Part shown: positions 1-64,000 of the stretch, one piece after another
How the letters are laid out: each line of letters opens with the position of its first letter
How positions within the stretch are numbered: position 1 is the stretch's first letter
Assembly (NCBI RefSeq): GCF_036924535.1
Contig: NZ_JAZHRT010000001.1
Coordinates: forward strand, 1,612,001-1,676,000
Source of the DNA: Bradyrhizobium sp. AZCC 2262
GTDB taxonomy: Bacteria > Pseudomonadota > Alphaproteobacteria > Rhizobiales > Xanthobacteraceae
DNA: 64,000 bases
Reading direction: 5' to 3'
Notes under the pieces: generated by a model
What the model was told of the DNA's origin: nothing
The model's input: only the letters and a program-made list of their open reading frames with translations
Databases searched by the model: none
Program-made: the position numbers and the translations under genes

Positions 1-689
1 GGCATCAGGATCGTGGCCCGGTGCCGCGAGAGGTCGTCGCCTTGCTGGATGGACTGCGGCCGCATCTGGCCCGCGCCTCCCTGGCAGCAAACCGCCTTGG
101 CTTCGAGCGCGCACGTGCCCAGGTGGACGCATTGCAGGCGCTGGGTCTGCCGGGCGCGATGCTGCGCGGGCCCGGCCGGGTGTTGGCAGTGAATGGCCTG
201 TTCGATGCGCTGATGCCTTCGCTGTTTCAGGATCGCACGCAGCGCGTGACGATAGCGGACGTCGCGGCGGATGCGCTGCTCGCCGAAGCCCTCGGCGCGC
301 TGCCGCTTGCCGGCAGCCGGACCGTGAAATCCATACCGGTCGCCGCGACGGTGGGTCACGTGCCGATGGTGCTGCATGTCGTCCCCGTACGCGGCTCCGC
401 ACGCGATATCTTCACTCAGGCCACCGCGCTGCTGGTAGTGACGCCGGTCGACCGCGCCGCGGTGCCGAACGCGGAGGTCCTGCAAGGCCTGTTCGACCTG
501 ACACCGGCAGAAGCGCGCGTGGCGCGGGGCATTGGCCAGGCCGAAACCATTGATACACTTGCCGACGCGACAGGCGTCAACCGGGAAACGGTGCGCAGCC
601 AGCTCAAGGCCGTGTTGTCCAAGACCGGCCTCTCGCGCCAGCAGGAGCTGGCCAGCCTGCTCGCCGGCAAGGCGTTCCGTGGTGGTTAA
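1..689 (+). CDS. LuxR-type HTH transcriptional regulator, 5' end cut by window edge
   Basis: The reading frame is open from the left edge with no stop before position 687, so the true start lies outside; a GTG at 21 is only an internal candidate. The last ~60 residues contain the pattern LFDLTPAEARVARGI followed by TGVNRETVRSQLKAVLSKTG, which is the four-helix LuxR/FixJ DNA-binding domain. The part before it looks like a small sensory (PAS-like) domain, but no ligand can be named. It is followed by a possible terminator at 774 and a separate gene at 928. Likely a cytoplasmic regulator; target unknown. Confidence 0.8.
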   Translation, partial: HQDRGPVPREVVALLDGLRPHLARASLAANRLGFERARAQVDALQALGLPGAMLRGPGRVLAVNGLFDALMPSLFQDRTQRVTIADVAADALLAEALGALPLAGSRTVKSIPVAATVGHVPMVLHVVPVRGSARDIFTQATALLVVTPVDRAAVPNAEVLQGLFDLTPAEARVARGIGQAETIDTLADATGVNRETVRSQLKAVLSKTGLSRQQELASLLAGKAFRGG

Positions 690-773
690 CCGCGCCCACG
701 GTTTCGGAGGCGGACCTTGGGCCCACTCGCTGGCGGAATAAGGCTTCCGCAAGAATACGGTGCGAAGACAAAA

Positions 774-795
774 GGCCGGCACAAGCCGGCCATTT
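774..795 (+). terminator. Possible hairpin terminator after the LuxR-type gene
   Basis: A 7-bp perfect stem (GGCCGGC at 774-780, GCCGGCC at 785-791) with loop ACAA is followed by ATTTT and a loosely T-rich stretch. It lies ~85 bases after the stop codon of the regulator. The T tract is interrupted, so termination strength is uncertain. Confidence 0.5.
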
Positions 796-927
796 TGCTG
801 CTTTCTTTCATTGTTGCGTTGCGAGGGCCTGCTTTGTTCATCTTCCCTTCAGGGTGAAAAGCGCTTTTGCTAATGTGGTTTAGACCGGCTGCTCCGAAGG
901 CAGGGGCCGGAGGGCGACGGAAAAGAC

Positions 928-2982
928 ATGTTGGATCTTGCAATCGTAGGCGGCGGCCCCGGCGGGCTGATGAGCGCCTGGTATTTGAAGAAAAAGCTCG
1001 GCGATCTTTGCCGCGTCACGATCTACGAGGCGTCCGACCGCGTCGGGGGCAAGATCGTCTCGCGCAAATTCGATTCCGCGCCGGCGATGTACGAGGCCGG
1101 CGTCGCCGAAATCTACGATTATTCGATGACCGGCCCGGATCCGCTGCGGGAACTGATCCAGCATTTCGGTCTGCAGACGATACCGATGGACGCCGAGCAG
1201 GTGCACCTCGACGGCGAGCTGCTCAACGACGTGCCGGGCATGCGCCGCAAATACGGCGCGAAAACTGCAGCCGCAATCGAGGCGTTTCGCAAGCGCTGTT
1301 CCGACATGGTGTCGCCGATCGAATATTACGAAGGCGTCGGCGCCCACGATAACGAGCATCCGTGGGCCTACATGACCTGCGAGGAGCTGCTCGACCGGGA
1401 AGTCGACGATCCCACCGCCAAGCGATTCCTTAAAGTGATGGCGCGGTCCGATCTCGCAACCGAAAGCCACAATACCAACGGGCTGAACGCGCTGAAAAAC
1501 TTCGTGATGGATGTCGACGGCTATATCGGCTTGTATTCGATCCAGAACGGCAACGAGCAACTGATCGAGTGTCTGCGCTCGGAAGTGGATGCTGACATCC
1601 AGCTCAATCATCGCGTGCTCAAGGTCGGCAAGACCGATAGCGGCCGTTATCAGCTCAACATGATGAACGGGAAGGGGCCGGAGACACGCGATTTCGATCT
1701 GGTGCTGATGTGCCTGCCGCATTCCTGGCTCGCCACCATGCGCTGGGATGGCGAAGAGCTGCGCAAGTCGATGGTCAAGCATGTCGCCTATTTCGACCGT
1801 CCGGCGCACTATTTGCGGGTTTCGATCCTGTTCGACGAACCGTTCTGGGGCGAGAAGATCGCCGGCGCCTGGTTCATGTCGGAAGCGTTCGGCGGCTGCT
1901 GCGTCTACAATGAGGGCGCCCGCCACGACGTCGGCAAGCACGGCGTGCTGAACTGGCTGATCGCCGGCTCGGACGCGCTGGCGTTCGCCAATCTGAGCGA
2001 TCAGGAACTGATCGATGCCGCGCTGAAATCGTTGCCGGCCTCGCTCGGCAACGCCCGCGATCATTTCATGGAAGGCAAGATCCACCGCTGGCTGTCGTCG
2101 GTGAATGCGCTGCCGGGCGGCCTGCCGGTGCGCGACGTCATGACCAACCATCGGCCGGAGCCGAAAGAGCATCCGGGAATCGTCGTGGTCGGCGACTATC
2201 TGTTCGATTCGACGCTGAACGGTCTGCTCGACTCCTCCGACGCGGCCACCGATATCATTCTGACCGAGATGATCCGGTTGCGCCGCGCCCGCGCGCAGCA
2301 GGGCGAGGTGTCGTCCGACAAGATCGACCGCGGCTATTTCGAAAATTACCGTGGTGTCGGTCCCTACAGCGAGGTCTGGAGCCGGTTTACCGATCCGGCC
2401 TATCTGACGGACCTGATCAAGATCGTCTGGAACAGGGCCAAGGGCTACAAGCTGCTCGTTGCCGGCGCCGCCAGCGGCGAACTGGTCGGCGCGCTCCGCG
2501 AGCGCGGTATCGACGCCTGGGGTATCGAAAACAACAAGACGATCCACGCCAAAACGCCGAAGGCGCTGAAAAAGTACAACAAGCTCGGCTCCATCCTCGA
2601 CATGCCGTTCAAGGACGGCGAATTCGATTTCGTGTTCGAGACCAGCCTGTGTCACATTGCTGAAAAGCAGGTCCCGCGGGCGGTGCGCGAACTCAACCGC
2701 GTCGTGAAGACCGGGCTGGTGTTCGGATCGGTGACGTCGGACATGGCCCCGGCGCTGATCGACCGCTACGACCTGTTGCGCGGCGTGAAGAAGCTCGGCA
2801 CCTGGTGGGAATGGTCTGAATTGTTCTTCGGCAACGGATTCGACCTCGCGATGCACCGCCGTGACTGCACCGATGCGGTGTGGGCGGCGACGCTGGCTGC
2901 CAACAAGGGGCCGGGGCAGTGGTACGCCGACGCCGACAGCCTGCGCTATTCGTTTTTTGACAAGGTTGAATCGGACGATTGA
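928..2982 (+). CDS. FAD-dependent amine-oxidase-like domain fused to a SAM methyltransferase domain
   Basis: The 684-residue protein has two enzymatic halves. Residues 1-45 carry an FAD dinucleotide motif, GGGPGG at 8-13, with the ribose-binding Glu34 and the RVGGK signature at 38-42 typical of the flavin amine oxidase/protoporphyrinogen oxidase superfamily. The closing FAD motif GDYLFDSTLNG begins at residue 422. Residues ~480-680 form a class I methyltransferase: a glycine-poor motif I (VAGAASGELVGAL, ~511-523), the acidic residue in GIEN, and a motif IV-like DMPFKDGEFDFVF. Each domain is complete, so this looks like a true fusion. Substrate is unknown; a small molecule oxidised then methylated is inference only. 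It stands alone, with an ABC exporter gene 165 bases downstream on the same strand. Confidence 0.8.
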   Translation: MLDLAIVGGGPGGLMSAWYLKKKLGDLCRVTIYEASDRVGGKIVSRKFDSAPAMYEAGVAEIYDYSMTGPDPLRELIQHFGLQTIPMDAEQVHLDGELLNDVPGMRRKYGAKTAAAIEAFRKRCSDMVSPIEYYEGVGAHDNEHPWAYMTCEELLDREVDDPTAKRFLKVMARSDLATESHNTNGLNALKNFVMDVDGYIGLYSIQNGNEQLIECLRSEVDADIQLNHRVLKVGKTDSGRYQLNMMNGKGPETRDFDLVLMCLPHSWLATMRWDGEELRKSMVKHVAYFDRPAHYLRVSILFDEPFWGEKIAGAWFMSEAFGGCCVYNEGARHDVGKHGVLNWLIAGSDALAFANLSDQELIDAALKSLPASLGNARDHFMEGKIHRWLSSVNALPGGLPVRDVMTNHRPEPKEHPGIVVVGDYLFDSTLNGLLDSSDAATDIILTEMIRLRRARAQQGEVSSDKIDRGYFENYRGVGPYSEVWSRFTDPAYLTDLIKIVWNRAKGYKLLVAGAASGELVGALRERGIDAWGIENNKTIHAKTPKALKKYNKLGSILDMPFKDGEFDFVFETSLCHIAEKQVPRAVRELNRVVKTGLVFGSVTSDMAPALIDRYDLLRGVKKLGTWWEWSELFFGNGFDLAMHRRDCTDAVWAATLAANKGPGQWYADADSLRYSFFDKVESDD

Positions 2983-3147
2983 GGTCCGACCGGTTGTAAT
3001 AAGGCACGACCGGCTCTGATGAATCAGCGCCGGCCGCGCCAAATGTTTGCCGAATTGATCCCGATCGCATAGAATCCGTGGCGGTAGCGCCCGTCGCTGC
3101 CGCGTTCGATTTGCGGTCATGCCGGCCGTGCAGCATCGGTTGGTTTC

Positions 3148-5172
3148 ATGGCGCCCAAGCCTCCATCCTCGGATGATCAGAATCCCGCGCCGGCGGACGA
3201 TCCTGAGCTGACGAAGAAGCTCGTGCCGGAGGCTGTCGCGCCGCTTTCCGGCGGCAAGGCCGCCGGCGCGCCCTCCGACGATGACAAGGACGACGAACAG
3301 GACGAGCTGGAGCTCGACGACGATGATGATGACGAGGACCTCGTCGTCTTCACCGCCAAGGAAGCCGCCGGCGCGATGGCGACGATGTACGGCTTCGTCC
3401 GGCCGTATCTCGCCAATTACAGGAAACTCCTGATCTTCGTCAGCTTCGGCGTCATGGTCGAGACGCTATTCAACGTCATCATGCCGCTGAGTCTGAAATT
3501 CCTGATCGATGACGCGCTCGGCGAAGAGGATTTTCAGGCGCTCTACAAGATCCTCGGCGTGCTCGCGGTCGCCGGTATCGTCACGTCGATCATTGCGGTC
3601 TGGTACGAGCGATGGGACGCGCGGCTGGCGGCGTCCATCATTGCCGATGTGCGGACGCGGCTGTTCGAGCATGTCCAGAACCTGCCGTCGTCCTATTTTG
3701 CCAAAACCAGGCGCGGCGAGATTCTCTCGCGCTTCTCGATCGACCTTGCGGCCTTCGAAGGTTCGGTCAAGACCTTCGCCAACAGCGCGGCGCTGCCGTT
3801 CCTGGAATTGATCGCCGGCATCATCCTGATGCTGTTTTTGAACTGGCAGCTTGCGGCGGTGGCGCTGCTGGTGTTCCCGATCACGCTGATCGGGCCGCGG
3901 ATCCTGACGCCGAAGGCGGTGCAGGCCAATTACGAGCAGAAGCTCAATGAATCGGCGTTGCTCGGCACGGTGCAGGAAAACGTGGCGGCGCAGGCCGTGG
4001 TCAAGGCATTCAGCCTGCAGCGCCGCACGCTGGGCTGGTTTACGATGCGCAACCAGGAAGTGCGCATCAAGACCGCGTCGGCTGTCTTCCTCTCCACGAT
4101 GGTGGAGCGCACCGTCACCATTTCAGTATTGCTGCTGCACCTCGTGGTGCTGGCAATCGGCGCCTATCTCGCCACCAAGGGCCAGATCACCATCGGCACC
4201 TTCGTCACCTTCGAGAGCGCGTTCTGGGAGGTGTCCTACAACATCGCCCATCTGATGCACTTCATTCCGGTGTCGATCCAGTCGGCGGCGGCGGTGCGGC
4301 ACATCCAGGAACTGCTGGATGAGCCGACGCGCGGCGCCGATCGCCCGGGCGCCCCCGATTTGCCGCGCATCACCAACGACATCACCTTCGACCGCGTCAC
4401 CTTCGCCTACGAAGGCAGCGAGACGCCGGTGCTCGACAATTTCAGCCTCAAGCTCGGCGTCGGCAAGCGTATCGCGATCGTCGGTCCCAGCGGCTCGGGC
4501 AAGAGCACGCTGCTCAACCTGATCCTGCGCCTTTACACGCCGGACGAGGGGCGGGTGGCGATCGACGGCGTCGATATCCGCCGCGTGACCCGCGAGTCGC
4601 TGCGTGGTGGCATGGCGATCGTGTTCCAGGAGAACATGCTGTTCAACATGTCGATCCGGGAGAACATCCGGCTCGGCAAGGAAGGCGCCAGCGACGAGGA
4701 GGTCGAGGAAGCGGCGCGCAAGGCCGAGATTCACGGCTACATCATGAGCCTGCCGCAGAAATACGACACGCCCGTCGGCGAGCGCGGCGACACGCTGTCG
4801 GGCGGCCAGCGCCAGCGCATCGCGATCGCGCGCGCGATCATCCGCAATCCCTCGCTGCTGCTGCTCGACGAAGCGACGTCGGCGCTCGACCAGACCACCG
4901 AAGCCGCGATCAATCGCACGCTTCTGAATGTGGCGGAGGGCCGCACCATGATCTGGTCGACCCACCGCCTGACGTCGGTGGTCGAAATGGACGAGATCAT
5001 CGTGATTTCAGGCGGGCAGGCGATCGAGCGCGGCTCGCATGCGCAGTTGCTCGCGGCCAACGGGGTCTATCGCAAGCTCTGGGACGACCAGGGCCATACG
5101 TCGCACAACGCCGCCACTCAGGCGGACGACGACAACGAAGACGATGACGACGATGAGGATGACGACGAGTAG
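3148..5172 (+). CDS. ABC exporter half-transporter (MsbA-like) with acidic N- and C-terminal tails
   Basis: The 674-residue protein is an export-type ABC half-transporter, a permease fused to an ATPase. After ~75 residues of hydrophilic sequence rich in Asp/Glu come about six membrane segments (~90-370). The ATPase has Walker A GPSGSGKST at 446-454, the Q-loop in VFQEN, the signature LSGGQ at 550-554, Walker B with Asp574 and catalytic Glu575, and the H-loop His606. The final ~20 residues are again almost all Asp/Glu. It probably works as a homodimer in the inner membrane exporting lipid or another amphiphile; substrate cannot be named. The acidic tail sequence recurs in damaged form at 6007-6066, beyond the next gene. 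Confidence 0.88.
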   Translation: MAPKPPSSDDQNPAPADDPELTKKLVPEAVAPLSGGKAAGAPSDDDKDDEQDELELDDDDDDEDLVVFTAKEAAGAMATMYGFVRPYLANYRKLLIFVSFGVMVETLFNVIMPLSLKFLIDDALGEEDFQALYKILGVLAVAGIVTSIIAVWYERWDARLAASIIADVRTRLFEHVQNLPSSYFAKTRRGEILSRFSIDLAAFEGSVKTFANSAALPFLELIAGIILMLFLNWQLAAVALLVFPITLIGPRILTPKAVQANYEQKLNESALLGTVQENVAAQAVVKAFSLQRRTLGWFTMRNQEVRIKTASAVFLSTMVERTVTISVLLLHLVVLAIGAYLATKGQITIGTFVTFESAFWEVSYNIAHLMHFIPVSIQSAAAVRHIQELLDEPTRGADRPGAPDLPRITNDITFDRVTFAYEGSETPVLDNFSLKLGVGKRIAIVGPSGSGKSTLLNLILRLYTPDEGRVAIDGVDIRRVTRESLRGGMAIVFQENMLFNMSIRENIRLGKEGASDEEVEEAARKAEIHGYIMSLPQKYDTPVGERGDTLSGGQRQRIAIARAIIRNPSLLLLDEATSALDQTTEAAINRTLLNVAEGRTMIWSTHRLTSVVEMDEIIVISGGQAIERGSHAQLLAANGVYRKLWDDQGHTSHNAATQADDDNEDDDDDEDDDE

Positions 5173-5213
5173 TCCGGACTGCCGCGACCGGGAAATGTCA
5201 GACGAGAATTGTA

Positions 5214-6005
5214 GTGACGGTTGTTGGGCGACTTGAAAGCGTTTGGCGTTACCCGGTAAAGAGCATGCCGGGAGAATCCCTGCCCGAGGCGTATGTCGGC
5301 TTTGGCGGCGTGCTCGGCGACCGGCTCTACGCTGTCCATCATGCGGGCGCGCCCAAGGCCTTTCCCTTCCTCACCGCACGAAGCAGAAAGGAAATGCTGC
5401 GATTTCGCCCGAGGTTTCGCCGTCCCGAGCTGACGCTTGTACCGGGCAACCTGACCGATGCAGAAACCCGTGGTCCCGGCCTGACACCGCTGTTTCCCTC
5501 CAGTGACGATCTGGCGCTTGAGATCGATGCGCCGAACGGAAAAACTCTGTCAGCGTCCGATCCGGCGCTGCTGGGTCTGATCGGAGGTGATCAGCTCAAC
5601 GCTTCCGACCTGACCATCATACGCTCGGACTGCGCCATAACGGACTGTCGCCCACTTTCGTTGCTTGCAACCCAGACGATTGACGGAATTGGCCGCGCGG
5701 TGGGCTTGACGCTCGACAAGCGTCGCTTTCGCGAAAACTTCTATGTCGATCTCAATTCCGGTGGAAGCTTTGCCGAAGACGCATTCGTCGGCCGGCGACT
5801 GCGGATCGGTCCGAAACTGACGGTCCACATTCTGGAACGCGATATCCGTTGTCGCATGATCAGCATTGATCCGGAGACGCTCGACGAGAATCCCGAGATT
5901 TTGCGGTATGTAGCAAAGAATCATGACGGGAGAGCGGGCGTCTACGCCGCTGTGCTGGTGGCGGGTCTGGTTCGCCCGGGTGACGATATCGTTCTTCAGG
6001 ATTAG
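5214..6005 (+). CDS. MOSC domain protein with N-terminal MOSC_N barrel
   Basis: 263 residues from a GTG start. The first ~110 residues (WRYPVKSMPGE, then GDRLYAV) match the beta-barrel MOSC N-terminal domain, and the rest is a MOSC domain of the molybdenum cofactor sulfurase/mARC/YcbX group. Cys near the C-terminus (DIRCRMISIDPET) fits the conserved cofactor-binding Cys. Such proteins carry Mo cofactor for reductive or sulfur-transfer reactions. Two 60-base stretches counted by eye give 52% and 57% GC against 67% in the ABC gene beside it, suggesting different origin. It lies between two copies of the ABC-transporter tail (5102-5157 and 6008-6063). No close ribosome-binding site is obvious, so the start is uncertain. 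Confidence 0.8.
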   Translation: MTVVGRLESVWRYPVKSMPGESLPEAYVGFGGVLGDRLYAVHHAGAPKAFPFLTARSRKEMLRFRPRFRRPELTLVPGNLTDAETRGPGLTPLFPSSDDLALEIDAPNGKTLSASDPALLGLIGGDQLNASDLTIIRSDCAITDCRPLSLLATQTIDGIGRAVGLTLDKRRFRENFYVDLNSGGSFAEDAFVGRRLRIGPKLTVHILERDIRCRMISIDPETLDENPEILRYVAKNHDGRAGVYAAVLVAGLVRPGDDIVLQD

Positions 6006-6006
6006 T

Positions 6007-6066
6007 CCGCACAACGCCGCCGGTCAGACCGACGACGACAATGAAGACGATGACGACGAGGAGTGA
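6007..6066 (+). pseudogene. Detached second copy of the ABC-exporter C-terminal tail
   Basis: Read in frame, these bases give PHNAAGQTDDDNEDDDDEE and a TGA stop. The intact exporter ends SHNAATQADDDNEDDDD and a few more acidic residues, so 14 of the first 17 residues agree. By eye, ~50 of 56 bases match between 5102-5157 and 6008-6063. No start or upstream part of an ABC gene accompanies it, so it is a remnant left when the MOSC gene entered. The convergent oxidoreductase gene reads through it in antisense. Confidence 0.75.
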
Positions 6067-7232
6067 GCCCGGCGGTTTGACCCCGCGCTGATCCCGTTTC
6101 GCATCCGCCGCAAGCAGCCTTCGCCGAACCACGCCAGGAAACGCGCCCAGCGCTGAGCCTGCCAGTAGGGCCCGTTCTCGATCGTGACCTTGCGGAAGCT
6201 GACGGCCTTTGCCATCGACCAGGCATCGCAGGCCTGCTTGACCGGATCGTCGTAAAAGGAGGCGATCTTGTCTTCGCCCATGCCCTCGGTCGCGAGCCAG
6301 GCGGGGATATGGACGTTGCAGAGCTGGGCTACGTCGGTGAATACCTTGTCGGTGCCGGTGCCGGTAACCGGGCAGGTGTGCGCAAAGGCGTCGCCGACCA
6401 GGACGAGGCCCGCTTGGCGATACCCGGTTGAGACATAGAGATCGGCGGGCCTGATCTTGACGTCGCCGGCAACGCCGTATTCGCCGGTGATGCGGCGCAG
6501 CCTGGGCAGCGCGGCGTTCATGGTCTCGACCGGCTTCTTCCGCATCTCGCGCAGCCAGGGGTCGTCGACCTCGCGGTAGACGAAAAGGTTGGCCCGCATC
6601 CGGCTTCTGATCGGGAAGAGCGTGACATAGGCGACGCGCTCGCTTGCCCGCTCCGAAAAATAGGTAAGCGCAGGAAATTCGAAGGCCGGGCGGCCGACCG
6701 GCACCAGGTCAAATCCGATCGAGATGGAATGGCTGGCGCTGAGGATCTGGCGCTCGATACCGAGATTGCGGCGCAGCCCGACACTCAGGCCATTGGCCAG
6801 CACCACCAGGCGCGCCGAAATCGTTTCACCGTTGGATAGCGTGAGCTTCTGCCGCTCCGCACTGGTCGAGACGTCGGTCACCTTGGCGTAGATGAGTTCG
6901 GCGGGGGCTGCGATTTCGGCGCGGACCGCGCCGATCAGTGCATCGTACATGATGCCGTATTGGCGGCTCGGCTTCTTGTCGAGCAGATAGCCGAATCGCG
7001 CGATCCAGTTTTCGCCGTCATGGGTGGCCGAGCGCAGCACCGAATCGGCGATTCCGGTCTGGTAGAAGCGGCCGAGCTGCTCGTCGCCGCTGATTTTTTC
7101 GACGCGGAAGTCGAATGGATAGGCCTGATGCGGATCGATCAGGACCGTCGGAATTCCCGCGCGTCCGAGCATGGCGGCTGCAGTAGAGCCGGCGAGGCCG
7201 CCGCCGATGATCGCAATGTCGGTGTATTTCAT
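6024..7232 (-). CDS. FAD-dependent oxidoreductase of the p-hydroxybenzoate-hydroxylase fold
   Basis: 402 residues. The N-terminus DIAIIGGGLAGSTAA (GGGLAG at 10-15) is the FAD-binding Rossmann motif. A second motif, GDAFAHTCPVTGTGTDK, is the GD element of group A flavoprotein monooxygenases and geranylgeranyl-reductase-like enzymes. Substrate is not identifiable. It converges on the MOSC and ABC genes. Its last ~13 residues are nearly all serine, because the coding strand here is the antisense of the acidic ABC-tail remnant at 6007-6066. The original C-terminus is therefore either an ancestral overlap with the ABC gene or a read-through extension. Confidence 0.8.
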   Translation of the reverse strand: MKYTDIAIIGGGLAGSTAAAMLGRAGIPTVLIDPHQAYPFDFRVEKISGDEQLGRFYQTGIADSVLRSATHDGENWIARFGYLLDKKPSRQYGIMYDALIGAVRAEIAAPAELIYAKVTDVSTSAERQKLTLSNGETISARLVVLANGLSVGLRRNLGIERQILSASHSISIGFDLVPVGRPAFEFPALTYFSERASERVAYVTLFPIRSRMRANLFVYREVDDPWLREMRKKPVETMNAALPRLRRITGEYGVAGDVKIRPADLYVSTGYRQAGLVLVGDAFAHTCPVTGTGTDKVFTDVAQLCNVHIPAWLATEGMGEDKIASFYDDPVKQACDAWSMAKAVSFRKVTIENGPYWQAQRWARFLAWFGEGCLRRMRNGISAGSNRRAHSSSSSSSLSSSV

Positions 7233-7493
7233 ATGGAATCTCAGCCGGGGTGCGACACTTTTGCACCCGGAATGGCAAATAAAGGCTTAGTCGGAGGGCC
7301 GGCATCGGTCCGGATTCCACGAGAATAATGTTTCTGGGTATATTTACCCGGATGAAAATTGCGACTCGGGTGGCGCAGGGCAGGGCGGAACACTATCTAT
7401 GTCGGACGTCGCGAATTCACTTCCGCGCTTCGCGCATTCACGCGAAGCACTGAATCCGCAGACGCCATAGGCGTTTCAAGCGTTCTCGTTTCG

Positions 7494-7521
7494 CTTGACT
7501 TAGCTGTCCACCACTTATAGA
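7494..7521 (+). promoter_or_regulatory. Putative sigma-70-type promoter of the str operon
   Basis: CTTGAC at 7494-7499 and TATAGA at 7516-7521 are separated by 16 bases. CTTGAC is the preferred -35 form in alphaproteobacteria. It points toward rpsL, whose ATG is ~420 bases downstream. Prediction from sequence alone. Confidence 0.5.
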
Positions 7522-7836
7522 AGACGGCCACTTAACGACAGGCGGTGAGCAACGCCAACGTCGGAACGGAACACCCTTTCAAATCCTTACGGAAGTTTCC
7601 TGAGGGCCTGGACGGGCACCAACCTCGACGAATGCCGCTCAAACGCTGTCGATCATATTGCTAGGCAATGCCAGGACGATTTTAGTTCTCTTGAGCACGT
7701 CCTCTTGAGAGTGAACTCGGATGCATGACCTCGGAAGCGGGCCGGACAGCGAACGCTGATCGGCCTTCAGTCGCGGTCCTCTGTGGCGTCGAAGCGCTTT
7801 CCGCTCAGCGATGGGTGGTTGGCGCGATTTCGTTTT

Positions 7837-7855
7837 GCGTGAATGTTTTTCACGC
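7837..7855 (+). promoter_or_regulatory. Hairpin in the rpsL leader
   Basis: GCGTGAA at 7837-7843 pairs perfectly with TTCACGC at 7849-7855 around a TGTTT loop, ~87 bases before the rpsL start. It is not followed by a T run, so it may be a leader structure more than a terminator. Confidence 0.4.
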
Positions 7856-7942
7856 AGGGCGGGCCGAACGGAACGGCTAGTTCCGAGAAGAATTTGCGAA
7901 AGCCATTCGAGGTTTCGCGCGAACTAAAGGGTGAAGGCTGAC

Positions 7943-8314
7943 ATGCCGACGATCAACCAGCTGATCGCAAAACCGCGTGCGGTGCAGAAGTCACGCAAGA
8001 AGGTGCCGGCGCTGCAACAGTCGCCGCAGAAGCGCGGCGTTTGCACGCGCGTCTACACCACGACCCCGAAGAAGCCGAACTCGGCGCTTCGTAAGGTCGC
8101 CAAGGTGCGCCTGACCAACGGCTTCGAAGTGATCGGCTACATCCCGGGTGAAGGCCATAACCTTCAGGAGCACTCGGTGGTCATGATCCGCGGCGGCCGC
8201 GTCAAGGACTTGCCCGGCGTGCGCTACCACATCCTCCGCGGCGTCCTCGATACCCAGGGCGTCAAGAACCGTAAGCAGCGTCGTTCGAAGTACGGCGCGA
8301 AGCGTCCGAAGTAA
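7943..8314 (+). CDS. rpsL: 30S ribosomal protein S12
   Basis: 123 residues, full length. It begins [12 protein letters not shown]; the ATG at 7943 is chosen over an in-frame GTG at 7931 because S12 starts MPTI, and a purine-rich AAGGGTGAAGG lies just upstream. S12 sits at the decoding centre of the small subunit. The conserved [11 protein letters not shown] loop is present with wild-type Lys43, the residue usually changed in streptomycin resistance. First gene of the str operon, 15 bases before rpsG. Confidence 0.98.
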
Positions 8315-8800
<486 letters not shown>

Positions 8801-8829
8801 CGGCGAAGAACGGATTTAAGGAACAGCCC

Positions 8830-10902
<2,073 letters not shown>

Positions 10903-10942
10903 TTGTCGTTGGTTCAAAGCTAACGACTGAACGGAGAGTCAA

Positions 10943-12133
<1,191 letters not shown>

Positions 12134-12136
12134 GAA

Positions 12137-12200
12137 GCGAATAGGGAATGGCGAGTGGCGAATAGGGATTTTCTATTCGCTATTCGCTACTCGCCACTCA
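12137..12200. repeat. Palindromic GCGAATAG-type repeat between tuf and rpsJ
   Basis: The stretch is built from GCGAATAGG/GAGTGGCGA words followed by their complements (CTATTCGC, TCGCCACTC), so the transcript can fold into a long hairpin with a GGATTTT-type loop. A related element built from the same words lies at 24851-24905. It separates the str and S10 operons and may act as an intergenic terminator or processing site; that is inference. Confidence 0.75.
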
Positions 12201-12219
12201 CTAAAGAAAGACATCGGCA

Positions 12220-12528
12220 ATGAACGGCCAAAATATTCGCATCCGTCTCAAGGCGTTCGACCATCGTATCCTCGATACGTCGACCCGCGAGATCGTGAAC
12301 ACGGCGAAACGTACCGGTGCCCAGGTTCGCGGACCCATTCCGCTGCCCACCCGCATCGAGAAGTTCACCGTCAACCGTTCACCGCACGTCGACAAGAAGA
12401 GCCGCGAGCAATTCGAGATGCGCACCCACAAGCGCCTTCTCGACATCGTCGATCCGACCCCGCAGACCGTCGATGCTTTGATGAAGCTCGACCTGGCCGC
12501 CGGTGTCGACGTCGAGATCAAGCTCTAA
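12220..12528 (+). CDS. rpsJ: 30S ribosomal protein S10
   Basis: 102 residues, full length. First gene of the S10 operon. S10 also serves as NusE, partner of NusB in transcription antitermination. [19 protein letters not shown] and [19 protein letters not shown] are diagnostic. The start is preceded by AAAGAAAGAC. The upstream spacer is mostly a palindromic repeat, unlike the long S10 leader of E. coli. Confidence 0.98.
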
Positions 12529-12580
12529 GATTTTCAGGATCGTCCGAAGTTAACGGACAGAAAGAACAGGAAGCACGCCG

Positions 12581-13300
12581 ATGCGCTCCGGAGTGATCGC
12601 ACAAAAGGTCGGGATGACGCGGGTCTTTACGGAGACCGGCGAACATATCCCTGTGACCGTGCTGAAGCTGGGCAATTGCCAGGTGCTGGGCCACCGCACG
12701 ACCGAGAAGAACGGTTATGTCGCGCTGCAGCTCGGTTCGGGTACCCGCAAGACCGTCTATCTGCCGAAGGCGGAACGCGGCCAGTTTGCGGTGTCCAAGG
12801 TCGAGCCCAAGCGGAAGGTCACCGAGTTCCGCGTGTCGGAAGACGCGCTGATCCCGGTTGGCGCCGAGATTCAGGCGGACCATTTCGTGGTCGGCCAGTT
12901 CGTCGACGTCACCGGCACCTCGGTCGGTAAGGGTTTTGCCGGCGGCATGAAGCGCTGGAATTTCGGCGGTCTGCGCGCCACCCACGGTGTGTCGGTTTCG
13001 CATCGTTCGATCGGTTCGACCGGCGGACGCCAGGATCCCGGCAAGACCTTCAAGAACAAGAAGATGCCCGGTCACATGGGTGTCGATCGCATCACCACGC
13101 TCAATCTGCGTGTGGTGCAGACCGACGTCGAGCGCGGCCTGATCCTCGTCGAAGGCGCCGTTCCCGGCTCCAAGGGCGGCTGGATCTCGGTGCGCGACGC
13201 CGTCAAGAAGCCGCTGCCGAAGGAAGCTCCGAAGCCCGGCAAGTTCAAGGTCGCCGGCGGTGAGCAGGCTCAGGCTCCGGCCGAGCAGGAGGGCGCGTGA
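12581..13300 (+). CDS. rplC: 50S ribosomal protein L3
   Basis: 239 residues, about 30 longer than the E. coli protein because of an Ala/Gln/Glu-rich C-terminal tail (from ~residue 215). Core motifs [14 protein letters not shown] and [19 protein letters not shown] with the Gln normally methylated by PrmB in GGRQDPG are present. L3 is an early assembly protein near the peptidyl-transferase centre. One base separates its stop from rplD. Confidence 0.98.
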
Positions 13301-13301
13301 G

Positions 13302-13922
13302 ATGGAACTGAAAGTCACGACCCTTGAAGGCAAGGAAGCTGGTTCGGTCCAGCTCTCGGACGCGATCTTCGGTCTCGAGCCCCGTGCCGACATCATCCAG
13401 CGTTGCGTGCAATGGCAGCTCAACAAGCGCCAGGCCGGAACGCACAAGACGCAGGGCCGCGCCGACGTCTGGCGCACCGGCAAGAAGATGTACAAGCAGA
13501 AGGGCACCGGCGGCGCCCGTCACGGCTCGGCCCGCGTGCCGCAGTTCCGCGGCGGTGGCCGTGCGTTCGGTCCGGTGGTTCGCTCGCACGCGACCGACCT
13601 CCCGAAGAAGGTGCGCGCGCTGGCGCTCAAGCATGCTCTCTCGGCGAAAGCCAAGGACGGCGGCCTGATCGTGATCGACAATGCGCAGGTCAAGGACGCC
13701 AAGACCAAGGCGCTGGTCGGCCACTTCTCGGGTCTCGGCCTGACCAATGCGCTGATCATCGACGGCGCCGAGGTGCACGCCGGTTTCGCGACCGCCGCGC
13801 GCAACATTCCGAATATCGACGTGCTGCCGATCCAGGGCATCAACGTCTATGACATTCTGCGTCGTCAGAAGCTCGTGCTGACGAAGGCGGCAGTCGATGC
13901 GCTGGAGGCGCGCTTCAAATGA
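13302..13922 (+). CDS. rplD: 50S ribosomal protein L4
   Basis: 206 residues from ATG 13302, chosen over an upstream GTG (13260) because it directly follows the rplC stop and [14 protein letters not shown] is the family start. L4 lines the exit tunnel; its extended loop [19 protein letters not shown] is intact. In enterobacteria L4 autoregulates the S10 operon. Its last four bases overlap rplW (ATGA), indicating coupled translation. Confidence 0.97.
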
Positions 13923-14218
13923 AGAATATCGATCCGCGCCATTACGACGTGATCGTGGCACCCGTCGTCACCGAAAAGGCGACGGTGGCGTCCGAGCACA
14001 ACAAGGTCGTGTTCAAGGTCGCCAGCAAGGCGACCAAGCCGCAAATCAAGGAAGCCGTCGAGAAGCTGTTCGACGTCAAGGTGAAGAGCGTGAACACGCT
14101 GGTCCGCAAGGGCAAGACCAAGGTGTTCCGCGGCAATTTCGGTTCGCAGTCGGACGTGAAGCGGGCTGTCGTGACCCTCGAAGAGGGCCACCGCATCGAC
14201 GTCACTACCGGACTATAA
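13919..14218 (+). CDS. rplW: 50S ribosomal protein L23
   Basis: 99 residues. L23 sits at the tunnel exit and is the docking site for trigger factor and [25 protein letters not shown] and the loop [14 protein letters not shown] are typical. The start overlaps the rplD stop by four bases. Confidence 0.97.
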
Positions 14219-14230
14219 GGCGACACAGCG

Positions 14231-15064
14231 ATGGCATTGAAAACATACAATCCGACGACGCCGGGCCAGCGCCAGCTGGTGATGGTCGACCGTTCGGCGC
14301 TCTACAAGGGCAAGCCGGTGAAGGCGCTGACCGAGGGCAAGCTCGGCAATGGCGGCCGCAACAACACCGGCCGCATCACCGTGCGTTTCCGCGGCGGCGG
14401 CCACAAGAAGTCCTACCGCCTGGTGGACTTCAAGCGGAACAAGATCGACGTTCCCGCCGTCGTCGAGCGGCTGGAGTATGATCCGAACCGCACCGCGTTC
14501 ATCGCGCTGATCAAGTATCAGGACGGCGAGCAGGCCTACATCCTGGCGCCGCAGCGTCTGGCTGTGGGCGACACGGTCGTTGCCGGCAACTATGTCGACG
14601 TCAAGCCCGGCAATGTCATGCCGCTCGGCAACATGCCGGTCGGCACCATCATCCACAACATCGAGATGAAGATCGGGAAGGGCGGCCAGATCGCGCGTTC
14701 GGCCGGCACCTACGCCCAGATCGTCGGTCGCGACCAGGACTACGTCATCCTGCGCCTGAATTCGGGCGAGCAGCGCCTGGTGCACGGCCGTTGCCGCGGC
14801 ACCATCGGTGCGGTGTCGAACCCCGATCACATGAACATTTCGATCGGCAAGGCCGGCCGTACCCGCTGGCTGGGCTGGCGTCCGCATAACCGCGGCGTCG
14901 TCATGAACCCGATCGACCATCCGCACGGCGGCGGCGAAGGCCGCACCTCGGGCGGCCGCCACCCGGTCACGCCGTGGGGCAAGCCGACCAAGGGCAAGAA
15001 GACCCGTTCGAACAAGTCGACCAATCGATTCATTCTCCTAAGCCGCCACAAGCGGAAGAAGTAA
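14231..15064 (+). CDS. rplB: 50S ribosomal protein L2
   Basis: 277 residues, full length. L2 is a core protein needed for subunit association and peptidyl-transferase activity. [22 protein letters not shown] at the start, [18 protein letters not shown], and the catalytic-centre His in [19 protein letters not shown] are all present. Twelve bases follow rplW; rpsS follows after twelve bases. Confidence 0.98.
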
Positions 15065-15076
15065 GGAACGCCGGAC

Positions 15077-15355
15077 ATGGTACGTTCAGTCTGGAAAGGC
15101 CCGTTCGTCGAAGCCTCTCTGCTCAAGAAGGCAGATGCTGCGCGTGCGTCCGGCCGTCACGACGTCATCAAGATCTGGAGCCGCCGCTCGACCATCCTGC
15201 CGCAGTTCGTCGGCCTGACGTTCGGCGTCTACAACGGCCAGAAGCATGTGCCGGTATCGATCAACGAGGAAATGGTGGGTCACAAGTTCGGCGAGTTCTC
15301 GCCGACCCGTACCTTCCATGGCCATTCTGGCGACAAGAAAGCCAAGAAGGCTTGA
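15077..15355 (+). CDS. rpsS: 30S ribosomal protein S19
   Basis: 92 residues. S19 binds the 3' domain of 16S rRNA in the head of the small subunit together with S13. [19 protein letters not shown] and the ending [15 protein letters not shown] are typical. Standard position between rplB and rplV. Confidence 0.98.
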
Positions 15356-15365
15356 GGAATAGACG

Positions 15366-15752
15366 ATGAGCAAACCAAAGCGCGAACGTGTCCTTGCGGA
15401 CAACGAGGCCAAGGCAGTTGCCCGGATGCTGCGCGTCAGCCCGCAGAAGCTCAATCTTGTCGCGCAGCTGATCCGCGGCCGGAAGGCGGCTGCTGCGCTC
15501 GCCGACCTGCAGTTCTCGCGCAAGCGGATCGCGGTCGACGTCAAGAAGTGCCTGGAATCGGCGATCGCGAACGCCGAGAACAACCACGACCTCGAAGTCG
15601 ACGATCTCGTCGTCGCCGAGGCGCATGTCGGCAACGGCATCGTGATGAAGCGTTTTTCGCCGCGCGGCCGTGGCCGTTCGGGGCGTGTGTATAAACCGTT
15701 CTCGCACCTGACCATCGTGGTTCGTCAGGTCGAGGCCGAGGCAAGCGCTTAA
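15366..15752 (+). CDS. rplV: 50S ribosomal protein L22
   Basis: 128 residues. L22's beta-hairpin reaches the exit-tunnel constriction; the loop sequence [20 protein letters not shown] corresponds to that hairpin (macrolide-resistance site in other bacteria). No deletion is visible there. Between rpsS and rpsC. Confidence 0.98.
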
Positions 15753-15771
15753 AGCGGCGCGGGAGAAAACG

Positions 15772-16470
15772 ATGGGTCAAAAGATCAATCCAATCGGACT
15801 GCGTCTCGGCATCAACCGGACGTGGGATTCCCGTTGGTTCGCCGGCAAGAACGAGTACGGCAAGCTGTTGCATGAAGACGTCAAGATCCGCGAGATCCTG
15901 CACAAGGAACTCAAGCAGGCGGCGGTTGCCCGCATCGTGATCGAGCGTCCGCACAAGAAGTGCCGCGTGACGATCCATTCGGCGCGTCCGGGCGTGGTGA
16001 TCGGCAAGAAGGGCGCCGACATCGACAAGCTGCGCAAGCGGGTTGCCGACATCACGGCTTCCGACGTCGTCATCAACATCGTCGAAATCCGCAAGCCGGA
16101 GCTCGACGCCACCCTGGTCGCCGAATCGATTGCGCAACAGCTCGAGCGTCGCGTCGCTTTCCGCCGCGCCATGAAGCGGGCGGTGCAGTCGGCGATGCGT
16201 CTTGGCGCCGAAGGCATTCGTATCAACTGCTCGGGCCGTCTCGGCGGCGCCGAAATCGCGCGCATGGAATGGTATCGCGAAGGTCGCGTGCCGTTGCACA
16301 CGCTTCGCGCCGACATCGATTACGGTGTGGCGACAGCATTTACGACGTTCGGTACCTGCGGCGTCAAGGTCTGGATCTTCAAGGGTGAGATCCTCGAGCA
16401 CGATCCGATGGCCCAGGACAAGAAGATGGCCGAAGGCGACACCGCACGTCCGCGCCGCGACGCTGCGTGA
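15772..16470 (+). CDS. rpsC: 30S ribosomal protein S3
   Basis: 232 residues. Contains the KH domain with the GxxG-type [16 protein letters not shown] motif and the C-terminal lobe ending in a charged tail [11 protein letters not shown]3 forms the mRNA entry site with S4 and S5 and has helicase activity in other bacteria. Start [13 protein letters not shown] is diagnostic. Confidence 0.98.
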
Positions 16471-16502
16471 GACATCAGAAGAAGGTTTGAGGGCTTAAAG
16501 CC

Positions 16503-16916
16503 ATGATGCAACCAAAGAAAACGAAGTTCCGGAAGGCGCATAAGGGCCGTATCCACGGCGTTGCGACTTCGGGTGCGACGTTGTCGTTCGGTCAATTCGG
16601 CCTGAAGGCGATGGCGCCCGAGCGCATCACCGCCCGCCAGATCGAAGCCGCGCGCCGCGCGCTGACCCGTCACATGAAGCGCGCCGGCCGCGTCTGGATC
16701 CGCGTGTTTCCGGACCTGCCGGTGTCGAAGAAGCCCGCCGAAGTCCGCATGGGCTCCGGCAAGGGTACGCCGGAATTGTGGGTGGCGCGGGTCAAGCCCG
16801 GCCGCGTGATTTTCGAGATCGACGGCGTCACGGTGCAGACCGCGAAGGAAGCGCTCTCGCTCGCCGCCGCCAAGCTGCCGATCAAGACGCGCTTCGTCGC
16901 GCGCATTGCGGAGTAA
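16503..16916 (+). CDS. rplP: 50S ribosomal protein L16
   Basis: 137 residues. L16 contacts A-site tRNA and completes late 50S assembly. [19 protein letters not shown], the conserved [17 protein letters not shown] and the MGSGKGTPE loop are present. The stop lies four bases before rpmC. Confidence 0.98.
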
Positions 16917-16920
16917 CGTC

Positions 16921-17127
16921 ATGGCCCCGATGAAAGTTGAAGACATCCGCGCGATGAGCGACGACCAGAGGGACGACGCCGTCCTCAATCTGAAGAAGGA
17001 ACGTTTCAACCTGCGTTTCCAGCGTGCCACCGGGCAGCTCGAGAACACCTCGCGGCTGCGCGAAGCCCGCCGCGACATCGCCCGCATCAAGACCATCGCC
17101 GCGCAAACGCGCGCGAAGAAGAAGTAA
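16921..17127 (+). CDS. rpmC: 50S ribosomal protein L29
   Basis: 68 residues from ATG 16921, preferred to in-frame starts at 16906 that would overlap the end of rplP. L29 is a two-helix protein at the tunnel exit, beside L23. [16 protein letters not shown] and the basic end RAKKK fit the family. Order rplP-rpmC-rpsQ is universal. Confidence 0.96.
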
Positions 17128-17138
17128 GAGGCCGTATT

Positions 17139-17387
17139 ATGCCGAAACGTACCCTTCAGGGCGTGGTCGTGAGCGACAAGCAAGCCAAGACGGTGGTGGT
17201 GCGCGTCGATCGCCGCTTCACCCATCCGATCTACAAGAAGACGATCCGCCGCTCCAAGAACTACCACGCGCACGACGAGAACAGCGAGTTCAAGCCGGGC
17301 GACATGGTGTGGATCGAGGAGAGCAAGCCGATCTCCAAGTTGAAGCGCTGGACCGTGGTCCGGGGCGAACAGAAGAAAACCGCCTGA
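17139..17387 (+). CDS. rpsQ: 30S ribosomal protein S17
   Basis: 82 residues, OB-fold primary 16S rRNA binder. [21 protein letters not shown] and [15 protein letters not shown] are typical. Last gene of the S10 block; an 85-base gap to rplN may hold the S10/spc operon boundary, but no strong terminator is visible. Confidence 0.97.
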
Positions 17388-17472
17388 GATTCACTCGGCC
17401 CGGCCGGATGAGTAATCAGGAAAAATTTTAGGCGCTAATTCGAGCGCATCAGAAAGAGGACGAGGTGCATCA

Positions 17473-17841
17473 ATGATTCAGATGCAGACCAACCTCGACG
17501 TGGCCGACAATTCAGGCGCACGCCGTGTCATGTGCATCAAGGTGCTTGGGGGCTCCAAGCGCCGCTATGCCACCGTGGGCGACGTTATCGTCGTGTCGAT
17601 CAAGGAAGCGATTCCGCGCGGCAAGGTGAAGAAGGGCGATGTGATGAAGGCCGTCGTGGTGCGGGTCCGCAAGGACATCCGCCGCGCCGACGGCTCGGTC
17701 ATCCGCTTCGACCGCAACGCCGCCGTGTTGATCAACAACCAGTCGGAGCCGGTCGGCACCCGTATCTTCGGGCCCGTGCCGCGCGAGCTGCGCGCCAAGA
17801 ACCACATGAAGATCATTTCGCTTGCGCCGGAGGTGCTGTGA
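17473..17841 (+). CDS. rplN: 50S ribosomal protein L14
   Basis: 122 residues. L14 bridges to the small subunit and is the docking site of the silencing factor Rsf[23 protein letters not shown] is nearly invariant. First gene of the spc block, with AGAGGACGAGG upstream as ribosome-binding site. The stop and the rplX start share one base (TGATG). Confidence 0.98.
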
Positions 17842-18155
17842 TGGCTGCCAAGATCCGGAAAGGTGACAAGGTCATCGTGCTGAACGGCCGCGACAAGGGC
17901 CGCACCGGCGAAGTATTCGAGGTCCGCCCCGCCGAGAACAAGGCGCTGGTGCGCGGCGTCAACCTGGTGAAGCGTCACCAGAAGCAGACCCAGAACCAGG
18001 AAGGCGGCATTATCTCCAAGGAGTCGCCGATCCACCTGTCCAACATCGCCTATGTCGGCAAGGACGGAAAGCCGACCCGCGTGGGCTTCAAGATTCAGGC
18101 TGATGGCAAGAAGGTACGCATTGCCAAGAGCTCGGGAGCAGAGATCGATGGCTGA
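17841..18155 (+). CDS. rplX: 50S ribosomal protein L24
   Basis: 104 residues, KOW-motif assembly-initiator protein. [25 protein letters not shown] contains the KOW turn. The start overlaps the rplN stop by one base and its own end overlaps rplE by eight bases, so the three are probably translationally coupled. Confidence 0.97.
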
Positions 18156-18705
18156 TACCGCTTACATACCGCGTCTGCGCGCGGAGTATGACAAGAGCAT
18201 TCGCGGCAAGCTGACCGAACAGTTCGGCTATGCCAACGTCATGCAGGTGCCGCGGCTGGACAAGGTCGTGCTCAACATGGGCGTCGGCGATGCCGTCAAC
18301 GACCGGAAAAAGGCCGAGACCGCGGCTGGCGAACTGACGCAGATCGCCGGCCAGAAGGCGATCGTGACCTATTCGCGGATCGCGATCGCGACCTTCAAGC
18401 TGCGTGAGAACCAGCCGATCGGCTGCAAGGTCACGCTGCGCAAGGTCAAGATGTACGAGTTCATCGATCGCCTGGTGAACGTGGCCCTGCCGCGCGTGCG
18501 CGACTTCCGCGGGCTCAACCCGAAGAGCTTCGACGGCCGCGGCAATTATTCGCTCGGCCTCAAGGAGCATATCATTTTCCCCGAAATCGATTTCGACAAG
18601 GTTTCGGAAGCCCGCGGCATGGACATCACGGTCTGCACCACGGCGAAGACCGACGATGAGGCGCGTGCCTTGTTGACCGCATTCAATTTCCCGTTCCGGC
18701 AGTGA
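18148..18705 (+). CDS. rplE: 50S ribosomal protein L5
   Basis: 185 residues from the ATG at 18148 inside the end of rplX; the in-frame extension starting at 18052 is rejected because it lies in rplX. L5 binds 5S rRNA and the P-site t[19 protein letters not shown] and [20 protein letters not shown] are diagnostic. Confidence 0.97.
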
Positions 18706-18749
18706 GACGCAGTTAAAGCCTCTCAAACGCGGAAACCCAGGAGCCAAGC

Positions 18750-19055
18750 ATGGCAAAGAAGAGTTCGATCGAGAAGAACAACCGGCGCAAGCGGATGACG
18801 AAGAACGCCGCCCCGCAGCGCGCGAAGCTGAAGGCGATCATCGCCGACAAGACCAGGCCGATGGAAGAGCGGTTCGCGGCGACGCTGAAGCTCGCCCAGA
18901 TGCCGCGCAATTCGTCGGCGACGCGGATCCGCAACCGCTGCGAACTGTCCGGCCGCCCGCGCTCGAACTACCGCAAGAACAAGCTTTCCCGCATCGCGCT
19001 GCGTGAACTCGGCTCCAAGGGCCTGGTTCCCGGGCTCGTGAAGTCGAGCTGGTAA
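18750..19055 (+). CDS. rpsN: 30S ribosomal protein S14, zinc-free form
   Basis: 101 residues, the long C-minus form with a single Cys and no CxxC zinc ribbon. [16 protein letters not shown] and [19 protein letters not shown] fit. S14 joins the small-subunit head late in assembly. Placed between rplE and rpsH as usual. Confidence 0.97.
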
Positions 19056-19069
19056 GGAGGGTCGTCAAG

Positions 19070-19468
19070 ATGTCAACGCACGATCCGATTTCCGATCTCA
19101 TCACCCGCATCCGCAACGCGCAGATGCGTTCGAAGTCCAAGGTCTCGACCCCGGGCTCGAAGATGCGTGCCAGCGTGCTCGAAGTGCTGAAATCCGAGGG
19201 CTACATCCGCGGCTATGCCAGCGTCGAACATGCCTCGGGCCGCAGCGAGCTCGAGATCGAGCTGAAATATTTCGACGGCGAGCCCGTCATTCGCGAGATC
19301 GAGCGGGTCTCCAAGCCGGGCCGTCGGGTTTACGCCTCGGTGAAGAATCTGCCGCGGGTGAATAACGGTCTCGGCATTTCGGTGTTGTCGACGCCGAAGG
19401 GAATCATGGCTGACCACGCCGCGCGTGACGCGAATGTGGGCGGCGAAATTCTCTTCACGGTGTTCTAG
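19070..19468 (+). CDS. rpsH: 30S ribosomal protein S8
   Basis: 132 residues. S8 binds the central domain of 16S rRNA and in E. coli represses the spc operon by binding near rplE; I did not find an obvious mimic here. [18 protein letters not shown] and the C-terminal GGEILFTVF are conserved. A strong GGAGGG ribosome-binding site precedes it. Its stop codon abuts a dispersed palindromic repeat. Confidence 0.97.
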
Positions 19469-19580
19469 TGCGCATTCCGCAAAAGTGGGAACCGGTTTTG
19501 CGACAAGAATGCGCACACGCTTTTAGTTTGACGCGTTTTCTTCGGCGAACCGCTACACACTTCGCCGGAAAACGCTAAGG
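19468..19580. repeat. Dispersed palindromic repeat between rpsH and rplF
   Basis: The first part (19468-19516) is a nested inverted repeat: GTGCGCATTC pairs with GAATGCGCAC and, inside it, CGCAAAA pairs with TTTTGCG. The second part (about 19527-19576) starts TTTGACGCGTTTTCTTCGG and ends GGAAAACGCT; related copies occur at 31237-31289 and, inverted, at 43862-43934. I recognise this as a frequent intergenic repeat type of Bradyrhizobium-like genomes (from memory). It splits the spc gene block. Confidence 0.75.
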
Positions 19581-19596
19581 AGAAGGATTTAGAGCC

Positions 19597-20130
19597 ATGT
19601 CACGTGTTGGCAAACGGCCTGTGGCGATCCCGTCCGGTGTGACGGCGAGCGTCGAGGGGCAGACCGTCAAGATGAAGGGGCCGAAGGGCCAGCTTCAGTT
19701 CGTCGTGCATGACGATGTCAAGGTGAAGTTCGAGAGCGGTGCGGTCAAAGTCGCGCCGAGGCTCAAGACCAACCGTGCGCAGGCCATGTATGGCACCGCG
19801 CGCGCGCAGGTCGCGAACCTGGTCGAGGGCGTCACCAAGGGTTTCGAGAAGAAGCTCGAGATCACCGGCGTCGGTTATCGTGCTGCGCTGCAGGGCAAGA
19901 ACCTGCAGCTCGCGCTCGGCTACAGCCACGACGTCGTCTACGCGATCCCGGAAGGCATCACCATCGTGGTGCCGAAGCCGACCGAGATCACGATCACGGG
20001 CACCGATTCCCAGCGCGTCGGCCAGGTCGCCGCGGAAATCCGCGCCTACCGTCCGCCGGAGCCCTACAAGGGCAAGGGCGTGAAGTACGCCAACGAATTC
20101 ATCTTCCGCAAGGAAGGCAAGAAGAAGTAA
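19597..20130 (+). CDS. rplF: 50S ribosomal protein L6
   Basis: 177 residues. Two repeated alpha/beta domains near the factor-binding site. [15 protein letters not shown] and the C-terminal [19 protein letters not shown] signature are present. AAGGAGAAGG lies before the start, needed because the repeat upstream separates it from rpsH by 128 bases. Confidence 0.98.
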
Positions 20131-20141
20131 CGGAGCCGGTC

Positions 20142-20501
20142 ATGTCACTCAAGGTCACGAATGCCCGGCGCAAGCAGCGCGTGCGCAACTCGCTGCGCCG
20201 GTCCGCCAATGGACGCCCGCGTCTGTCGGTGTTCCGTTCGTCGAAGCACATCTACGCCCAGGTCATCGACGACCTGAAGGGCGAAACGCTGGCTTCCGCC
20301 TCGTCGCTGGAAAAGACCATGCGCGATGGCGGCAATACGGGCGCCAACATCGATGCGGCCAAGGCCGTCGGCAAGCTGCTGGCGGAACGCGCCGTGAAGA
20401 ACGGCGTCACGGAAGTCGTGTTCGACCGCGGCCAGTATCTCTATCATGGGCGCGTCAAGGCGCTCGCCGATGCGGCCCGCGAGAGCGGACTGAGCTTCTA
20501 A
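20142..20501 (+). CDS. rplR: 50S ribosomal protein L18
   Basis: 119 residues. L18 binds 5S rRNA with L5 in the central protuberance. [25 protein letters not shown] and [21 protein letters not shown] are conserved. Follows rplF by eleven bases. Confidence 0.98.
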
Positions 20502-20562
20502 CGAACCGTTTTGGATAATTACGAGGACAGGGGCTTTACTCCCCTAAAGATTGGAAAACACC

Positions 20563-21138
20563 ATGGCAGGTGAACGCGAACGCGGCGGACGCGAACGGAG
20601 CAGGGATCGCGAGGAGCGCGACAGCGAGTTCGTCGACAAGCTCGTCCACATCAATCGCGTGGCGAAAGTCGTCAAGGGCGGCAAGCGCTTCGGCTTTGCG
20701 GCGCTGGTCGTGATCGGCGACCAGAAGGGCCGGGTCGGTTTCGGCCACGGCAAGGCGCGCGAAGTGCCCGAAGCGATCCGCAAGGCGACCGAGTCGGCCA
20801 AGCGCAATCTGACGCGCGTCGCATTGCGCGAAGGCCGCACGCTGCACCACGACATCGCCGGCCGCCACGGCGCCGGCCGCGTCTACTTGCGCGCGGCTCC
20901 GGCCGGTACCGGCATCATCGCCGGCGGCCCGATGCGCGCGGTGTTCGAAACGCTCGGCATCCAGGACGTGGTGGCGAAGTCGATCGGCTCGTCGAATCCC
21001 TACAACATGGTTCGCGCCACCTTCGACGCGCTGAAGCATCAGGATTCGCCGCGTTCGGTGGCGGCACGCCGCAACATCAAGGTGTCCACGCTGCAGTCGC
21101 GCCGCGTCGGCGGCGATGCCGAAGTGGTGGCTGAATAA
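20563..21138 (+). CDS. rpsE: 30S ribosomal protein S5
   Basis: 191 residues from ATG 20563; an in-frame TTG at 20551 is rejected because it only adds four residues and lacks a ribosome-binding site. The first ~25 residues are a charged Arg/Glu-rich extension, then [20 protein letters not shown], the dsRNA-binding fold and spectinomycin loop, then the [16 protein letters not shown] domain. S5 shapes decoding fidelity. A small GGGG...CCCC hairpin lies just upstream (20530-20544). Confidence 0.96.
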
Positions 21139-21175
21139 CCGGCGCGATTTTTTAGCGCTCTTTGGAGTTAAGACG

Positions 21176-21370
21176 ATGGCCAAGGCCGCAAAGACGATCA
21201 AGGTCGAGCAGACCGGCAGCGCGATCCGCCGCCACCACTCGCAGCGTTCGACGCTGATCGGCCTCAAGCTCAACAAGATCGGCCGGGTTGCCGAGCTTCA
21301 GGATACGCCTGAGGTTCGCGGCATGATCAGCAAGGTTCAACATCTCGTCCGCGTCGTCGGCGAGAAGTAA
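21176..21370 (+). CDS. rpmD: 50S ribosomal protein L30
   Basis: 64 residues from ATG 21176. [19 protein letters not shown] and [13 protein letters not shown] define L30, a small protein not found in all bacteria. The longer in-frame reading from 21116 overlaps rpsE and is rejected. Order rpsE-rpmD-rplO is standard. Confidence 0.96.
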
Positions 21371-21387
21371 ATTAAGGAGACAGGGCG

Positions 21388-21876
21388 ATGAAGCTCAGCG
21401 ATATCGCCGACAACGCCGGCTCGCGCAAGAAGCGCATGCGCGTCGGCCGTGGCATCGGTTCCGGCAAGGGCAAGACTTCGGGCCGCGGCGGCAAGGGCCA
21501 GACCGCGCGTTCGGGCGTGCGCATCAAGGGCTTCGAGGGCGGCCAGATGCCGCTGCATCGGCGCCTGCCGAAGCGCGGCTTCAACAACATCTTCCGGCTC
21601 GACTTCGCCGAGATCAATCTCGACCGGCTGCAGGAGGCGATCGACGCCAAGCTGGTCGACGCCAAGGAAACCGTCACCGTCGAATCGCTGGTGAAGGCGG
21701 GCGTGATCCGTCGCGCCAAGGACGGCCTGCGGCTGCTCGGGCGCGGCGAACTCAAGGCCAAGCTCGCGATCGAGGTGCACGGCGCTTCCAAATCCGCGGT
21801 CGCGGCGGTCGAGAAGGCCGGCGGCACCGTGAAGATCCTGGCCCCGGCCAAGAAGGACGAAGGCGAGGCGGCGTAA
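21388..21876 (+). CDS. rplO: 50S ribosomal protein L15
   Basis: 162 residues. L15 is a late assembly protein with a long Gly/Arg/Lys-rich N-terminal arm ([19 protein letters not shown]). [20 protein letters not shown] and a C-terminal tail rich in Lys/Glu/Ala are seen. AAGGAGACAGGGCG before the start is a strong ribosome-binding site. Confidence 0.97.
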
Positions 21877-21886
21877 CATCTGCGTC

Positions 21887-21996
21887 ATCGCCCGCCCATG
21901 GGCGGGCGATCGGCACGATCGACCAATGGACTTTATCGAAGCCGAGCACCAAATAATGTCCGGCGTCTGCCGATAGCCCCCGACCGGGGGCATCGG
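21887..21996 (+). promoter_or_regulatory. Two GC-rich hairpins in the rplO-secY gap
   Basis: 21887-21910 is a perfect 24-base palindrome (ATCGCCCGCCC at its left end, its complement at the right). 21970-21996 is a second stem: CCGAT-A-GCCCCC pairs with GGGGGC-ATCGG around GACC with one bulge. Neither is followed by a T run, so they are more likely RNA folding or processing elements, possibly tuning secY expression relative to the ribosomal genes. Function is inference. Confidence 0.55.
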
Positions 21997-22025
21997 CTTG
22001 GGGGGCGGCGGGAGAAAGCCTGATC

Positions 22026-23357
22026 ATGGTCTCAGCAGCAGAACAACTTGCGGCAAACCTCAATTTCGGCGCCTTGGCGAAAGCCGACGAACTGAAGAAG
22101 CGCATCTGGTTCACGCTGGGTGCGCTGCTTGTTTATCGGCTCGGCACCTATATCCCGCTGCCCGGCATCGATCCCGCGATCTGGGAGCAGGTGTTCAAGT
22201 CGCAGGCCGGCGGCATCCTCGGCATGTTCAACATGTTCGCCGGCGGCGGCATCCACCGCATGGCGATCTTCGCGCTGAACATCATGCCGTACATCTCGGC
22301 ATCGATCATCATCCAGCTCTTGACCACGGTGTCTCCGCAGCTCGAGGCGCTGAAGAAGGAAGGTGAGGCGGGCCGCAAGACGCTGAACCAGTACACCCGC
22401 TATCTGACGGTGATCCTCGCCGCGTTCCAGTCCTACGGCATTGCCGTGGGCCTCCAGGGCGCCGGCAACGTCGTCAGCGACCCCGGCATCTTCTTCCTGC
22501 TCTCGACCACGATCACGCTGACCGGTGGCACCATGTTCCTGATGTGGCTCGGCGAGCAGATCACCTCGCGCGGCATCGGCAACGGCATTTCGCTGATCAT
22601 TCTGGCGGGCATCGTCGCCGAGCTGCCTTCAGCGCTCGCCAATATGCTGGAACTGGGACGCCAGGGCGCGCTCTCGACCGGCCTGATCCTGGTTGTGATC
22701 GTGATGGCGGTCGCCGTGATCGCCTTCATCGTGTTCATGGAGCGCGCGCAGCGCAGGCTTCTGATCCAGTATCCGAAGCGTCAGGTCGGCAACAAGATGT
22801 TCGAGGGCCAGTCCTCGCATCTGCCGCTCAAGCTCAACACCTCGGGCGTGATTCCGCCGATCTTCGCCTCGTCGCTGCTGCTGCTGCCGGCCACGGTCGC
22901 GAACTTCAACGCCGGCAAGGGTCCTGAATGGTTCCAGTGGCTGAACACGCAGCTCAGCCATGGCCGTCCGCTGTTCCTGTTCCTCTATCTGGCGCTGATC
23001 GTGTTCTTCGCCTTCTTCTACACCGCGATCGTGTTCAACCCGACCGAAACCGCCGACAATCTGAAGAAGCATGGCGGCTTCATCCCCGGCATCCGCCCGG
23101 GCGAGCGCACCGCCGAATATATCGATTACGTGCTGTCGCGCATTACCGTGCTCGGCGCGCTCTATCTGGCGATCGTCTGTCTGATTCCGGAAATCCTGAT
23201 TTCCTACGCGTCGGTGCCGTTCTACTTCGGCGGCACCTCGCTTCTGATCGTCGTCAGCGTGACCATGGATACGGTCGCGCAGGTGCAGGGTTATCTCCTA
23301 GCCCATCAGTATGAGGGGCTGATCAGGAAGTCCAAATTGAGGGGCCGCCGCCGCTAA
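22026..23357 (+). CDS. secY: Protein translocase subunit SecY
   Basis: 443 residues with ten predicted membrane segments. It forms the SecYEG channel of the inner membrane. The signature region GDIFFLL-like segments, the GNGISLIILAGI motif, the cytoplasmic loop QRRLLIQYPKRQVG and the C-terminal QYEGLIRKSKLRGRRR are present. In its usual place between rplO and adk. ATG 22026 follows GGCGGGAGAAAGCCTGATC. Confidence 0.98.
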   Translation: MVSAAEQLAANLNFGALAKADELKKRIWFTLGALLVYRLGTYIPLPGIDPAIWEQVFKSQAGGILGMFNMFAGGGIHRMAIFALNIMPYISASIIIQLLTTVSPQLEALKKEGEAGRKTLNQYTRYLTVILAAFQSYGIAVGLQGAGNVVSDPGIFFLLSTTITLTGGTMFLMWLGEQITSRGIGNGISLIILAGIVAELPSALANMLELGRQGALSTGLILVVIVMAVAVIAFIVFMERAQRRLLIQYPKRQVGNKMFEGQSSHLPLKLNTSGVIPPIFASSLLLLPATVANFNAGKGPEWFQWLNTQLSHGRPLFLFLYLALIVFFAFFYTAIVFNPTETADNLKKHGGFIPGIRPGERTAEYIDYVLSRITVLGALYLAIVCLIPEILISYASVPFYFGGTSLLIVVSVTMDTVAQVQGYLLAHQYEGLIRKSKLRGRRR

Positions 23358-23433
23358 CGGGCGGCAGGCTGCGGTCTGAATTTCAATAAAGGGTGTGCGG
23401 CGTTTCGCTCACCAAGCCGGGGGGCGAATAGTC

Positions 23434-24291
23434 ATGAGATTGATCCTTTTGGGTCCGCCGGGCGCGGGCAAGGGCACCCAGGCGCAGCGGCTGGTCCAGA
23501 AGCACCGCATCGTCCAGCTCTCGACCGGCGAGATGCTGCGTGCGGCGGTCGCCGCCCAAACGCCGGTCGGCCTGCAGGCCAAGGACATCATGGCCAGCGG
23601 CTCGCTGGTGCCGGATGAGATCGTGATCGGGATCATCTCCGACCGCCTCGACCAGCCCGACATGAAGAACGGATTCATTCTCGACGGATTTCCGCGCACG
23701 GTGCCGCAGGCGGCAGCGCTCGACGAACTCCTGAAGAAGAAACACATCAAGCTCGATGCCGTGGTCGAATTGCGCGTCAACGAGAGTGCGCTGCTGGACC
23801 GCGTGGAGACGCGTGTCGCCGAGATGCGGGCACGCGGCGAGGAAGTGCGAATCGACGATACCCCGGAAGTGCTGTCCAAGCGGCTGGCGAACTACCGCAC
23901 GCTGACCGAGCCCCTGATTCACTATTATTCGGAGCGGCGAAAGCTCCTGACGGTCGATGGGATGATGACCATCGAGCACGTCACCCGGGAAATCAACCGC
24001 ATCCTGTCGGCGATCGGGGCCGTGGAACCCAAGGGAGCCAAGGCTGCGGCTCCGGCCAAAAAGGCCGCTGCGGCCGCCAGGAAGACCGCCAAGCCAGCGG
24101 GCAAAAAGGCTGCCAAAACGGCCAAGAAGGCCCCCAAAGCCGCTCCAAAGGGCAAGAAAGCAGCCTCCAGGGTGGCCAGGAAGGCTGCCGCGGCCGCCAA
24201 GGGGCGGGGAACTGCCATGGCCAAAAAGGTGGCAAAAAAGACACCCGCCAAGGCCTCGAAAAAGGTCACGAAAAAGCGAGCTAAGCGATAG
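23434..24291 (+). CDS. adk: Adenylate kinase with long lysine/alanine-rich C-terminal tail
   Basis: 285 residues from ATG 23434; an in-frame upstream start at 23395 is rejected because adenylate kinases begin MRLILLGPPGAGKGT. The P-loop is at residues 7-15, LSTGEMLR and LDGFPRTVPQA follow, and the LID is the short form found in alphaproteobacteria. The enzyme ends near residue 197. The last 88 residues are almost only Lys, Ala, Pro, Gly and Arg with about 27 lysines, resembling histone H1/AlgP tails. The enzyme interconverts AMP, ADP and ATP; the tail may bind nucleic acid or ribosomes, which is inference. It lies in the secY-adk-rpsM order typical of the cluster. Confidence 0.93.
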   Translation: MRLILLGPPGAGKGTQAQRLVQKHRIVQLSTGEMLRAAVAAQTPVGLQAKDIMASGSLVPDEIVIGIISDRLDQPDMKNGFILDGFPRTVPQAAALDELLKKKHIKLDAVVELRVNESALLDRVETRVAEMRARGEEVRIDDTPEVLSKRLANYRTLTEPLIHYYSERRKLLTVDGMMTIEHVTREINRILSAIGAVEPKGAKAAAPAKKAAAAARKTAKPAGKKAAKTAKKAPKAAPKGKKAASRVARKAAAAAKGRGTAMAKKVAKKTPAKASKKVTKKRAKR

Positions 24292-24477
24292 AGGCGGTTG
24301 ACGAAACCGAGTTGAATCCTTTAATAAGCCCCGCATCCAAGTCGGATAGTTTTATGACGATGCCGGGCCCCGAAGCAGATGAGGGGAAGGGCGTCGTGTT
24401 CGCGTTTGCGGACACCTGCCCGAGATAGCAAGAACTTAAAGCCGGTCCATGACGGATCGGCGACAGGAGAAAAGTCC

Positions 24478-24846
24478 GTGGCCCGTATTGCCGGCGTGAA
24501 TATCCCGACCAACAAGCGCGTTCTGATCGCGCTCCAGTACATTCATGGCATCGGCCAGAAGAACGCGGCCGAGATCATCGAGAAGGTCAAGATCCCGGAG
24601 GATCGTCGCGTCAGCCAGCTGAGCGACCAGGAAGTCCTGCAGATCCGCGAAGTGATCGACCGCGACTACCTTGTCGAGGGCGATCTTCGCCGCGAGACCG
24701 GTATCAACATCAAGCGTCTGATGGACCTCGGCTGCTATCGCGGCCTGCGTCATCGTCGCGGCCTGCCGGTGCGCGGCCAGCGCACCCACACCAACGCGCG
24801 CACGCGCAAGGGCCCGGCCAAGTCGATCGCCGGCAAGAAGAAGTAA
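24478..24846 (+). CDS. rpsM: 30S ribosomal protein S13
   Basis: 122 residues from a GTG at 24478, preceded by AGGAGAAAAG; the upstream in-frame extension from 24379 lacks family similarity. M(V)[14 protein letters not shown] and [25 protein letters not shown] are diagnostic. S13 contacts P-site tRNA and bridges to the 50S. No rpmJ gene lies between adk and rpsM, where many bacteria have it. Confidence 0.97.
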
Positions 24847-24850
24847 TTTT

Positions 24851-24905
24851 GCGAATAGCGAATAGGGAGTGGCGAATAGGATTATTCGCCGCTCGCCGTT
24901 CGCTT
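24851..24905. repeat. Palindromic GCGAATAG-type repeat between rpsM and rpsK
   Basis: Same vocabulary as 12137-12200: GCGAATAGCGAATAGGGAG on the left and ATTCGCCGCTCGCCGTTCGC on the right, able to pair imperfectly. It starts a few bases after the rpsM stop. Confidence 0.75.
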
Positions 24906-24963
24906 CTTAGGTGTAGCCGCTGGCAGTACGGCGGCGTTTGAGATCACAGGAAGGTTTTAGGTA

Positions 24964-25353
24964 ATGGGCAAGGAAGCCACCCGCGTACGCCGTCGCGAAC
25001 GCAAGAACATCGCCTCGGGTATCGCGCACGTCAATTCGTCGTTCAACAACACGACCATCACCATCACCGACGCGCAGGGCAACACCATTGCCTGGTCCTC
25101 GGCCGGCACGATGGGCTTCAAGGGCTCGCGCAAGTCGACCCCCTACGCCGCGCAGGTCGCGGCCGAAGACGTTTCCAAGAAGGCGCAGGAACACGGCATG
25201 CGCACGCTGGAAGTGGAAGTTGCAGGCCCCGGTTCGGGCCGTGAATCGGCGCTTCGTGCGCTGCAGGCGGCGGGCTTCACCGTGACGTCGATCCGTGACG
25301 TGACGACGATCCCGCATAATGGCTGCCGTCCGCGCAAGCGCCGGCGGGTCTGA
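24964..25353 (+). CDS. rpsK: 30S ribosomal protein S11
   Basis: 129 residues. S11 lies on the platform near the mRNA exit. [25 protein letters not shown] and the C-terminal [19 protein letters not shown] are diagnostic. GGAAGGTTTTAGGTA precedes the ATG. No rpsD gene follows; rpoA comes next, as in other alphaproteobacteria. Confidence 0.98.
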
Positions 25354-25494
25354 CGTTTGGTCGCGGGCGCTCGTTTCCGGGCCCCGCGATTGCTTTTGGA
25401 ATTTTGACTGCCGCGGACCGATCCGCGGATCTCCAACGCCAGTGATCTGAAGGCGGATCGACTGGCCGGTCTATTGACCCGAAGGGGTGACAAA

Positions 25495-26514
25495 GTGACG
25501 ATCCAGAAAAATTGGCAAGAACTTATTCGACCGAACAAGCTGCAGGTAACGCCGGGCACTGATGCGACCCGGTTTGCCACCGTGGTCGCCGAACCGCTCG
25601 AGCGCGGCTTCGGCCAGACGCTCGGCAACGCACTGCGCCGCATCCTGCTGTCGTCGCTGCAGGGCGCCGCCGTGCAGTCGGTGCACATCGACGGCGTGCT
25701 GCACGAGTTCTCCTCGATCGCGGGCGTTCGCGAGGACGTCACCGACATCGTGCTCAACATCAAGGACATCGCGATCAAGATGCAGGGCGAAGGCCCCAAG
25801 CGCATGGTCGTGAAGAAGTCCGGCCCGGGCGCCGTCACCGCCGGCGACATCCAGACCGTAGGCGACATCGTCGTGCTCAATCCCGACCTGCAGATCTGCA
25901 CGCTGGACGAGGGCGCGGAAATCCGCATGGAGTTCACGGTCGCTTCCGGCAAGGGCTACGTCGCCGCCGAGCGCAATCGGCCTGAGGACGCGCCGATCGG
26001 CCTGATCCCGGTCGACAGCCTGTTCTCGCCCGTGCGCAAGGTCTCCTACAAGGTCGAGAACACCCGCGAGGGCCAGATCCTCGACTACGACAAGCTGACC
26101 ATGACGATCGAGACCAACGGCGCGATCTCGCCGGAAGACGCGGTGGCCTATGCCGCCCGCATCCTGCAGGATCAGCTCAACGTGTTCGTGAACTTCGAAG
26201 AGCCGCGCAAGGAAGTGGCGCAGGAGATCATTCCCGATCTCGCCTTCAACCCGGCGTTCCTCAAGAAGGTCGACGAGCTCGAACTGTCGGTGCGTTCGGC
26301 AAACTGCCTGAAGAACGACAACATCGTCTATATCGGCGACCTCGTGCAGAAGTCGGAAGCGGAAATGCTCCGCACTCCGAACTTCGGCCGCAAGTCGCTG
26401 AACGAGATCAAGGAAGTGCTGGCCCAGATGGGCCTGCATCTCGGCATGGAAGTGCCGGGCTGGCCGCCGGAGAACATCGACGAGCTCGCCAAGCGCTTCG
26501 AGGATCACTACTGA
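25495..26514 (+). CDS. rpoA: DNA-directed RNA polymerase alpha subunit
   Basis: 339 residues from a GTG at 25495, chosen because the family starts with [12 protein letters not shown] and GAAGGGG lies 9-14 bases before it; a TTG at 25474 is rejected. The N-terminal domain (dimerisation, [13 protein letters not shown]) and the C-terminal domain contacting UP elements and activators ([14 protein letters not shown]) are both complete. Followed by a repeat and rplQ. Confidence 0.97.
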
Positions 26515-26519
26515 GCATT

Positions 26520-26621
26520 CGTCATTCCGGGGCGATGCGCGAGCATCGAACCGCAGATGCGCAATTGCGCATCGGGGAATCTCGAGATTCCGGATCGCCG
26601 CTTCGCGACGTCCGGAATGAC
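26520..26621. repeat. REP-like inverted repeat between rpoA and rplQ
   Basis: GTCATTCCGG at 26521-26530 and CCGGAATGAC at 26612-26621 are exact inverted copies. Between them are smaller palindromes such as GATGCGCAATTGCGCATC and GAATCTCGAGATTC. This is a composite repeat of a type I recall as abundant in Bradyrhizobium intergenic DNA. It lies inside the alpha operon. Confidence 0.8.
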
Positions 26622-26698
26622 TGGGGCGAACGCAGGCAGCCCACCTGAGCAACAAGTCCGACGAACCGTCGCGACGAAGGCAATCAAGGAATAGTTCA

Positions 26699-27115
26699 AT
26701 GCGTCACGGCAAGGTTCATCGTAAGCTCAACCGCACCGCCGAGCATCGCCGCGCGATGTTCGCCAACATGTGCGCGGCGCTGATCAAGCACGAGCAGATC
26801 GTCACCACGCTTCCGAAGGCGAAGGAATTGCGCCCGATCGTCGAGAAGCTGGTCACGCTCGGCAAGAAGGGCGGGCTCGCCCTGCGCCGCCAGGCGATCT
26901 CCGAGATGCGCGACAAGGATCAGGTCAAGAAGCTGTTCGACGTTCTGGCGACCCGCTACAAGGACCGCCAGGGCGGCTACACCCGCATCATCAAGGCCGG
27001 CTTCCGCTACGGCGACAACGCGCCGATGGCCGTGATCGAGTTCGTCGACCGCGACGTCGATGCCAAGGGCCTGGATTCCGGCCCGGTGCAGGAAAAGTCC
27101 GCCGAGGCGGCGTAG
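26699..27115 (+). CDS. rplQ: 50S ribosomal protein L17
   Basis: 138 residues. [24 protein letters not shown] and [26 protein letters not shown] are diagnostic. A short Glu/Ala tail follows. Last gene of the cluster; a strong terminator follows 23 bases later. Confidence 0.98.
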
Positions 27116-27137
27116 GTTTTCCAAAATCGTGACTTTC

Positions 27138-27165
27138 AAAAGCGGCGCTCAGGCGCCGCTTTTTA
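27138..27165 (+). terminator. Intrinsic terminator ending the ribosomal cluster
   Basis: AGCGGCGC at 27141-27148 pairs perfectly with GCGCCGCT at 27153-27160 around TCAG, with an A run before and TTTTTAT after. This is the clearest terminator in the window and marks the end of the alpha operon. Confidence 0.9.
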
Positions 27166-27249
27166 TTTGCGCATCTGCCGCGCGCGGGCTGCATTGGCGG
27201 TCGTACCCGCCGCTCCCGATATCGCTGTCATCAACGATGGAGATGACGG

Positions 27250-28050
27250 ATGAAAATCGATCTTTCGGGCAAGACGGCGCTGGTGACGGGCTCCACCTCC
27301 GGTATCGGCCACGCAATTGCCAAGGGTCTCCTTGCTGCAGGCGCGGACGTGGTGATCAATGGCCGGGCGCAAGCCAAGGTCGATGCCGTGGCCGCCGCGC
27401 TCGGCAAGACTGCCGGTAAGGCCGGCGGCAAGGTGCGGGCTGTTGCCGCTGACGTCTCGACGGCGGCGGGATGCAAGGCGCTGGTCGCGGCGCTGCCTGA
27501 TGTCGACATTCTCATCAATAACGCCGGCATCTTCGAGCCAAAACCCTTCTTCGATATTCCGGATGAGGACTGGAGCCGCTTTTTCGATGTCAATGTGATG
27601 TCCGGCATCCGCTTGTCGCGCGCCTACATGCCGGACATGCTGAAGCGCAATTGGGGCCGTATCGTTTTCATCGCCTCGGAGTCGGCGCTGATGATTCCCA
27701 AGGAGATGATCCATTACGGCATGACCAAGACGGCGCAACTTGCCGTTTCGCGCGGCCTTGCCGAATTGACCCGGGGTACCGCTGTTACCGTCAATTCCGT
27801 GATGCCGGGGCCGACCATGTCCGAAGGCGTCGAAACTTTCGTTGCCGATCTCGCCAGGCAAAACGGCCAGTCCGAGCAGGATGCGGCCGCGCAGTTCATC
27901 AAGCAGCATCGCCCCGGATCGCTGATCCAGCGCTTTGCCAGCGTCGAGGAGATCGCCAATATGGTGATCTACGTCAGTTCGAAAGAGGCTTCCGCCACCA
28001 ACGGCGCCGCGTTGCGGGCAGAAGGCGGACTGATCCAGACCATCGCGTGA
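27250..28050 (+). CDS. Short-chain dehydrogenase/reductase
   Basis: 266 residues. NAD(P)-binding TGSTSGIGHAIAKGL near the N-terminus, NNAG in the fourth strand, catalytic Ser in ASESAL and Tyr/Lys in HYGMTKTA. Classical SDR fold, likely cytoplasmic oxidoreductase; substrate not known. Together with the DUF1330 gene eight bases later it may form a two-gene operon. Confidence 0.88.
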   Translation: MKIDLSGKTALVTGSTSGIGHAIAKGLLAAGADVVINGRAQAKVDAVAAALGKTAGKAGGKVRAVAADVSTAAGCKALVAALPDVDILINNAGIFEPKPFFDIPDEDWSRFFDVNVMSGIRLSRAYMPDMLKRNWGRIVFIASESALMIPKEMIHYGMTKTAQLAVSRGLAELTRGTAVTVNSVMPGPTMSEGVETFVADLARQNGQSEQDAAAQFIKQHRPGSLIQRFASVEEIANMVIYVSSKEASATNGAALRAEGGLIQTIA

Positions 28051-28058
28051 GGTGAGAA

Positions 28059-28355
28059 ATGTCGGCCTATGTCATTTCCGAAGTCGAGGTGCGCGACGTC
28101 GCAGGTTTCGAAGCCTATCGCACCATCGCCGCGAAGGCGATCGCGCAATATGGCGGCCGCTATCTGGTGCGGGGTGGCGCTGCCAGCGTGGTCGAAGGCG
28201 GCCCGCCCCCGAAGACGATCATCGTCGTCGAATTTCCGACGATGGAACGTTTGCGCGAATGGTACGCCTCGCCGGAATACGCCGAGGCGCTGAAAGTGCG
28301 GCAGACGGCGATCGATCGTCGGCTGATCTTCGTTGAGGGCGTCGCGCCCGTTTGA
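28059..28355 (+). CDS. DUF1330 family protein
   Basis: 98 residues. Ferredoxin-like dimeric alpha/beta barrel family: MSAYVISEVEVRD, RYLVRGG, IIVVEFPTMERLREWYASPEY. Function of the family is not established. Directly downstream of the SDR gene with GAGGTGAGAA as ribosome-binding site. Confidence 0.88.
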   Translation: MSAYVISEVEVRDVAGFEAYRTIAAKAIAQYGGRYLVRGGAASVVEGGPPPKTIIVVEFPTMERLREWYASPEYAEALKVRQTAIDRRLIFVEGVAPV

Positions 28356-28505
28356 GCTTGCATCGGAGTGCCGCACTGAAAGCTCCGCGTCGGGCGATAT
28401 ATTTGCGCATGCAACGCGTTTGCGGCGCCGAATTCTTCCCGGAACAACAGCGCGAAAAATCTGTTCTTCCCGTAGCCGCGCTGATGCGGCTTGAGGAGGA
28501 ACCCG

Positions 28506-28847
28506 ATGACGAAGCTGTTCATTCTTGTGGCGGCGGTGTTGCTGGTTGCAACGATAGCCAACGGGCAAACCACCGTCACGACGACGACCGGAGCCGCAGG
28601 CGCGACGGTCCGGATCGAGCCGGAGTATCGCACCCGCATCAAGACTTACGTCACCGAGCACAAGATCCGCCCGGTGGAAACGCAGGAAAGAATCATCGTT
28701 GGCGCCAAGGTGCCGACCGACGTTGAACTCGAGGCGGTGCCTTCGGATTGGGGCCCGTCAGTGACGAAGTATCGCTATTTCTACTCGAACAACCGTGTGA
28801 TGCTGGTCGATCCTGCCACCCGCACCGTGGTGCATGAAGTCGACTGA
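28506..28847 (+). CDS. DUF1236 family secreted protein
   Basis: 113 residues from ATG 28506, preceded by GAGGAGG. Residues 1-20 form a signal peptide ending near ANG-Q. The rest matches the DUF1236 pattern: RIEPEYRTRIKTYVTEHK, VGAKVPTDVELEAVPSDWG, YRYFYSNNRVMLVDPATR. Probably periplasmic; function unknown. A hairpin terminator follows. Confidence 0.82.
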   Translation: MTKLFILVAAVLLVATIANGQTTVTTTTGAAGATVRIEPEYRTRIKTYVTEHKIRPVETQERIIVGAKVPTDVELEAVPSDWGPSVTKYRYFYSNNRVMLVDPATRTVVHEVD

Positions 28848-28869
28848 GGGTGCGCTCGCATCGCCATGC

Positions 28870-28901
28870 AAAAAGGGCCGCCAGTAGAGGCGGCCCTTTT
28901 T
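28870..28901. terminator. Bidirectional intrinsic terminator
   Basis: GGGCCGCC (28875-28882) and GGCGGCCC (28889-28896) form a perfect stem with loop AGTAGA, flanked by an A run on the left and T run on the right. It can stop both the DUF1236 gene and the convergent Gly/Tyr-rich gene. Confidence 0.88.
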
Positions 28902-28929
28902 CATTTTGCCAAGTCACCAGCTTGCCAAG

Positions 28930-29319
28930 TCACCAGCGCCGATAGTAGCCGCCGTAATACCGCCGCGGATAGTAAGCGTACGCCGGGCGATACACGCGGC
29001 GGACATACGGCCCGCCGTAGTAGGACCCGTATCCGCCGCCATAGTAAGCCGGGGCGTAACCACCGCCGTAATAGCCGCCGTAGTAAGCCGGGGCGTATCC
29101 ACCGCCATAATATCCCGGCCCATAGCCGTCATAGTATCCGTAGCCGGGACCGTAGGCGTAGGCGCTGGAGGCGATTCCTCCAATCACCGCCCCCGCGATA
29201 AGCCCGCCAGCTACCCCTGGGAAGAATCCGCCACGCCAGGCCTGCGCGGGCGCCGGTGCTGCGATGGTGGCGAGGCCAAGCGTTGCCGCTGCGGCCAATA
29301 CCAAAGGTGCTTTCCTCAT
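28930..29319 (-). CDS. Secreted Gly/Tyr-rich repeat protein
   Basis: 129 residues. A signal peptide (MRKAPLVLAAAATLGLATIAAPAPAQA) is followed by a hydrophobic Gly-rich segment (GGLIAGAVIGGIASSAYAYG) and then ~85 residues of mostly Gly and Tyr, with GYAPAYYGG twice. The C-terminus adds Arg/Tyr. Similar short proteins with a glycine zipper are common in rhizobia as cell-envelope proteins of unknown role. GGAAAGGAG lies before the start. Confidence 0.75.
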   Translation of the reverse strand: MRKAPLVLAAAATLGLATIAAPAPAQAWRGGFFPGVAGGLIAGAVIGGIASSAYAYGPGYGYYDGYGPGYYGGGYAPAYYGGYYGGGYAPAYYGGGYGSYYGGPYVRRVYRPAYAYYPRRYYGGYYRRW

Positions 29320-29671
29320 GGACCACTCCTTTCCGTAAAACAGACGCCAAACATTTTACATTGGAGCGGAGTTCGCTCCTTTCGTAAAACAGAGACTCGA
29401 TAAACACTTTCGAGTGAAGTTCGTTGCTCACGTGCCGGCTTGCAAACGGTTTTGGCGGCAAATTTAACTTTCATGAACGGGGGTTCCAGGCGACGGGGAA
29501 TCGAGCCTTCGTTGCGAACCACCATTTTTCCAGCATATGGAACTCCTTGCGGCATAATAACTCGCGCCGCTCACGGAGAGCGCCACGAGCATCTGCCTCA
29601 GGTCTGGCGATGGCAGCATTCGGCGCGCGCAGTGAGACTGCGATGTGCGCCGAGCAGGGCGTTATTGGCTG
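29320..29671. other. Intergenic region with a short direct repeat
   Basis: No convincing gene. GCTCCTTTCCGTAAAACAGA at ~29325-29345 recurs as GCTCCTTTCGTAAAACAGA at ~29374-29392; on the minus strand both read as GTTTTACG(G)AAAGGAGC. The inner copy contains the ribosome-binding site of the Gly/Tyr-rich gene, so the outer may be a duplicated leader. A 79-residue minus-strand frame here has no family resemblance and is not called. Confidence 0.4.
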
Positions 29672-30685
29672 CTACCAGCCCTCCAGCACGATCTTGCCGC
29701 GCGACTTGCCGCTTTCCAGCAGCGCATGGGCACGCTTCAAATTGGCCGCGTTGATGGTGCCGAAAGTCTGGTCGAGGGTGGTGCGTAGCACGCCCTTGTC
29801 GATCAGGTCTGCCACATCGTTGAGCAGATGATGCTGCGCGATCATGTCAGCCGTCTGGAACGATGAGCGCGTGAACATCGACTCCCAATGGATCGAGACC
29901 GCCTTGCCCTTGAACGCGCTGACGGTGAATTCCGGGGGATCGTCGATCAGGCCGAACTTGCCTTGCGGGGCGATGAAATCCGCGATCGACTTGTAATGCT
30001 GGTCGGTGAAGGTGAGGCTCGCGACGAGCGCGACCGGCGGCAACTTCAGTTTTTCGATCTGCTCCTTCATCGGTTTGGAGTGATCGATCACGGCGTGCGC
30101 GCCGCGATCGAGGCACCATTTCTGCGACTCCGGCCGCGTCGCGGTGGCGATAACCGTGAGGCCGGTGAGGCGGCGCGCGAGCTGGATCAGGATCGAGCCG
30201 ACGCCACCGGCGGCGCCGGTGATCAAAAGCGTGCGCGGATCGACGCTCTTGCCCGGCACGGCGCCGAGCCGGTCGAACAGCAATTCCCACGCGGTGATCG
30301 AGGTCAGCGGCAGCGCCGCGGCCTGCGCGAACGATAGCGATTTTGGCTTGCGGCCGACGATCCGCTCGTCGACCAGATGAAATTCGGCGTTGGTGCCCTG
30401 GCGCAGGATCGAGCCGGCGTAAAACACTTCGTCGCCCGGCTTGAACAGCGTGACTTCAGGGCCGACGGCGTCGACGATACCGGCGGCGTCATAACCCAGG
30501 ATCTTGGTCTCGCCCTCGGGCGGGGCGGCGCGCTTGCGGACCTTGTAGTCGACCGGGTTGGCCGAGATGGCCTTGACGGCGACTCTGATGTCGCGGCCCT
30601 TCGGCTCCGGCTTGGCGGTTTCGAAATCGAATAGCGATTGTGCGTCCTCGATGGGGAGCGATTTTTTGTACCCGACGGCTTTCAT
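29672..30685 (-). CDS. Zinc-type alcohol dehydrogenase family / NADPH:quinone reductase
   Basis: 337 residues of the medium-chain dehydrogenase superfamily. GroES-like N-terminal domain (KAISANPVDYKVRK, GYDAAGIVDAVG, FKPGDEVFYAGS) and Rossmann domain with ITGAAGGVGSILIQLAR. It lacks the catalytic zinc cysteine array, fitting quinone-oxidoreductase-like members. Divergent from an HxlR regulator gene; such pairs commonly respond to reactive electrophiles or quinones. Substrate not shown by sequence. Confidence 0.86.
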   Translation of the reverse strand: MKAVGYKKSLPIEDAQSLFDFETAKPEPKGRDIRVAVKAISANPVDYKVRKRAAPPEGETKILGYDAAGIVDAVGPEVTLFKPGDEVFYAGSILRQGTNAEFHLVDERIVGRKPKSLSFAQAAALPLTSITAWELLFDRLGAVPGKSVDPRTLLITGAAGGVGSILIQLARRLTGLTVIATATRPESQKWCLDRGAHAVIDHSKPMKEQIEKLKLPPVALVASLTFTDQHYKSIADFIAPQGKFGLIDDPPEFTVSAFKGKAVSIHWESMFTRSSFQTADMIAQHHLLNDVADLIDKGVLRTTLDQTFGTINAANLKRAHALLESGKSRGKIVLEGW

Positions 30686-30750
30686 GCCCGATGTCTCCTG
30701 CCTGCTTGAACGGTTGGTTGCCTAACTGTCGCGCTGGCATCAAATTGGCA

Positions 30751-30790
30751 AGTACTGTAAATTTAGGGAACTAGTCCCTGTTTGGATACT
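30751..30790. promoter_or_regulatory. Candidate HxlR operator between the divergent genes
   Basis: The centre AGGGA-ACTAG-TCCCT (30765-30779) is an inverted repeat, and it is flanked by AGTACT at 30751-30756 and ATACT at 30786-30790. TACT/AGTA half-sites are known for HxlR-family regulators such as YodB. It lies between the divergent start codons at 30685 and 30817. Confidence 0.45.
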
Positions 30791-30816
30791 ATTGGAAAAT
30801 AGCCCAGGAAACGGCA

Positions 30817-31194
30817 ATGAAACGGCGGAATTTTGCCCATCGGCCCGGCTGCGCGGTCGAAGCGACACTCGACCTGATCGACGGCAAGTGGAAGGGCGTG
30901 ATCCTGTTTCACCTGCAGGCCGGCACCCAGCGCTTCGGGGAGTTGCGGCGGCGGATGCCCGGGATTACCCAGCGCATGCTGACCAAGCAGCTGCGGGCGC
31001 TCGAGGACGACAAGCTCGTGATCCGCAAGGTCTATGCCGAGGTGCCGCCGCGGGTCGAATACACGCTGTCGGACATTGGCGAGAGCCTGCGGCCGGTGAT
31101 CGAGACGTTGCGGGCGTGGGGCGAGGGCCATCGGGAAAGGCTATCCTGTGGGCCGGCGCCGGACGCCGTCAAAGCGCCCGATCGCGCGGCCTAG
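30817..31194 (+). CDS. HxlR-family winged-helix regulator
   Basis: 125 residues. Cys12 in RPGCAVEATLDLIDGKWKG is the redox-sensing cysteine position of the family; GITQRMLTKQLRALEDDKLV is the recognition helix and wing. Probably represses the divergent oxidoreductase gene and senses quinones or electrophiles by Cys modification (inference from family). Its stop codon lies within a palindromic repeat. Confidence 0.88.
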   Translation: MKRRNFAHRPGCAVEATLDLIDGKWKGVILFHLQAGTQRFGELRRRMPGITQRMLTKQLRALEDDKLVIRKVYAEVPPRVEYTLSDIGESLRPVIETLRAWGEGHRERLSCGPAPDAVKAPDRAA

Positions 31195-31289
31195 AGCCTC
31201 GTTCCGATGGAATCGGAACGAGACTCTAGGTTTTTGAATTGACGCGTTTTTTTGGCGCGAACCGGTCTCCACTTCGCTGAAAAACGCTT
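31191..31289. repeat. Composite palindromic repeat after the HxlR gene
   Basis: 31191-31208 and 31212-31229 form an 18-bp stem with one mismatch around GGA (CTAGAG-C-CTCGTTCCGAT and its complement). 31237-31289 is a second unit starting TTGACGCG and ending AACGCTTTG, related to those at 19527 and 43862. The left arm contains the TAG stop of the HxlR gene. Confidence 0.8.
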
Positions 31290-31374
31290 TGACTGCCGGT
31301 ATTGTGTACCGCTTTATCTTCTCTCGTTGCCGCCTCGCATCTATATGTGAGGCGCCAAATTCCAGGATTTCCGC

Positions 31375-32765
<1,391 letters not shown>

Positions 32766-32769
<4 letters not shown>

Positions 32770-34100
32770 GCCCCAAGCAACCCCGCGAAGCGACCAATCT
32801 CTTCGCCGCGGCGGGGATGGAGCAGGACGCGCCGCGTCCGCTGCCCGACCGGTTGCGCCCGCGCACGCTCGCCGACGTGGTCGGCCAGGATCACATCCTC
32901 GGTCCCGACGGCGCGCTGACGCGGATGCTGGCGACGCGCACGCTGGGCTCGCTGGTGTTCTGGGGACCGCCCGGCACCGGCAAGACCACCGTGGCGCGGC
33001 TGCTGGCCGACGCCACCGAGCTGCATTTCGAGCAGATTTCCGCGGTGTTTTCGGGTGTTGCCGACCTGAAAAAAGTGTTCGACGCCGCCCGTGCCCGCCG
33101 CGAGATGGGCAAGGGCACGCTGTTGTTCGTCGACGAGGTGCATCGTTTTAACCGCGCGCAGCAGGATTCATTCCTGCCTGTGATGGAAGACGGCACGGTG
33201 GTGCTGGTCGGCGCCACCACGGAAAATCCGTCGTTCGAACTCAACGCCGCGCTTCTGTCGCGGGCACGTGTCCTGGTGTTTCACTCGCTCGATCCCGCCG
33301 CGATCGAAAAACTCTATGCCCATGCCGAGAAGGTGGAGGGGCGGAAACTGCCGCTCGATGCAGAGGCGCGCGCCGTGCTGGTGCGCATGGCCGATGGCGA
33401 CGGCCGGGCCGCGCTGACTTTGGCCGAAGAGGTCTGGCGCGCCGCGCGCAAGGACGAAATCTTCAGCGCCGCGCAGCTGCAGGAAATTTTGCAGCGCCGC
33501 GCGCCTATCTACGACAAATCCGCCGACGGCCATTACAATTTGATCTCGGCGCTGCATAAATCGGTGCGCGGCTCCGATCCCGATGCGGCGCTGTATTACC
33601 TCGCGCGCATGCTGGACGCCGGCGAGGACCCGCTGTTTCTGGCGCGGCGCGTGGTGCGGATGGCGGTCGAGGACATCGGGCTTGCCGATCCGCAGGCGCT
33701 GGTGATCGGCAACGCCGCCAAGGAGGCGTTTGATTTTCTTGGATCTCCCGAGGGCGAACTCGCGATCGCGCAGGCCGTGATTTATCTCGCCACCGCGCCG
33801 AAATCGAACGCCGCCTACAAGGCCTTCGGGGCTGCGATGCGCACGGCGAAGGAGGGCGGTTCGCTGCTGCCGCCAAAACATATTCTCAATTCGCCGACCA
33901 AGCTGATGAAGTCGGAAGGCTATGGTTCGGGTTACGAATACGACCACGACGCGCCGGACGCCTTCTCCGGGCAGGACTACTTTCCGGAAGCTTTGGGCCG
34001 GCAGACCTTCTACGATCCGCCGGACCGCGGCTTCGAGCGTGAAATCCGCAAGCGGCTGGATTATTGGGCGAAGTTGCGAAGGGAACGTGAGCGCGAATGA
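32766..34100 (+). CDS. rarA: Replication-associated recombination protein A (AAA+ ATPase)
   Basis: 444 residues. RarA/MgsA resembles clamp-loader ATPases and acts at stalled replication forks. RLRPRTLADVVGQDHILGP, Walker A FWGPPGTGKTT, Walker B LLFVDEVHRFNRAQQD, sensor 1 GATTENPSFE, and the C-terminal MgsA domain ending in RRERERE are all seen. Overlaps the protease upstream and the TPR gene downstream by four bases each, so the three are likely translated together. Confidence 0.95.
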
Positions 34101-34813
34101 GCAGTTTCAGAAACTACCTTGCACAGACCATTCGCGCCGCAGCCCTTGTGGCGACGCTGGCGCCCACGCTTGCGGCTGCCGCCGAGACCGTCGAGGTGGT
34201 GCCGGGCGTGCAAGTGACGAAGCGGACGTATTCGGCGCCCACCAACGAGCAGCCGTTTTTCGGATTTGCGGTGAAGAGTCCAGAGGACAAGGCCGCTGAT
34301 GAAAAATTTGTAGACGCCATCGTTGCAGCCACCGGCTCGCGTGAAAAGGCTTTCGAGGAAACATCCAAGCGCGCGTGGCTAGCGATACAAGCCGGCAGGG
34401 TACGGGAAGCCGCGATCCGGTTTAATCAGGCGTTTCTCATTTCACCCGAACAGAGCGCCGTCTATCACGGCTTTGCGGTGATTGCTCAAGCCCGCTTCAA
34501 TGATTTCGACGCCGCCGATGAATTGTTCAGGGTCGCGCTCAAGCAACCTAATCCGGTGAAGGCGCTCAAGGCCGACTATGGCCGCCTGCTCCTGATCGCC
34601 AAACGGCCGCGTGATGCGCAAGCCGTGCTGGACCAGGCGGTCAAGGAGTCCCCGGACTTCAGCGATGCCTGGACCAATCTCGCCTGGGCCAGGTTCCAGA
34701 ACGGAGACGCGGTGGCGGCCTGCGCCGCGGCGGAGGAGGCCGCCAAGAAGCGTCCGTCGAACAATTCCGTCAGCGATCTGACCGCGGTGAGAAGCGTCGC
34801 GCAGTGCAAATAG
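34097..34813 (+). CDS. Secreted TPR-like protein
   Basis: 238 residues. An N-terminal signal segment (AALVATLAPTLAAAA-E) is followed by helical repeats of tetratricopeptide type (AWLAIQAGRVREAAIRFNQAFLISPE, ADELFRVALKQPN, AQAVLDQAVKESPDFSDAWTNLAWARFQNGD). Probably periplasmic scaffold; partner unknown. Start overlaps the rarA stop. Confidence 0.75.
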   Translation: MSSFRNYLAQTIRAAALVATLAPTLAAAAETVEVVPGVQVTKRTYSAPTNEQPFFGFAVKSPEDKAADEKFVDAIVAATGSREKAFEETSKRAWLAIQAGRVREAAIRFNQAFLISPEQSAVYHGFAVIAQARFNDFDAADELFRVALKQPNPVKALKADYGRLLLIAKRPRDAQAVLDQAVKESPDFSDAWTNLAWARFQNGDAVAACAAAEEAAKKRPSNNSVSDLTAVRSVAQCK

Positions 34814-34919
34814 CTCAAACCGCCTTGACCAGTCGGAGGCCGCGCGGTTGTCATGCGGCAGCCGACACGGTGCATTGGTAACGCCGCTGAACCTCACCAA
34901 TTCGCTGCAATCTTTCGCG

Positions 34920-35207
34920 TCAAGCCGACCTTACTTCGTAGACCCGAATGCTCGAAATGAAGGGATTGCCCTGAGCCATCTTCTCGGCGTCGTCGAGACT
35001 TGCCGCGTTGACGATCATGAAGCCGGTGATCGAGTCAGGCCCGAGCGGAAGGTCCTTGGTTCCGCCCTTCGAGATTTCGCGACCGTTGCCGAAACCGCCC
35101 ATGTCAACGGTATGCGGCTTGGTTGCCTCGAACCATTTGCCCCAGGCAGCCATGATTTCCGGGGTGGGCTTCTCAAATCCGTAATGCAGCAGCATAAACT
35201 TCTTCAT
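34920..35207 (-). CDS. YCII-related protein
   Basis: 95 residues. MKKFMLLHYGFEKPTPEIMAAWGKWFE, then GFMIVNAASLDDAEKMAQGNPF, fits the YciI/DGPF ferredoxin-like family. Function unsettled. Its start overlaps the end of the TfoX-like gene by four bases (same strand), so they form an operon. Confidence 0.85.
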   Translation of the reverse strand: MKKFMLLHYGFEKPTPEIMAAWGKWFEATKPHTVDMGGFGNGREISKGGTKDLPLGPDSITGFMIVNAASLDDAEKMAQGNPFISSIRVYEVRSA

Positions 35208-35599
35208 GTGCGACTCCTTTTCACCGATCGGGGTATTTGCTTTCTCTTTGGAGACTTCGCCTTCGGCGCGATTGCCTCGGCATACCGCAGCGAAAGATTG
35301 ATCCAGGATGCACGCCTGCGCGGGTCGGCCAGCAGTTCATCGGGCAATCTCACATATTCACGCATCGGCCGGCCCGGCATGGGCTCGAAGCGCCGCTCGC
35401 CGAATTCGGCGCTGAACCGGGCGCGATCCTTCTCCGATAGCCGTATGATGAAATCGTTCTGATGCAGCCCGACAAAGAGGTTTCCGTTGGCGAAGGCCGC
35501 CGGGTAGCCGAACATCTTGCGGCGGGAAACGCTTGTGCCTGACGGAACCGACTTCTCGAACAGATCGATCAGCGACTGCGGTGATTTCGTCCAGGCCAC
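35204..35599 (-). CDS. TfoX N-terminal-domain family protein
   Basis: 131 residues. SRRKMFGYPAAFANGNLFVGLHQNDFIIRLSEKDR and the end RYAEAIAPKAKSPKRK match the TfoX N-terminal domain found in competence regulators. Stand-alone copies are common in rhizobia and their role is not known. Upstream member of a pair with the YCII gene. Confidence 0.85.
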   Translation of the reverse strand: MAWTKSPQSLIDLFEKSVPSGTSVSRRKMFGYPAAFANGNLFVGLHQNDFIIRLSEKDRARFSAEFGERRFEPMPGRPMREYVRLPDELLADPRRRASWINLSLRYAEAIAPKAKSPKRKQIPRSVKRSRT

Positions 35600-35611
35600 C
35601 GGTCCCTCCCG

Positions 35612-36293
35612 TCAGTTTGCAGCGGGCGCGATGCGCCGGCGATCCGCGAGGTCGAACAGAAGGGGAAGCTTGCGGACGAGCGCCATGGCGCCGCTTACGC
35701 TGGCGCGCTTCGCCTCAATCGCATCCTGAAGCGATACGCTCATTCCGACAATCTGCAGCACCGCGTCGAACGGGGCTTCCAGCGTCCCCTTGCAATCGGT
35801 GAGGCCTCTCTGGATTGCCGTACCTGATCCGCTGCCCGCGACGGTAAAGCCGGCCGATTTCTTGCCATGGGTAACCACGAGGCCGACCCTGATTTCCGGC
35901 ACGGGTGAGCGCTTCGCGATAGCGTCAAGGCCGAGCAGCACCCAATCCGGCTCGAAAGTATCGCCCGGCACTGGGGGGAACAGGAAGCGGCCGCCCCACG
36001 CGGATCAGCTCCCGGATCGCGGGCTGAATCTCCCGGCCGATCTCCGTCAACTCGTACACCCGCGCATTGACCGGAGGCGGCAAGGCGGTCCGCCGCACGA
36101 CGTTGCATTCGATCAGGGCGGTGAGGCGCGTTGTCAGCAAGGTTGGGCTCATGCCGTCAAGATGATCCAGGAGATCGCCAAATCGCTTCGGCCCGAGAAG
36201 AAGCTCCCTGATAATCAGGAGAGTCCATCGCTCGCCGATGATTTCCGCCGCGCGGGCAAGTGCGCAGAATTGCGGATAGTGAAGGTTGCTCAT
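35612..36293 (-). pseudogene. HxlR regulator with SCP2-like C-terminal domain, interrupted by a frameshift
   Basis: The first frame (36293 down) codes an HxlR winged helix: AAEIIGERWTLLIIRELLLGPKRFGDLLDHL, then LTEIGREIQPAIRELIR. Just after that the protein-like sequence jumps frame: WGGRFLFPPVPGDTFEPDW and a C-terminal sterol-carrier-like domain (~120 residues) continue in the next frame to 35612. Removing one G at the GTGGGG run (plus-strand ~35994-35999) joins them into a single ~225-residue protein. So this is either a pseudogene or a sequencing error at a homopolymer. Confidence 0.75.
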
Positions 36294-36317
36294 GCCTCTA
36301 GGTTGGTTTCCTCCGCA

Positions 36318-36752
36318 TCATCTTCGGTAGGCGAGCGCAATCAACGGGCCCACGATGGCGAATTGCAGGATCGTGAACGCGGTTTCGAGCAGCACATAAT
36401 CCGGCACGGAAACCATTACATTCTTGGCTCCGACCGCGAGCGTGGTGAATGACCACGACAGCAGGCCAGCGCCAAGACCATACAACAGCCCGTCCTTCAC
36501 GAAGGAGCCGCTGCCTTGCGTGAATACGCGCGGGAACAACCACGAGAAGATCGCGCCCTGGATGATCATTGAAGCCAGTCCGAAGGCAATCACCGGTTCG
36601 TCGCGATAGATCTGGAGCGCGTGGTACTTTTGCTCGAACAGGACGAGATGCCAGACAAAGGCGATCGGAAAGGACGGAAGCAGATAGGCGGCAAAGCCAA
36701 GCCAAAAGCCGCGGACGCGGGTTGGGCGGGCAACGTCAGATGTCGCTGACAT
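36318..36752 (-). CDS. Small integral membrane protein, function unknown
   Basis: 144 residues from ATG 36752, which has GGAG seven bases before it; an earlier in-frame ATG at 36809 lies beyond the probable operator. About four hydrophobic segments: GFWLGFAAYLLPSFPIAFVW, IAFGLASMIIQGAIFSWLF, GLLYGLGAGLLSWSF, and a C-terminal one. Similar four-segment proteins are often found with HxlR regulators. It lies 24 bases upstream of the frameshifted HxlR gene on the same strand. Confidence 0.65.
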   Translation of the reverse strand: MSATSDVARPTRVRGFWLGFAAYLLPSFPIAFVWHLVLFEQKYHALQIYRDEPVIAFGLASMIIQGAIFSWLFPRVFTQGSGSFVKDGLLYGLGAGLLSWSFTTLAVGAKNVMVSVPDYVLLETAFTILQFAIVGPLIALAYRR

Positions 36753-36767
36753 CGGAAAGCTCCAGCT

Positions 36768-36786
36768 TACTACATTTTTTATAGTA
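36768..36786. promoter_or_regulatory. Inverted repeat TACTA-N9-TAGTA, candidate operator
   Basis: TACTA at 36768-36772 and TAGTA at 36782-36786, with an AT-rich spacer, lie ~20 bases upstream of the membrane-protein start. The half-site agrees with HxlR-family binding motifs, and the HxlR gene is the next gene in the operon, suggesting autoregulation. Confidence 0.4.
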
Positions 36787-36889
36787 TGCAGTACAAAATC
36801 TGGAGTCAACTGTCATCGGTGACCGGAGCGCCTCTGGCGCAACGGCGGTTCCGGGTGTGGGGCGCGCAATGCGCGGCCTCATTCGAAAG

Positions 36890-37835
36890 CTATTTCCCTG
36901 CCTTCACAAAATCCAGGATCTCGTCGGTAAGGGGCGTACCCACCGCGTTGATCGCATACACTTCCGACATATGGCTGTGCTGCGGCACCATCGTCGCCCG
37001 CCCGCACCCGTTCGGCGCTTTGCAGATCGCCTGCTTCAGCAGATTGAACTGTTCGACGAAACGCGGCGGGTCGAGTTCGGCGGCGGCGATCATCAGCGGG
37101 ATCTTCGTCGTCAGCAATCCCGGAAGCGAGGAGCGCTCGGCATAGCGCGACGGGTCGGAGCCGAAATAGGCGATCTCGGGATCGCCGAGCGGCGAAGCGT
37201 TCAGGTCATAGATCCCGGACACCATCACCGCGCCGGCAAGGCCGCCATCCCTTACCTTGTAAAATTCCGGATGCGAGACGTAGTTGGCGACATGAACCGC
37301 GCCGGCCGAATGCCCCCATCAAATAGATGCGCGCCGGGTCGCCACCACGCTCGCCGATCTTGCCCGCGACCCACGCCACGACGGCGGCAAGGTCCTCAGC
37401 GCCCGCCGGGTAGGGCGATTGCGGCGCGAGCCGATAGGTGGCGTTGACGCCGACAAAGCCGTTGTGGACGGCCCACAGCATCACATTGTCGTAGAACGGG
37501 CTGGTCGGGGCTGTCCGCTTGTTGCCGCCGACGAAGGCGCCACCGTGAACGAAGATCAGCACCGGTCGGGCTGATGCCGCCGCCTCCGGCGTGAAGATAT
37601 CGAGCAGGTGGCGATCGGCCGGGCCGTATTTGACATCGCGCTCGGTCTTTACGCCCTGATACGGTTCCTTCTCCTGCATCGGTGCGAACAGCGCCGCGGT
37701 CTTGGGCGGATCGACGACACGGCCGATTTCCAGGAGCGTCCACACGAGATCTTCGGACATCGGAGCTTGCTGCGCGGAAACTGTGCTGGCGATGACGACC
37801 GCAAGCGCAGCCAGCGCCAATCTCGAGAATGCCAT
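36890..37835 (-). pseudogene. Secreted alpha/beta hydrolase (esterase-like), frameshifted
   Basis: From ATG 37835 (AAGGAG upstream) a signal peptide MAFSRLALAALAVVIASTVSA-Q leads into an esterase/lipase: PVLIFVHGGAFVGGN oxyanion-hole motif, then YRLAPQSPYPAGAEDLAAVVAW. At the nucleophile elbow the frame breaks: the expected LMGHSAGAVHVANYV appears only after dropping one G from a GGGGG run (plus-strand 37313-37317). The other frame continues through VMVSGIYDLNA, AELDPP and the catalytic His region QHSHMSEVYAI to 36890. Pseudogene or sequence error. Confidence 0.75.
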
Positions 37836-37985
37836 CCCCGATACTCCTTCGTTTCTTCTGTCTTGGGCCAGCATGGCCGATTTGTACCGAATTCGCGGTG
37901 ACGATCCGCTGCTTTTGCTCACTCCGCACCGACGCCAGCAAGCGCGTTTCTGCCGTGCGGCGCGCCTTTGGGCAAGGGATTTACT

Positions 37986-38004
37986 ATTTACGTAAGTCGT
38001 AAAT
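37986..38004. promoter_or_regulatory. Perfect inverted repeat ATTTACG-N5-CGTAAAT
   Basis: Seven-base perfect arms at 37986-37992 and 37998-38004. It is AT-rich compared with the surroundings and lies ~50 bases upstream of the higB remnant. It could be the binding site of the HigA antitoxin, which in other systems represses its own operon through such palindromes. Confidence 0.45.
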
Positions 38005-38051
38005 GCTGCTAGCGGCTGGGATGCCGCAGCGAGCTTCATTTATTTGGCAGG

Positions 38052-38195
38052 ATGCCGGGCAATCGCCTGGAAGCGCTCAAGGGCGATCGTGCTGGACAGT
38101 TTTCAATTCGGATAAGCGATCAATGGCGTATCTGCTTCGCATGGCCCGACGGGATGCCTGGCCCTGTCGAGGTAGAGATCGTCGACTATCATTGA
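38052..38195 (+). pseudogene. higB: HigB toxin remnant (C-terminal 47 residues)
   Basis: A 47-residue frame from ATG 38052 reads MPGNRLEALKGDRAGQFSIR, then ISDQWRICFAW and ends VEIVDYH. This is the conserved C-terminal part of HigB/RelE-type toxins, whose full length is ~92 residues (PPGNRLEALKGDR...NDQWRICF). Upstream in this frame there is a TAG ~45 bases before, and the expected N-terminal half cannot be found. It ends 12 bases before higA, as in an intact higBA operon. So the toxin has lost its N-terminus while the antitoxin stayed whole. Confidence 0.7.
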
Positions 38196-38207
38196 GGGAA
38201 CACCACC

Positions 38208-38525
38208 GTGCCTCGTACACCTATCCATCCCGGCGAACATCTTGCCGAAGAGTTGCGCGAACTTGGCTTGAGTGCTGCCGAGCTTTCGCGCCAGATTGAC
38301 GTGCCGGTGAACCGGATCACGGGGATCATTCACGGCCAGCGCGGCATCACGGCCGACACGGCGCTGCGTCTTGGGCACTGGTTTGGCACCAGTCCGCAAT
38401 TCTGGATGAACTTGCAGCAGAATTACGAGCTGCGTCTCGCCGAAAACCAGGTCGGTGCGAAGATCGCGGTATTGCCGCGTCGTGCCACCCGTCCGACATC
38501 TCGAAAGATTGGAAAAACGGCATGA
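38208..38525 (+). CDS. higA: HigA-family antitoxin
   Basis: 105 residues from GTG 38208 with GAGGGA upstream. IHPGEHLAEELRELGLSAAELSRQIDVP and ITADTALRLGHWFGTSPQFWMNLQQNYELRLAE are the diagnostic HigA pattern, an XRE helix-turn-helix of the addiction-module family. It would neutralise HigB and repress the operon. With the toxin truncated, it is probably an orphan. Stop overlaps the rluC-like start by four bases. Confidence 0.9.
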   Translation: MPRTPIHPGEHLAEELRELGLSAAELSRQIDVPVNRITGIIHGQRGITADTALRLGHWFGTSPQFWMNLQQNYELRLAENQVGAKIAVLPRRATRPTSRKIGKTA

Positions 38526-39718
38526 GCCGTCGCGTCAAGAGACCTCTCCGCCCGGCGGGTGATCGCCCGAAGGGCGCGCGTCCCTATCGGGGCTCGGCAG
38601 CCGAGCGGCCGCAGTCGTTTCGTCCGGGCGGCAAGCCACCGGCGCGTTCTGCTGCGCCCCGCGCGGCGCGACCATCGTCGTTCGTTCCCGAGCCCGAGAA
38701 GATCGCGCCCGAGCCGCCGCCGCTGCCGACCAAGGTTCAGACCGTCGTGGTGACCGCGGACGAAAACAACATGCGCGTCGACCGCTTCCTCGAGGCGCGT
38801 TTTCCCGGCCTGTCGTTCTCCCACATCCAGCGCATCGTCCGGAAGGGCGAGCTGCGCGTCAACGGCAAGCGCGCCGACAGCAAGGATCGGCTGGAGGAAG
38901 GCCAGAGCGTTCGCATTCCGCCGCTGAAGCTCGACACGCCGAAAGGTGCGGGCCCACTCTCCGAAGCCGCCACCAAAACACTGCAGGCGCTCAAGGACAT
39001 GATCCTCTTTGAGGACGCCGATGTCATGGTGCTGAACAAGCCCGCGGGCCTCGCCGTGCAGGGCGGCTCCGGCATCACGCGAAATGTCGACGACATGCTG
39101 GAAGTGATGCGCGATGCCAAGGGGCAGAAGCCGCGGCTGGTGCACCGGCTGGATCGGGAAACCTCGGGCTGCCTGCTGATTGCAAAGACGCGGTTTGCCG
39201 CAACCGCCTTGACCGGCTCGTTCCGTCACCGCTCGGCGCGCAAGATTTACTGGGCGCTGGTGGCCGGCGTGCCGAAGCCGAAGCAGGGCCGCATCTCGAC
39301 CTACCTCGCCAAGGAGGAGAGCGAGGACGACAGCATCATGCGGGTGGCAAAACACGGCGACGAGGGCGCGAGCCACGCGGTGACCTACTATGCCGTGGTC
39401 GAGACCTCCGCCCAAAAACTCGCCTGGGTATCGCTGAAGCCGGTGACCGGGCGGACCCATCAATTGCGCGCCCACATGGCCCATATCGACCACGCCATCG
39501 TCGGCGATCCCAAATATTTCAACAAGGAGAACTGGGAGCTGCCGGGCGGCCTGCAGAACCGGCTGCATCTGCTGGCACGCCGGATCGTGATCCCGCATCC
39601 GCGTGGCGGCTTCATCGACGCGACCGCGCCGCTGCCGCCGCACATGCTGCAGTCCTGGAATCTGCTGGGGCTGGAGGCCGACCGGTTCGACCCGATCGAG
39701 AACGCGCCGGAGGAATAG
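38522..39718 (+). CDS. RluC/RluD-family 23S rRNA pseudouridine synthase
   Basis: 398 residues. An Arg/Pro-rich N-terminal extension of ~75 residues precedes an S4 RNA-binding domain (MRVDRFLEARFPGLSFSHIQRIVRKGELRVNGKR) and the synthase domain with catalytic Asp211 in VHRLDRETSGCLL. Later KLAWVSLKPVTGRTHQLRAH is the second family motif. Likely rluC by family, modifying 23S rRNA positions 955/2504/2580. Start overlaps the higA stop, so the higBA module seems inserted directly before it. Confidence 0.9.
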   Translation: MSRRVKRPLRPAGDRPKGARPYRGSAAERPQSFRPGGKPPARSAAPRAARPSSFVPEPEKIAPEPPPLPTKVQTVVVTADENNMRVDRFLEARFPGLSFSHIQRIVRKGELRVNGKRADSKDRLEEGQSVRIPPLKLDTPKGAGPLSEAATKTLQALKDMILFEDADVMVLNKPAGLAVQGGSGITRNVDDMLEVMRDAKGQKPRLVHRLDRETSGCLLIAKTRFAATALTGSFRHRSARKIYWALVAGVPKPKQGRISTYLAKEESEDDSIMRVAKHGDEGASHAVTYYAVVETSAQKLAWVSLKPVTGRTHQLRAHMAHIDHAIVGDPKYFNKENWELPGGLQNRLHLLARRIVIPHPRGGFIDATAPLPPHMLQSWNLLGLEADRFDPIENAPEE

Positions 39719-39814
39719 CGGCCCGTCCAGCGGCGCCGGTTGCGCAACAACTGTCAAACCGGAAGCACAGGCATCGCGTAGGGTTCGGCTGTGTCATCCA
39801 GTTGAGGACTCCAC

Positions 39815-41038
39815 ATGATCGGAAATCTGCTCCGCGCCGCGCTCTTTCATGGCCTGCTTGCAGCGGCCGTCGGCATCGGCGCTACCGCCAATGCGCAGAC
39901 GCTCGCGCTCGTGGGCGGCAAGGTTTACGCGTCGCCTGACGCCACGCCGCTCGACGATGCGGTCGTCGTCACGGCCAACGGCGTCATTGTCGCGATCGGC
40001 AGCCGCAGCGACGTGCAGATGCCATCCGATGCGCGCCTGATCGATTGCACCGGCAAGACGGTGGTAGCCGGCTTCTGGAACAGCCACGTTCATTTCACGG
40101 AAGCGGTTTGGAGGAACGCCGCCAGTGCACCGGCGGCTCCGCTCACGGCCCACATGCAGGAAATGCTGACGCGATGGGGTTTTACCACCGTGTGGAGTCT
40201 CGGGTCCGACCCCGACAACTCGATGGCATTGCGCCGTCGTGTCTATGCGGATGAGATCCTGGGTCCCAATATTTTCCTCGTCGGCAGCATTTTCCCCAGG
40301 GATGGCCGTCCTGCTTACTTGCCGGACGCGCGAATACCCGAGGCGGAAACGCCGGAGCGGGCGGCGGAGATGGCGCGGAACTATATGCGGATCGGCCTCG
40401 ACGGCATCAAGCTGTTCACCGGCTCCTACAAGGGAGAAGACAAGCCGGTCGTGAACATGGATGCGGCCATTGCCAAGGCCGCGGTCGACGTCGCGCACGC
40501 GCAAGGCAAGCCGGTGTTCGCGCACCCCCAAAATACTGCCGGTATTGAAGCCGTGATTGCCGCCGGGGTCGATGTGATGGCGCACACGGTCGCCAGGCAG
40601 CCGGGCTATCCCGCCGAGCAGCTCGCGCGCTTCAAAGAGCAGGGAACGGCGCTGACGCCGACCTTGTCGCTGTTTGCGAAGCTGCCGCTGCCGCCCGAGA
40701 TCGTTGGGCGCATCGTCGACAACATTGTCGGCCAGCTCAGGAGCTTCTCGGAAAACGGCAACACGGTTCTGTTCGGCACCGACGTCGGTTACATCCCGCT
40801 CTATGACACCACGCTCGAATACGAATTGATGCACCGGGCGCTTTCGGAACGGCAGGTGCTGGCCTCGCTGACGACGAATCCGGCGGGCTATTTCAAGGCC
40901 GCGAAGAAGGGCCGGGTCGAGAAGGGGTTTGACGCCGACCTCGTGGTGCTCGACGGCGATCCGCTCGCCGACGTCAAGAACCTCGCCAAGGTCGCCCACA
41001 CCATCCGCGCGGGGAAGGTGATCTATCAGAAGCCCTGA
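39815..41038 (+). CDS. Secreted amidohydrolase family protein
   Basis: 407 residues. Signal peptide MIGNLLRAALFHGLLAAAVGIGATANA-Q. Metal-dependent hydrolase with FWNSHVHF (HxH metal ligands), a Lys in GIKLFTGS that is the likely carbamylated ligand, His in FAHPQNT and MAHT, and Asp in FGTDVG. The ending FDADLVVLDGDPLADV is the usual composite-domain return. Imidazolonepropionase-like subgroup; substrate unknown. Confidence 0.85.
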   Translation: MIGNLLRAALFHGLLAAAVGIGATANAQTLALVGGKVYASPDATPLDDAVVVTANGVIVAIGSRSDVQMPSDARLIDCTGKTVVAGFWNSHVHFTEAVWRNAASAPAAPLTAHMQEMLTRWGFTTVWSLGSDPDNSMALRRRVYADEILGPNIFLVGSIFPRDGRPAYLPDARIPEAETPERAAEMARNYMRIGLDGIKLFTGSYKGEDKPVVNMDAAIAKAAVDVAHAQGKPVFAHPQNTAGIEAVIAAGVDVMAHTVARQPGYPAEQLARFKEQGTALTPTLSLFAKLPLPPEIVGRIVDNIVGQLRSFSENGNTVLFGTDVGYIPLYDTTLEYELMHRALSERQVLASLTTNPAGYFKAAKKGRVEKGFDADLVVLDGDPLADVKNLAKVAHTIRAGKVIYQKP

Positions 41039-41185
41039 TGCCGGGGGAACCCGATATTCGCGTTTGCCGCCGTAACCCGGCTTCGCAGGAGTTCGCCGCA
41101 AACGCCTCATCGGCTTTATTTGCATTCACCGTTATCGTATTGTCAGAGCTGAATTTATCGCCGCCTGCGGGAAGCCGGACACGAG

Positions 41186-41959
41186 ATGCGTGAACTATTC
41201 GATGAAGTCGCCGGACATTCTCCACTCGATCCGGAGGAGGCGGTGCGACGCGCCACGCGCACGCCCCAGCGCAAGCGCTTCTACAAGGAGGCCGGCACGG
41301 CCGCGGCGGAGGGTGGGTTTTCCGTTACGCTCGATGGCAAGCCGATCCGCACGCCCTCTGGCCGCCAGGTCGTGGCGCCGACCGGCGCCATCGCGGACGC
41401 GATCGCCGCCGAATGGAATGCGCAAGGCGAGACCATCGATCCCCTGACCATGCCGCTGACGCGCTTTGCCAACAGCGTCGCCGAGGTCGTCAACCGCGTC
41501 GATGCGGTGGCCGACGATGTCGCGAGATACCTCGGCTCGGATCTGCTGTTCTATCGCGCCGGCCATCCCGAGGCGCTGGTCGCGCGCGAAGCCTCGCATT
41601 GGGACCCGGTGCTGTCCTGGGCCGCGAACGACCTTGGCGCCCATTTCATCCTGTCCGAGGGGATCGTGCATGTCGCGCAGCCGGCGCAGGCGATCAGGGC
41701 CGCCCGTGGCGTGTTTCCGGTCGACCCCTGGTCGGTGGCCGCCCTGCATGTGGTGACGACCCTTACGGGCTCGGCATTGCTGGCGCTGGCGCTGCTGCAC
41801 GGTGTCCGCGATCCCGATCAGGTCTGGACCGCCGCCCATGTCGATGAGGACTGGAACGCCGAAAAATGGGGCGTGGACGAGGAGGTGGCGGCCCGCCGGG
41901 CCGCCCGGCTGGTCGATTTCCGGGCCGCGGTGACCATTTTGGATGCCCTGAAGGCCTGA
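41186..41959 (+). CDS. ATP12-family F1-ATPase assembly chaperone
   Basis: 257 residues. Family pattern: RKRFYKEAG-like KRFYKEAGTAAAEGGFSVTLDGKPIRTPSGR, AIAAEWNAQGETIDPLTMPLTRFANSV, DLLFYRAGHPEALV. ATP12 binds the F1 alpha subunit during assembly in mitochondria and alphaproteobacteria. The end of the protein contains EDWNAEKWGVDEEVAARR, typical. ATG 41186 chosen as the first ATG with family similarity. Confidence 0.9.
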   Translation: MRELFDEVAGHSPLDPEEAVRRATRTPQRKRFYKEAGTAAAEGGFSVTLDGKPIRTPSGRQVVAPTGAIADAIAAEWNAQGETIDPLTMPLTRFANSVAEVVNRVDAVADDVARYLGSDLLFYRAGHPEALVAREASHWDPVLSWAANDLGAHFILSEGIVHVAQPAQAIRAARGVFPVDPWSVAALHVVTTLTGSALLALALLHGVRDPDQVWTAAHVDEDWNAEKWGVDEEVAARRAARLVDFRAAVTILDALKA

Positions 41960-42029
41960 GCGCCACACCGCCGGTTAACGAGAGGTTTAGGACGCCGGGT
42001 TAGCCTCTAGCCTGGCCGAGACCTCAGAT

Positions 42030-43598
42030 ATGGCGATCTCAATCAATCCCGTTCTCCCGGTGCTATCAGCCCAAGAGGCTGGTGGCATTGCGCCCGAACT
42101 CGTGCTGCAGCCGGGGAGCGTGGTCAACGCGCAGGTCCTGAAAGTGCTGTCCGCCGATCTGGTGCGGATTGCGATCGCCAGCCTCTCGATCGACGTGGCC
42201 TCGGAAATTCCGTTGCAGCAGGGTCAGAACCTGCAGCTCGCGGTCATGCAGACCAAGGATGGCATTCGCCTCGCCGTAGTCGGGCAGGGCGGTGATGCCG
42301 CGGCCGATGCCGTGACGCTTTCACCCGATGCGCTGGCCGAAGCGGCAGCCAGTCGGCCGGCCATCGTGTCGCCGAAGAACGTGCTGACGCCACTGGAGCG
42401 CACAGCCGTCTCCACAGCCGCGCAAGCCGCGGTCACCGAACAGGACAGCCTGGCACCGTTGTTTGCCAATCTTGGCGCGGCGGTTTCCTCCACCAATCTG
42501 CCGCCGAAATTGCAGGCGGCGATCGCGCAGGTGCTGGCGCAACAGACCAGCCTCGATCAAAACCTCGACGGCGGCGATATCAAGACGGCGTTCCAGAAAT
42601 CCGGAATCTTCTTCGAGGCGTCGCTGGCTGCAGGCTCGATCCCCCCGAGCGGCGTTCCCGACCTCAAGGCCGCGCTGATCGTGCTTCGCCAGACGCTGCA
42701 ATCGGCGCTTGGCAGCAACGCAACAATCGCGACGCCGGCCGGCGCGCAACGAGCCGCGCCACCACAGGCCGCCGCCGCGAGCCTTGCGCCGTCTTCGTCG
42801 CCCAATCTCGATGTCCAGGAAATCCTTCTGCCGCAGGCGCGATTGCCCGCAACCGAGAGTCTTGCGCTGGCGGGACAAGCCGCTCGCAATCAGCTTGCGG
42901 GGGCGCTCGACGCCGGACCTTCGGCCGGTGCGACCTTGAACCTGCTGCAGGAGCTTGGCAACCCGCTGCGCGTAGCCGCCCCAACGAAAGACGTTCGTGG
43001 CGCGGACATGACCTTTCACACCAACACGCCGCCGCCGCCGATCCGCGGCGCGCTTCCGGCCGCCCAGCCGATTGCATCGCCGACGATCGCCCCGGATGCG
43101 CCGCTCGAGGCAACCGCGCATCATCTGCTCGATGACACCGATGCGGCCATCGCACGGCAAACCCTGCTGCAGGTGGCGTCCCTGCCGGACCGTATCGACA
43201 CGTCGGCGAAGGCCGATATGACCGTGCCGCGCTGGAATTTCGAAATTCCGTTCGTGACCCCGCAGGGCACGGCAATGGCGCAGTTCGAGATTTCCCGCGA
43301 TGGCGGTAGCGAGGCCGTCGAGGCGGCCAAGCGGGTGTGGCGGGCGCGGTTTTCGCTCGACGTCGAGCCAGCCGGTCCGGTTCACGCGCTGATCTCGCTC
43401 ACCGGCGAAAAGACCTCGGTGCGGATCTGGGCGGAACGGCCTGCCACGGCGGAGCAACTGCGCGCCGGTGTATCCGACCTGAGCCAGGCGCTCAGCCGGG
43501 CCGAGCTTCAGCCCGGCGATATCGTGATCCGCGACGGCGCACCGACACAGGCCGAGCCGGCCGCCCGCGCCGGCCATTTTCTGGACCGCGCGCTATGA
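42030..43598 (+). CDS. FliK-like flagellar hook-length control protein
   Basis: 522 residues. A long Ala/Gln/Pro-rich, low-complexity region is followed by a C-terminal domain (~395-500) with [28 protein letters not shown] and [42 protein letters not shown], which fits the Flg_hook domain of FliK. FliK measures the hook and switches export specificity. The next gene, overlapping by four bases, encodes an FlhB C-terminal-domain homologue, so the pair probably functions together. No other flagellar genes are in the window. Confidence 0.75.
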
Positions 43599-43861
43599 GC
43601 GTCGAGACCAGGAGCAGGCTTGCGGTCGCGCTGCACTATGACAAGACAGGCGCGCCGCGGGTCGTTGCCAAGGGCAAGGGCGTCATCGGCGCAAAGATCA
43701 TCGAACTCGCCCGGGAACATGACATCCCGATCGAGGAGAATGAGCTGCTGGCCGGGGCCTTGTCCCATGTCGAAATCGGCGACGAGATTCCGCCGGATCT
43801 CTACAAGGCGGTCGCCGAGGTGCTGGTCTTCGTGCTGCGGCTGTCGGGCCGGATCCGCTGA
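43595..43861 (+). CDS. FlhX: stand-alone FlhB cytoplasmic-domain homologue
   Basis: 88 residues from ATG 43595, overlapping the FliK-like stop. [42 protein letters not shown] followed by [23 protein letters not shown] matches the C-terminal domain of FlhB that remains after autocleavage. The NPTH cleavage site itself is absent, as expected of a protein that begins after it. Such FlhX proteins can substitute for the FlhB C-terminal fragment in other bacteria. Confidence 0.85.
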
Positions 43862-43934
43862 TAGCGTTTTCAAGCGAAAACCTGCCCGGACTTGATCCGG
43901 GGTGGAATCCGGTTCGCGTCAAGGAAACGCGTCA
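43862..43934. repeat. Dispersed repeat after flhX (inverse orientation)
   Basis: Begins AGCGTTTTCAAGCGAAAAC and ends with CGGTTCGCGTCAAGGAAACGCGTCA, which is the reverse complement type of the units at 19527 and 31237 (GACGCGTTTT...GAACCGG...AACGCT). A small CCCGGACTTGATCCGGG hairpin lies in the middle. Confidence 0.7.
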
Positions 43935-43967
43935 TACGAAAAGCCCCCTTGTCATAGTTTTTCCACG

Positions 43968-44834
43968 ATGCCATCAGCATCGTTTCGCCGTTCCTCAACC
44001 AGTTCGGACATAACCGTGATCAATCGCCGCCATGCGCTCGGTCTTCTCACAGCCGCGAGCATTCTTCCCAACCGTAGTTTCGCCAACGTCTCCTACCAGC
44101 GCAGCGAGTTTCGCGACGATCTGGCCAAGCGGTTTTTCGATCTCGGCACCACAGGCACCTTCGTCGGCTACAAGGTGGACGACTACCTGATCATCGCCAG
44201 CGACAAGGTGCGCTCGGGCGAGGGCAAGCTGCCGGCCTCGACCTTCAAGATTCCGAATTCGATCGTTGCGCTGGAGACCGGGGTGGTCGAGGACCCCGAC
44301 AAGGACGTCTTCAAGTGGGACGGCGTGACGCGCGCTATCGAGGCCTGGAACAAGGATCACACGCTGCGCTCGGCGATCGCGGTATCCGCCGTGCCGGTCT
44401 ATCAGGAAATCGCGCGCCGCATCGGGGCCGAGCGCATGCAGAAATATGTCGACCTGTTCGACTATGGCAACCACGACATCGGCGGCGGCATCGACCAGTT
44501 CTGGCTGACTGGCAATTTGCGCATCGATCCCGTCCAGCAGATCGATTTCGTCGACCGGCTGCGGCGCGGCGTGCTGCCGGTGTCCAAGCGCAGCCAGGAA
44601 CTGACGCGCGACATCCTGCCGGTGACCAAGGTCGGCGACGCCACCATCCGCGCCAAGAGCGGCCTTCTGGGCGCCGAGCAAGGCAAGCCGTCATTGGGCT
44701 GGATGGTCGGCTGGGTCGAGAAGGGCAGCCAGCAGACCGTGTTCGCCATGAACATGGACTGCAAGGAGCAGAGCCACATCGCCGCCCGCATGGCGGTGGT
44801 GCAGCAATGCCTCGCCGATATCGTGGCGATTTGA
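43968..44834 (+). CDS. Class D (OXA-like) beta-lactamase family protein
   Basis: 288 residues from ATG 43968. A second option is GTG 44016, which would start directly at the signal peptide (V)INRRHALGLLTAASILPNRSFA; a longer frame starts at 43902. The class D motifs are complete: Ser91-x-x-Lys (STFK), Ser140-Ala-Val, Tyr166-Gly-Asn and Lys230-Ser-Gly. A twin Arg before the hydrophobic stretch suggests export, possibly by Tat. It likely hydrolyses beta-lactams, or is a BlaR-like sensor domain relative without a membrane partner. Its last 22 codons recur at 45831-45899. Confidence 0.87.
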   Translation: MPSASFRRSSTSSDITVINRRHALGLLTAASILPNRSFANVSYQRSEFRDDLAKRFFDLGTTGTFVGYKVDDYLIIASDKVRSGEGKLPASTFKIPNSIVALETGVVEDPDKDVFKWDGVTRAIEAWNKDHTLRSAIAVSAVPVYQEIARRIGAERMQKYVDLFDYGNHDIGGGIDQFWLTGNLRIDPVQQIDFVDRLRRGVLPVSKRSQELTRDILPVTKVGDATIRAKSGLLGAEQGKPSLGWMVGWVEKGSQQTVFAMNMDCKEQSHIAARMAVVQQCLADIVAI

Positions 44835-44893
44835 CGGACTGCCTTCGTCGGCGAATACCCGGATCATGACGACATCGCAGGTGGCTGCAACCG

Positions 44894-44929
44894 TGGCTCG
44901 GTTCCGTTTCTGGCGGAACCATGGAGCCA
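44894..44929 (+). promoter_or_regulatory. Hairpin upstream of the methyltransferase gene
   Basis: TGGCTC-GGTTCCG pairs with CGGAACC-(ATG)-GAGCCA across a TTTCTGG loop; only the ATG on the 3' side is unpaired. It lies ~96 bases before the start codon at 45025. No poly-T follows. It could be an RNA leader element or a terminator for the beta-lactamase gene; I recognise no named motif. Confidence 0.45.
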
Positions 44930-45024
44930 TCGCGACGGGTGCAGATCCCGACGAAACACAGCTTTACGGCGAACTTCTCCCCGAGCTATAGAGACGGAGA
45001 CACACACCTAAGGGAATATATTCC

Positions 45025-45786
45025 ATGGATCGCTCGCCCCGTGTTGTCTGTGCTCTGTGTGACGCTGCCTCGTTTGTTCCCAAACTGACGGTCGACCGCG
45101 CCGGTGAGCGATTCTCGATCGTGGCGTGCGCGGATTGCGGCCACGTCTTTGTCGCCGATCCGCCAGCCGACACCGCGAACCACGTCGACATCAACAAGAT
45201 TGATTGGGGCTTCCGCCCGCGGCACCACCAGATCAGGCGGTTAATCCTGTCCCGGTTGAAGCCCGGACAGCGGGTGCTGGAGATCGGCTGTGGCCGCGGC
45301 GAGGTCGGCTACCTGCTCCGGAACGATCCGCTTACATATGTCGGCTACGAACCGGCCACCGGGCTCTCGGATTTCGGCATCCGCGCCGGTGTCTCTATCG
45401 TGCAGGAGGTCTACGAAGGCGGAGCCAAAGCCGATGCCGTCGTGATCGACAACGTCCTGGAGCACGTTGCGCAGCCCCGGCAGTTACTCGAAACGGCCGC
45501 GGCATCGCTCAACCCCGGCGGCATCGTGATCGCGATCACGCCAAATGTGCACGACATTCGCGCGCTGTCTTCGGCCTGGCGCGCGCGGCATCTCTGGGTG
45601 CCGCCCGATCACATCAACTTTTTCTCGGAAAAGGACATCGCGAGCCTGTTCCGGTTCGCGCATCTGCAGCCAAAGCGCTTCCGCTTCTCGCCGCTCCGGC
45701 TGTCGGACTATCGCTTCTTCCCGCGCGCCGCAGCCGAAACAATCGGTCTTTCGATCTTCGGCCACAACGTCTACGCCACGGGTTGA
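45025..45786 (+). CDS. SAM-dependent methyltransferase with N-terminal zinc-ribbon-like cysteines
   Basis: 253 residues. CxxC pairs (CALC near residue 9 and CADC near residue 37) resemble a small zinc ribbon, then a class I methyltransferase: motif I VLEIGCGRGEVG with Gly88-Cys-Gly-Arg-Gly, acidic residue in GYEP, and DAVVIDNVLEHVAQP as motif IV/post-I region, and GGIVIAITPNVHD. This architecture is common in sugar and cell-surface biosynthesis clusters (Methyltransf_23 group). It sits between the class D gene and the detached tail copy at 45831-45899, so it may be an insertion. Confidence 0.85.
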   Translation: MDRSPRVVCALCDAASFVPKLTVDRAGERFSIVACADCGHVFVADPPADTANHVDINKIDWGFRPRHHQIRRLILSRLKPGQRVLEIGCGRGEVGYLLRNDPLTYVGYEPATGLSDFGIRAGVSIVQEVYEGGAKADAVVIDNVLEHVAQPRQLLETAAASLNPGGIVIAITPNVHDIRALSSAWRARHLWVPPDHINFFSEKDIASLFRFAHLQPKRFRFSPLRLSDYRFFPRAAAETIGLSIFGHNVYATG

Positions 45787-45830
45787 AAAACATCCCGCCA
45801 TCCTCCGGCGCTGCGTCGGCGGTACGCTAC

Positions 45831-45899
45831 GAGCACAGCCAGATCGCCGCGCGCATGACGGTGAGGCAGCAATGCCTCGCCGACATCGTGGCTTATTAA
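45831..45899 (+). pseudogene. Detached copy of the class D beta-lactamase C-terminus
   Basis: In frame it reads EHSQIAARMTVRQQCLADIV-A-Y followed by TAA; the intact gene ends EQSHIAARMAVVQQCLADIV-A-I. 17 of 22 residues and 58 of 69 bases agree with 44766-44834. No earlier part of the gene is found; bases before 45829 do not match. It is a remnant tail on the far side of the methyltransferase gene. Confidence 0.78.
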
Positions 45900-46000
45900 C
45901 GAGACTTAACTTGACGGGCCAGCTTGCGCCCGCGCAGGTTGACGCTGGCATGAGTCCGGCCAGCACCGCTGTCGGGCAGGGACGGTCAACGGAGCTTTGC

Positions 46001-47401
46001 ATGCTGCATCGCCGCTCGGTTCTGCTCGCGGGCCCGGCGCTGCTGCTCGCGCGGGGAAGGGTGCAGGCCCAGTCATTGCAGGCCCAGTCAGTGCAAGCCC
46101 AGTCAACGCCCGAGCAGGACCTCGCCGCCATCCTCAGGGAGCGCGTGGATATTGCCCGCGACACCATGGGGATCGTCGCCGCGACGATCGACAGCGGCCG
46201 GCGCAGCGTCACCGTCTATGGGCAGTCCGGCTCCGATCGCCCGCTCGATGCCGACACCGTGTTCGAGATCGGTTCGATCACAAAAGTGCTCACCTCGCTG
46301 TTGTTGGCCGACATGGTGCTGCGGGGCGAGGTGGCGGCGGACGACCCTGCGGCCAAATTTCTGCCCGCCGGCGTCAAGATGCCGGATTTCGAGGGTGCGC
46401 CGATCACCTTGCTTGATCTTGCGACCTACACCTCAGGCCTGCCGCGGATGCCGTCCAATTTCGCGCCGAAGGATTGGGGCAATCCCTACATCGATTACAC
46501 GGCCGAGCGGCTCTACGACTACCTGTCGAACCACAAGCTCGGCTTCAAGCCGGGCAAGCACTTCGAATACTCCAACCTCGGCTTCGGCCTGCTTGGCCAT
46601 ATCCTCGAGCTACGCGCCGGCAAAAGCTATGAAGACCTCGTTGTCTCGCGCATCTGCGCGCCGCTCGGCATGGACGATACCCGCATCACGCTCACAAGTT
46701 CGATGCGACAGCGCCTGGCGCAAGGCCACAACGCTGGCCTCGCGCCGGTCCCGAATTGGGATTTCTTGGCGCTTGCGGGCGCCGGCGCGTTTCGTTCAAC
46801 GGCGAACGACCTGTTGAAGTTTCTTCAGATGTGTCTCGATCCCGCCGATCCGACGGTCGCTGCCGCGCTGAAGATGACGCTTTCCGAGCGCCGCCCGCGG
46901 ATGGATCAGCGCGACGTGGGCCTCGGCTGGTTCGTCTCCCAGCGGTTCGGCGACGAACTGATCTGGAAGAGCGGCGGCACCGGGGGTTATGCGACCTTCA
47001 TCGGCTACTCGACCAAGACCCGGCGAAACTGCGTCCTGCTCTCCAATGCGGCCGACTATGACGCCCATATCGCGCTTGGCACGCATCTGGTCAACGCGGC
47101 ATACCCGCCCCCAAAACTTCACCGCGAGGTGCCAGTCGATCCGGCGGTGCTCGCCACCTATGCCGGCCGCTACGAAATATCGCCGACCTTCATCCTGACG
47201 GTGCGCCCCGATGGCAAGCGCCTGTACATTCAGGCAACGGCGCAGCCCGAGTTCGAGGTCTATGCCGAGAGCGAGGCCGAATTTTTCTATCGCGTGGTCG
47301 ACGCGCAGGTCAGCTTCGTCCGGCCGCCTGAAGGCGGCGTGGCGCCGTCGCTGACGCTGCATCAGAACGGCAAGAACATGCTGGGCAAGCGGCTGCCGTA
47401 A
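46001..47401 (+). CDS. Secreted serine hydrolase of the beta-lactamase / penicillin-binding (class C-like) family
   Basis: 466 residues from ATG 46001; the much longer in-frame reading from 45545 overlaps the methyltransferase and is rejected. Signal peptide with twin Arg (MLHRRSVLLAGPALLLARG), then AQSLQAQSVQAQS, a triplicated short repeat. Beta-lactamase fold motifs: Ser92-x-x-Lys (SITK), Tyr190-Ser-Asn and Lys323-Ser-Gly-Gly. A C-terminal ~110-residue beta domain (TYAGRYEISPTFILTVRPDG) is the DUF3471-like lipocalin domain often attached to such hydrolases. Probably an esterase/peptidase-type member; true beta-lactamase activity is uncertain. Confidence 0.85.
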   Translation: MLHRRSVLLAGPALLLARGRVQAQSLQAQSVQAQSTPEQDLAAILRERVDIARDTMGIVAATIDSGRRSVTVYGQSGSDRPLDADTVFEIGSITKVLTSLLLADMVLRGEVAADDPAAKFLPAGVKMPDFEGAPITLLDLATYTSGLPRMPSNFAPKDWGNPYIDYTAERLYDYLSNHKLGFKPGKHFEYSNLGFGLLGHILELRAGKSYEDLVVSRICAPLGMDDTRITLTSSMRQRLAQGHNAGLAPVPNWDFLALAGAGAFRSTANDLLKFLQMCLDPADPTVAAALKMTLSERRPRMDQRDVGLGWFVSQRFGDELIWKSGGTGGYATFIGYSTKTRRNCVLLSNAADYDAHIALGTHLVNAAYPPPKLHREVPVDPAVLATYAGRYEISPTFILTVRPDGKRLYIQATAQPEFEVYAESEAEFFYRVVDAQVSFVRPPEGGVAPSLTLHQNGKNMLGKRLP

Positions 47402-47439
47402 GCTGGATCGCCGTATGCCGGATCGCCTCGCCGAGATCG

Positions 47440-47928
47440 CTAACGCCGGCTCAGCGCCAGCGAGACGGACGTAATGCTGCCGCCCTGCGGTTGGATGGAC
47501 ACCGTCTGCCGTCCGCCGCGTGTCGTCAGCGACAGGTGAGCCGAAAAGCTGTCGCCTCTTGCGGCAGCCTCGACGTGATCGCCGGCGGCGCGGCCGGAAA
47601 GGGTGCCGGAAGCGTTGCGGCTGGCCTCGCTCCATGAGCCGGAGATCTCGCCGCCGCGGTATTCGACCTCGCTTGCGAGATCGAAATTGAAGCTCGCGCT
47701 GGCACACCTCAGATTGAGCCGAAGCTGCTCGCCGCGCCCGGCGACATCATACGCCGCGCGGCAACGCAATTGCTCCTGCTGGCCGTCGGCGGTGCTGAGC
47801 ACGCCGCCACCCGACCATGTGCCCGCCATGGCATTGAAAGGCGAGGCAGGTGCGGCCAGCGCCGCGCTGCCGGCCAGCGATAGCGATGCGAACAGCAAGG
47901 CTGTCCGCGTGAGATTGGATCCAGACAT
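47440..47928 (-). CDS. Secreted protein of unknown function
   Basis: 162 residues from ATG 47928, with GGAG nine bases before; two in-frame ATGs up to 47955 are possible. Signal peptide LTRTALLFASLSLAGSAALA-A, then a Gly/Ser-rich beta-type sequence with FNAMAGTWSGGGVLSTADGQQEQLRCRAAYDV and two Cys that may form a disulfide (RCRAAY and LRCASAS). No family is recognised with certainty. Probably periplasmic. Confidence 0.7.
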   Translation of the reverse strand: MSGSNLTRTALLFASLSLAGSAALAAPASPFNAMAGTWSGGGVLSTADGQQEQLRCRAAYDVAGRGEQLRLNLRCASASFNFDLASEVEYRGGEISGSWSEASRNASGTLSGRAAGDHVEAAARGDSFSAHLSLTTRGGRQTVSIQPQGGSITSVSLALSRR

Positions 47929-48010
47929 CTTGATTGTCTCCATTCGGTTTGGCAATCAACGCCAAGACCGCAAATGGGTTCGTCGGTTCCAAGGTTCTAC
48001 CCCGTCGCTA

Positions 48011-49009
48011 TCACAATTTGAGCAATACCTGCAGGAAGTCGCTCACGGCTTTGCGAGCTTCGATTGCGGTGGCCGGATTGCCGCCGACATGCGGATTGAG
48101 CGCGATGCAGGTATCCTTGTAGGTGAAGGGCGCCTGCGTATCGGTGTTCATGAGAACGCCGCCTTCGCCCTCCTTGAGGCGGCAATTGCGTGCGGATTGG
48201 GCATTGGTCGATACGGCGACCGTGCTGAGGCCGAGCAGGCCGGCATCAAAACCATGCTCGGAGTCCGGATATTCCGTCAGCACCACGTCGCGTTTCGCTT
48301 CCTGCAGGCGGGCGAGATAGGCCTTGCAGGTTGCGACCGGGTTATAGTCGTCGGGTGTGCCGTGGTAGATCCGGATCGGACGCGCCACGGTCTCGGTGTC
48401 GGTGGCATAGCTGGTCGAGCAATCCGGATAGAACGGAATGTAGGCGGCGAACTGCGCGCCGGACTTGTTCCAGAGTTTTTGGAAGCGTTCGAGGCTGGCG
48501 TAGAGCGCGGCCTGTCCGCCGCGCGAAAATCCCATCAGCACGATGCGGTCGGGATCGACGCGCGGATGCCTGGCGAGGATTTCCAGCGAGCGATAGATAT
48601 CGACAATGAAATTGAGCCGGCCGAGCAGCGCCTGGTTGGGGCCGACCGCCGTCAGCCCACGGCCGCTGAAGCCGTCGATCACGAAGGTCGAAATCCCCAT
48701 CGCATTGAAGTGACGCACCCACGGGTCCATGCCGGCGCCGACGCCACTCGACCCATGCATCAGCACCACGACCGGGAGTTTTCCGCTGCCCTGCGCGATG
48801 CGGAATTCGCCGGCGACGGTGACCTCTTTGCCGTTGGTATCTCCGGTCAGAAATTGCTGGTCGGAAATCGTCAGCGACGGGATCGCGTAGATTTCGGTGC
48901 GCGCCGCGACGTCCTTTGGCATCGACTGCGCATTGGTCTCGATGCAGGTGATCAATAATCCCGTGCAAAAAATCGCGGCCGCAGCCGTGACGCGCCAATC
49001 CATCAGCAT
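48011..49009 (-). CDS. Secreted dienelactone-hydrolase-like alpha/beta hydrolase
   Basis: 332 residues. Signal peptide up to about TNAQ, then LPVVVLMHGSSGVGAGMD (oxyanion hole), nucleophile elbow VLMGFSRGGQAALY with Ser, and His in DSEHGFDAG. Asp is expected in HGTPDDYN. Cysteines in DCSTSY, TCKAYL and RNCRLK may form disulfides in the periplasm. Substrate unknown. Confidence 0.83.
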   Translation of the reverse strand: MLMDWRVTAAAAIFCTGLLITCIETNAQSMPKDVAARTEIYAIPSLTISDQQFLTGDTNGKEVTVAGEFRIAQGSGKLPVVVLMHGSSGVGAGMDPWVRHFNAMGISTFVIDGFSGRGLTAVGPNQALLGRLNFIVDIYRSLEILARHPRVDPDRIVLMGFSRGGQAALYASLERFQKLWNKSGAQFAAYIPFYPDCSTSYATDTETVARPIRIYHGTPDDYNPVATCKAYLARLQEAKRDVVLTEYPDSEHGFDAGLLGLSTVAVSTNAQSARNCRLKEGEGGVLMNTDTQAPFTYKDTCIALNPHVGGNPATAIEARKAVSDFLQVLLKL

Positions 49010-49153
49010 CGCTCCCCCAAAATGTTTTTTCGTTATCTGCGGACTAGATCAAGCAGGCGGCGGACTGTCAATTTGCTGCGCCGGTCCCTCGATGTGTCCT
49101 GCCTTGCGGGAGCCCTGGAAACCGGGGAATATCCGATGCAGTTCGAGGGACAC

Positions 49154-49793
49154 ATGGCAATCATTTCAAGGGGAGCAGGCGTCGCTTTGCTGCTGGTCGG
49201 ACTAGCCCTGCTGCCGGGAAACACGCGCGCTGCCGAGCCGTCTTACGACGATTATGTCGCGCAGGTGAAAGCCGGCAAGATCGAGATCGACTACACGGCG
49301 TTTCGTCTTGCGTATGCCGCCAGTTCAAAATACGCGCCTTACGGCGTCGTCGAAATCGCGAGCAAGCTGAAGAAGGCCTACGACGCCGGCGATTGCCCAT
49401 CAGCGATGGCGCACGCGAACGAGGTGCTTGAGGTCAACTTCGTTCATATGGACGCCCACAAGATTGCGGCCTTCTGCCAGAAGAAGGCGGGTAACGAGGA
49501 GGAGGCGCGGCGGCATTATGCGATGTTCCTGGGGCTGTTCAGTTCCGTGCTCAAGTCGGGTGACGGAAAGAGCCCGGAAACCGCCTTCGTTCGTCATCGC
49601 AGTCGACGAAGAGTACAGTGTGTTGGAGACCGCGGCGCTGACGCCGGTCAAGCAGGCACTGGTGAACCACGGGGGATCCGCCTTCGACCGGTTCGAGGTC
49701 AAGTTGCCGGAATCAGACCGAACGGTAACGCTCTTTTTCAACGTCGACCGCCCGCACGCGCAATTGGCGCGAACGTTACAGAAGAAGCAGTAG
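49154..49793 (+). pseudogene. DUF4919 family secreted protein, frameshifted
   Basis: From ATG 49154 (GAGGGA upstream) a signal peptide MAIISRGAGVALLLVGLALLPG and DYTAFRLAYAASSKYAPYG, then VLEVNFVHMDAHKIAAFCQKKAG and LKSGDGKSPETAFV follow the DUF4919 family. At about 49585-49597 the frame breaks: the family continuation VIAVDEEYSVLETAALTPVKQAL and the C-terminal VTLFFNVDRPHAQL are read in the next frame to 49793. Dropping one base (C of TTCGTTC-GTC) would join them. ATG 49136 is an alternative start. Confidence 0.75.
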
Positions 49794-49844
49794 ACGATCA
49801 CGCGATAGCGGCGCTCTGTTCGCTTGAGTAGCGCTACGGCCTGC

Positions 49845-50258
49845 CTACACCGGGCCCTGCGGCTTCCCGATCCGCCCCATATGGGTGAAGCCGAATCCGC
49901 TCTCATATTTCAGGCCGTAGCCGAGCGCGCGGTCGAAGCCGATATGGGCCAGCCAGATCATGGCGATCGAAAGGATGAGCGGCGAGGCGGTGCCAAAGCC
50001 GGTCGTCATCATCGCCATCGGCGCGAGATAGCTGTGGGCTGCGTTGTAGATGAGGGCGCCGAAACGCGGTCCCGACAGGTAGGCCGCAAAGCTGAGATCG
50101 GGTACGAAGAACAGCAGGCCGTAGACCCACCAGTCGCCGTCCCAGATATAATAAAGCAGCGTCATACCGATAAAGAGCGCTAATCCCTCCAGCCGCAGCA
50201 ACGTGCGCACACCCCCTGTAACAGCGCCCGAGGTGTCGGCGCTTGCGGTATCGGTCAT
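49845..50258 (-). CDS. DUF4260 family membrane protein
   Basis: 137 residues from ATG 50258, with GGGGAATGGA before it. About four membrane segments (RLEGLALFIGMTLLYYIWDGDWW, GLLFFVPDLSFAAYL, YLAPMAMMTTGFG, LILSIAMIWLAHIGFDRALGYGLKY). The ending HIGFDRALGYGLKYESGFGFTHMG is diagnostic for DUF4260. Function unknown; inner membrane. Confidence 0.83.
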   Translation of the reverse strand: MTDTASADTSGAVTGGVRTLLRLEGLALFIGMTLLYYIWDGDWWVYGLLFFVPDLSFAAYLSGPRFGALIYNAAHSYLAPMAMMTTGFGTASPLILSIAMIWLAHIGFDRALGYGLKYESGFGFTHMGRIGKPQGPV

Positions 50259-50393
50259 TCCATTCCCCATAGTCAGGATGCGGATATAGGGGGCGCCAGG
50301 CGGCGGTACCAGAGGCCGGAAGGGGTGTTTCCGGTTCCGAAAAGGCCGTGTTAGAAGGCCCATAAATCGACACCAAAGGCGGGCGGAAGCAGC

Positions 50394-51926
50394 ATGAAGG
50401 ATATCCTGGACACCCTCGAAGAACGGCGCGCCGGCGCCAAGCTCGGCGGCGGCGAAAAGCGCATCGAGGCGCAGCACGCCCGCGGAAAATTGACCGCGCG
50501 GGAGCGCATCGAGCTCTTGCTCGACAAGGGCTCGTTCGAGGAATTCGACATGTTCGTCGAGCACCGCTCGACCGAATTCGGCATGGAGAAGTCAAAAGTG
50601 CCGGGCGACGGCGTCGTCACCGGCTGGGGCACGGTGAACGGCCGCAAGACCTTTGTCTTCGCCAAGGATTTTACCGTGTTCGGCGGCTCGCTGTCGGAAA
50701 CCCACGCGCTGAAAATCACAAAACTGCAGGACATGGCGATGAAGGCGAGGGCGCCGATCATCGGCCTCTATGACGCCGGCGGCGCGCGCATCCAGGAGGG
50801 TGTGGCGGCGCTCGCGGGCTATTCCTATGTGTTCCGCCGCAACGTCATTGCCTCGGGCGTGATCCCGCAGATCTCGGTCATCATGGGCCCGTGCGCCGGC
50901 GGCGACGTCTATTCGCCGGCGATGACCGACTTCATCTTCATGGTGAAGAACACCTCTTACATGTTCGTCACTGGCCCCGACGTGGTGAAGACCGTCACCA
51001 ACGAGGTGGTCACGGCCGAAGAACTCGGCGGCGCCTCGGTGCACGCCACGCGCTCCTCGATCGCGGACGGCGCGTTCGAGAACGACGTCGAGACGCTGCT
51101 GCAGATGCGCCGGCTGATCGACTTCCTGCCGTCCAACAATGCCGACGGCGTGCCGGAATGGCCGAGCTTTGACGACATCGAGCGGGTGGACATGTCGCTG
51201 GACACGCTGATCCCCGACAATCCGAACAAGCCCTATGACATGAAGGAGCTGATCAGTAAGGTCGTGGACGAGGGCGACTTCTTCGAAATCTCGGAAACCT
51301 TTGCCCGCAACATCGTCACCGGCTTCGGCCGCATCGCCGGCCGCACCGTCGGCTTCGTCGCCAACCAGCCGATGGTGCTGGCGGGCGTGCTCGACAGCGA
51401 CGCCTCACGCAAGGCCGCGCGTTTCGTCCGTTTTTGTGATGCCTTCAATATCCCGATCGTGACGTTCGTCGACGTGCCGGGCTTCCTGCCGGGCACCGCG
51501 CAAGAGTATGGCGGTCTGATCAAGCACGGCGCGAAGCTCTTGTTCGCCTATTCGCAATGCACGGTGCCGCTCGTCACCATCATCACCCGCAAAGCCTATG
51601 GCGGCGCCTTCGACGTCATGGCCTCAAAGGAAATCGGCGCCGACATGAACTACGCCTGGCCGACCGCGCAGATCGCCGTGATGGGCGCCAAGGGTGCGGT
51701 CGAAATCATCTTCCGCAGCGACATGAACGACCCCAAGGCGATCGCCAAGCGCACCAAGGAATACGAAGACCGCTTCCTGTCCCCGTTCATCGCCGCCGAG
51801 CGCGGCTATATCGACGACGTCATCATGCCGCATTCGACACGGAAGCGGATCGCCCGCGCGCTGGCGATGCTGAAAGACAAGAAGGTCGAGATGCCGGCGA
51901 AGAAGCACGACAATTTGCCGTTGTGA
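50394..51926 (+). CDS. pccB: Acyl-CoA carboxylase beta subunit (propionyl-CoA carboxylase type)
   Basis: 510 residues, the normal length. Carboxyltransferase of the biotin-dependent acyl-CoA carboxylase family. [36 protein letters not shown] and [17 protein letters not shown] form the acyl-CoA and biotin-binding sites in the N half; the C half has [26 protein letters not shown] and [19 protein letters not shown]. Converts propionyl-CoA to methylmalonyl-CoA with an alpha subunit not in this window. ATG 50394 as annotated by family start [12 protein letters not shown]. Confidence 0.95.
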
Positions 51927-51942
51927 GGCGGTGCGTGGTGTA

Positions 51943-51970
51943 TAGGGTGGGTTAGCCGAAGGCGTTCGTG
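51943..51970. repeat. GGGTGGGTTAGCC-type short repeat after pccB
   Basis: TAGGGTGGGTTAGCCGAAGGCGT just after the pccB gene is one half of an intergenic repeat; related partial copies lie at 54735-54764 and 62737-62771. I recall such elements in Bradyrhizobium genomes. Confidence 0.55.
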
Positions 51971-51975
51971 GGGAC

Positions 51976-52404
51976 TTAGCACACGCGGCAATATCCCCAA
52001 GATGCGCAACAGCTGCCAGCCGCGCAGCCGACCGCACAGCCGACTGCGCAGGCACGGACCGCGCAGCCACGGCAGCCACGGCAGCCACGAGCCGCGCATC
52101 CACGGCAGCCACGGGCCGCGCAGCCACGGCAGCCACCAGCGCGGGCTAGCTGCACGCCGCTGCCAACGTTTTCCTTATCGAGGAGATGGAACGTGGCGAG
52201 ACTGACGTCGGCCATTTCCTCTTCGCTAAGAACGAAGCGCTGATTGGACGGGGTATTGTCAAATTGCGCGATATCAGCAGCGGGCATCGTGGATGCTGAT
52301 GTGCTACCCAGCAGTGAAAAACCCAGTCCGGTGGCACCCAGCACCGTCACGGCGGCGGCTTTGGTTGTGTTTTTCTGCTTCGAAGCTTGCTTGACCCGTG
52401 GCAT
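51976..52404 (-). CDS. Small protein with Cys/Gly/Arg-rich C-terminal repeats
   Basis: 142 residues from ATG 52404, with GGAGG ten bases upstream; earlier in-frame ATGs are rejected. A basic start (MPRVKQASKQKNTTKAAAVTVLG) is followed by a short hydrophobic segment, then a mixed helical region ending SEEEMADVSLATFHLLDKEN. From residue 92 the last 51 residues contain 14 cysteines in GCRGCAAR-type repeats (positions 92, 95, 100, 103, 108, 111, 114, 119, 123, 127, 132, 133, 139, 142). The layout of a conserved leader plus a Cys-repeat tail resembles a modified-peptide precursor or a metal-binding protein. No maturase gene is adjacent, so the role is unknown. Confidence 0.7.
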   Translation of the reverse strand: MPRVKQASKQKNTTKAAAVTVLGATGLGFSLLGSTSASTMPAADIAQFDNTPSNQRFVLSEEEMADVSLATFHLLDKENVGSGVQLARAGGCRGCAARGCRGCAARGCRGCRGCAVRACAVGCAVGCAAGSCCASWGYCRVC

Positions 52405-52634
52405 GGTCTGCATCCTCCGTAAGTTCTTATGATGATGCTTGAGGTAGCAAGTGTGCGCTCTGCAAGTCCGGCGCGCAAGGATTACCTGCGCGATAAGATG
52501 CGAACCGCCCCATCGAGTCCCCATTCATCTTCATGAACGAGATCGCCTTGATCATCGGACGATCCGAAAAAGAAATCTATTTAGCTTCGCTCACCCTACT
52601 AAGCTGAGCCTCACTCCATCGCAAACTCAGCGCG

Positions 52635-53093
52635 CTAAGCAGCCTTCTGCTTCTTGAAGGCTTCCTCCGCGCGCTTCTTCAATTCCGCTGGCGTGACGTC
52701 TTCGATGTGGGTGCCGAAGAACCAGCTGTTGCCGGCGGCATCCTTCACGCCGCCGCTGCGATCGCCATAGAATTGATCCGCTGGTTCCATGATCGAGGTG
52801 GCGCCTGCCTTGATTGCCTTTTGATAGGCGGCATCGACATCGGGCACGTAGAGATACAGCATGACGGGCATGGCCTTGGCGTGCTCGGAGGCGTCCGAGA
52901 TCATCACCATCGAATCTCCGACCTTGAGCGTCGCATGCATGATCGTGCCGTCCGGCCGCAAGGTCGGCTCATGGTCATGCTGGGCGCCCAGCGCCTGTTC
53001 CATGAAGCTGATCGTCTTTTTCGCGCCCTCGACGATGAGGTAAGGTGTCACGGTGTGAAACCCTTTCGGGATCGGTTTTACTTTCGCAGCCAT
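52635..53093 (-). CDS. VOC-family protein (PhnB/glyoxalase-like)
   Basis: 152 residues from ATG 53093 with AGGAG before it; the longer frame to 53249 is rejected. VTPYLIVEGAKKTISFMEQALGA, HATLKVGDSMVMISDA and VPDVDAAYQKAIKAGATSIMEPADQFYGDRSGGVKDAAGNSW fit the vicinal-oxygen-chelate fold of the PhnB subgroup. Usual metal ligands are not all identifiable. Function unknown. Confidence 0.87.
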   Translation of the reverse strand: MAAKVKPIPKGFHTVTPYLIVEGAKKTISFMEQALGAQHDHEPTLRPDGTIMHATLKVGDSMVMISDASEHAKAMPVMLYLYVPDVDAAYQKAIKAGATSIMEPADQFYGDRSGGVKDAAGNSWFFGTHIEDVTPAELKKRAEEAFKKQKAA

Positions 53094-53316
53094 GGCAGTC
53101 TCCTGTGGCGTTGAACGAACCGAAATAACGCGGCACGGCCAAATCGGGTTGCCGCAGCCGGGAGCAAAATTATCGTCGCGAAATGTGACAGGTCGGAGCC
53201 GACGATCTGCGGCAAGGGTTCCCATGCGTGTCTGCACGATGACACGCATTAAGTCCGGCCACTAATGGCTGAATGAAAAACCCGGACGACGGCATCGAGC
53301 CCAGGACGGACCTTAA

Positions 53317-53970
53317 TCAGCCGCCCGGTGGCTTGCCGGTGTTAACCGCCAATTGAGCGTCGAAAGCCCGCTTGTAGGCGGGCCGCGCTTCGCCGCGGGC
53401 GACATAGGCGGCAAGGCTCGGATATTCGTTCAGGAGGCCCGATGGTTTCAACCTGAGCAGCACCGACACCATCATCAGGTCGCCCGCGCTGAACCCACCA
53501 TCGAGCCAATCGGCACTGCCAAGGCGAGCGGCGAGTTGCTTCAACCGCTCGCAGACGCGATTCTCGACCAGAGGCAGGCGCTCCTTGGTCCACGGCCTGT
53601 CGCCCTCGAAAATCTTGGCGGTTACGAGTTCGAGGATCGGCGGCTCCACCGTGTTGAGCGCGGCAAACATCCACGTGATCGCGCGCGCCCGCGCATCGGC
53701 ATCGTCAGGCAGCAGGCCCGCATGCCGCTCGGCGATATGGAATACGATCGACCCTGTCTCGAACAGGGCGAGATCGCTTTCCTCGTAGGTCGGAATCTGG
53801 CCGAAAGGATGCAGCGCCAGATGTGCAGGTTCCTTCATCGCTCGAAACGAAACCAGGCGAACCCCGTAGGGCTGGCCCACTTCTTCAAGCGCCCAGCGAA
53901 CGCGCGTATCACGCGCCAGTCCCATGCCGCCATCGGGTGACCGCTCAAAGGCAGTAATGATGATGGTCAT
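53317..53970 (-). CDS. Glutathione S-transferase family protein (first of two)
   Basis: 217 residues. N-terminal thioredoxin fold with GQIPTYEESDLALFETGSIVFHIAER (cis-Pro and Glu/Ser of the glutathione site), then an all-helical C-terminal domain ending in AQLAVNTGKPPGG. Arranged in tandem with a paralogue 28 bases away on the same strand. Substrate unknown. Confidence 0.87.
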   Translation of the reverse strand: MTIIITAFERSPDGGMGLARDTRVRWALEEVGQPYGVRLVSFRAMKEPAHLALHPFGQIPTYEESDLALFETGSIVFHIAERHAGLLPDDADARARAITWMFAALNTVEPPILELVTAKIFEGDRPWTKERLPLVENRVCERLKQLAARLGSADWLDGGFSAGDLMMVSVLLRLKPSGLLNEYPSLAAYVARGEARPAYKRAFDAQLAVNTGKPPGG

Positions 53971-53998
53971 CGTGAGGCTCCTTCGAAAATCATCGGCT

Positions 53999-54637
53999 CT
54001 AACCCGCCCTAGAGTCTGCCGCAGCGAAATGCGCCATCTGGTCTGCGTGCGCCTTCACGAAAGCCGGGCGGGCCGTGGCGCGCGCGACGTAGTCGCGGCA
54101 GGCGGGATGGCCCGCCAGCCCGTCGAAGCGATCGACGGGGCGCAGCACATCCGCCATCAGGATGTCGGCGACGGAGAAGGACCCCGCCAGCCATTCGCGT
54201 CCTGCCAACACCGCCTCCAGGTGCTTGAGCCGGATCTTGAGGAACTCGTCCAAAAACTTCGATGCCGGCTCGCCGGTGAACTTGAACATGGACCAGGGCA
54301 GGCTCGCCATCTCGACGGAATTGAGGGCGGCGAACACCCATTCCATCGCCTTGCTGCGGCCGCGCGGATCGGTCGGCATCAGCGCCGCACTTAGTTGCCC
54401 GAGGTGAAGCAGGATCGCGCCGCTCTCGAAGATCGAGAGGTCGCCATCGGTCAACCACGGCACCTGGCCGAAGGGCTGGTGCGCGAAATGCTCAGGCTTT
54501 CGATCGCCAAACGGCACGCTCGCGACGCGATAGGGCAGGCCGGCCTCTTCCAGCGCCCAGCGCACACGCAGATCGCGTACAAGACCCCGCGGCAGTTCGG
54601 GAACCCAATCGAAGGTGGTCAGAGTCAGGCCGGCCAT
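53999..54637 (-). CDS. Glutathione S-transferase family protein (second of two)
   Basis: 212 residues. GQVPWLTDGDLSIFESGAILLHLGQ marks the glutathione site; the helical domain contains VFAALNSVEMASLPWSMF, similar to its neighbour's VFAALNTVEPP. The two are clear paralogues from an older tandem duplication. This one is the upstream gene of the pair. Confidence 0.87.
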   Translation of the reverse strand: MAGLTLTTFDWVPELPRGLVRDLRVRWALEEAGLPYRVASVPFGDRKPEHFAHQPFGQVPWLTDGDLSIFESGAILLHLGQLSAALMPTDPRGRSKAMEWVFAALNSVEMASLPWSMFKFTGEPASKFLDEFLKIRLKHLEAVLAGREWLAGSFSVADILMADVLRPVDRFDGLAGHPACRDYVARATARPAFVKAHADQMAHFAAADSRAG

Positions 54638-54734
54638 CCGGTTTCTCCATGTGCTGGTTCAAGCAAAGGACGGGCGAAGGGCTCGCGTTCCGACATCAGT
54701 GGCAAGTTTTTTCGTCAGCGCAGGCCAACGGTGT

Positions 54735-54764
54735 GGGGAGGGTTAGCGTTAGTGTAACCCACCA
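54735..54764. repeat. Short inverted repeat of the GGGTTAGCG / GTAACCC type
   Basis: GGGGAGGGTTAGCGTTAGTGTAACCCACC: GGGTTA pairs with TAACCC around a GCGTTAGTG loop. Related to 51943 and 62737. Confidence 0.55.
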
Positions 54765-54786
54765 ATATCGCGATCCGCTGTTGGCA

Positions 54787-55335
54787 TCACGCGGCCGAGC
54801 GCCTGGTCGAACAGCGCGATGCGAGATTCAATCGTCGCAATAGATCCGAAAATCGGCTTGGCGAGCCGCATGCCCTGGCGTTGGCCGTTCGCCGCTTGCC
54901 GGGCAGTTGCGCGTTGCTGTCTTTGGGCTTTCTGGTTGGCCGGGCGTCGCCTTCCAGCGGCTTGATGGCCGCTCTGGAGTCTTGCCCGGGTTGGCCGGCA
55001 ATGGTCGCGGCCGCCGCTGGAGCGAGTGGCAAGGGCGCGAGCAGCGCCTCGGCCGCGCGCGGCGCCAGCGATGCGCCGGGTTCGACGAACCAGCGAGCAA
55101 GCGCTTCCGAGCTAACGGCCGATTTCGGTGGCACGTCATCGAGTATCACAACAGGAACCTCCGGCTCGGCCGGTTTCGCGCTCGCCGCGACGACGGGTTG
55201 TGGTGCCTCCACCAGGGTTGCGGGCGCTGTCGTCTCGGCCGTGGCCGCTGGTCCGAATGAGTCGGCGATGACCGAGAGGGTCGCGCCGATCGCAAACAAC
55301 AGCGCCAACGCCAGCCAAATGACGGTTTGCTTCAT
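54787..55335 (-). CDS. Single-span membrane-anchored protein, function unknown (C-terminal frame doubtful)
   Basis: 182 residues. One N-terminal hydrophobic segment (VIWLALALLFAIGATLSVIA) then an Ala/Pro-rich stretch. From ~residue 145 the sequence loses protein-like character (RTANARACGSPSRF), whereas another minus-strand frame reads MRLAKPIFGSIATIESRIAL with normal GC-rich third positions and runs to 54749. A frameshift near 54890-54960 is likely. Not recognised as a named family. Confidence 0.55.
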   Translation of the reverse strand: MKQTVIWLALALLFAIGATLSVIADSFGPAATAETTAPATLVEAPQPVVAASAKPAEPEVPVVILDDVPPKSAVSSEALARWFVEPGASLAPRAAEALLAPLPLAPAAAATIAGQPGQDSRAAIKPLEGDARPTRKPKDSNAQLPGKRRTANARACGSPSRFSDLLRRLNLASRCSTRRSAA

Positions 55336-55596
55336 TGCCGCACCCCCGAAGCCAATCGAATAAAAAATCGGCCGTATCCCCCAAGTCCGGGATCGACGGC
55401 GCTCAACAGCTTCAAAATCAATTCGGGCTGGTTAGAGGCCAACTGATGGCGCTGGAGGGTCGACCTCGGGGCAAGCGTCCTGCGGTTGAGACCAAAGCAC
55501 CCCGCTGCGCGCCGCGTGGTGCTCTCACGAGCAATCAGGTCGGGGCAGGTGGCCTGTCCGCCGTAGCTCGGTGCGCTCCATCCATCCGACGGCGGC

Positions 55597-57555
55597 TTAC
55601 TGCCCGAGCTTCGCCAGCTTGCCTTGCTTCGCCGCCTCGACGGCGCGATCGGCATCCTCGGGCAACAGCAGCCGCTCGGCGACTTGCCGCGCAGCCTCTC
55701 GACGCACAGCGGCGACATAGACGTCGTCATCCGCGTAACGTTCCGCGATCGACAGCCGCGGATCGTGCACTTCCTTCCGCGCTGCTTCGGTTGGCGCGAA
55801 CGGCACCGCGGCGCCCTGCAAGGGATAGAACGCGGTCGGTCCAAAACCTTGCGCGCGTGGATTCCACCCCGTGTAGGTTGCGCGCGGCACGGCGAGCGCG
55901 AGCTGGCGGATGCCTGATATCGCCATGCCGTCATCATCAGCCTTCGGCACGAACACGGGATAGCGGCCGATCTCCGTGGGCGGCAGCACGCTCTGGTCGG
56001 AGAAGACAGCCAGCGTATGGATGCCATTGAAGGGCAGGCCGGGGATATCGGTGCGCACCGCGCCTTCGGCTGCGACCAGCGTGCCATGGGCGCGCATCGG
56101 CACGCGGCTTGCCGGCGGCGGGACGCCATCGCTGATCCAGGCATTGAGATCGGTCAGCAGCGCGCGCATTGGCGCGCCGGCATGAACAGGGTTTTGCGGC
56201 AGCGACATCGCCGCCTGGCCCTTACGCATCACGTCGCTGGGGTCGGCAAAATGCGGCGTGCCCGCGATCATGTAGGCGCGGACATTATCAGGCAAATCGA
56301 GGTGGTTGCCCGCGAGATCGGTCACCAGCAGCGAGGCGTGGGAGGCCCACCATTCATGCTCACTGTCGGTCTGCATCACCTTGGGGCAGGTCACCGACAG
56401 CGCGCAGCGGCGCAGCAGGCCGTCGGTCTTGCCGGAGATCGGATCGCTTAGCGTCGCATAGGTGAACGGGAACAGGTCGGCCTGCCAGGCTTGGTCCTGC
56501 GGATGGCGGGGGTTGCGGCCGGGCTGTCCGAAGCGGACGTTGGTCGCCATGCGCCGGGTGCCGGCGACATGTGGCATCAGGCCGTCGAACACGACGCGGC
56601 CCTGCAGATCTTCATTGAAGCCGAGATGGAGGAAGTCGCGCAGGAAGCGGCCGGATTGCGAAACACCGAAGCCGATCGCGCGGCTGACGGACGGATGCAG
56701 GCCGTTCAGCAACGGATTGGCCGGCGTCGCATCGCGGCGCAGGAAGCTCGCGACATCGCGTACCGCGGCAAAACCCATGCCGAGCGGCACCGGATCGCGC
56801 GCCGTGTAGGTGATCTCGTAGAGCGCGCCGGCATCAAAACCGTCGGGCCGCGTGATCTCGACGGTTACGGGATCGACGAGGCGGGCCGAGAGGCCTGATG
56901 GCGTCTGGCGCGCGTCGGCCCAGGCGGCGCGAACGGTGACAGTGAGGTTGGCGGGATCGGCCGCAGGCCAGGTCAGTGTTGCCCGCGCGGGACTCGTCGT
57001 GGTGTCGAAGACGAATTCCTCGCGCGCAGGTCCCGTCACGCCCTTCAGTACCGGCGCGGTCAACGCCATCTGGCCGGGCTTGGAGGGGATCTCGCCCTGC
57101 CAGCCGACCCACACCATCGTGTAGCCCTGGCGGTGCAGGAAGCCGATGCCGGCGTCGCCTGGACCTTGCGCGTTGTTCGCGCCGGGCTGCGATGAATCGT
57201 CGAACAGTTGCGGCGCGAGCTTTCGACCGCGGTTGGGCACTTCCAGCAGCAGCGTGCCGTTGCCGCGCGTGGGATCGGCGGGCCGCAGGATCACGACGTC
57301 GGCGGTCGCTTCCACTTTGCCGTCCGGGCTGCGCGGCGCCTGCGCGAGATCAGTGATGACGGCGTTGCGATCGTCGGACGGATTGAGGGCGATGGTGGCA
57401 CGCGCGGTGATCCGCTCATAGGGGCCGACGTCACCAAAGCTGCGGCCGACGAAGGCCGGCAGGCGTTCCACGATGTCGAAGCGGATGACCTCCGCCCGTA
57501 GCGCGACCGGTGAGAGGCAAACTGCCGCAATCGCGCCCGCCAATATCTTGCGCAT
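55597..57555 (-). CDS. Large secreted alpha/beta hydrolase domain protein
   Basis: 652 residues with signal peptide MRKILAGAIAAVCLSPVALR-A. Core residues GFGVSQSGRFLRDFLHLGFNED carry a nucleophile elbow of G-x-S-x-S-G type. RVVFDGLMPHVAGTRRMATNVRFGQPGR and later AYMIAGTPHF match the alpha/beta hydrolase domain family (Abhydrolase_10 type). Function unknown; periplasmic. Preceded by the frame of an unrelated cupin gene. Confidence 0.8.
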   Translation of the reverse strand: MRKILAGAIAAVCLSPVALRAEVIRFDIVERLPAFVGRSFGDVGPYERITARATIALNPSDDRNAVITDLAQAPRSPDGKVEATADVVILRPADPTRGNGTLLLEVPNRGRKLAPQLFDDSSQPGANNAQGPGDAGIGFLHRQGYTMVWVGWQGEIPSKPGQMALTAPVLKGVTGPAREEFVFDTTTSPARATLTWPAADPANLTVTVRAAWADARQTPSGLSARLVDPVTVEITRPDGFDAGALYEITYTARDPVPLGMGFAAVRDVASFLRRDATPANPLLNGLHPSVSRAIGFGVSQSGRFLRDFLHLGFNEDLQGRVVFDGLMPHVAGTRRMATNVRFGQPGRNPRHPQDQAWQADLFPFTYATLSDPISGKTDGLLRRCALSVTCPKVMQTDSEHEWWASHASLLVTDLAGNHLDLPDNVRAYMIAGTPHFADPSDVMRKGQAAMSLPQNPVHAGAPMRALLTDLNAWISDGVPPPASRVPMRAHGTLVAAEGAVRTDIPGLPFNGIHTLAVFSDQSVLPPTEIGRYPVFVPKADDDGMAISGIRQLALAVPRATYTGWNPRAQGFGPTAFYPLQGAAVPFAPTEAARKEVHDPRLSIAERYADDDVYVAAVRREAARQVAERLLLPEDADRAVEAAKQGKLAKLGQ

Positions 57556-57668
57556 GGCCGTTCCTTCCCTGTCTGGCGCGAGAGGTTGAAATCCTCTCCG
57601 CGCTCGTTTTTGTCGCGGCCATCTATAGCATCGCAGGGTGAGGGCGCGCGGAAAATCTCAACGCCGCC

Positions 57669-58019
57669 CTAACGCGGCAACAGAGGTACAAAATCGTATT
57701 CGCCGACCCCTTGCAGAACCAGGAAAGTGAGCGACTTGGCGCCGCCGTTGGTCACCAGGTGCGGTCGCGTGGGTCTGACGACATAGACTTCGCCGGGCTT
57801 CAGATTCACTTCCTCTTTCGGCTCCTGCAGGAACAGCCGCATCTGGCCTTCCAGAATGTAAAAAGTATCTGACACATTGGTGTGGGTGTGCCACGGCACC
57901 TTCTGGGTTGCAGAGAGCTGCAATTCGGTAATGCGAAAGCCGGGGCGGGCGGCGTGCTCGGCACGACGCTCGACTTCGTAAAGGTGACTGGCGTCCTTGA
58001 CTGGCTGCGGCTGGTTCAT
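57669..58019 (-). CDS. Cupin domain protein
   Basis: 116 residues from ATG 58019, with GGGAGGC before it; the 16-residue upstream extension is rejected. VPWHTHTNVSDTFYILEGQMRLFL is cupin motif 1 with two His, and PGEVYVVRPTRPHLVTN is motif 2 with His. Small single-domain cupin; metal and substrate unknown. Confidence 0.85.
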   Translation of the reverse strand: MNQPQPVKDASHLYEVERRAEHAARPGFRITELQLSATQKVPWHTHTNVSDTFYILEGQMRLFLQEPKEEVNLKPGEVYVVRPTRPHLVTNGGAKSLTFLVLQGVGEYDFVPLLPR

Positions 58020-58201
58020 GACGGCCTCCCTCGGATCATCCGCCCCCATCACGTGGTGCCGCGCCATGATAGCCTCGCTTCGTTATCCACGAAACGGTCA
58101 GGGGAGGTCCGCATGGCAGGTTCGCGCCAACGCAATCCGCCGTCCAGGGTTGGCGGTCACCGTGGTGGATTGCGGCTTCCGCCTGCGGCCGCCGCTGCCG
58201 T

Positions 58202-58411
58202 TCACCCCAGCTCGTCTTTCTTCCGCTGCTCGCCTTCGCGAAGGCGCTGCGCGATCGCCGTTCGTCTGTAGATCAGCGCAGCCTCATCCGCGAGGCGCTG
58301 TGCGAGATCGGCGTGATATTGCTGCACGACGTCGAGCACGGCGTCCTTGGCCAGCTTTCGATGGTGCTCGGCAAGGAATCTGTGCAGGTCAGCGAGCTGT
58401 TCGTCGTCCAT
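58202..58411 (-). CDS. Small hypothetical protein
   Basis: 69 residues, charged, helical pattern: MDDEQLADLHRFLAEHHRKLAKDAV and later RRTAIAQRLREGEQRKKDELG. Composition and codon choice look real and there is no competing gene here. No family is recognised. Confidence 0.5.
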   Translation of the reverse strand: MDDEQLADLHRFLAEHHRKLAKDAVLDVVQQYHADLAQRLADEAALIYRRTAIAQRLREGEQRKKDELG

Positions 58412-58643
58412 GGGTATCGCGCCTCAGCCGCAGTCCCGAAACTATACCGCAACCTGTTGATCTTACGCCAGCTTTCGACGCCCTTGGTTACCGTCTGGGA
58501 GAACAAAATCGCTGGCTGTTGCGCGGATATCGGCGACCCCGGTTCGTCCGTTAACCATCTGTTAACCATGACGGCCTAGCCTCTGGTCATTGCCAGTTAT
58601 CACTAGCGGATTTACCGCCCGGTTCGTTCGAGGAGAACAGCCG

Positions 58644-59141
58644 ATGTCTGTTGAGTTTCTGACCTATGACGCCCTCGGCGCCCGCCTGAACATCTCGCCA
58701 GCCGCCGCCCGTTCGCTTGCCAGGCGGCTCCGGCTGCCGCGTTCGCTGTCGGACGATGGCAAAGCCCTGGTGAGCATTGATCTCGCCGAAATACACCATA
58801 CGCCACAGCCACCGGGCCGTCGCCAGGCCAGCCATGTCGCCCTGTTGACGGCACAAGTCGAGGCATTGCGGGCGGAGATCACGCGCCTTGAGGCAAGCTC
58901 AGCAAGTCACCGCGCCGATTTCGAGCGCGAACGCGAGCGCGCCGAGCACCTGGTGGCCGAGTTGATGCATGCGACTGCCGAGAGCACGGCGGCCAGGGAG
59001 GCGGCGGCGCGGCTTGAGGGGGAGGTGGCAGTCCTGCGGACCCGTGCCCGCACTGATAGCTCGATCGACAAGACGGAGCGCCGGCTGGGGCAGCTCGCCG
59101 CGACCCTGGTGGAATCAGACCGCAAGGCGGCACGTGGCTAG
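58644..59141 (+). CDS. Helix-turn-helix plus coiled-coil protein
   Basis: 165 residues from ATG 58644, with AGGAGAACAG upstream. The first ~45 residues ([28 protein letters not shown]) look like a DNA-binding helix-turn-helix, and residues ~70-150 form a coiled coil (ALLTAQVEALRAEITRLEAS, ERERAEHLVAELM). It ends 51 bases before the ftsZ-like gene, so the two are probably cotranscribed; a role in cell division or DNA segregation is inference. Confidence 0.7.
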   Translation: MSVEFLTYDALGARLNISPAAARSLARRLRLPRSLSDDGKALVSIDLAEIHHTPQPPGRRQASHVALLTAQVEALRAEITRLEASSASHRADFERERERAEHLVAELMHATAESTAAREAAARLEGEVAVLRTRARTDSSIDKTERRLGQLAATLVESDRKAARG

Positions 59142-59192
59142 CTATCCCTGTCTTCTCATTCCGCAGCGTCGCGGAGCAATCGTGGGGCAACA

Positions 59193-60458
59193 ATGACTGG
59201 CATGACCGATATCCACGAGTTGAAGGCGCGCATCATCGTGTGCGGGGTCGGCGGTGCCGGCGGCAATGCCGTCAACAACATGATCGAGGCCGGGCTCGAA
59301 GGCGTCGACTTCCTCGTCGCCAATACCGATGCGCAGGCGCTCACCAGTTCGAAGGCCCGGCGGGTCATCCAGATGGGCAGGCAGGTGACCGGCGGCCTTG
59401 GCGCCGGCGCGCAGCCTGACATCGGACGCGCTGCAGCGGAAGAGGCCATCGATGTGGTCCGCGAGCAATTGAACGGCGCGCACATGGTGTTCGTCACGGC
59501 CGGCATGGGTGGCGGCACCGGCACCGGCGCTGCCCCCATTATCGCCAGGGCCGCTCGTGAGCTCGGCATCCTCACCATCGGTGTCGTCACCAAGCCATTC
59601 CAGTTCGAGGGCCAGCGCCGCATGCGCTATGCCGAAGCCGGCATCGCGGAGTTGCTGAAGGAGGTCGACACCCTGTTGATCATCCCGAACCAGAACCTGT
59701 TCCGGGTCGCCAACGAGAAGACCACATTTTCGGACGCCTTCGCGATGGCCGATCAGGTGCTTTATTCGGGCGTGGCCTGCATCAGCGACCTCATCGTCAA
59801 GGAAGGTCTGATCAATCTCGATTTTGCCGACGTTCTCTCTGTGATGCGCGAAAAGGGCAAGGCCATGATGGGCAGGGGCGAGGCTTCCGGCCCGAAGCGC
59901 GTGCTCAACGCTGCGGTGGCTGCGATTTCCAATCCGTTGATCGAGGATCCCTCGATCAAGCGCGCCAGCGGCCTGATCGTCTCCATCACCGGCGGCAGGG
60001 ACCTGACGCTGTTCGAGGTGGACGAGGCCGCGACCCGCATCCGCGACGAAGCCGATCCGGACGCCAACATCATTGTCGGCGCCACCTTCGATGCAAGCCT
60101 CGAAGGCGTCGTCCGCGTCTCGGTGGTGGCGACCGGCATCGACAATCTCGGCGCTGCGCGGCAGGCGCAGCCGGCGGAAGGCTCACTGACGGACCTCGCC
60201 AGCCGGCTGAGCAACGACAGGCGCCGCACCACTGAGCGGATCGAGCGCAGTATACCGCCGCAGCAATTCGCCAGTCCGCCGTCGATGCTTCCGATGGCCC
60301 GCCACCCCGAGGTGCGACCGGCAAGGCCGATCGTGGAACATGCGCGGCCGGCGGCACCGCAGCGCCTCGATCCGTTCGGTCGCGCCGCTCCCGTACGCGG
60401 CCCGGTCGAGGAAAAGATTCTCGATATCCCGGCCTTCCTGAGCCGCAAGGCGAATTGA
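59193..60458 (+). CDS. ftsZ: FtsZ homologue (tubulin-like cell-division GTPase)
   Basis: 421 residues. [24 protein letters not shown] at 106-115 (GTP loop, tubulin signature), [11 protein letters not shown] (T7 loop that activates the next subunit) and GTP-binding residues are intact. The C-terminal motif [14 protein letters not shown] is the anchor for FtsA/ZipA-type partners. Its location away from a dcw cluster (no murC, ftsQ or ftsA beside it) suggests an additional FtsZ copy, as in rhizobia that have a shorter and a longer ftsZ. ATG 59193 follows CAACA with GTGGGG before. Confidence 0.92.
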
Positions 60459-60573
60459 GCCGTCGTTAGAAATCAATTCGCTTCCAGGTGTCGGAAGCAG
60501 AGCTCTGCGACGCGACATCAGGAAGACTGCCGTCAAGGCCGTGCGCTGACGCAATGCGAGTCTCCCGACTCAG

Positions 60574-60602
60574 TTGGCATTGCCCAAAATCAGCCCTATA
60601 CT
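60574..60602 (+). promoter_or_regulatory. Putative promoter upstream of the 60703 gene
   Basis: TTGGCA at 60574-60579 and TATACT at 60597-60602 are separated by exactly 17 bases, a good sigma-70-type match. The start codon is ~100 bases downstream. Confidence 0.55.
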
Positions 60603-60702
60603 TTCCATCCTCCAGCCTTGCTTTGGTCAAAACGGAGGTTGGAAGTGTCTACAATCCGACGATCGCCCGTTCAGTTGACGGCAAACTGGGAAGAGGCGCC
60701 CC

Positions 60703-61518
60703 ATGGATTCCCCGGTGAACACCAGGCAAACCGATCCGCACGCTAATCCGGCACTGTCCACGCAAGAGATGGAGCTGGTCTCGCGCGCCGATGAACGGCT
60801 CGCGCATGCTTATGAGCAGATCGTTCGTGCGGATCAAGAACTCGCACGGTTCAATGAACAGATTTCCAGGCTGGAGAAAAAGCCCGCAAACAGGCCTCGT
60901 CGGTCATCGCGAGGCAGTCCGGCGCTACGCGGCTTTATCGGCCTGCTGTTGACAGCGGGTATCTGTACCGCTGCTTTCGCCTGGCAGTCCTATGGCGAGA
61001 CGGTCAGGCCGATGGTCTCCCGGTGGGTACCGCAATTGGCTTCGGATTCGTCGTTGTCGTCGGCAACACCGAAGCTTGCCGACCAGCAGAGCCCGCCTGC
61101 CGTTCAGTTGGCTGCGGCGAATACAGCAGCTTCGCAGTTGCCGGCTCCGGCCGAGACCGCGCCGCAAGATGCGGCAGCCGCCGCTGCCGAGCAGACGCAA
61201 TTGCTCCAGACGATGGCGCGCGATCTCGCAAGCGTGCAGCAAGAGATCGAGCAGCTGAAGGCCAGCCAGGTAGAACTGGCTCGCGAAAGTGCCAGGACCG
61301 CCGAGCAGCTCAAGGCGAACCAGGAGCAAATGGCGCGCGTGATCGCCAACGCGTCCGAGCAGAGCCAGCGGCCCAGGACATCTGCAGTGACATCGGCAGC
61401 GCCATCAGCTAATCCGCCGCGGCCGGTTGCCACTCCTGCGCGTAAGCCCGTGTCAACGGTTCCGCCGACGCAAGCCAGGGTGCAAGCGCGCGCGCCGGTG
61501 CAGGCCCGACAACAGTAG
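60703..61518 (+). CDS. Coiled-coil single-pass membrane protein, function unknown
   Basis: 271 residues. Residues ~20-60 form a cytoplasmic coiled coil (ADERLAHAYEQIVRADQELARFNEQISRLEK), followed by a basic stretch, one membrane segment (~80-100, FIGLLLTAGICTAAFAW), then an Ala/Gln-rich coiled coil in the periplasm (LLQTMARDLASVQQEIEQLKASQVELARESARTAEQLKANQEQ) and a Pro/Arg-rich end. I have no named family for it. AAGAGGCG lies before ATG 60703. Confidence 0.7.
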   Translation: MDSPVNTRQTDPHANPALSTQEMELVSRADERLAHAYEQIVRADQELARFNEQISRLEKKPANRPRRSSRGSPALRGFIGLLLTAGICTAAFAWQSYGETVRPMVSRWVPQLASDSSLSSATPKLADQQSPPAVQLAAANTAASQLPAPAETAPQDAAAAAAEQTQLLQTMARDLASVQQEIEQLKASQVELARESARTAEQLKANQEQMARVIANASEQSQRPRTSAVTSAAPSANPPRPVATPARKPVSTVPPTQARVQARAPVQARQQ

Positions 61519-61730
61519 TTTTGACAGGCGTCGCCGTCCGCCGAAGGCGGTGTCACCTCTCTCGCCAGTCGCAATATTTTCCAGCGCTCGGAATACGACA
61601 GGCGCAAATGCCGTTCGTTGCGTTGCTGCGCCTGCGCGAATTTCGGCAAGTGCGCCAATCTGTCCCGGCCTTCGCATGTAGCTGTAGCCGGGCGATGCGC
61701 TACGCTCCCTGAAAAATCAGGGAGGAATCA

Positions 61731-62720
61731 ATGTTTGCAAAAATCAATCGTCGTCACCTCATCGCTGCCGGTACGGCAGCCGCCGCAATGCCGTTGCTTG
61801 CGCGCGGGGCCTCGGCGCAAGCCGGGTGGCCGTCGCGGAATATCCGGATGGTCTGCAGCTATCCGGCGGGCGGGCAGACCGACCTGCTCGCGCGCGCGTT
61901 CGGCGATTTCATCACCAGGCAGGTAGGAAAGACCGTCGTCATCGAGAACAAGGCGGGCGCCTCCGGCTCGATCGGCGCCGCGGACGTCGCGCGCGCCGAG
62001 CCGGACGGTCATACGATCCTGTGCTCGATCTCGACCACTTATGTGATGAACCGGGTCATGATGAAGAATCCCGGCTACGACATGGACAAGGATCTGACGC
62101 TGGTCAGCGTCATTCCGGGCGCCGGGCTGCCGCTGTGCGCCAGCCTGGCGTCAGGCGTCAAGACGCTGGATGATTTCGTCGCTTTCGCGCGCAAGAAGGG
62201 TCAGGTGAACTTCGGCACCTATAGCGCGGGCTCGTCCCCGCACATGACCATCAATGAACTCAACAAGCAGTATGGTCTCAAGATCGAACCTATCCACTAC
62301 CGTGGCGAAGCGCCGATGTGGACGGGTTTGCTGGACGGCACGCTCGATGCCGCGATGGGCAGCTACACGGCGGCGCAAACCGTTCTGCAAGGCGATAAAG
62401 CCGTTGTGTTCGCGGTGCATTCGAAGAAGGTCGACGCGATCCCTGATATCAAGACCCTGCCCGAACAAGGCGCGACATCGAAGTTCTTCACCATAAGCGG
62501 CTTCACCGGATGGGCTTTGCCAAAGGCTGTGCCGCAGCCGATCGTCGATCGGCTGGCGGAACTGTGCGTGGCAGCCAACAGCGATCCAAAGGTGAAGGAA
62601 GTTCTCGCCACTTTCGTGCTGGAACCGGCGCTCGGCTTCAAGGAAAGCAACGCGCTGTATCAGCGTGAATTGCCGACCTGGATCGAGAGCGCCCAGGCGC
62701 TCGGCCTGGAGCCTGTCTAG
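61731..62720 (+). CDS. Bug-family tripartite-tricarboxylate-type solute-binding protein
   Basis: 329 residues, normal length. Signal peptide with twin Arg (MFAKINRRHLIAAGTAAAAMPLLARGASA). Core pattern WPSRNIRMVCSYPAGGQTDLLARAF, VVIENKAGASGSIGAADVARAEPDG is typical of Bug receptors, periplasmic carboxylate binders. GGAGGAATCA before the start. No TctA/TctB membrane genes are adjacent, as often for orphan Bug receptors; ligand not predicted. Confidence 0.9.
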   Translation: MFAKINRRHLIAAGTAAAAMPLLARGASAQAGWPSRNIRMVCSYPAGGQTDLLARAFGDFITRQVGKTVVIENKAGASGSIGAADVARAEPDGHTILCSISTTYVMNRVMMKNPGYDMDKDLTLVSVIPGAGLPLCASLASGVKTLDDFVAFARKKGQVNFGTYSAGSSPHMTINELNKQYGLKIEPIHYRGEAPMWTGLLDGTLDAAMGSYTAAQTVLQGDKAVVFAVHSKKVDAIPDIKTLPEQGATSKFFTISGFTGWALPKAVPQPIVDRLAELCVAANSDPKVKEVLATFVLEPALGFKESNALYQRELPTWIESAQALGLEPV

Positions 62721-62736
62721 CGCGAAAGCCGATCGG

Positions 62737-62771
62737 CGGGTAGGGTAGGTAGAGCCAAGCCGTAACCCACC
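62737..62771. repeat. Intergenic repeat GGTAGGGTAGG...CCGTAACCCACC
   Basis: Left part GTAGGGTAGG and right part CGTAACCCACC are partly complementary; same family as 51943 and 54735. Lies just after the Bug receptor. Confidence 0.5.
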
Positions 62772-62799
62772 AGCTCATTGGTGCTCGATCTTGAATGTG

Positions 62800-63147
62800 A
62801 TGCCCGAGGACGACCCGACCGACGAGATTTCACTCATCGAGGAGCGGCTCGAGGAGCTTGCCGAAGTCTCGGAGCGATGCCGAAAGATCATTCTGGTTTC
62901 CAAGGCGGCCATCGCCGGCGGCGCAGCCTTGCTGCTCGCGATGATACTCGGCCTGTTCGGGTCCAGTCAGGTCGCCGCCCTCGGGTCGATCGCCGCGGTG
63001 CTCGGCGGCATCGTATCGCTTGGATCGAACGTCAGTACGTTGCGGCAGACGACGGACGCCATCAGCGCCGCCGAGATGCTCCGTTCGGATCTGATCGGCA
63101 GGATCGATCTTCGAGTGGTTGGCGATAGCCCCATGAAACTGAGTTGA
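62800..63147 (+). CDS. Small membrane protein, function unknown
   Basis: 115 residues from ATG 62800 (an in-frame TTG at 62791 is weaker). A short acidic N-terminal part (MPEDDPTDEISLIEERLEELAE) is followed by two hydrophobic segments (ILVSKAAIAGGAALLLAMILGLFG and VAALGSIAAVLGGIVSLGSNV). No family recognised. Confidence 0.6.
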   Translation: MPEDDPTDEISLIEERLEELAEVSERCRKIILVSKAAIAGGAALLLAMILGLFGSSQVAALGSIAAVLGGIVSLGSNVSTLRQTTDAISAAEMLRSDLIGRIDLRVVGDSPMKLS

Positions 63148-63195
63148 CGTGCCAGCTCGCAGAGGCAGTGCTTAGCACGGGCTGTCCGTAGTCCG

Positions 63196-63283
63196 CAGGG
63201 TGGGCAAAGCGAAAGCGTGCCCACCATTCCTGGTCGAGCAAGTTTGGCGGGCACGGCGTTAGCACGCCTTTGCCCACCCTACG
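63196..63283. repeat. Large inverted repeat with GGGTGGGCAAAGCG arms
   Basis: GGGTGGGCAAAGCG at ~63198-63211 and its near complement CGCCTTTGCCCACCC at ~63265-63280 bracket a segment with inner words GCGTGCCCACC and GGCGGGCACG. A composite inverted repeat, able to form a long stem, between the small membrane protein and the glycerophosphodiesterase gene. Confidence 0.7.
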
Positions 63284-63296
63284 AACCACGAAGCCC

Positions 63297-64000
63297 TCAC
63301 TTCATCCCCGTGCAGCTCGCATAGAACGTCGTCGTCGCCGGCCAGTCCGAGAACATCGCGCGCACGCCGACCTGTTTGGCGAGCACGTCCAGCACCGTCA
63401 GCGTATCGCCGTCGCGATCGACCGCTGATTTGATCGACTTGTGATAGAAGCCGCCGCCCTTGTGCAGCGGGCCGTCGCGCTCCAGCGACCAGCCGATCAG
63501 GTCGAGGCCTGCGGCTTTCGCCGCCTTGGCGTATTCGGACGGGACAATCTCGCGCTTGTCGTTCAGCGTCAGCATGGTCCAGATCGGCGGCCCGAGGATG
63601 GCTACGCCTTGCGCCTTCAATTCCGCCATCGAGGGTTTCCAGGTTTCGGGCTTATTGGGATCGAGACCCTGCTTCTCGTAGCGCTCCTCGAGATAGACCG
63701 CCTGCTTTGCGAATTCCGGCTCGGTTTTCACCCAGTAGAGCACGTCGGCGAGATTGAAGCTTTGCGCGAACACGTCGCTCGCGGGAATGCCGGCTTTCTT
63801 GTAGGTGTCCAGCATTTGCGATGCGTATTTCTCCTGGGTGTAGTCGCCGTCGAACGGCATCGCCACTTCGGGCGCCTTCAATTCCGGCGTGAACTTGGCG
63901 CCCAGGCTTTTGATCAGCACGATGCTCTCATCATGCGTCATCAGCGTGCCGGAATTGGCATAGAGATCGGTGCGCCAGCGCGGCGTGCCGTTCTGGTATT
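63297..64000 (-). CDS. Glycerophosphodiester phosphodiesterase, 5' end cut by window edge
   Basis: The frame is open to the right edge: the bases before the first visible ATG (63941) read [19 protein letters not shown] in frame, so the gene starts outside. Visible part (~234 residues) has the family marks [11 protein letters not shown] (metal-binding Glu), [28 protein letters not shown] and [10 protein letters not shown], and ends in [19 protein letters not shown]. Hydrolyses glycerophosphodiesters to glycerol-3-phosphate; a periplasmic GlpQ-type location is likely but the signal peptide lies off-window. Confidence 0.85.

Follow-up and report, generated by a model that had tools for sequence, protein, structure and literature searches.

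The window, that is the whole stretch of 64,000 nucleotides analysed here from the genome of Bradyrhizobium sp. AZCC 2262 (G000), contains a class D beta-lactamase gene, bla (44028..44834, forward strand), whose product is recognised by NF012161 with 253.7 bits at a cut-off of 250. Since 123 of the 146 genomes of the genus possess it, bla ranks among the ordinary chromosomal genes here. The last part of bla, the anchor of the locus, is read below as the 3' end of a newcomer. It is followed by a segment (44835..45825) that finds no match in the relatives' bla loci examined and that carries gene M (45025..45786, forward), encoding a class I SAM-dependent methyltransferase (Methyltransf_23, PF13489). 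Behind M lies a second copy of the end of bla, t' (45826..45901, forward), and then gene S (46010..47401, forward; PF00144), which encodes a beta-lactamase-like serine hydrolase and was the native neighbour of bla before M. A stretch of 15 nt between S and gene X (47425..47439, forward; 93%, E 0.12) may be the remnant of an older displaced bla end; it is weak when taken alone; at the equivalent position, G028 has a tail and G019 a match of 15/15. Gene X (47440..47955, reverse), an open reading frame for which the profile search gave no Pfam or NCBIfam match, appears to be the oldest layer in the window. The gene order is thus bla-M-t'-S-(weak 15-nt remnant)-X, in which the newest gene adjoins the anchor. 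Two repeats of other kinds are found nearby: the stretch 43861-43940, upstream of bla, recurs behind bla in G119 and G024 and is a dispersed repeat, and a 15-nt unit occurs three times in tandem at 46062-46106, close to the start of gene S.

The first-pass annotation had reported that the segments 44766-44834 and 45831-45899 have 58 of 69 bases and 17 of the 22 encoded residues in common (the stops being TGA in bla and TAA in t'), and this repeat is real. A repeat search delimits it as an ungapped pair of 76 nt (44761-44836 and 45826-45901) with 83% identity. Scanning 1285 genes symmetrically gave this pair a score of 44.5, whereas same-strand controls whose second copy is non-coding reached 20.5 at most; one opposite-strand mid-gene control scored at least 24. 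When the last 150 nt of bla were compared by BLAST with the following 7 kb, a single strong match was obtained (62 nt, 89%, E 5e-19); it begins within the tail, and no sequence from further upstream in bla was matched in front of t' in these 7 kb. The complete second beta-lactamase, degraded in place, that the annotation had named as the alternative is therefore not seen.

To determine the native end, t' and 300 bases of its flank were aligned with the bla locus of each of 24 relatives. In two of them, G028 and G098, t' and its flank form one unbroken match to the end of the single bla gene, the stop codon and the spacer leading to S. The match is confined to the tail in the remaining relatives, whose next genes or spacers are different. 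Since G028 and G098 lack M and their sequence runs unbroken from the end of bla into S, the tail followed by S is the native arrangement. The alignments thus indicate that the downstream t' is the original 3' end of bla, and that the end now found on the intact gene arrived with M. The first-pass annotation had described the tail as detached from the intact gene; a displaced copy does lie one gene downstream, but it is the native one, and it is the intact gene that bears the newcomer's end. Modest evidence that the two ends are different alleles comes from ten sites that separate two groups of bla tails: t' agrees with the first group (G102, G053, G028, G098, G143 and G080) at six sites and with the other at two, and the intact end at four and six, respectively.

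The genes behind bla differ among the relatives in an informative manner. S directly follows bla in G098, G028, G019, G023 and G053, and X does so in G051, G109, G056, G038, G086, G124, G049 and G001. G028 has the order bla-S-t-X, where t is a bla tail, and this tail with its flank matches the bla-X junction of those eight genomes. The reverse order, bla-X-t-S, is found in G109 and G086, where tail and flank correspond to the bla-S junction seen in G023 and G053, and those of G086 to that of G019 as well. According to these junctions S and X have been stacked behind bla in both orders, each time keeping the displaced tail of the older layer, and M in the window is a further layer on top of the S/X stack. 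M itself occurs in seven of 142 genus genomes, including G000. A DNA query running from the bla end to t' gave seven matches in 265 genus genomes, only G000's own running through both the bla end and M; a donor version with bla-M was not found in this set. We also considered M as a cassette that carries its own tail, and rejected this reading: direct repeats around M at six loci of other genus genomes are at most 36 nt long with E 0.003 or worse, and a second set of six loci, of which four genomes overlap the first set, gave no flanking repeat reaching E 0.01.

A parallel arrangement at 5092-6066, which the first-pass annotation had pointed out, was confirmed. Here an ABC transporter gene (3148..5172, forward; PF00005 and PF00664) is the anchor, an inserted gene encodes a MOSC-domain protein (5214..6005, forward; PF03473), and the displaced 3' end of the ABC gene (6008..6066, forward; 89% over 56 nt to the intact end) starts 2 nt after the MOSC stop codon and is hardly decayed. 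In eight of 24 relatives (G053, G019, G023, G124, G113, G049, G001 and G084), all without the MOSC gene, this tail and its flank match the end of the ABC gene in one piece; in two more, G051 and G012, they match in two overlapping pieces. The displaced tail is as close to the native tails of other species as to the intact ABC gene of its own genome. Absent in most relatives, the MOSC gene is found at the equivalent place in G109, G038 and G032 and as a remnant in G024; the displaced tail is kept in G032 and G024 and gone in G109 and G038. The called end of an FAD-dependent oxidoreductase gene (6024-7232, reverse) runs antisense through the displaced tail, which results in a serine-rich C-terminus, and in several relatives this gene likewise ends inside the end of the ABC gene.

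A recurrent process, as the first-pass annotation had suggested from two cases, is supported by a scan of 1.656 Mb of the G000 chromosome, in which second copies of gene tails were sought downstream of genes called for this analysis, gene heads, gene middles, the opposite side and the opposite strand serving as controls. Six tail cases hold in 1.66 Mb: bla, the ABC gene, hemD (1009404-1010243), icd (isocitrate dehydrogenase, 1237059-1238273), a phosphatase-like gene of the phosphodiesterase family (1909490-1911328) and a CMD-family gene (2228162-2228737), the last being found in G000 alone of 18 genomes searched. The other five can be polarised with relatives, and a precise absence of the inserted gene, which the annotation had proposed to look for, was found. 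At hemD, tail and flank form a single match of 438 bases in two of 16 relatives, G102 and G028; four others (G086, G119, G109 and G113) have the flank at a place further downstream. The icd tail and flank, compared with 16 relatives, match G109 over 434 bases and G056 from 11 bases further in. For the phosphatase-like gene, eight relatives were compared, and G032 is matched in two neighbouring pieces. At all five polarised loci (bla, ABC, hemD, icd and phosphatase-like) the alignments thus identify the downstream tail as the native one.

The icd locus also shows the separate and the stacked states side by side. Within 1.5 kb behind icd, a segment P1 is present in four relatives (G028, G119, G086 and G113), a segment P2 in six (G109, G056, G102, G037, G049 and G098), and both of them with an icd tail in between in G000, G019, G023, G053, G124, G001 and G024; the tail of G124 is long, those of G001 and G024 are almost gone. 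At the phosphatase-like locus the insert follows the gene in G024, G113 and G001, the empty version is that of G032, and both are combined in G000; no t' was detected behind the insert in the remaining 61 (G024), about 120 (G113) and 177 (G001) bases. The insert itself (G000 1907991-1909489) has a 473-codon frame with a membrane-protein-like start, and by eye the frame appears to be lost halfway. The G000 genome also contains longer tail copies and tandem paralogs. Further longer or doubtful tail candidates (1302159, 2137157, 2410473 and 1527424) come from a first scan of 1096 genes. One gene is present three times in tandem at G000 1125082-1129657, two of the copies being nearly identical where compared.

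The additions had been placed at the 3' ends of genes by the first-pass annotation; the additions recur, but the preference for this end is only suggestive. A stricter version of the scan covered the 1285 genes, skipping those near the ends of the stretch scanned, and counted the strongest match per comparison with a non-coding second copy and a score of at least 17. On the same strand it gave six matches of gene tails downstream, two of heads upstream and two of middles downstream, and none of tails upstream, heads downstream or middles upstream. On the opposite strand there was one match of a head upstream and one of a middle upstream (the control with a score of at least 24), the others being zero. 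Gene 2378096 was dropped from the six tail matches, since the match is a palindromic, terminator-like stretch. The ABC case was added to the tail count, its displaced tail being overlapped by an antisense gene call. These adjustments, made on the tail matches only, result in six versus two, which we do not regard as significant. The mirror image, in which a displaced start would lie in front of its gene, has two weak candidates in G000, at 2018865-2019989 (reverse) and 2431732-2432082 (forward), with matches of 33 nt at 85% and 65 nt at 72%.

The structure of the product requires homology in the anchor on one side and a non-homologous join in the recipient's tail on the other, and we consider it probable that genes stack behind a shared chromosomal gene by just this combination of a homologous exchange and an end-to-end join. 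DNA of a related strain would bring its own version of the shared gene together with a different next gene. Homologous recombination within the shared gene would take care of the anchor side, and the other, non-homologous end of the donor would be joined inside the last part of the recipient gene. The product would then consist of the recipient's 5' part, the donor's 3' end, the donor's next gene, the recipient's original 3' end and the recipient's next gene, so that each case is best understood as two alternative forms of a single locus piled one upon the other. Relatives of the donor type and of the recipient type both have an intact, homologous anchor gene, the matches to relatives end at the join, and the recipient's tail and next gene are retained there with no deletion of recipient DNA. 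In the one case in which both the donor and the recipient type were available, they have no more than about 3 nt in common at the join, as judged by eye. Four genes with a Ku domain (6853495, 2352591, 4556511 and 5888496) are present in G000, from which we conclude that end-joining is available in this genome. Against this reading, sliding identity along the anchor genes revealed a mosaic pattern and no single sharp switch, a change of the best relative being seen only within the last 280 nt of bla and the last 560 nt of the phosphatase-like gene. It also counts against it that no bla-M donor was found and that in most relatives the match covers the tail and leaves out the flank, as their own next genes differ. 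A linear fragment, as in homology-facilitated illegitimate recombination (HFIR), or a circle with a single crossover would both do as donor. The circle needs a crossover inside the duplicated tail, which with about 60 bases at 11-19% divergence is hard for young events such as ABC, and we thus lean towards a linear donor. A gene transfer agent was tried as a vector and discarded, as the marker GTA_TIM (PF13547) was not found in the G000 genome.

Stacking by one-sided recombination has to be weighed against a duplication in which a full second copy of the anchor together with the neighbour was added in tandem, later deletions leaving only the tail. Tails do erode with time, as the icd tail of G124 shows in comparison to those of G000, G001 and G024, and the longer tail copies and tandem paralogs of G000 are what such a history might leave behind. 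We nevertheless regard it as unlikely, since the 123 bla-bearing genomes contain no second full-length close copy of bla, additional matches being due to a 38% paralog in G006 and to fragments of disrupted genes in G004 and G069, and since the ABC tail, 2 nt past the MOSC stop, has hardly decayed at all. The shortness of the surviving tails, which counts against stacking, is explained in part by the erosion seen at icd.

The direct repeats that flank each insert would also be produced if the insert had entered the end of the gene at a staggered cut, copying 30-80 bases that diverged afterwards. This is quite improbable, since the displaced ABC tail is no closer to its own intact gene than to the native tails of other species; likewise, the two bla ends lean to different lineages at the ten sites, and the stacking of S and X in both orders is left unexplained. 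Some integrating islands restore the 3' end of their target gene, and the geometry seen here is reminiscent of them, so that one may think of a site-specific integration at gene 3' ends with the recombinase acting in trans and the repeats as attachment sites. To this we give hardly any credit: the sole gene of each window insert codes for a methyltransferase or a MOSC protein, the anchors are unrelated, the repeats are 11-19% diverged, and at the seven junctions no shared motif was found, no k-mer being commoner than in random windows. An island bearing its own integrase was rejected as well, given that neither insert of the window encodes a recognised recombinase, the other inserts having been read only as open reading frames, and that the junctions share no motif.

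How core genes acquire accessory neighbours with neither an integrase nor a transposon in view is an old question. In G000, a soil bacterium, new genes have repeatedly been placed immediately after ordinary genes of the chromosome, most likely through a recombination that uses the shared gene as its anchor, and every addition shifted the former end of the gene downstream, where it persists as a scar recording the order of arrival. Such an end is a footprint with a polarity, as it shows the new neighbour, the old neighbour and the gene between them that served as the entry point, and such tails can be searched for in any genome to obtain rates, donors and the order of arrival. We may speculate, though we would rather doubt it at present, that these bacteria frequently gain single genes beside core genes through gene-end stacking, as a general route that needs no mobile element and is favoured at 3' ends and by the possession of several Ku genes, and that the tails form a genome-wide stratigraphy of arrival.

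It is useful to compare these loci with known systems. The minimal mobile elements of Neisseria are alternative single genes between conserved neighbours, and are similar to the present cases in this respect. They are exchanged by homology on both sides and are not known to leave a displaced tail, and in both points they differ from what is described here.

Closer parallels are found among one-sided events. HFIR, in which one end is integrated by homology and the other without, was studied in an E. coli plasmid assay (Amarir-Bouhram 2011, PMC3240628), and shares with our loci the homologous anchor on one side and probably the join without homology on the other. Most clones of that study, 56 of 60 by PCR, carried the homologous end partly duplicated, which was attributed to a single crossover of circular molecules; a deletion of recipient DNA at the join is the outcome predicted there for HFIR. 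The recipient's tail and next gene are kept at our loci, in contrast to this prediction, and as the E. coli duplications were put down to circles, we do not claim strict membership. The assay is moreover a laboratory one, while the events reported here are natural, repeated, layered and chromosomal, and known from their products alone. In the effector-immunity arrays of the T6SS of V. cholerae (Kirchberger 2017, PMC5361080), a module that is anchored in a conserved stretch upstream displaces the old effector end downstream, the old next gene is kept, the arrays record successive events, and the authors suggest an HFIR-like mechanism. The layered displacement of the old 3' end and the old next gene is the same at bla. 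However, the T6SS anchor is an effector locus selected for new tips, while our anchors (a class D beta-lactamase, an ABC transporter, HemD, isocitrate dehydrogenase and a phosphodiesterase-family protein) are ordinary, neither toxins nor effectors, and their protein ends are hardly changed. In rhs genes, too, new 3' ends push the old ones into downstream arrays, and the authors propose a circle recombining with the rhs core (Jackson 2009, PMC2935791); these are variable toxin tips, whereas no variable tip exists here and both bla ends are homologous. No report of displaced gene tails of such kind in Bradyrhizobium, and no description of a repeated, layered and reciprocal action at ordinary genes, was found in the openly available literature. 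The process at bla and the other anchors belongs close to these systems, beside one-sided recombination on the one hand and displacement arrays on the other.
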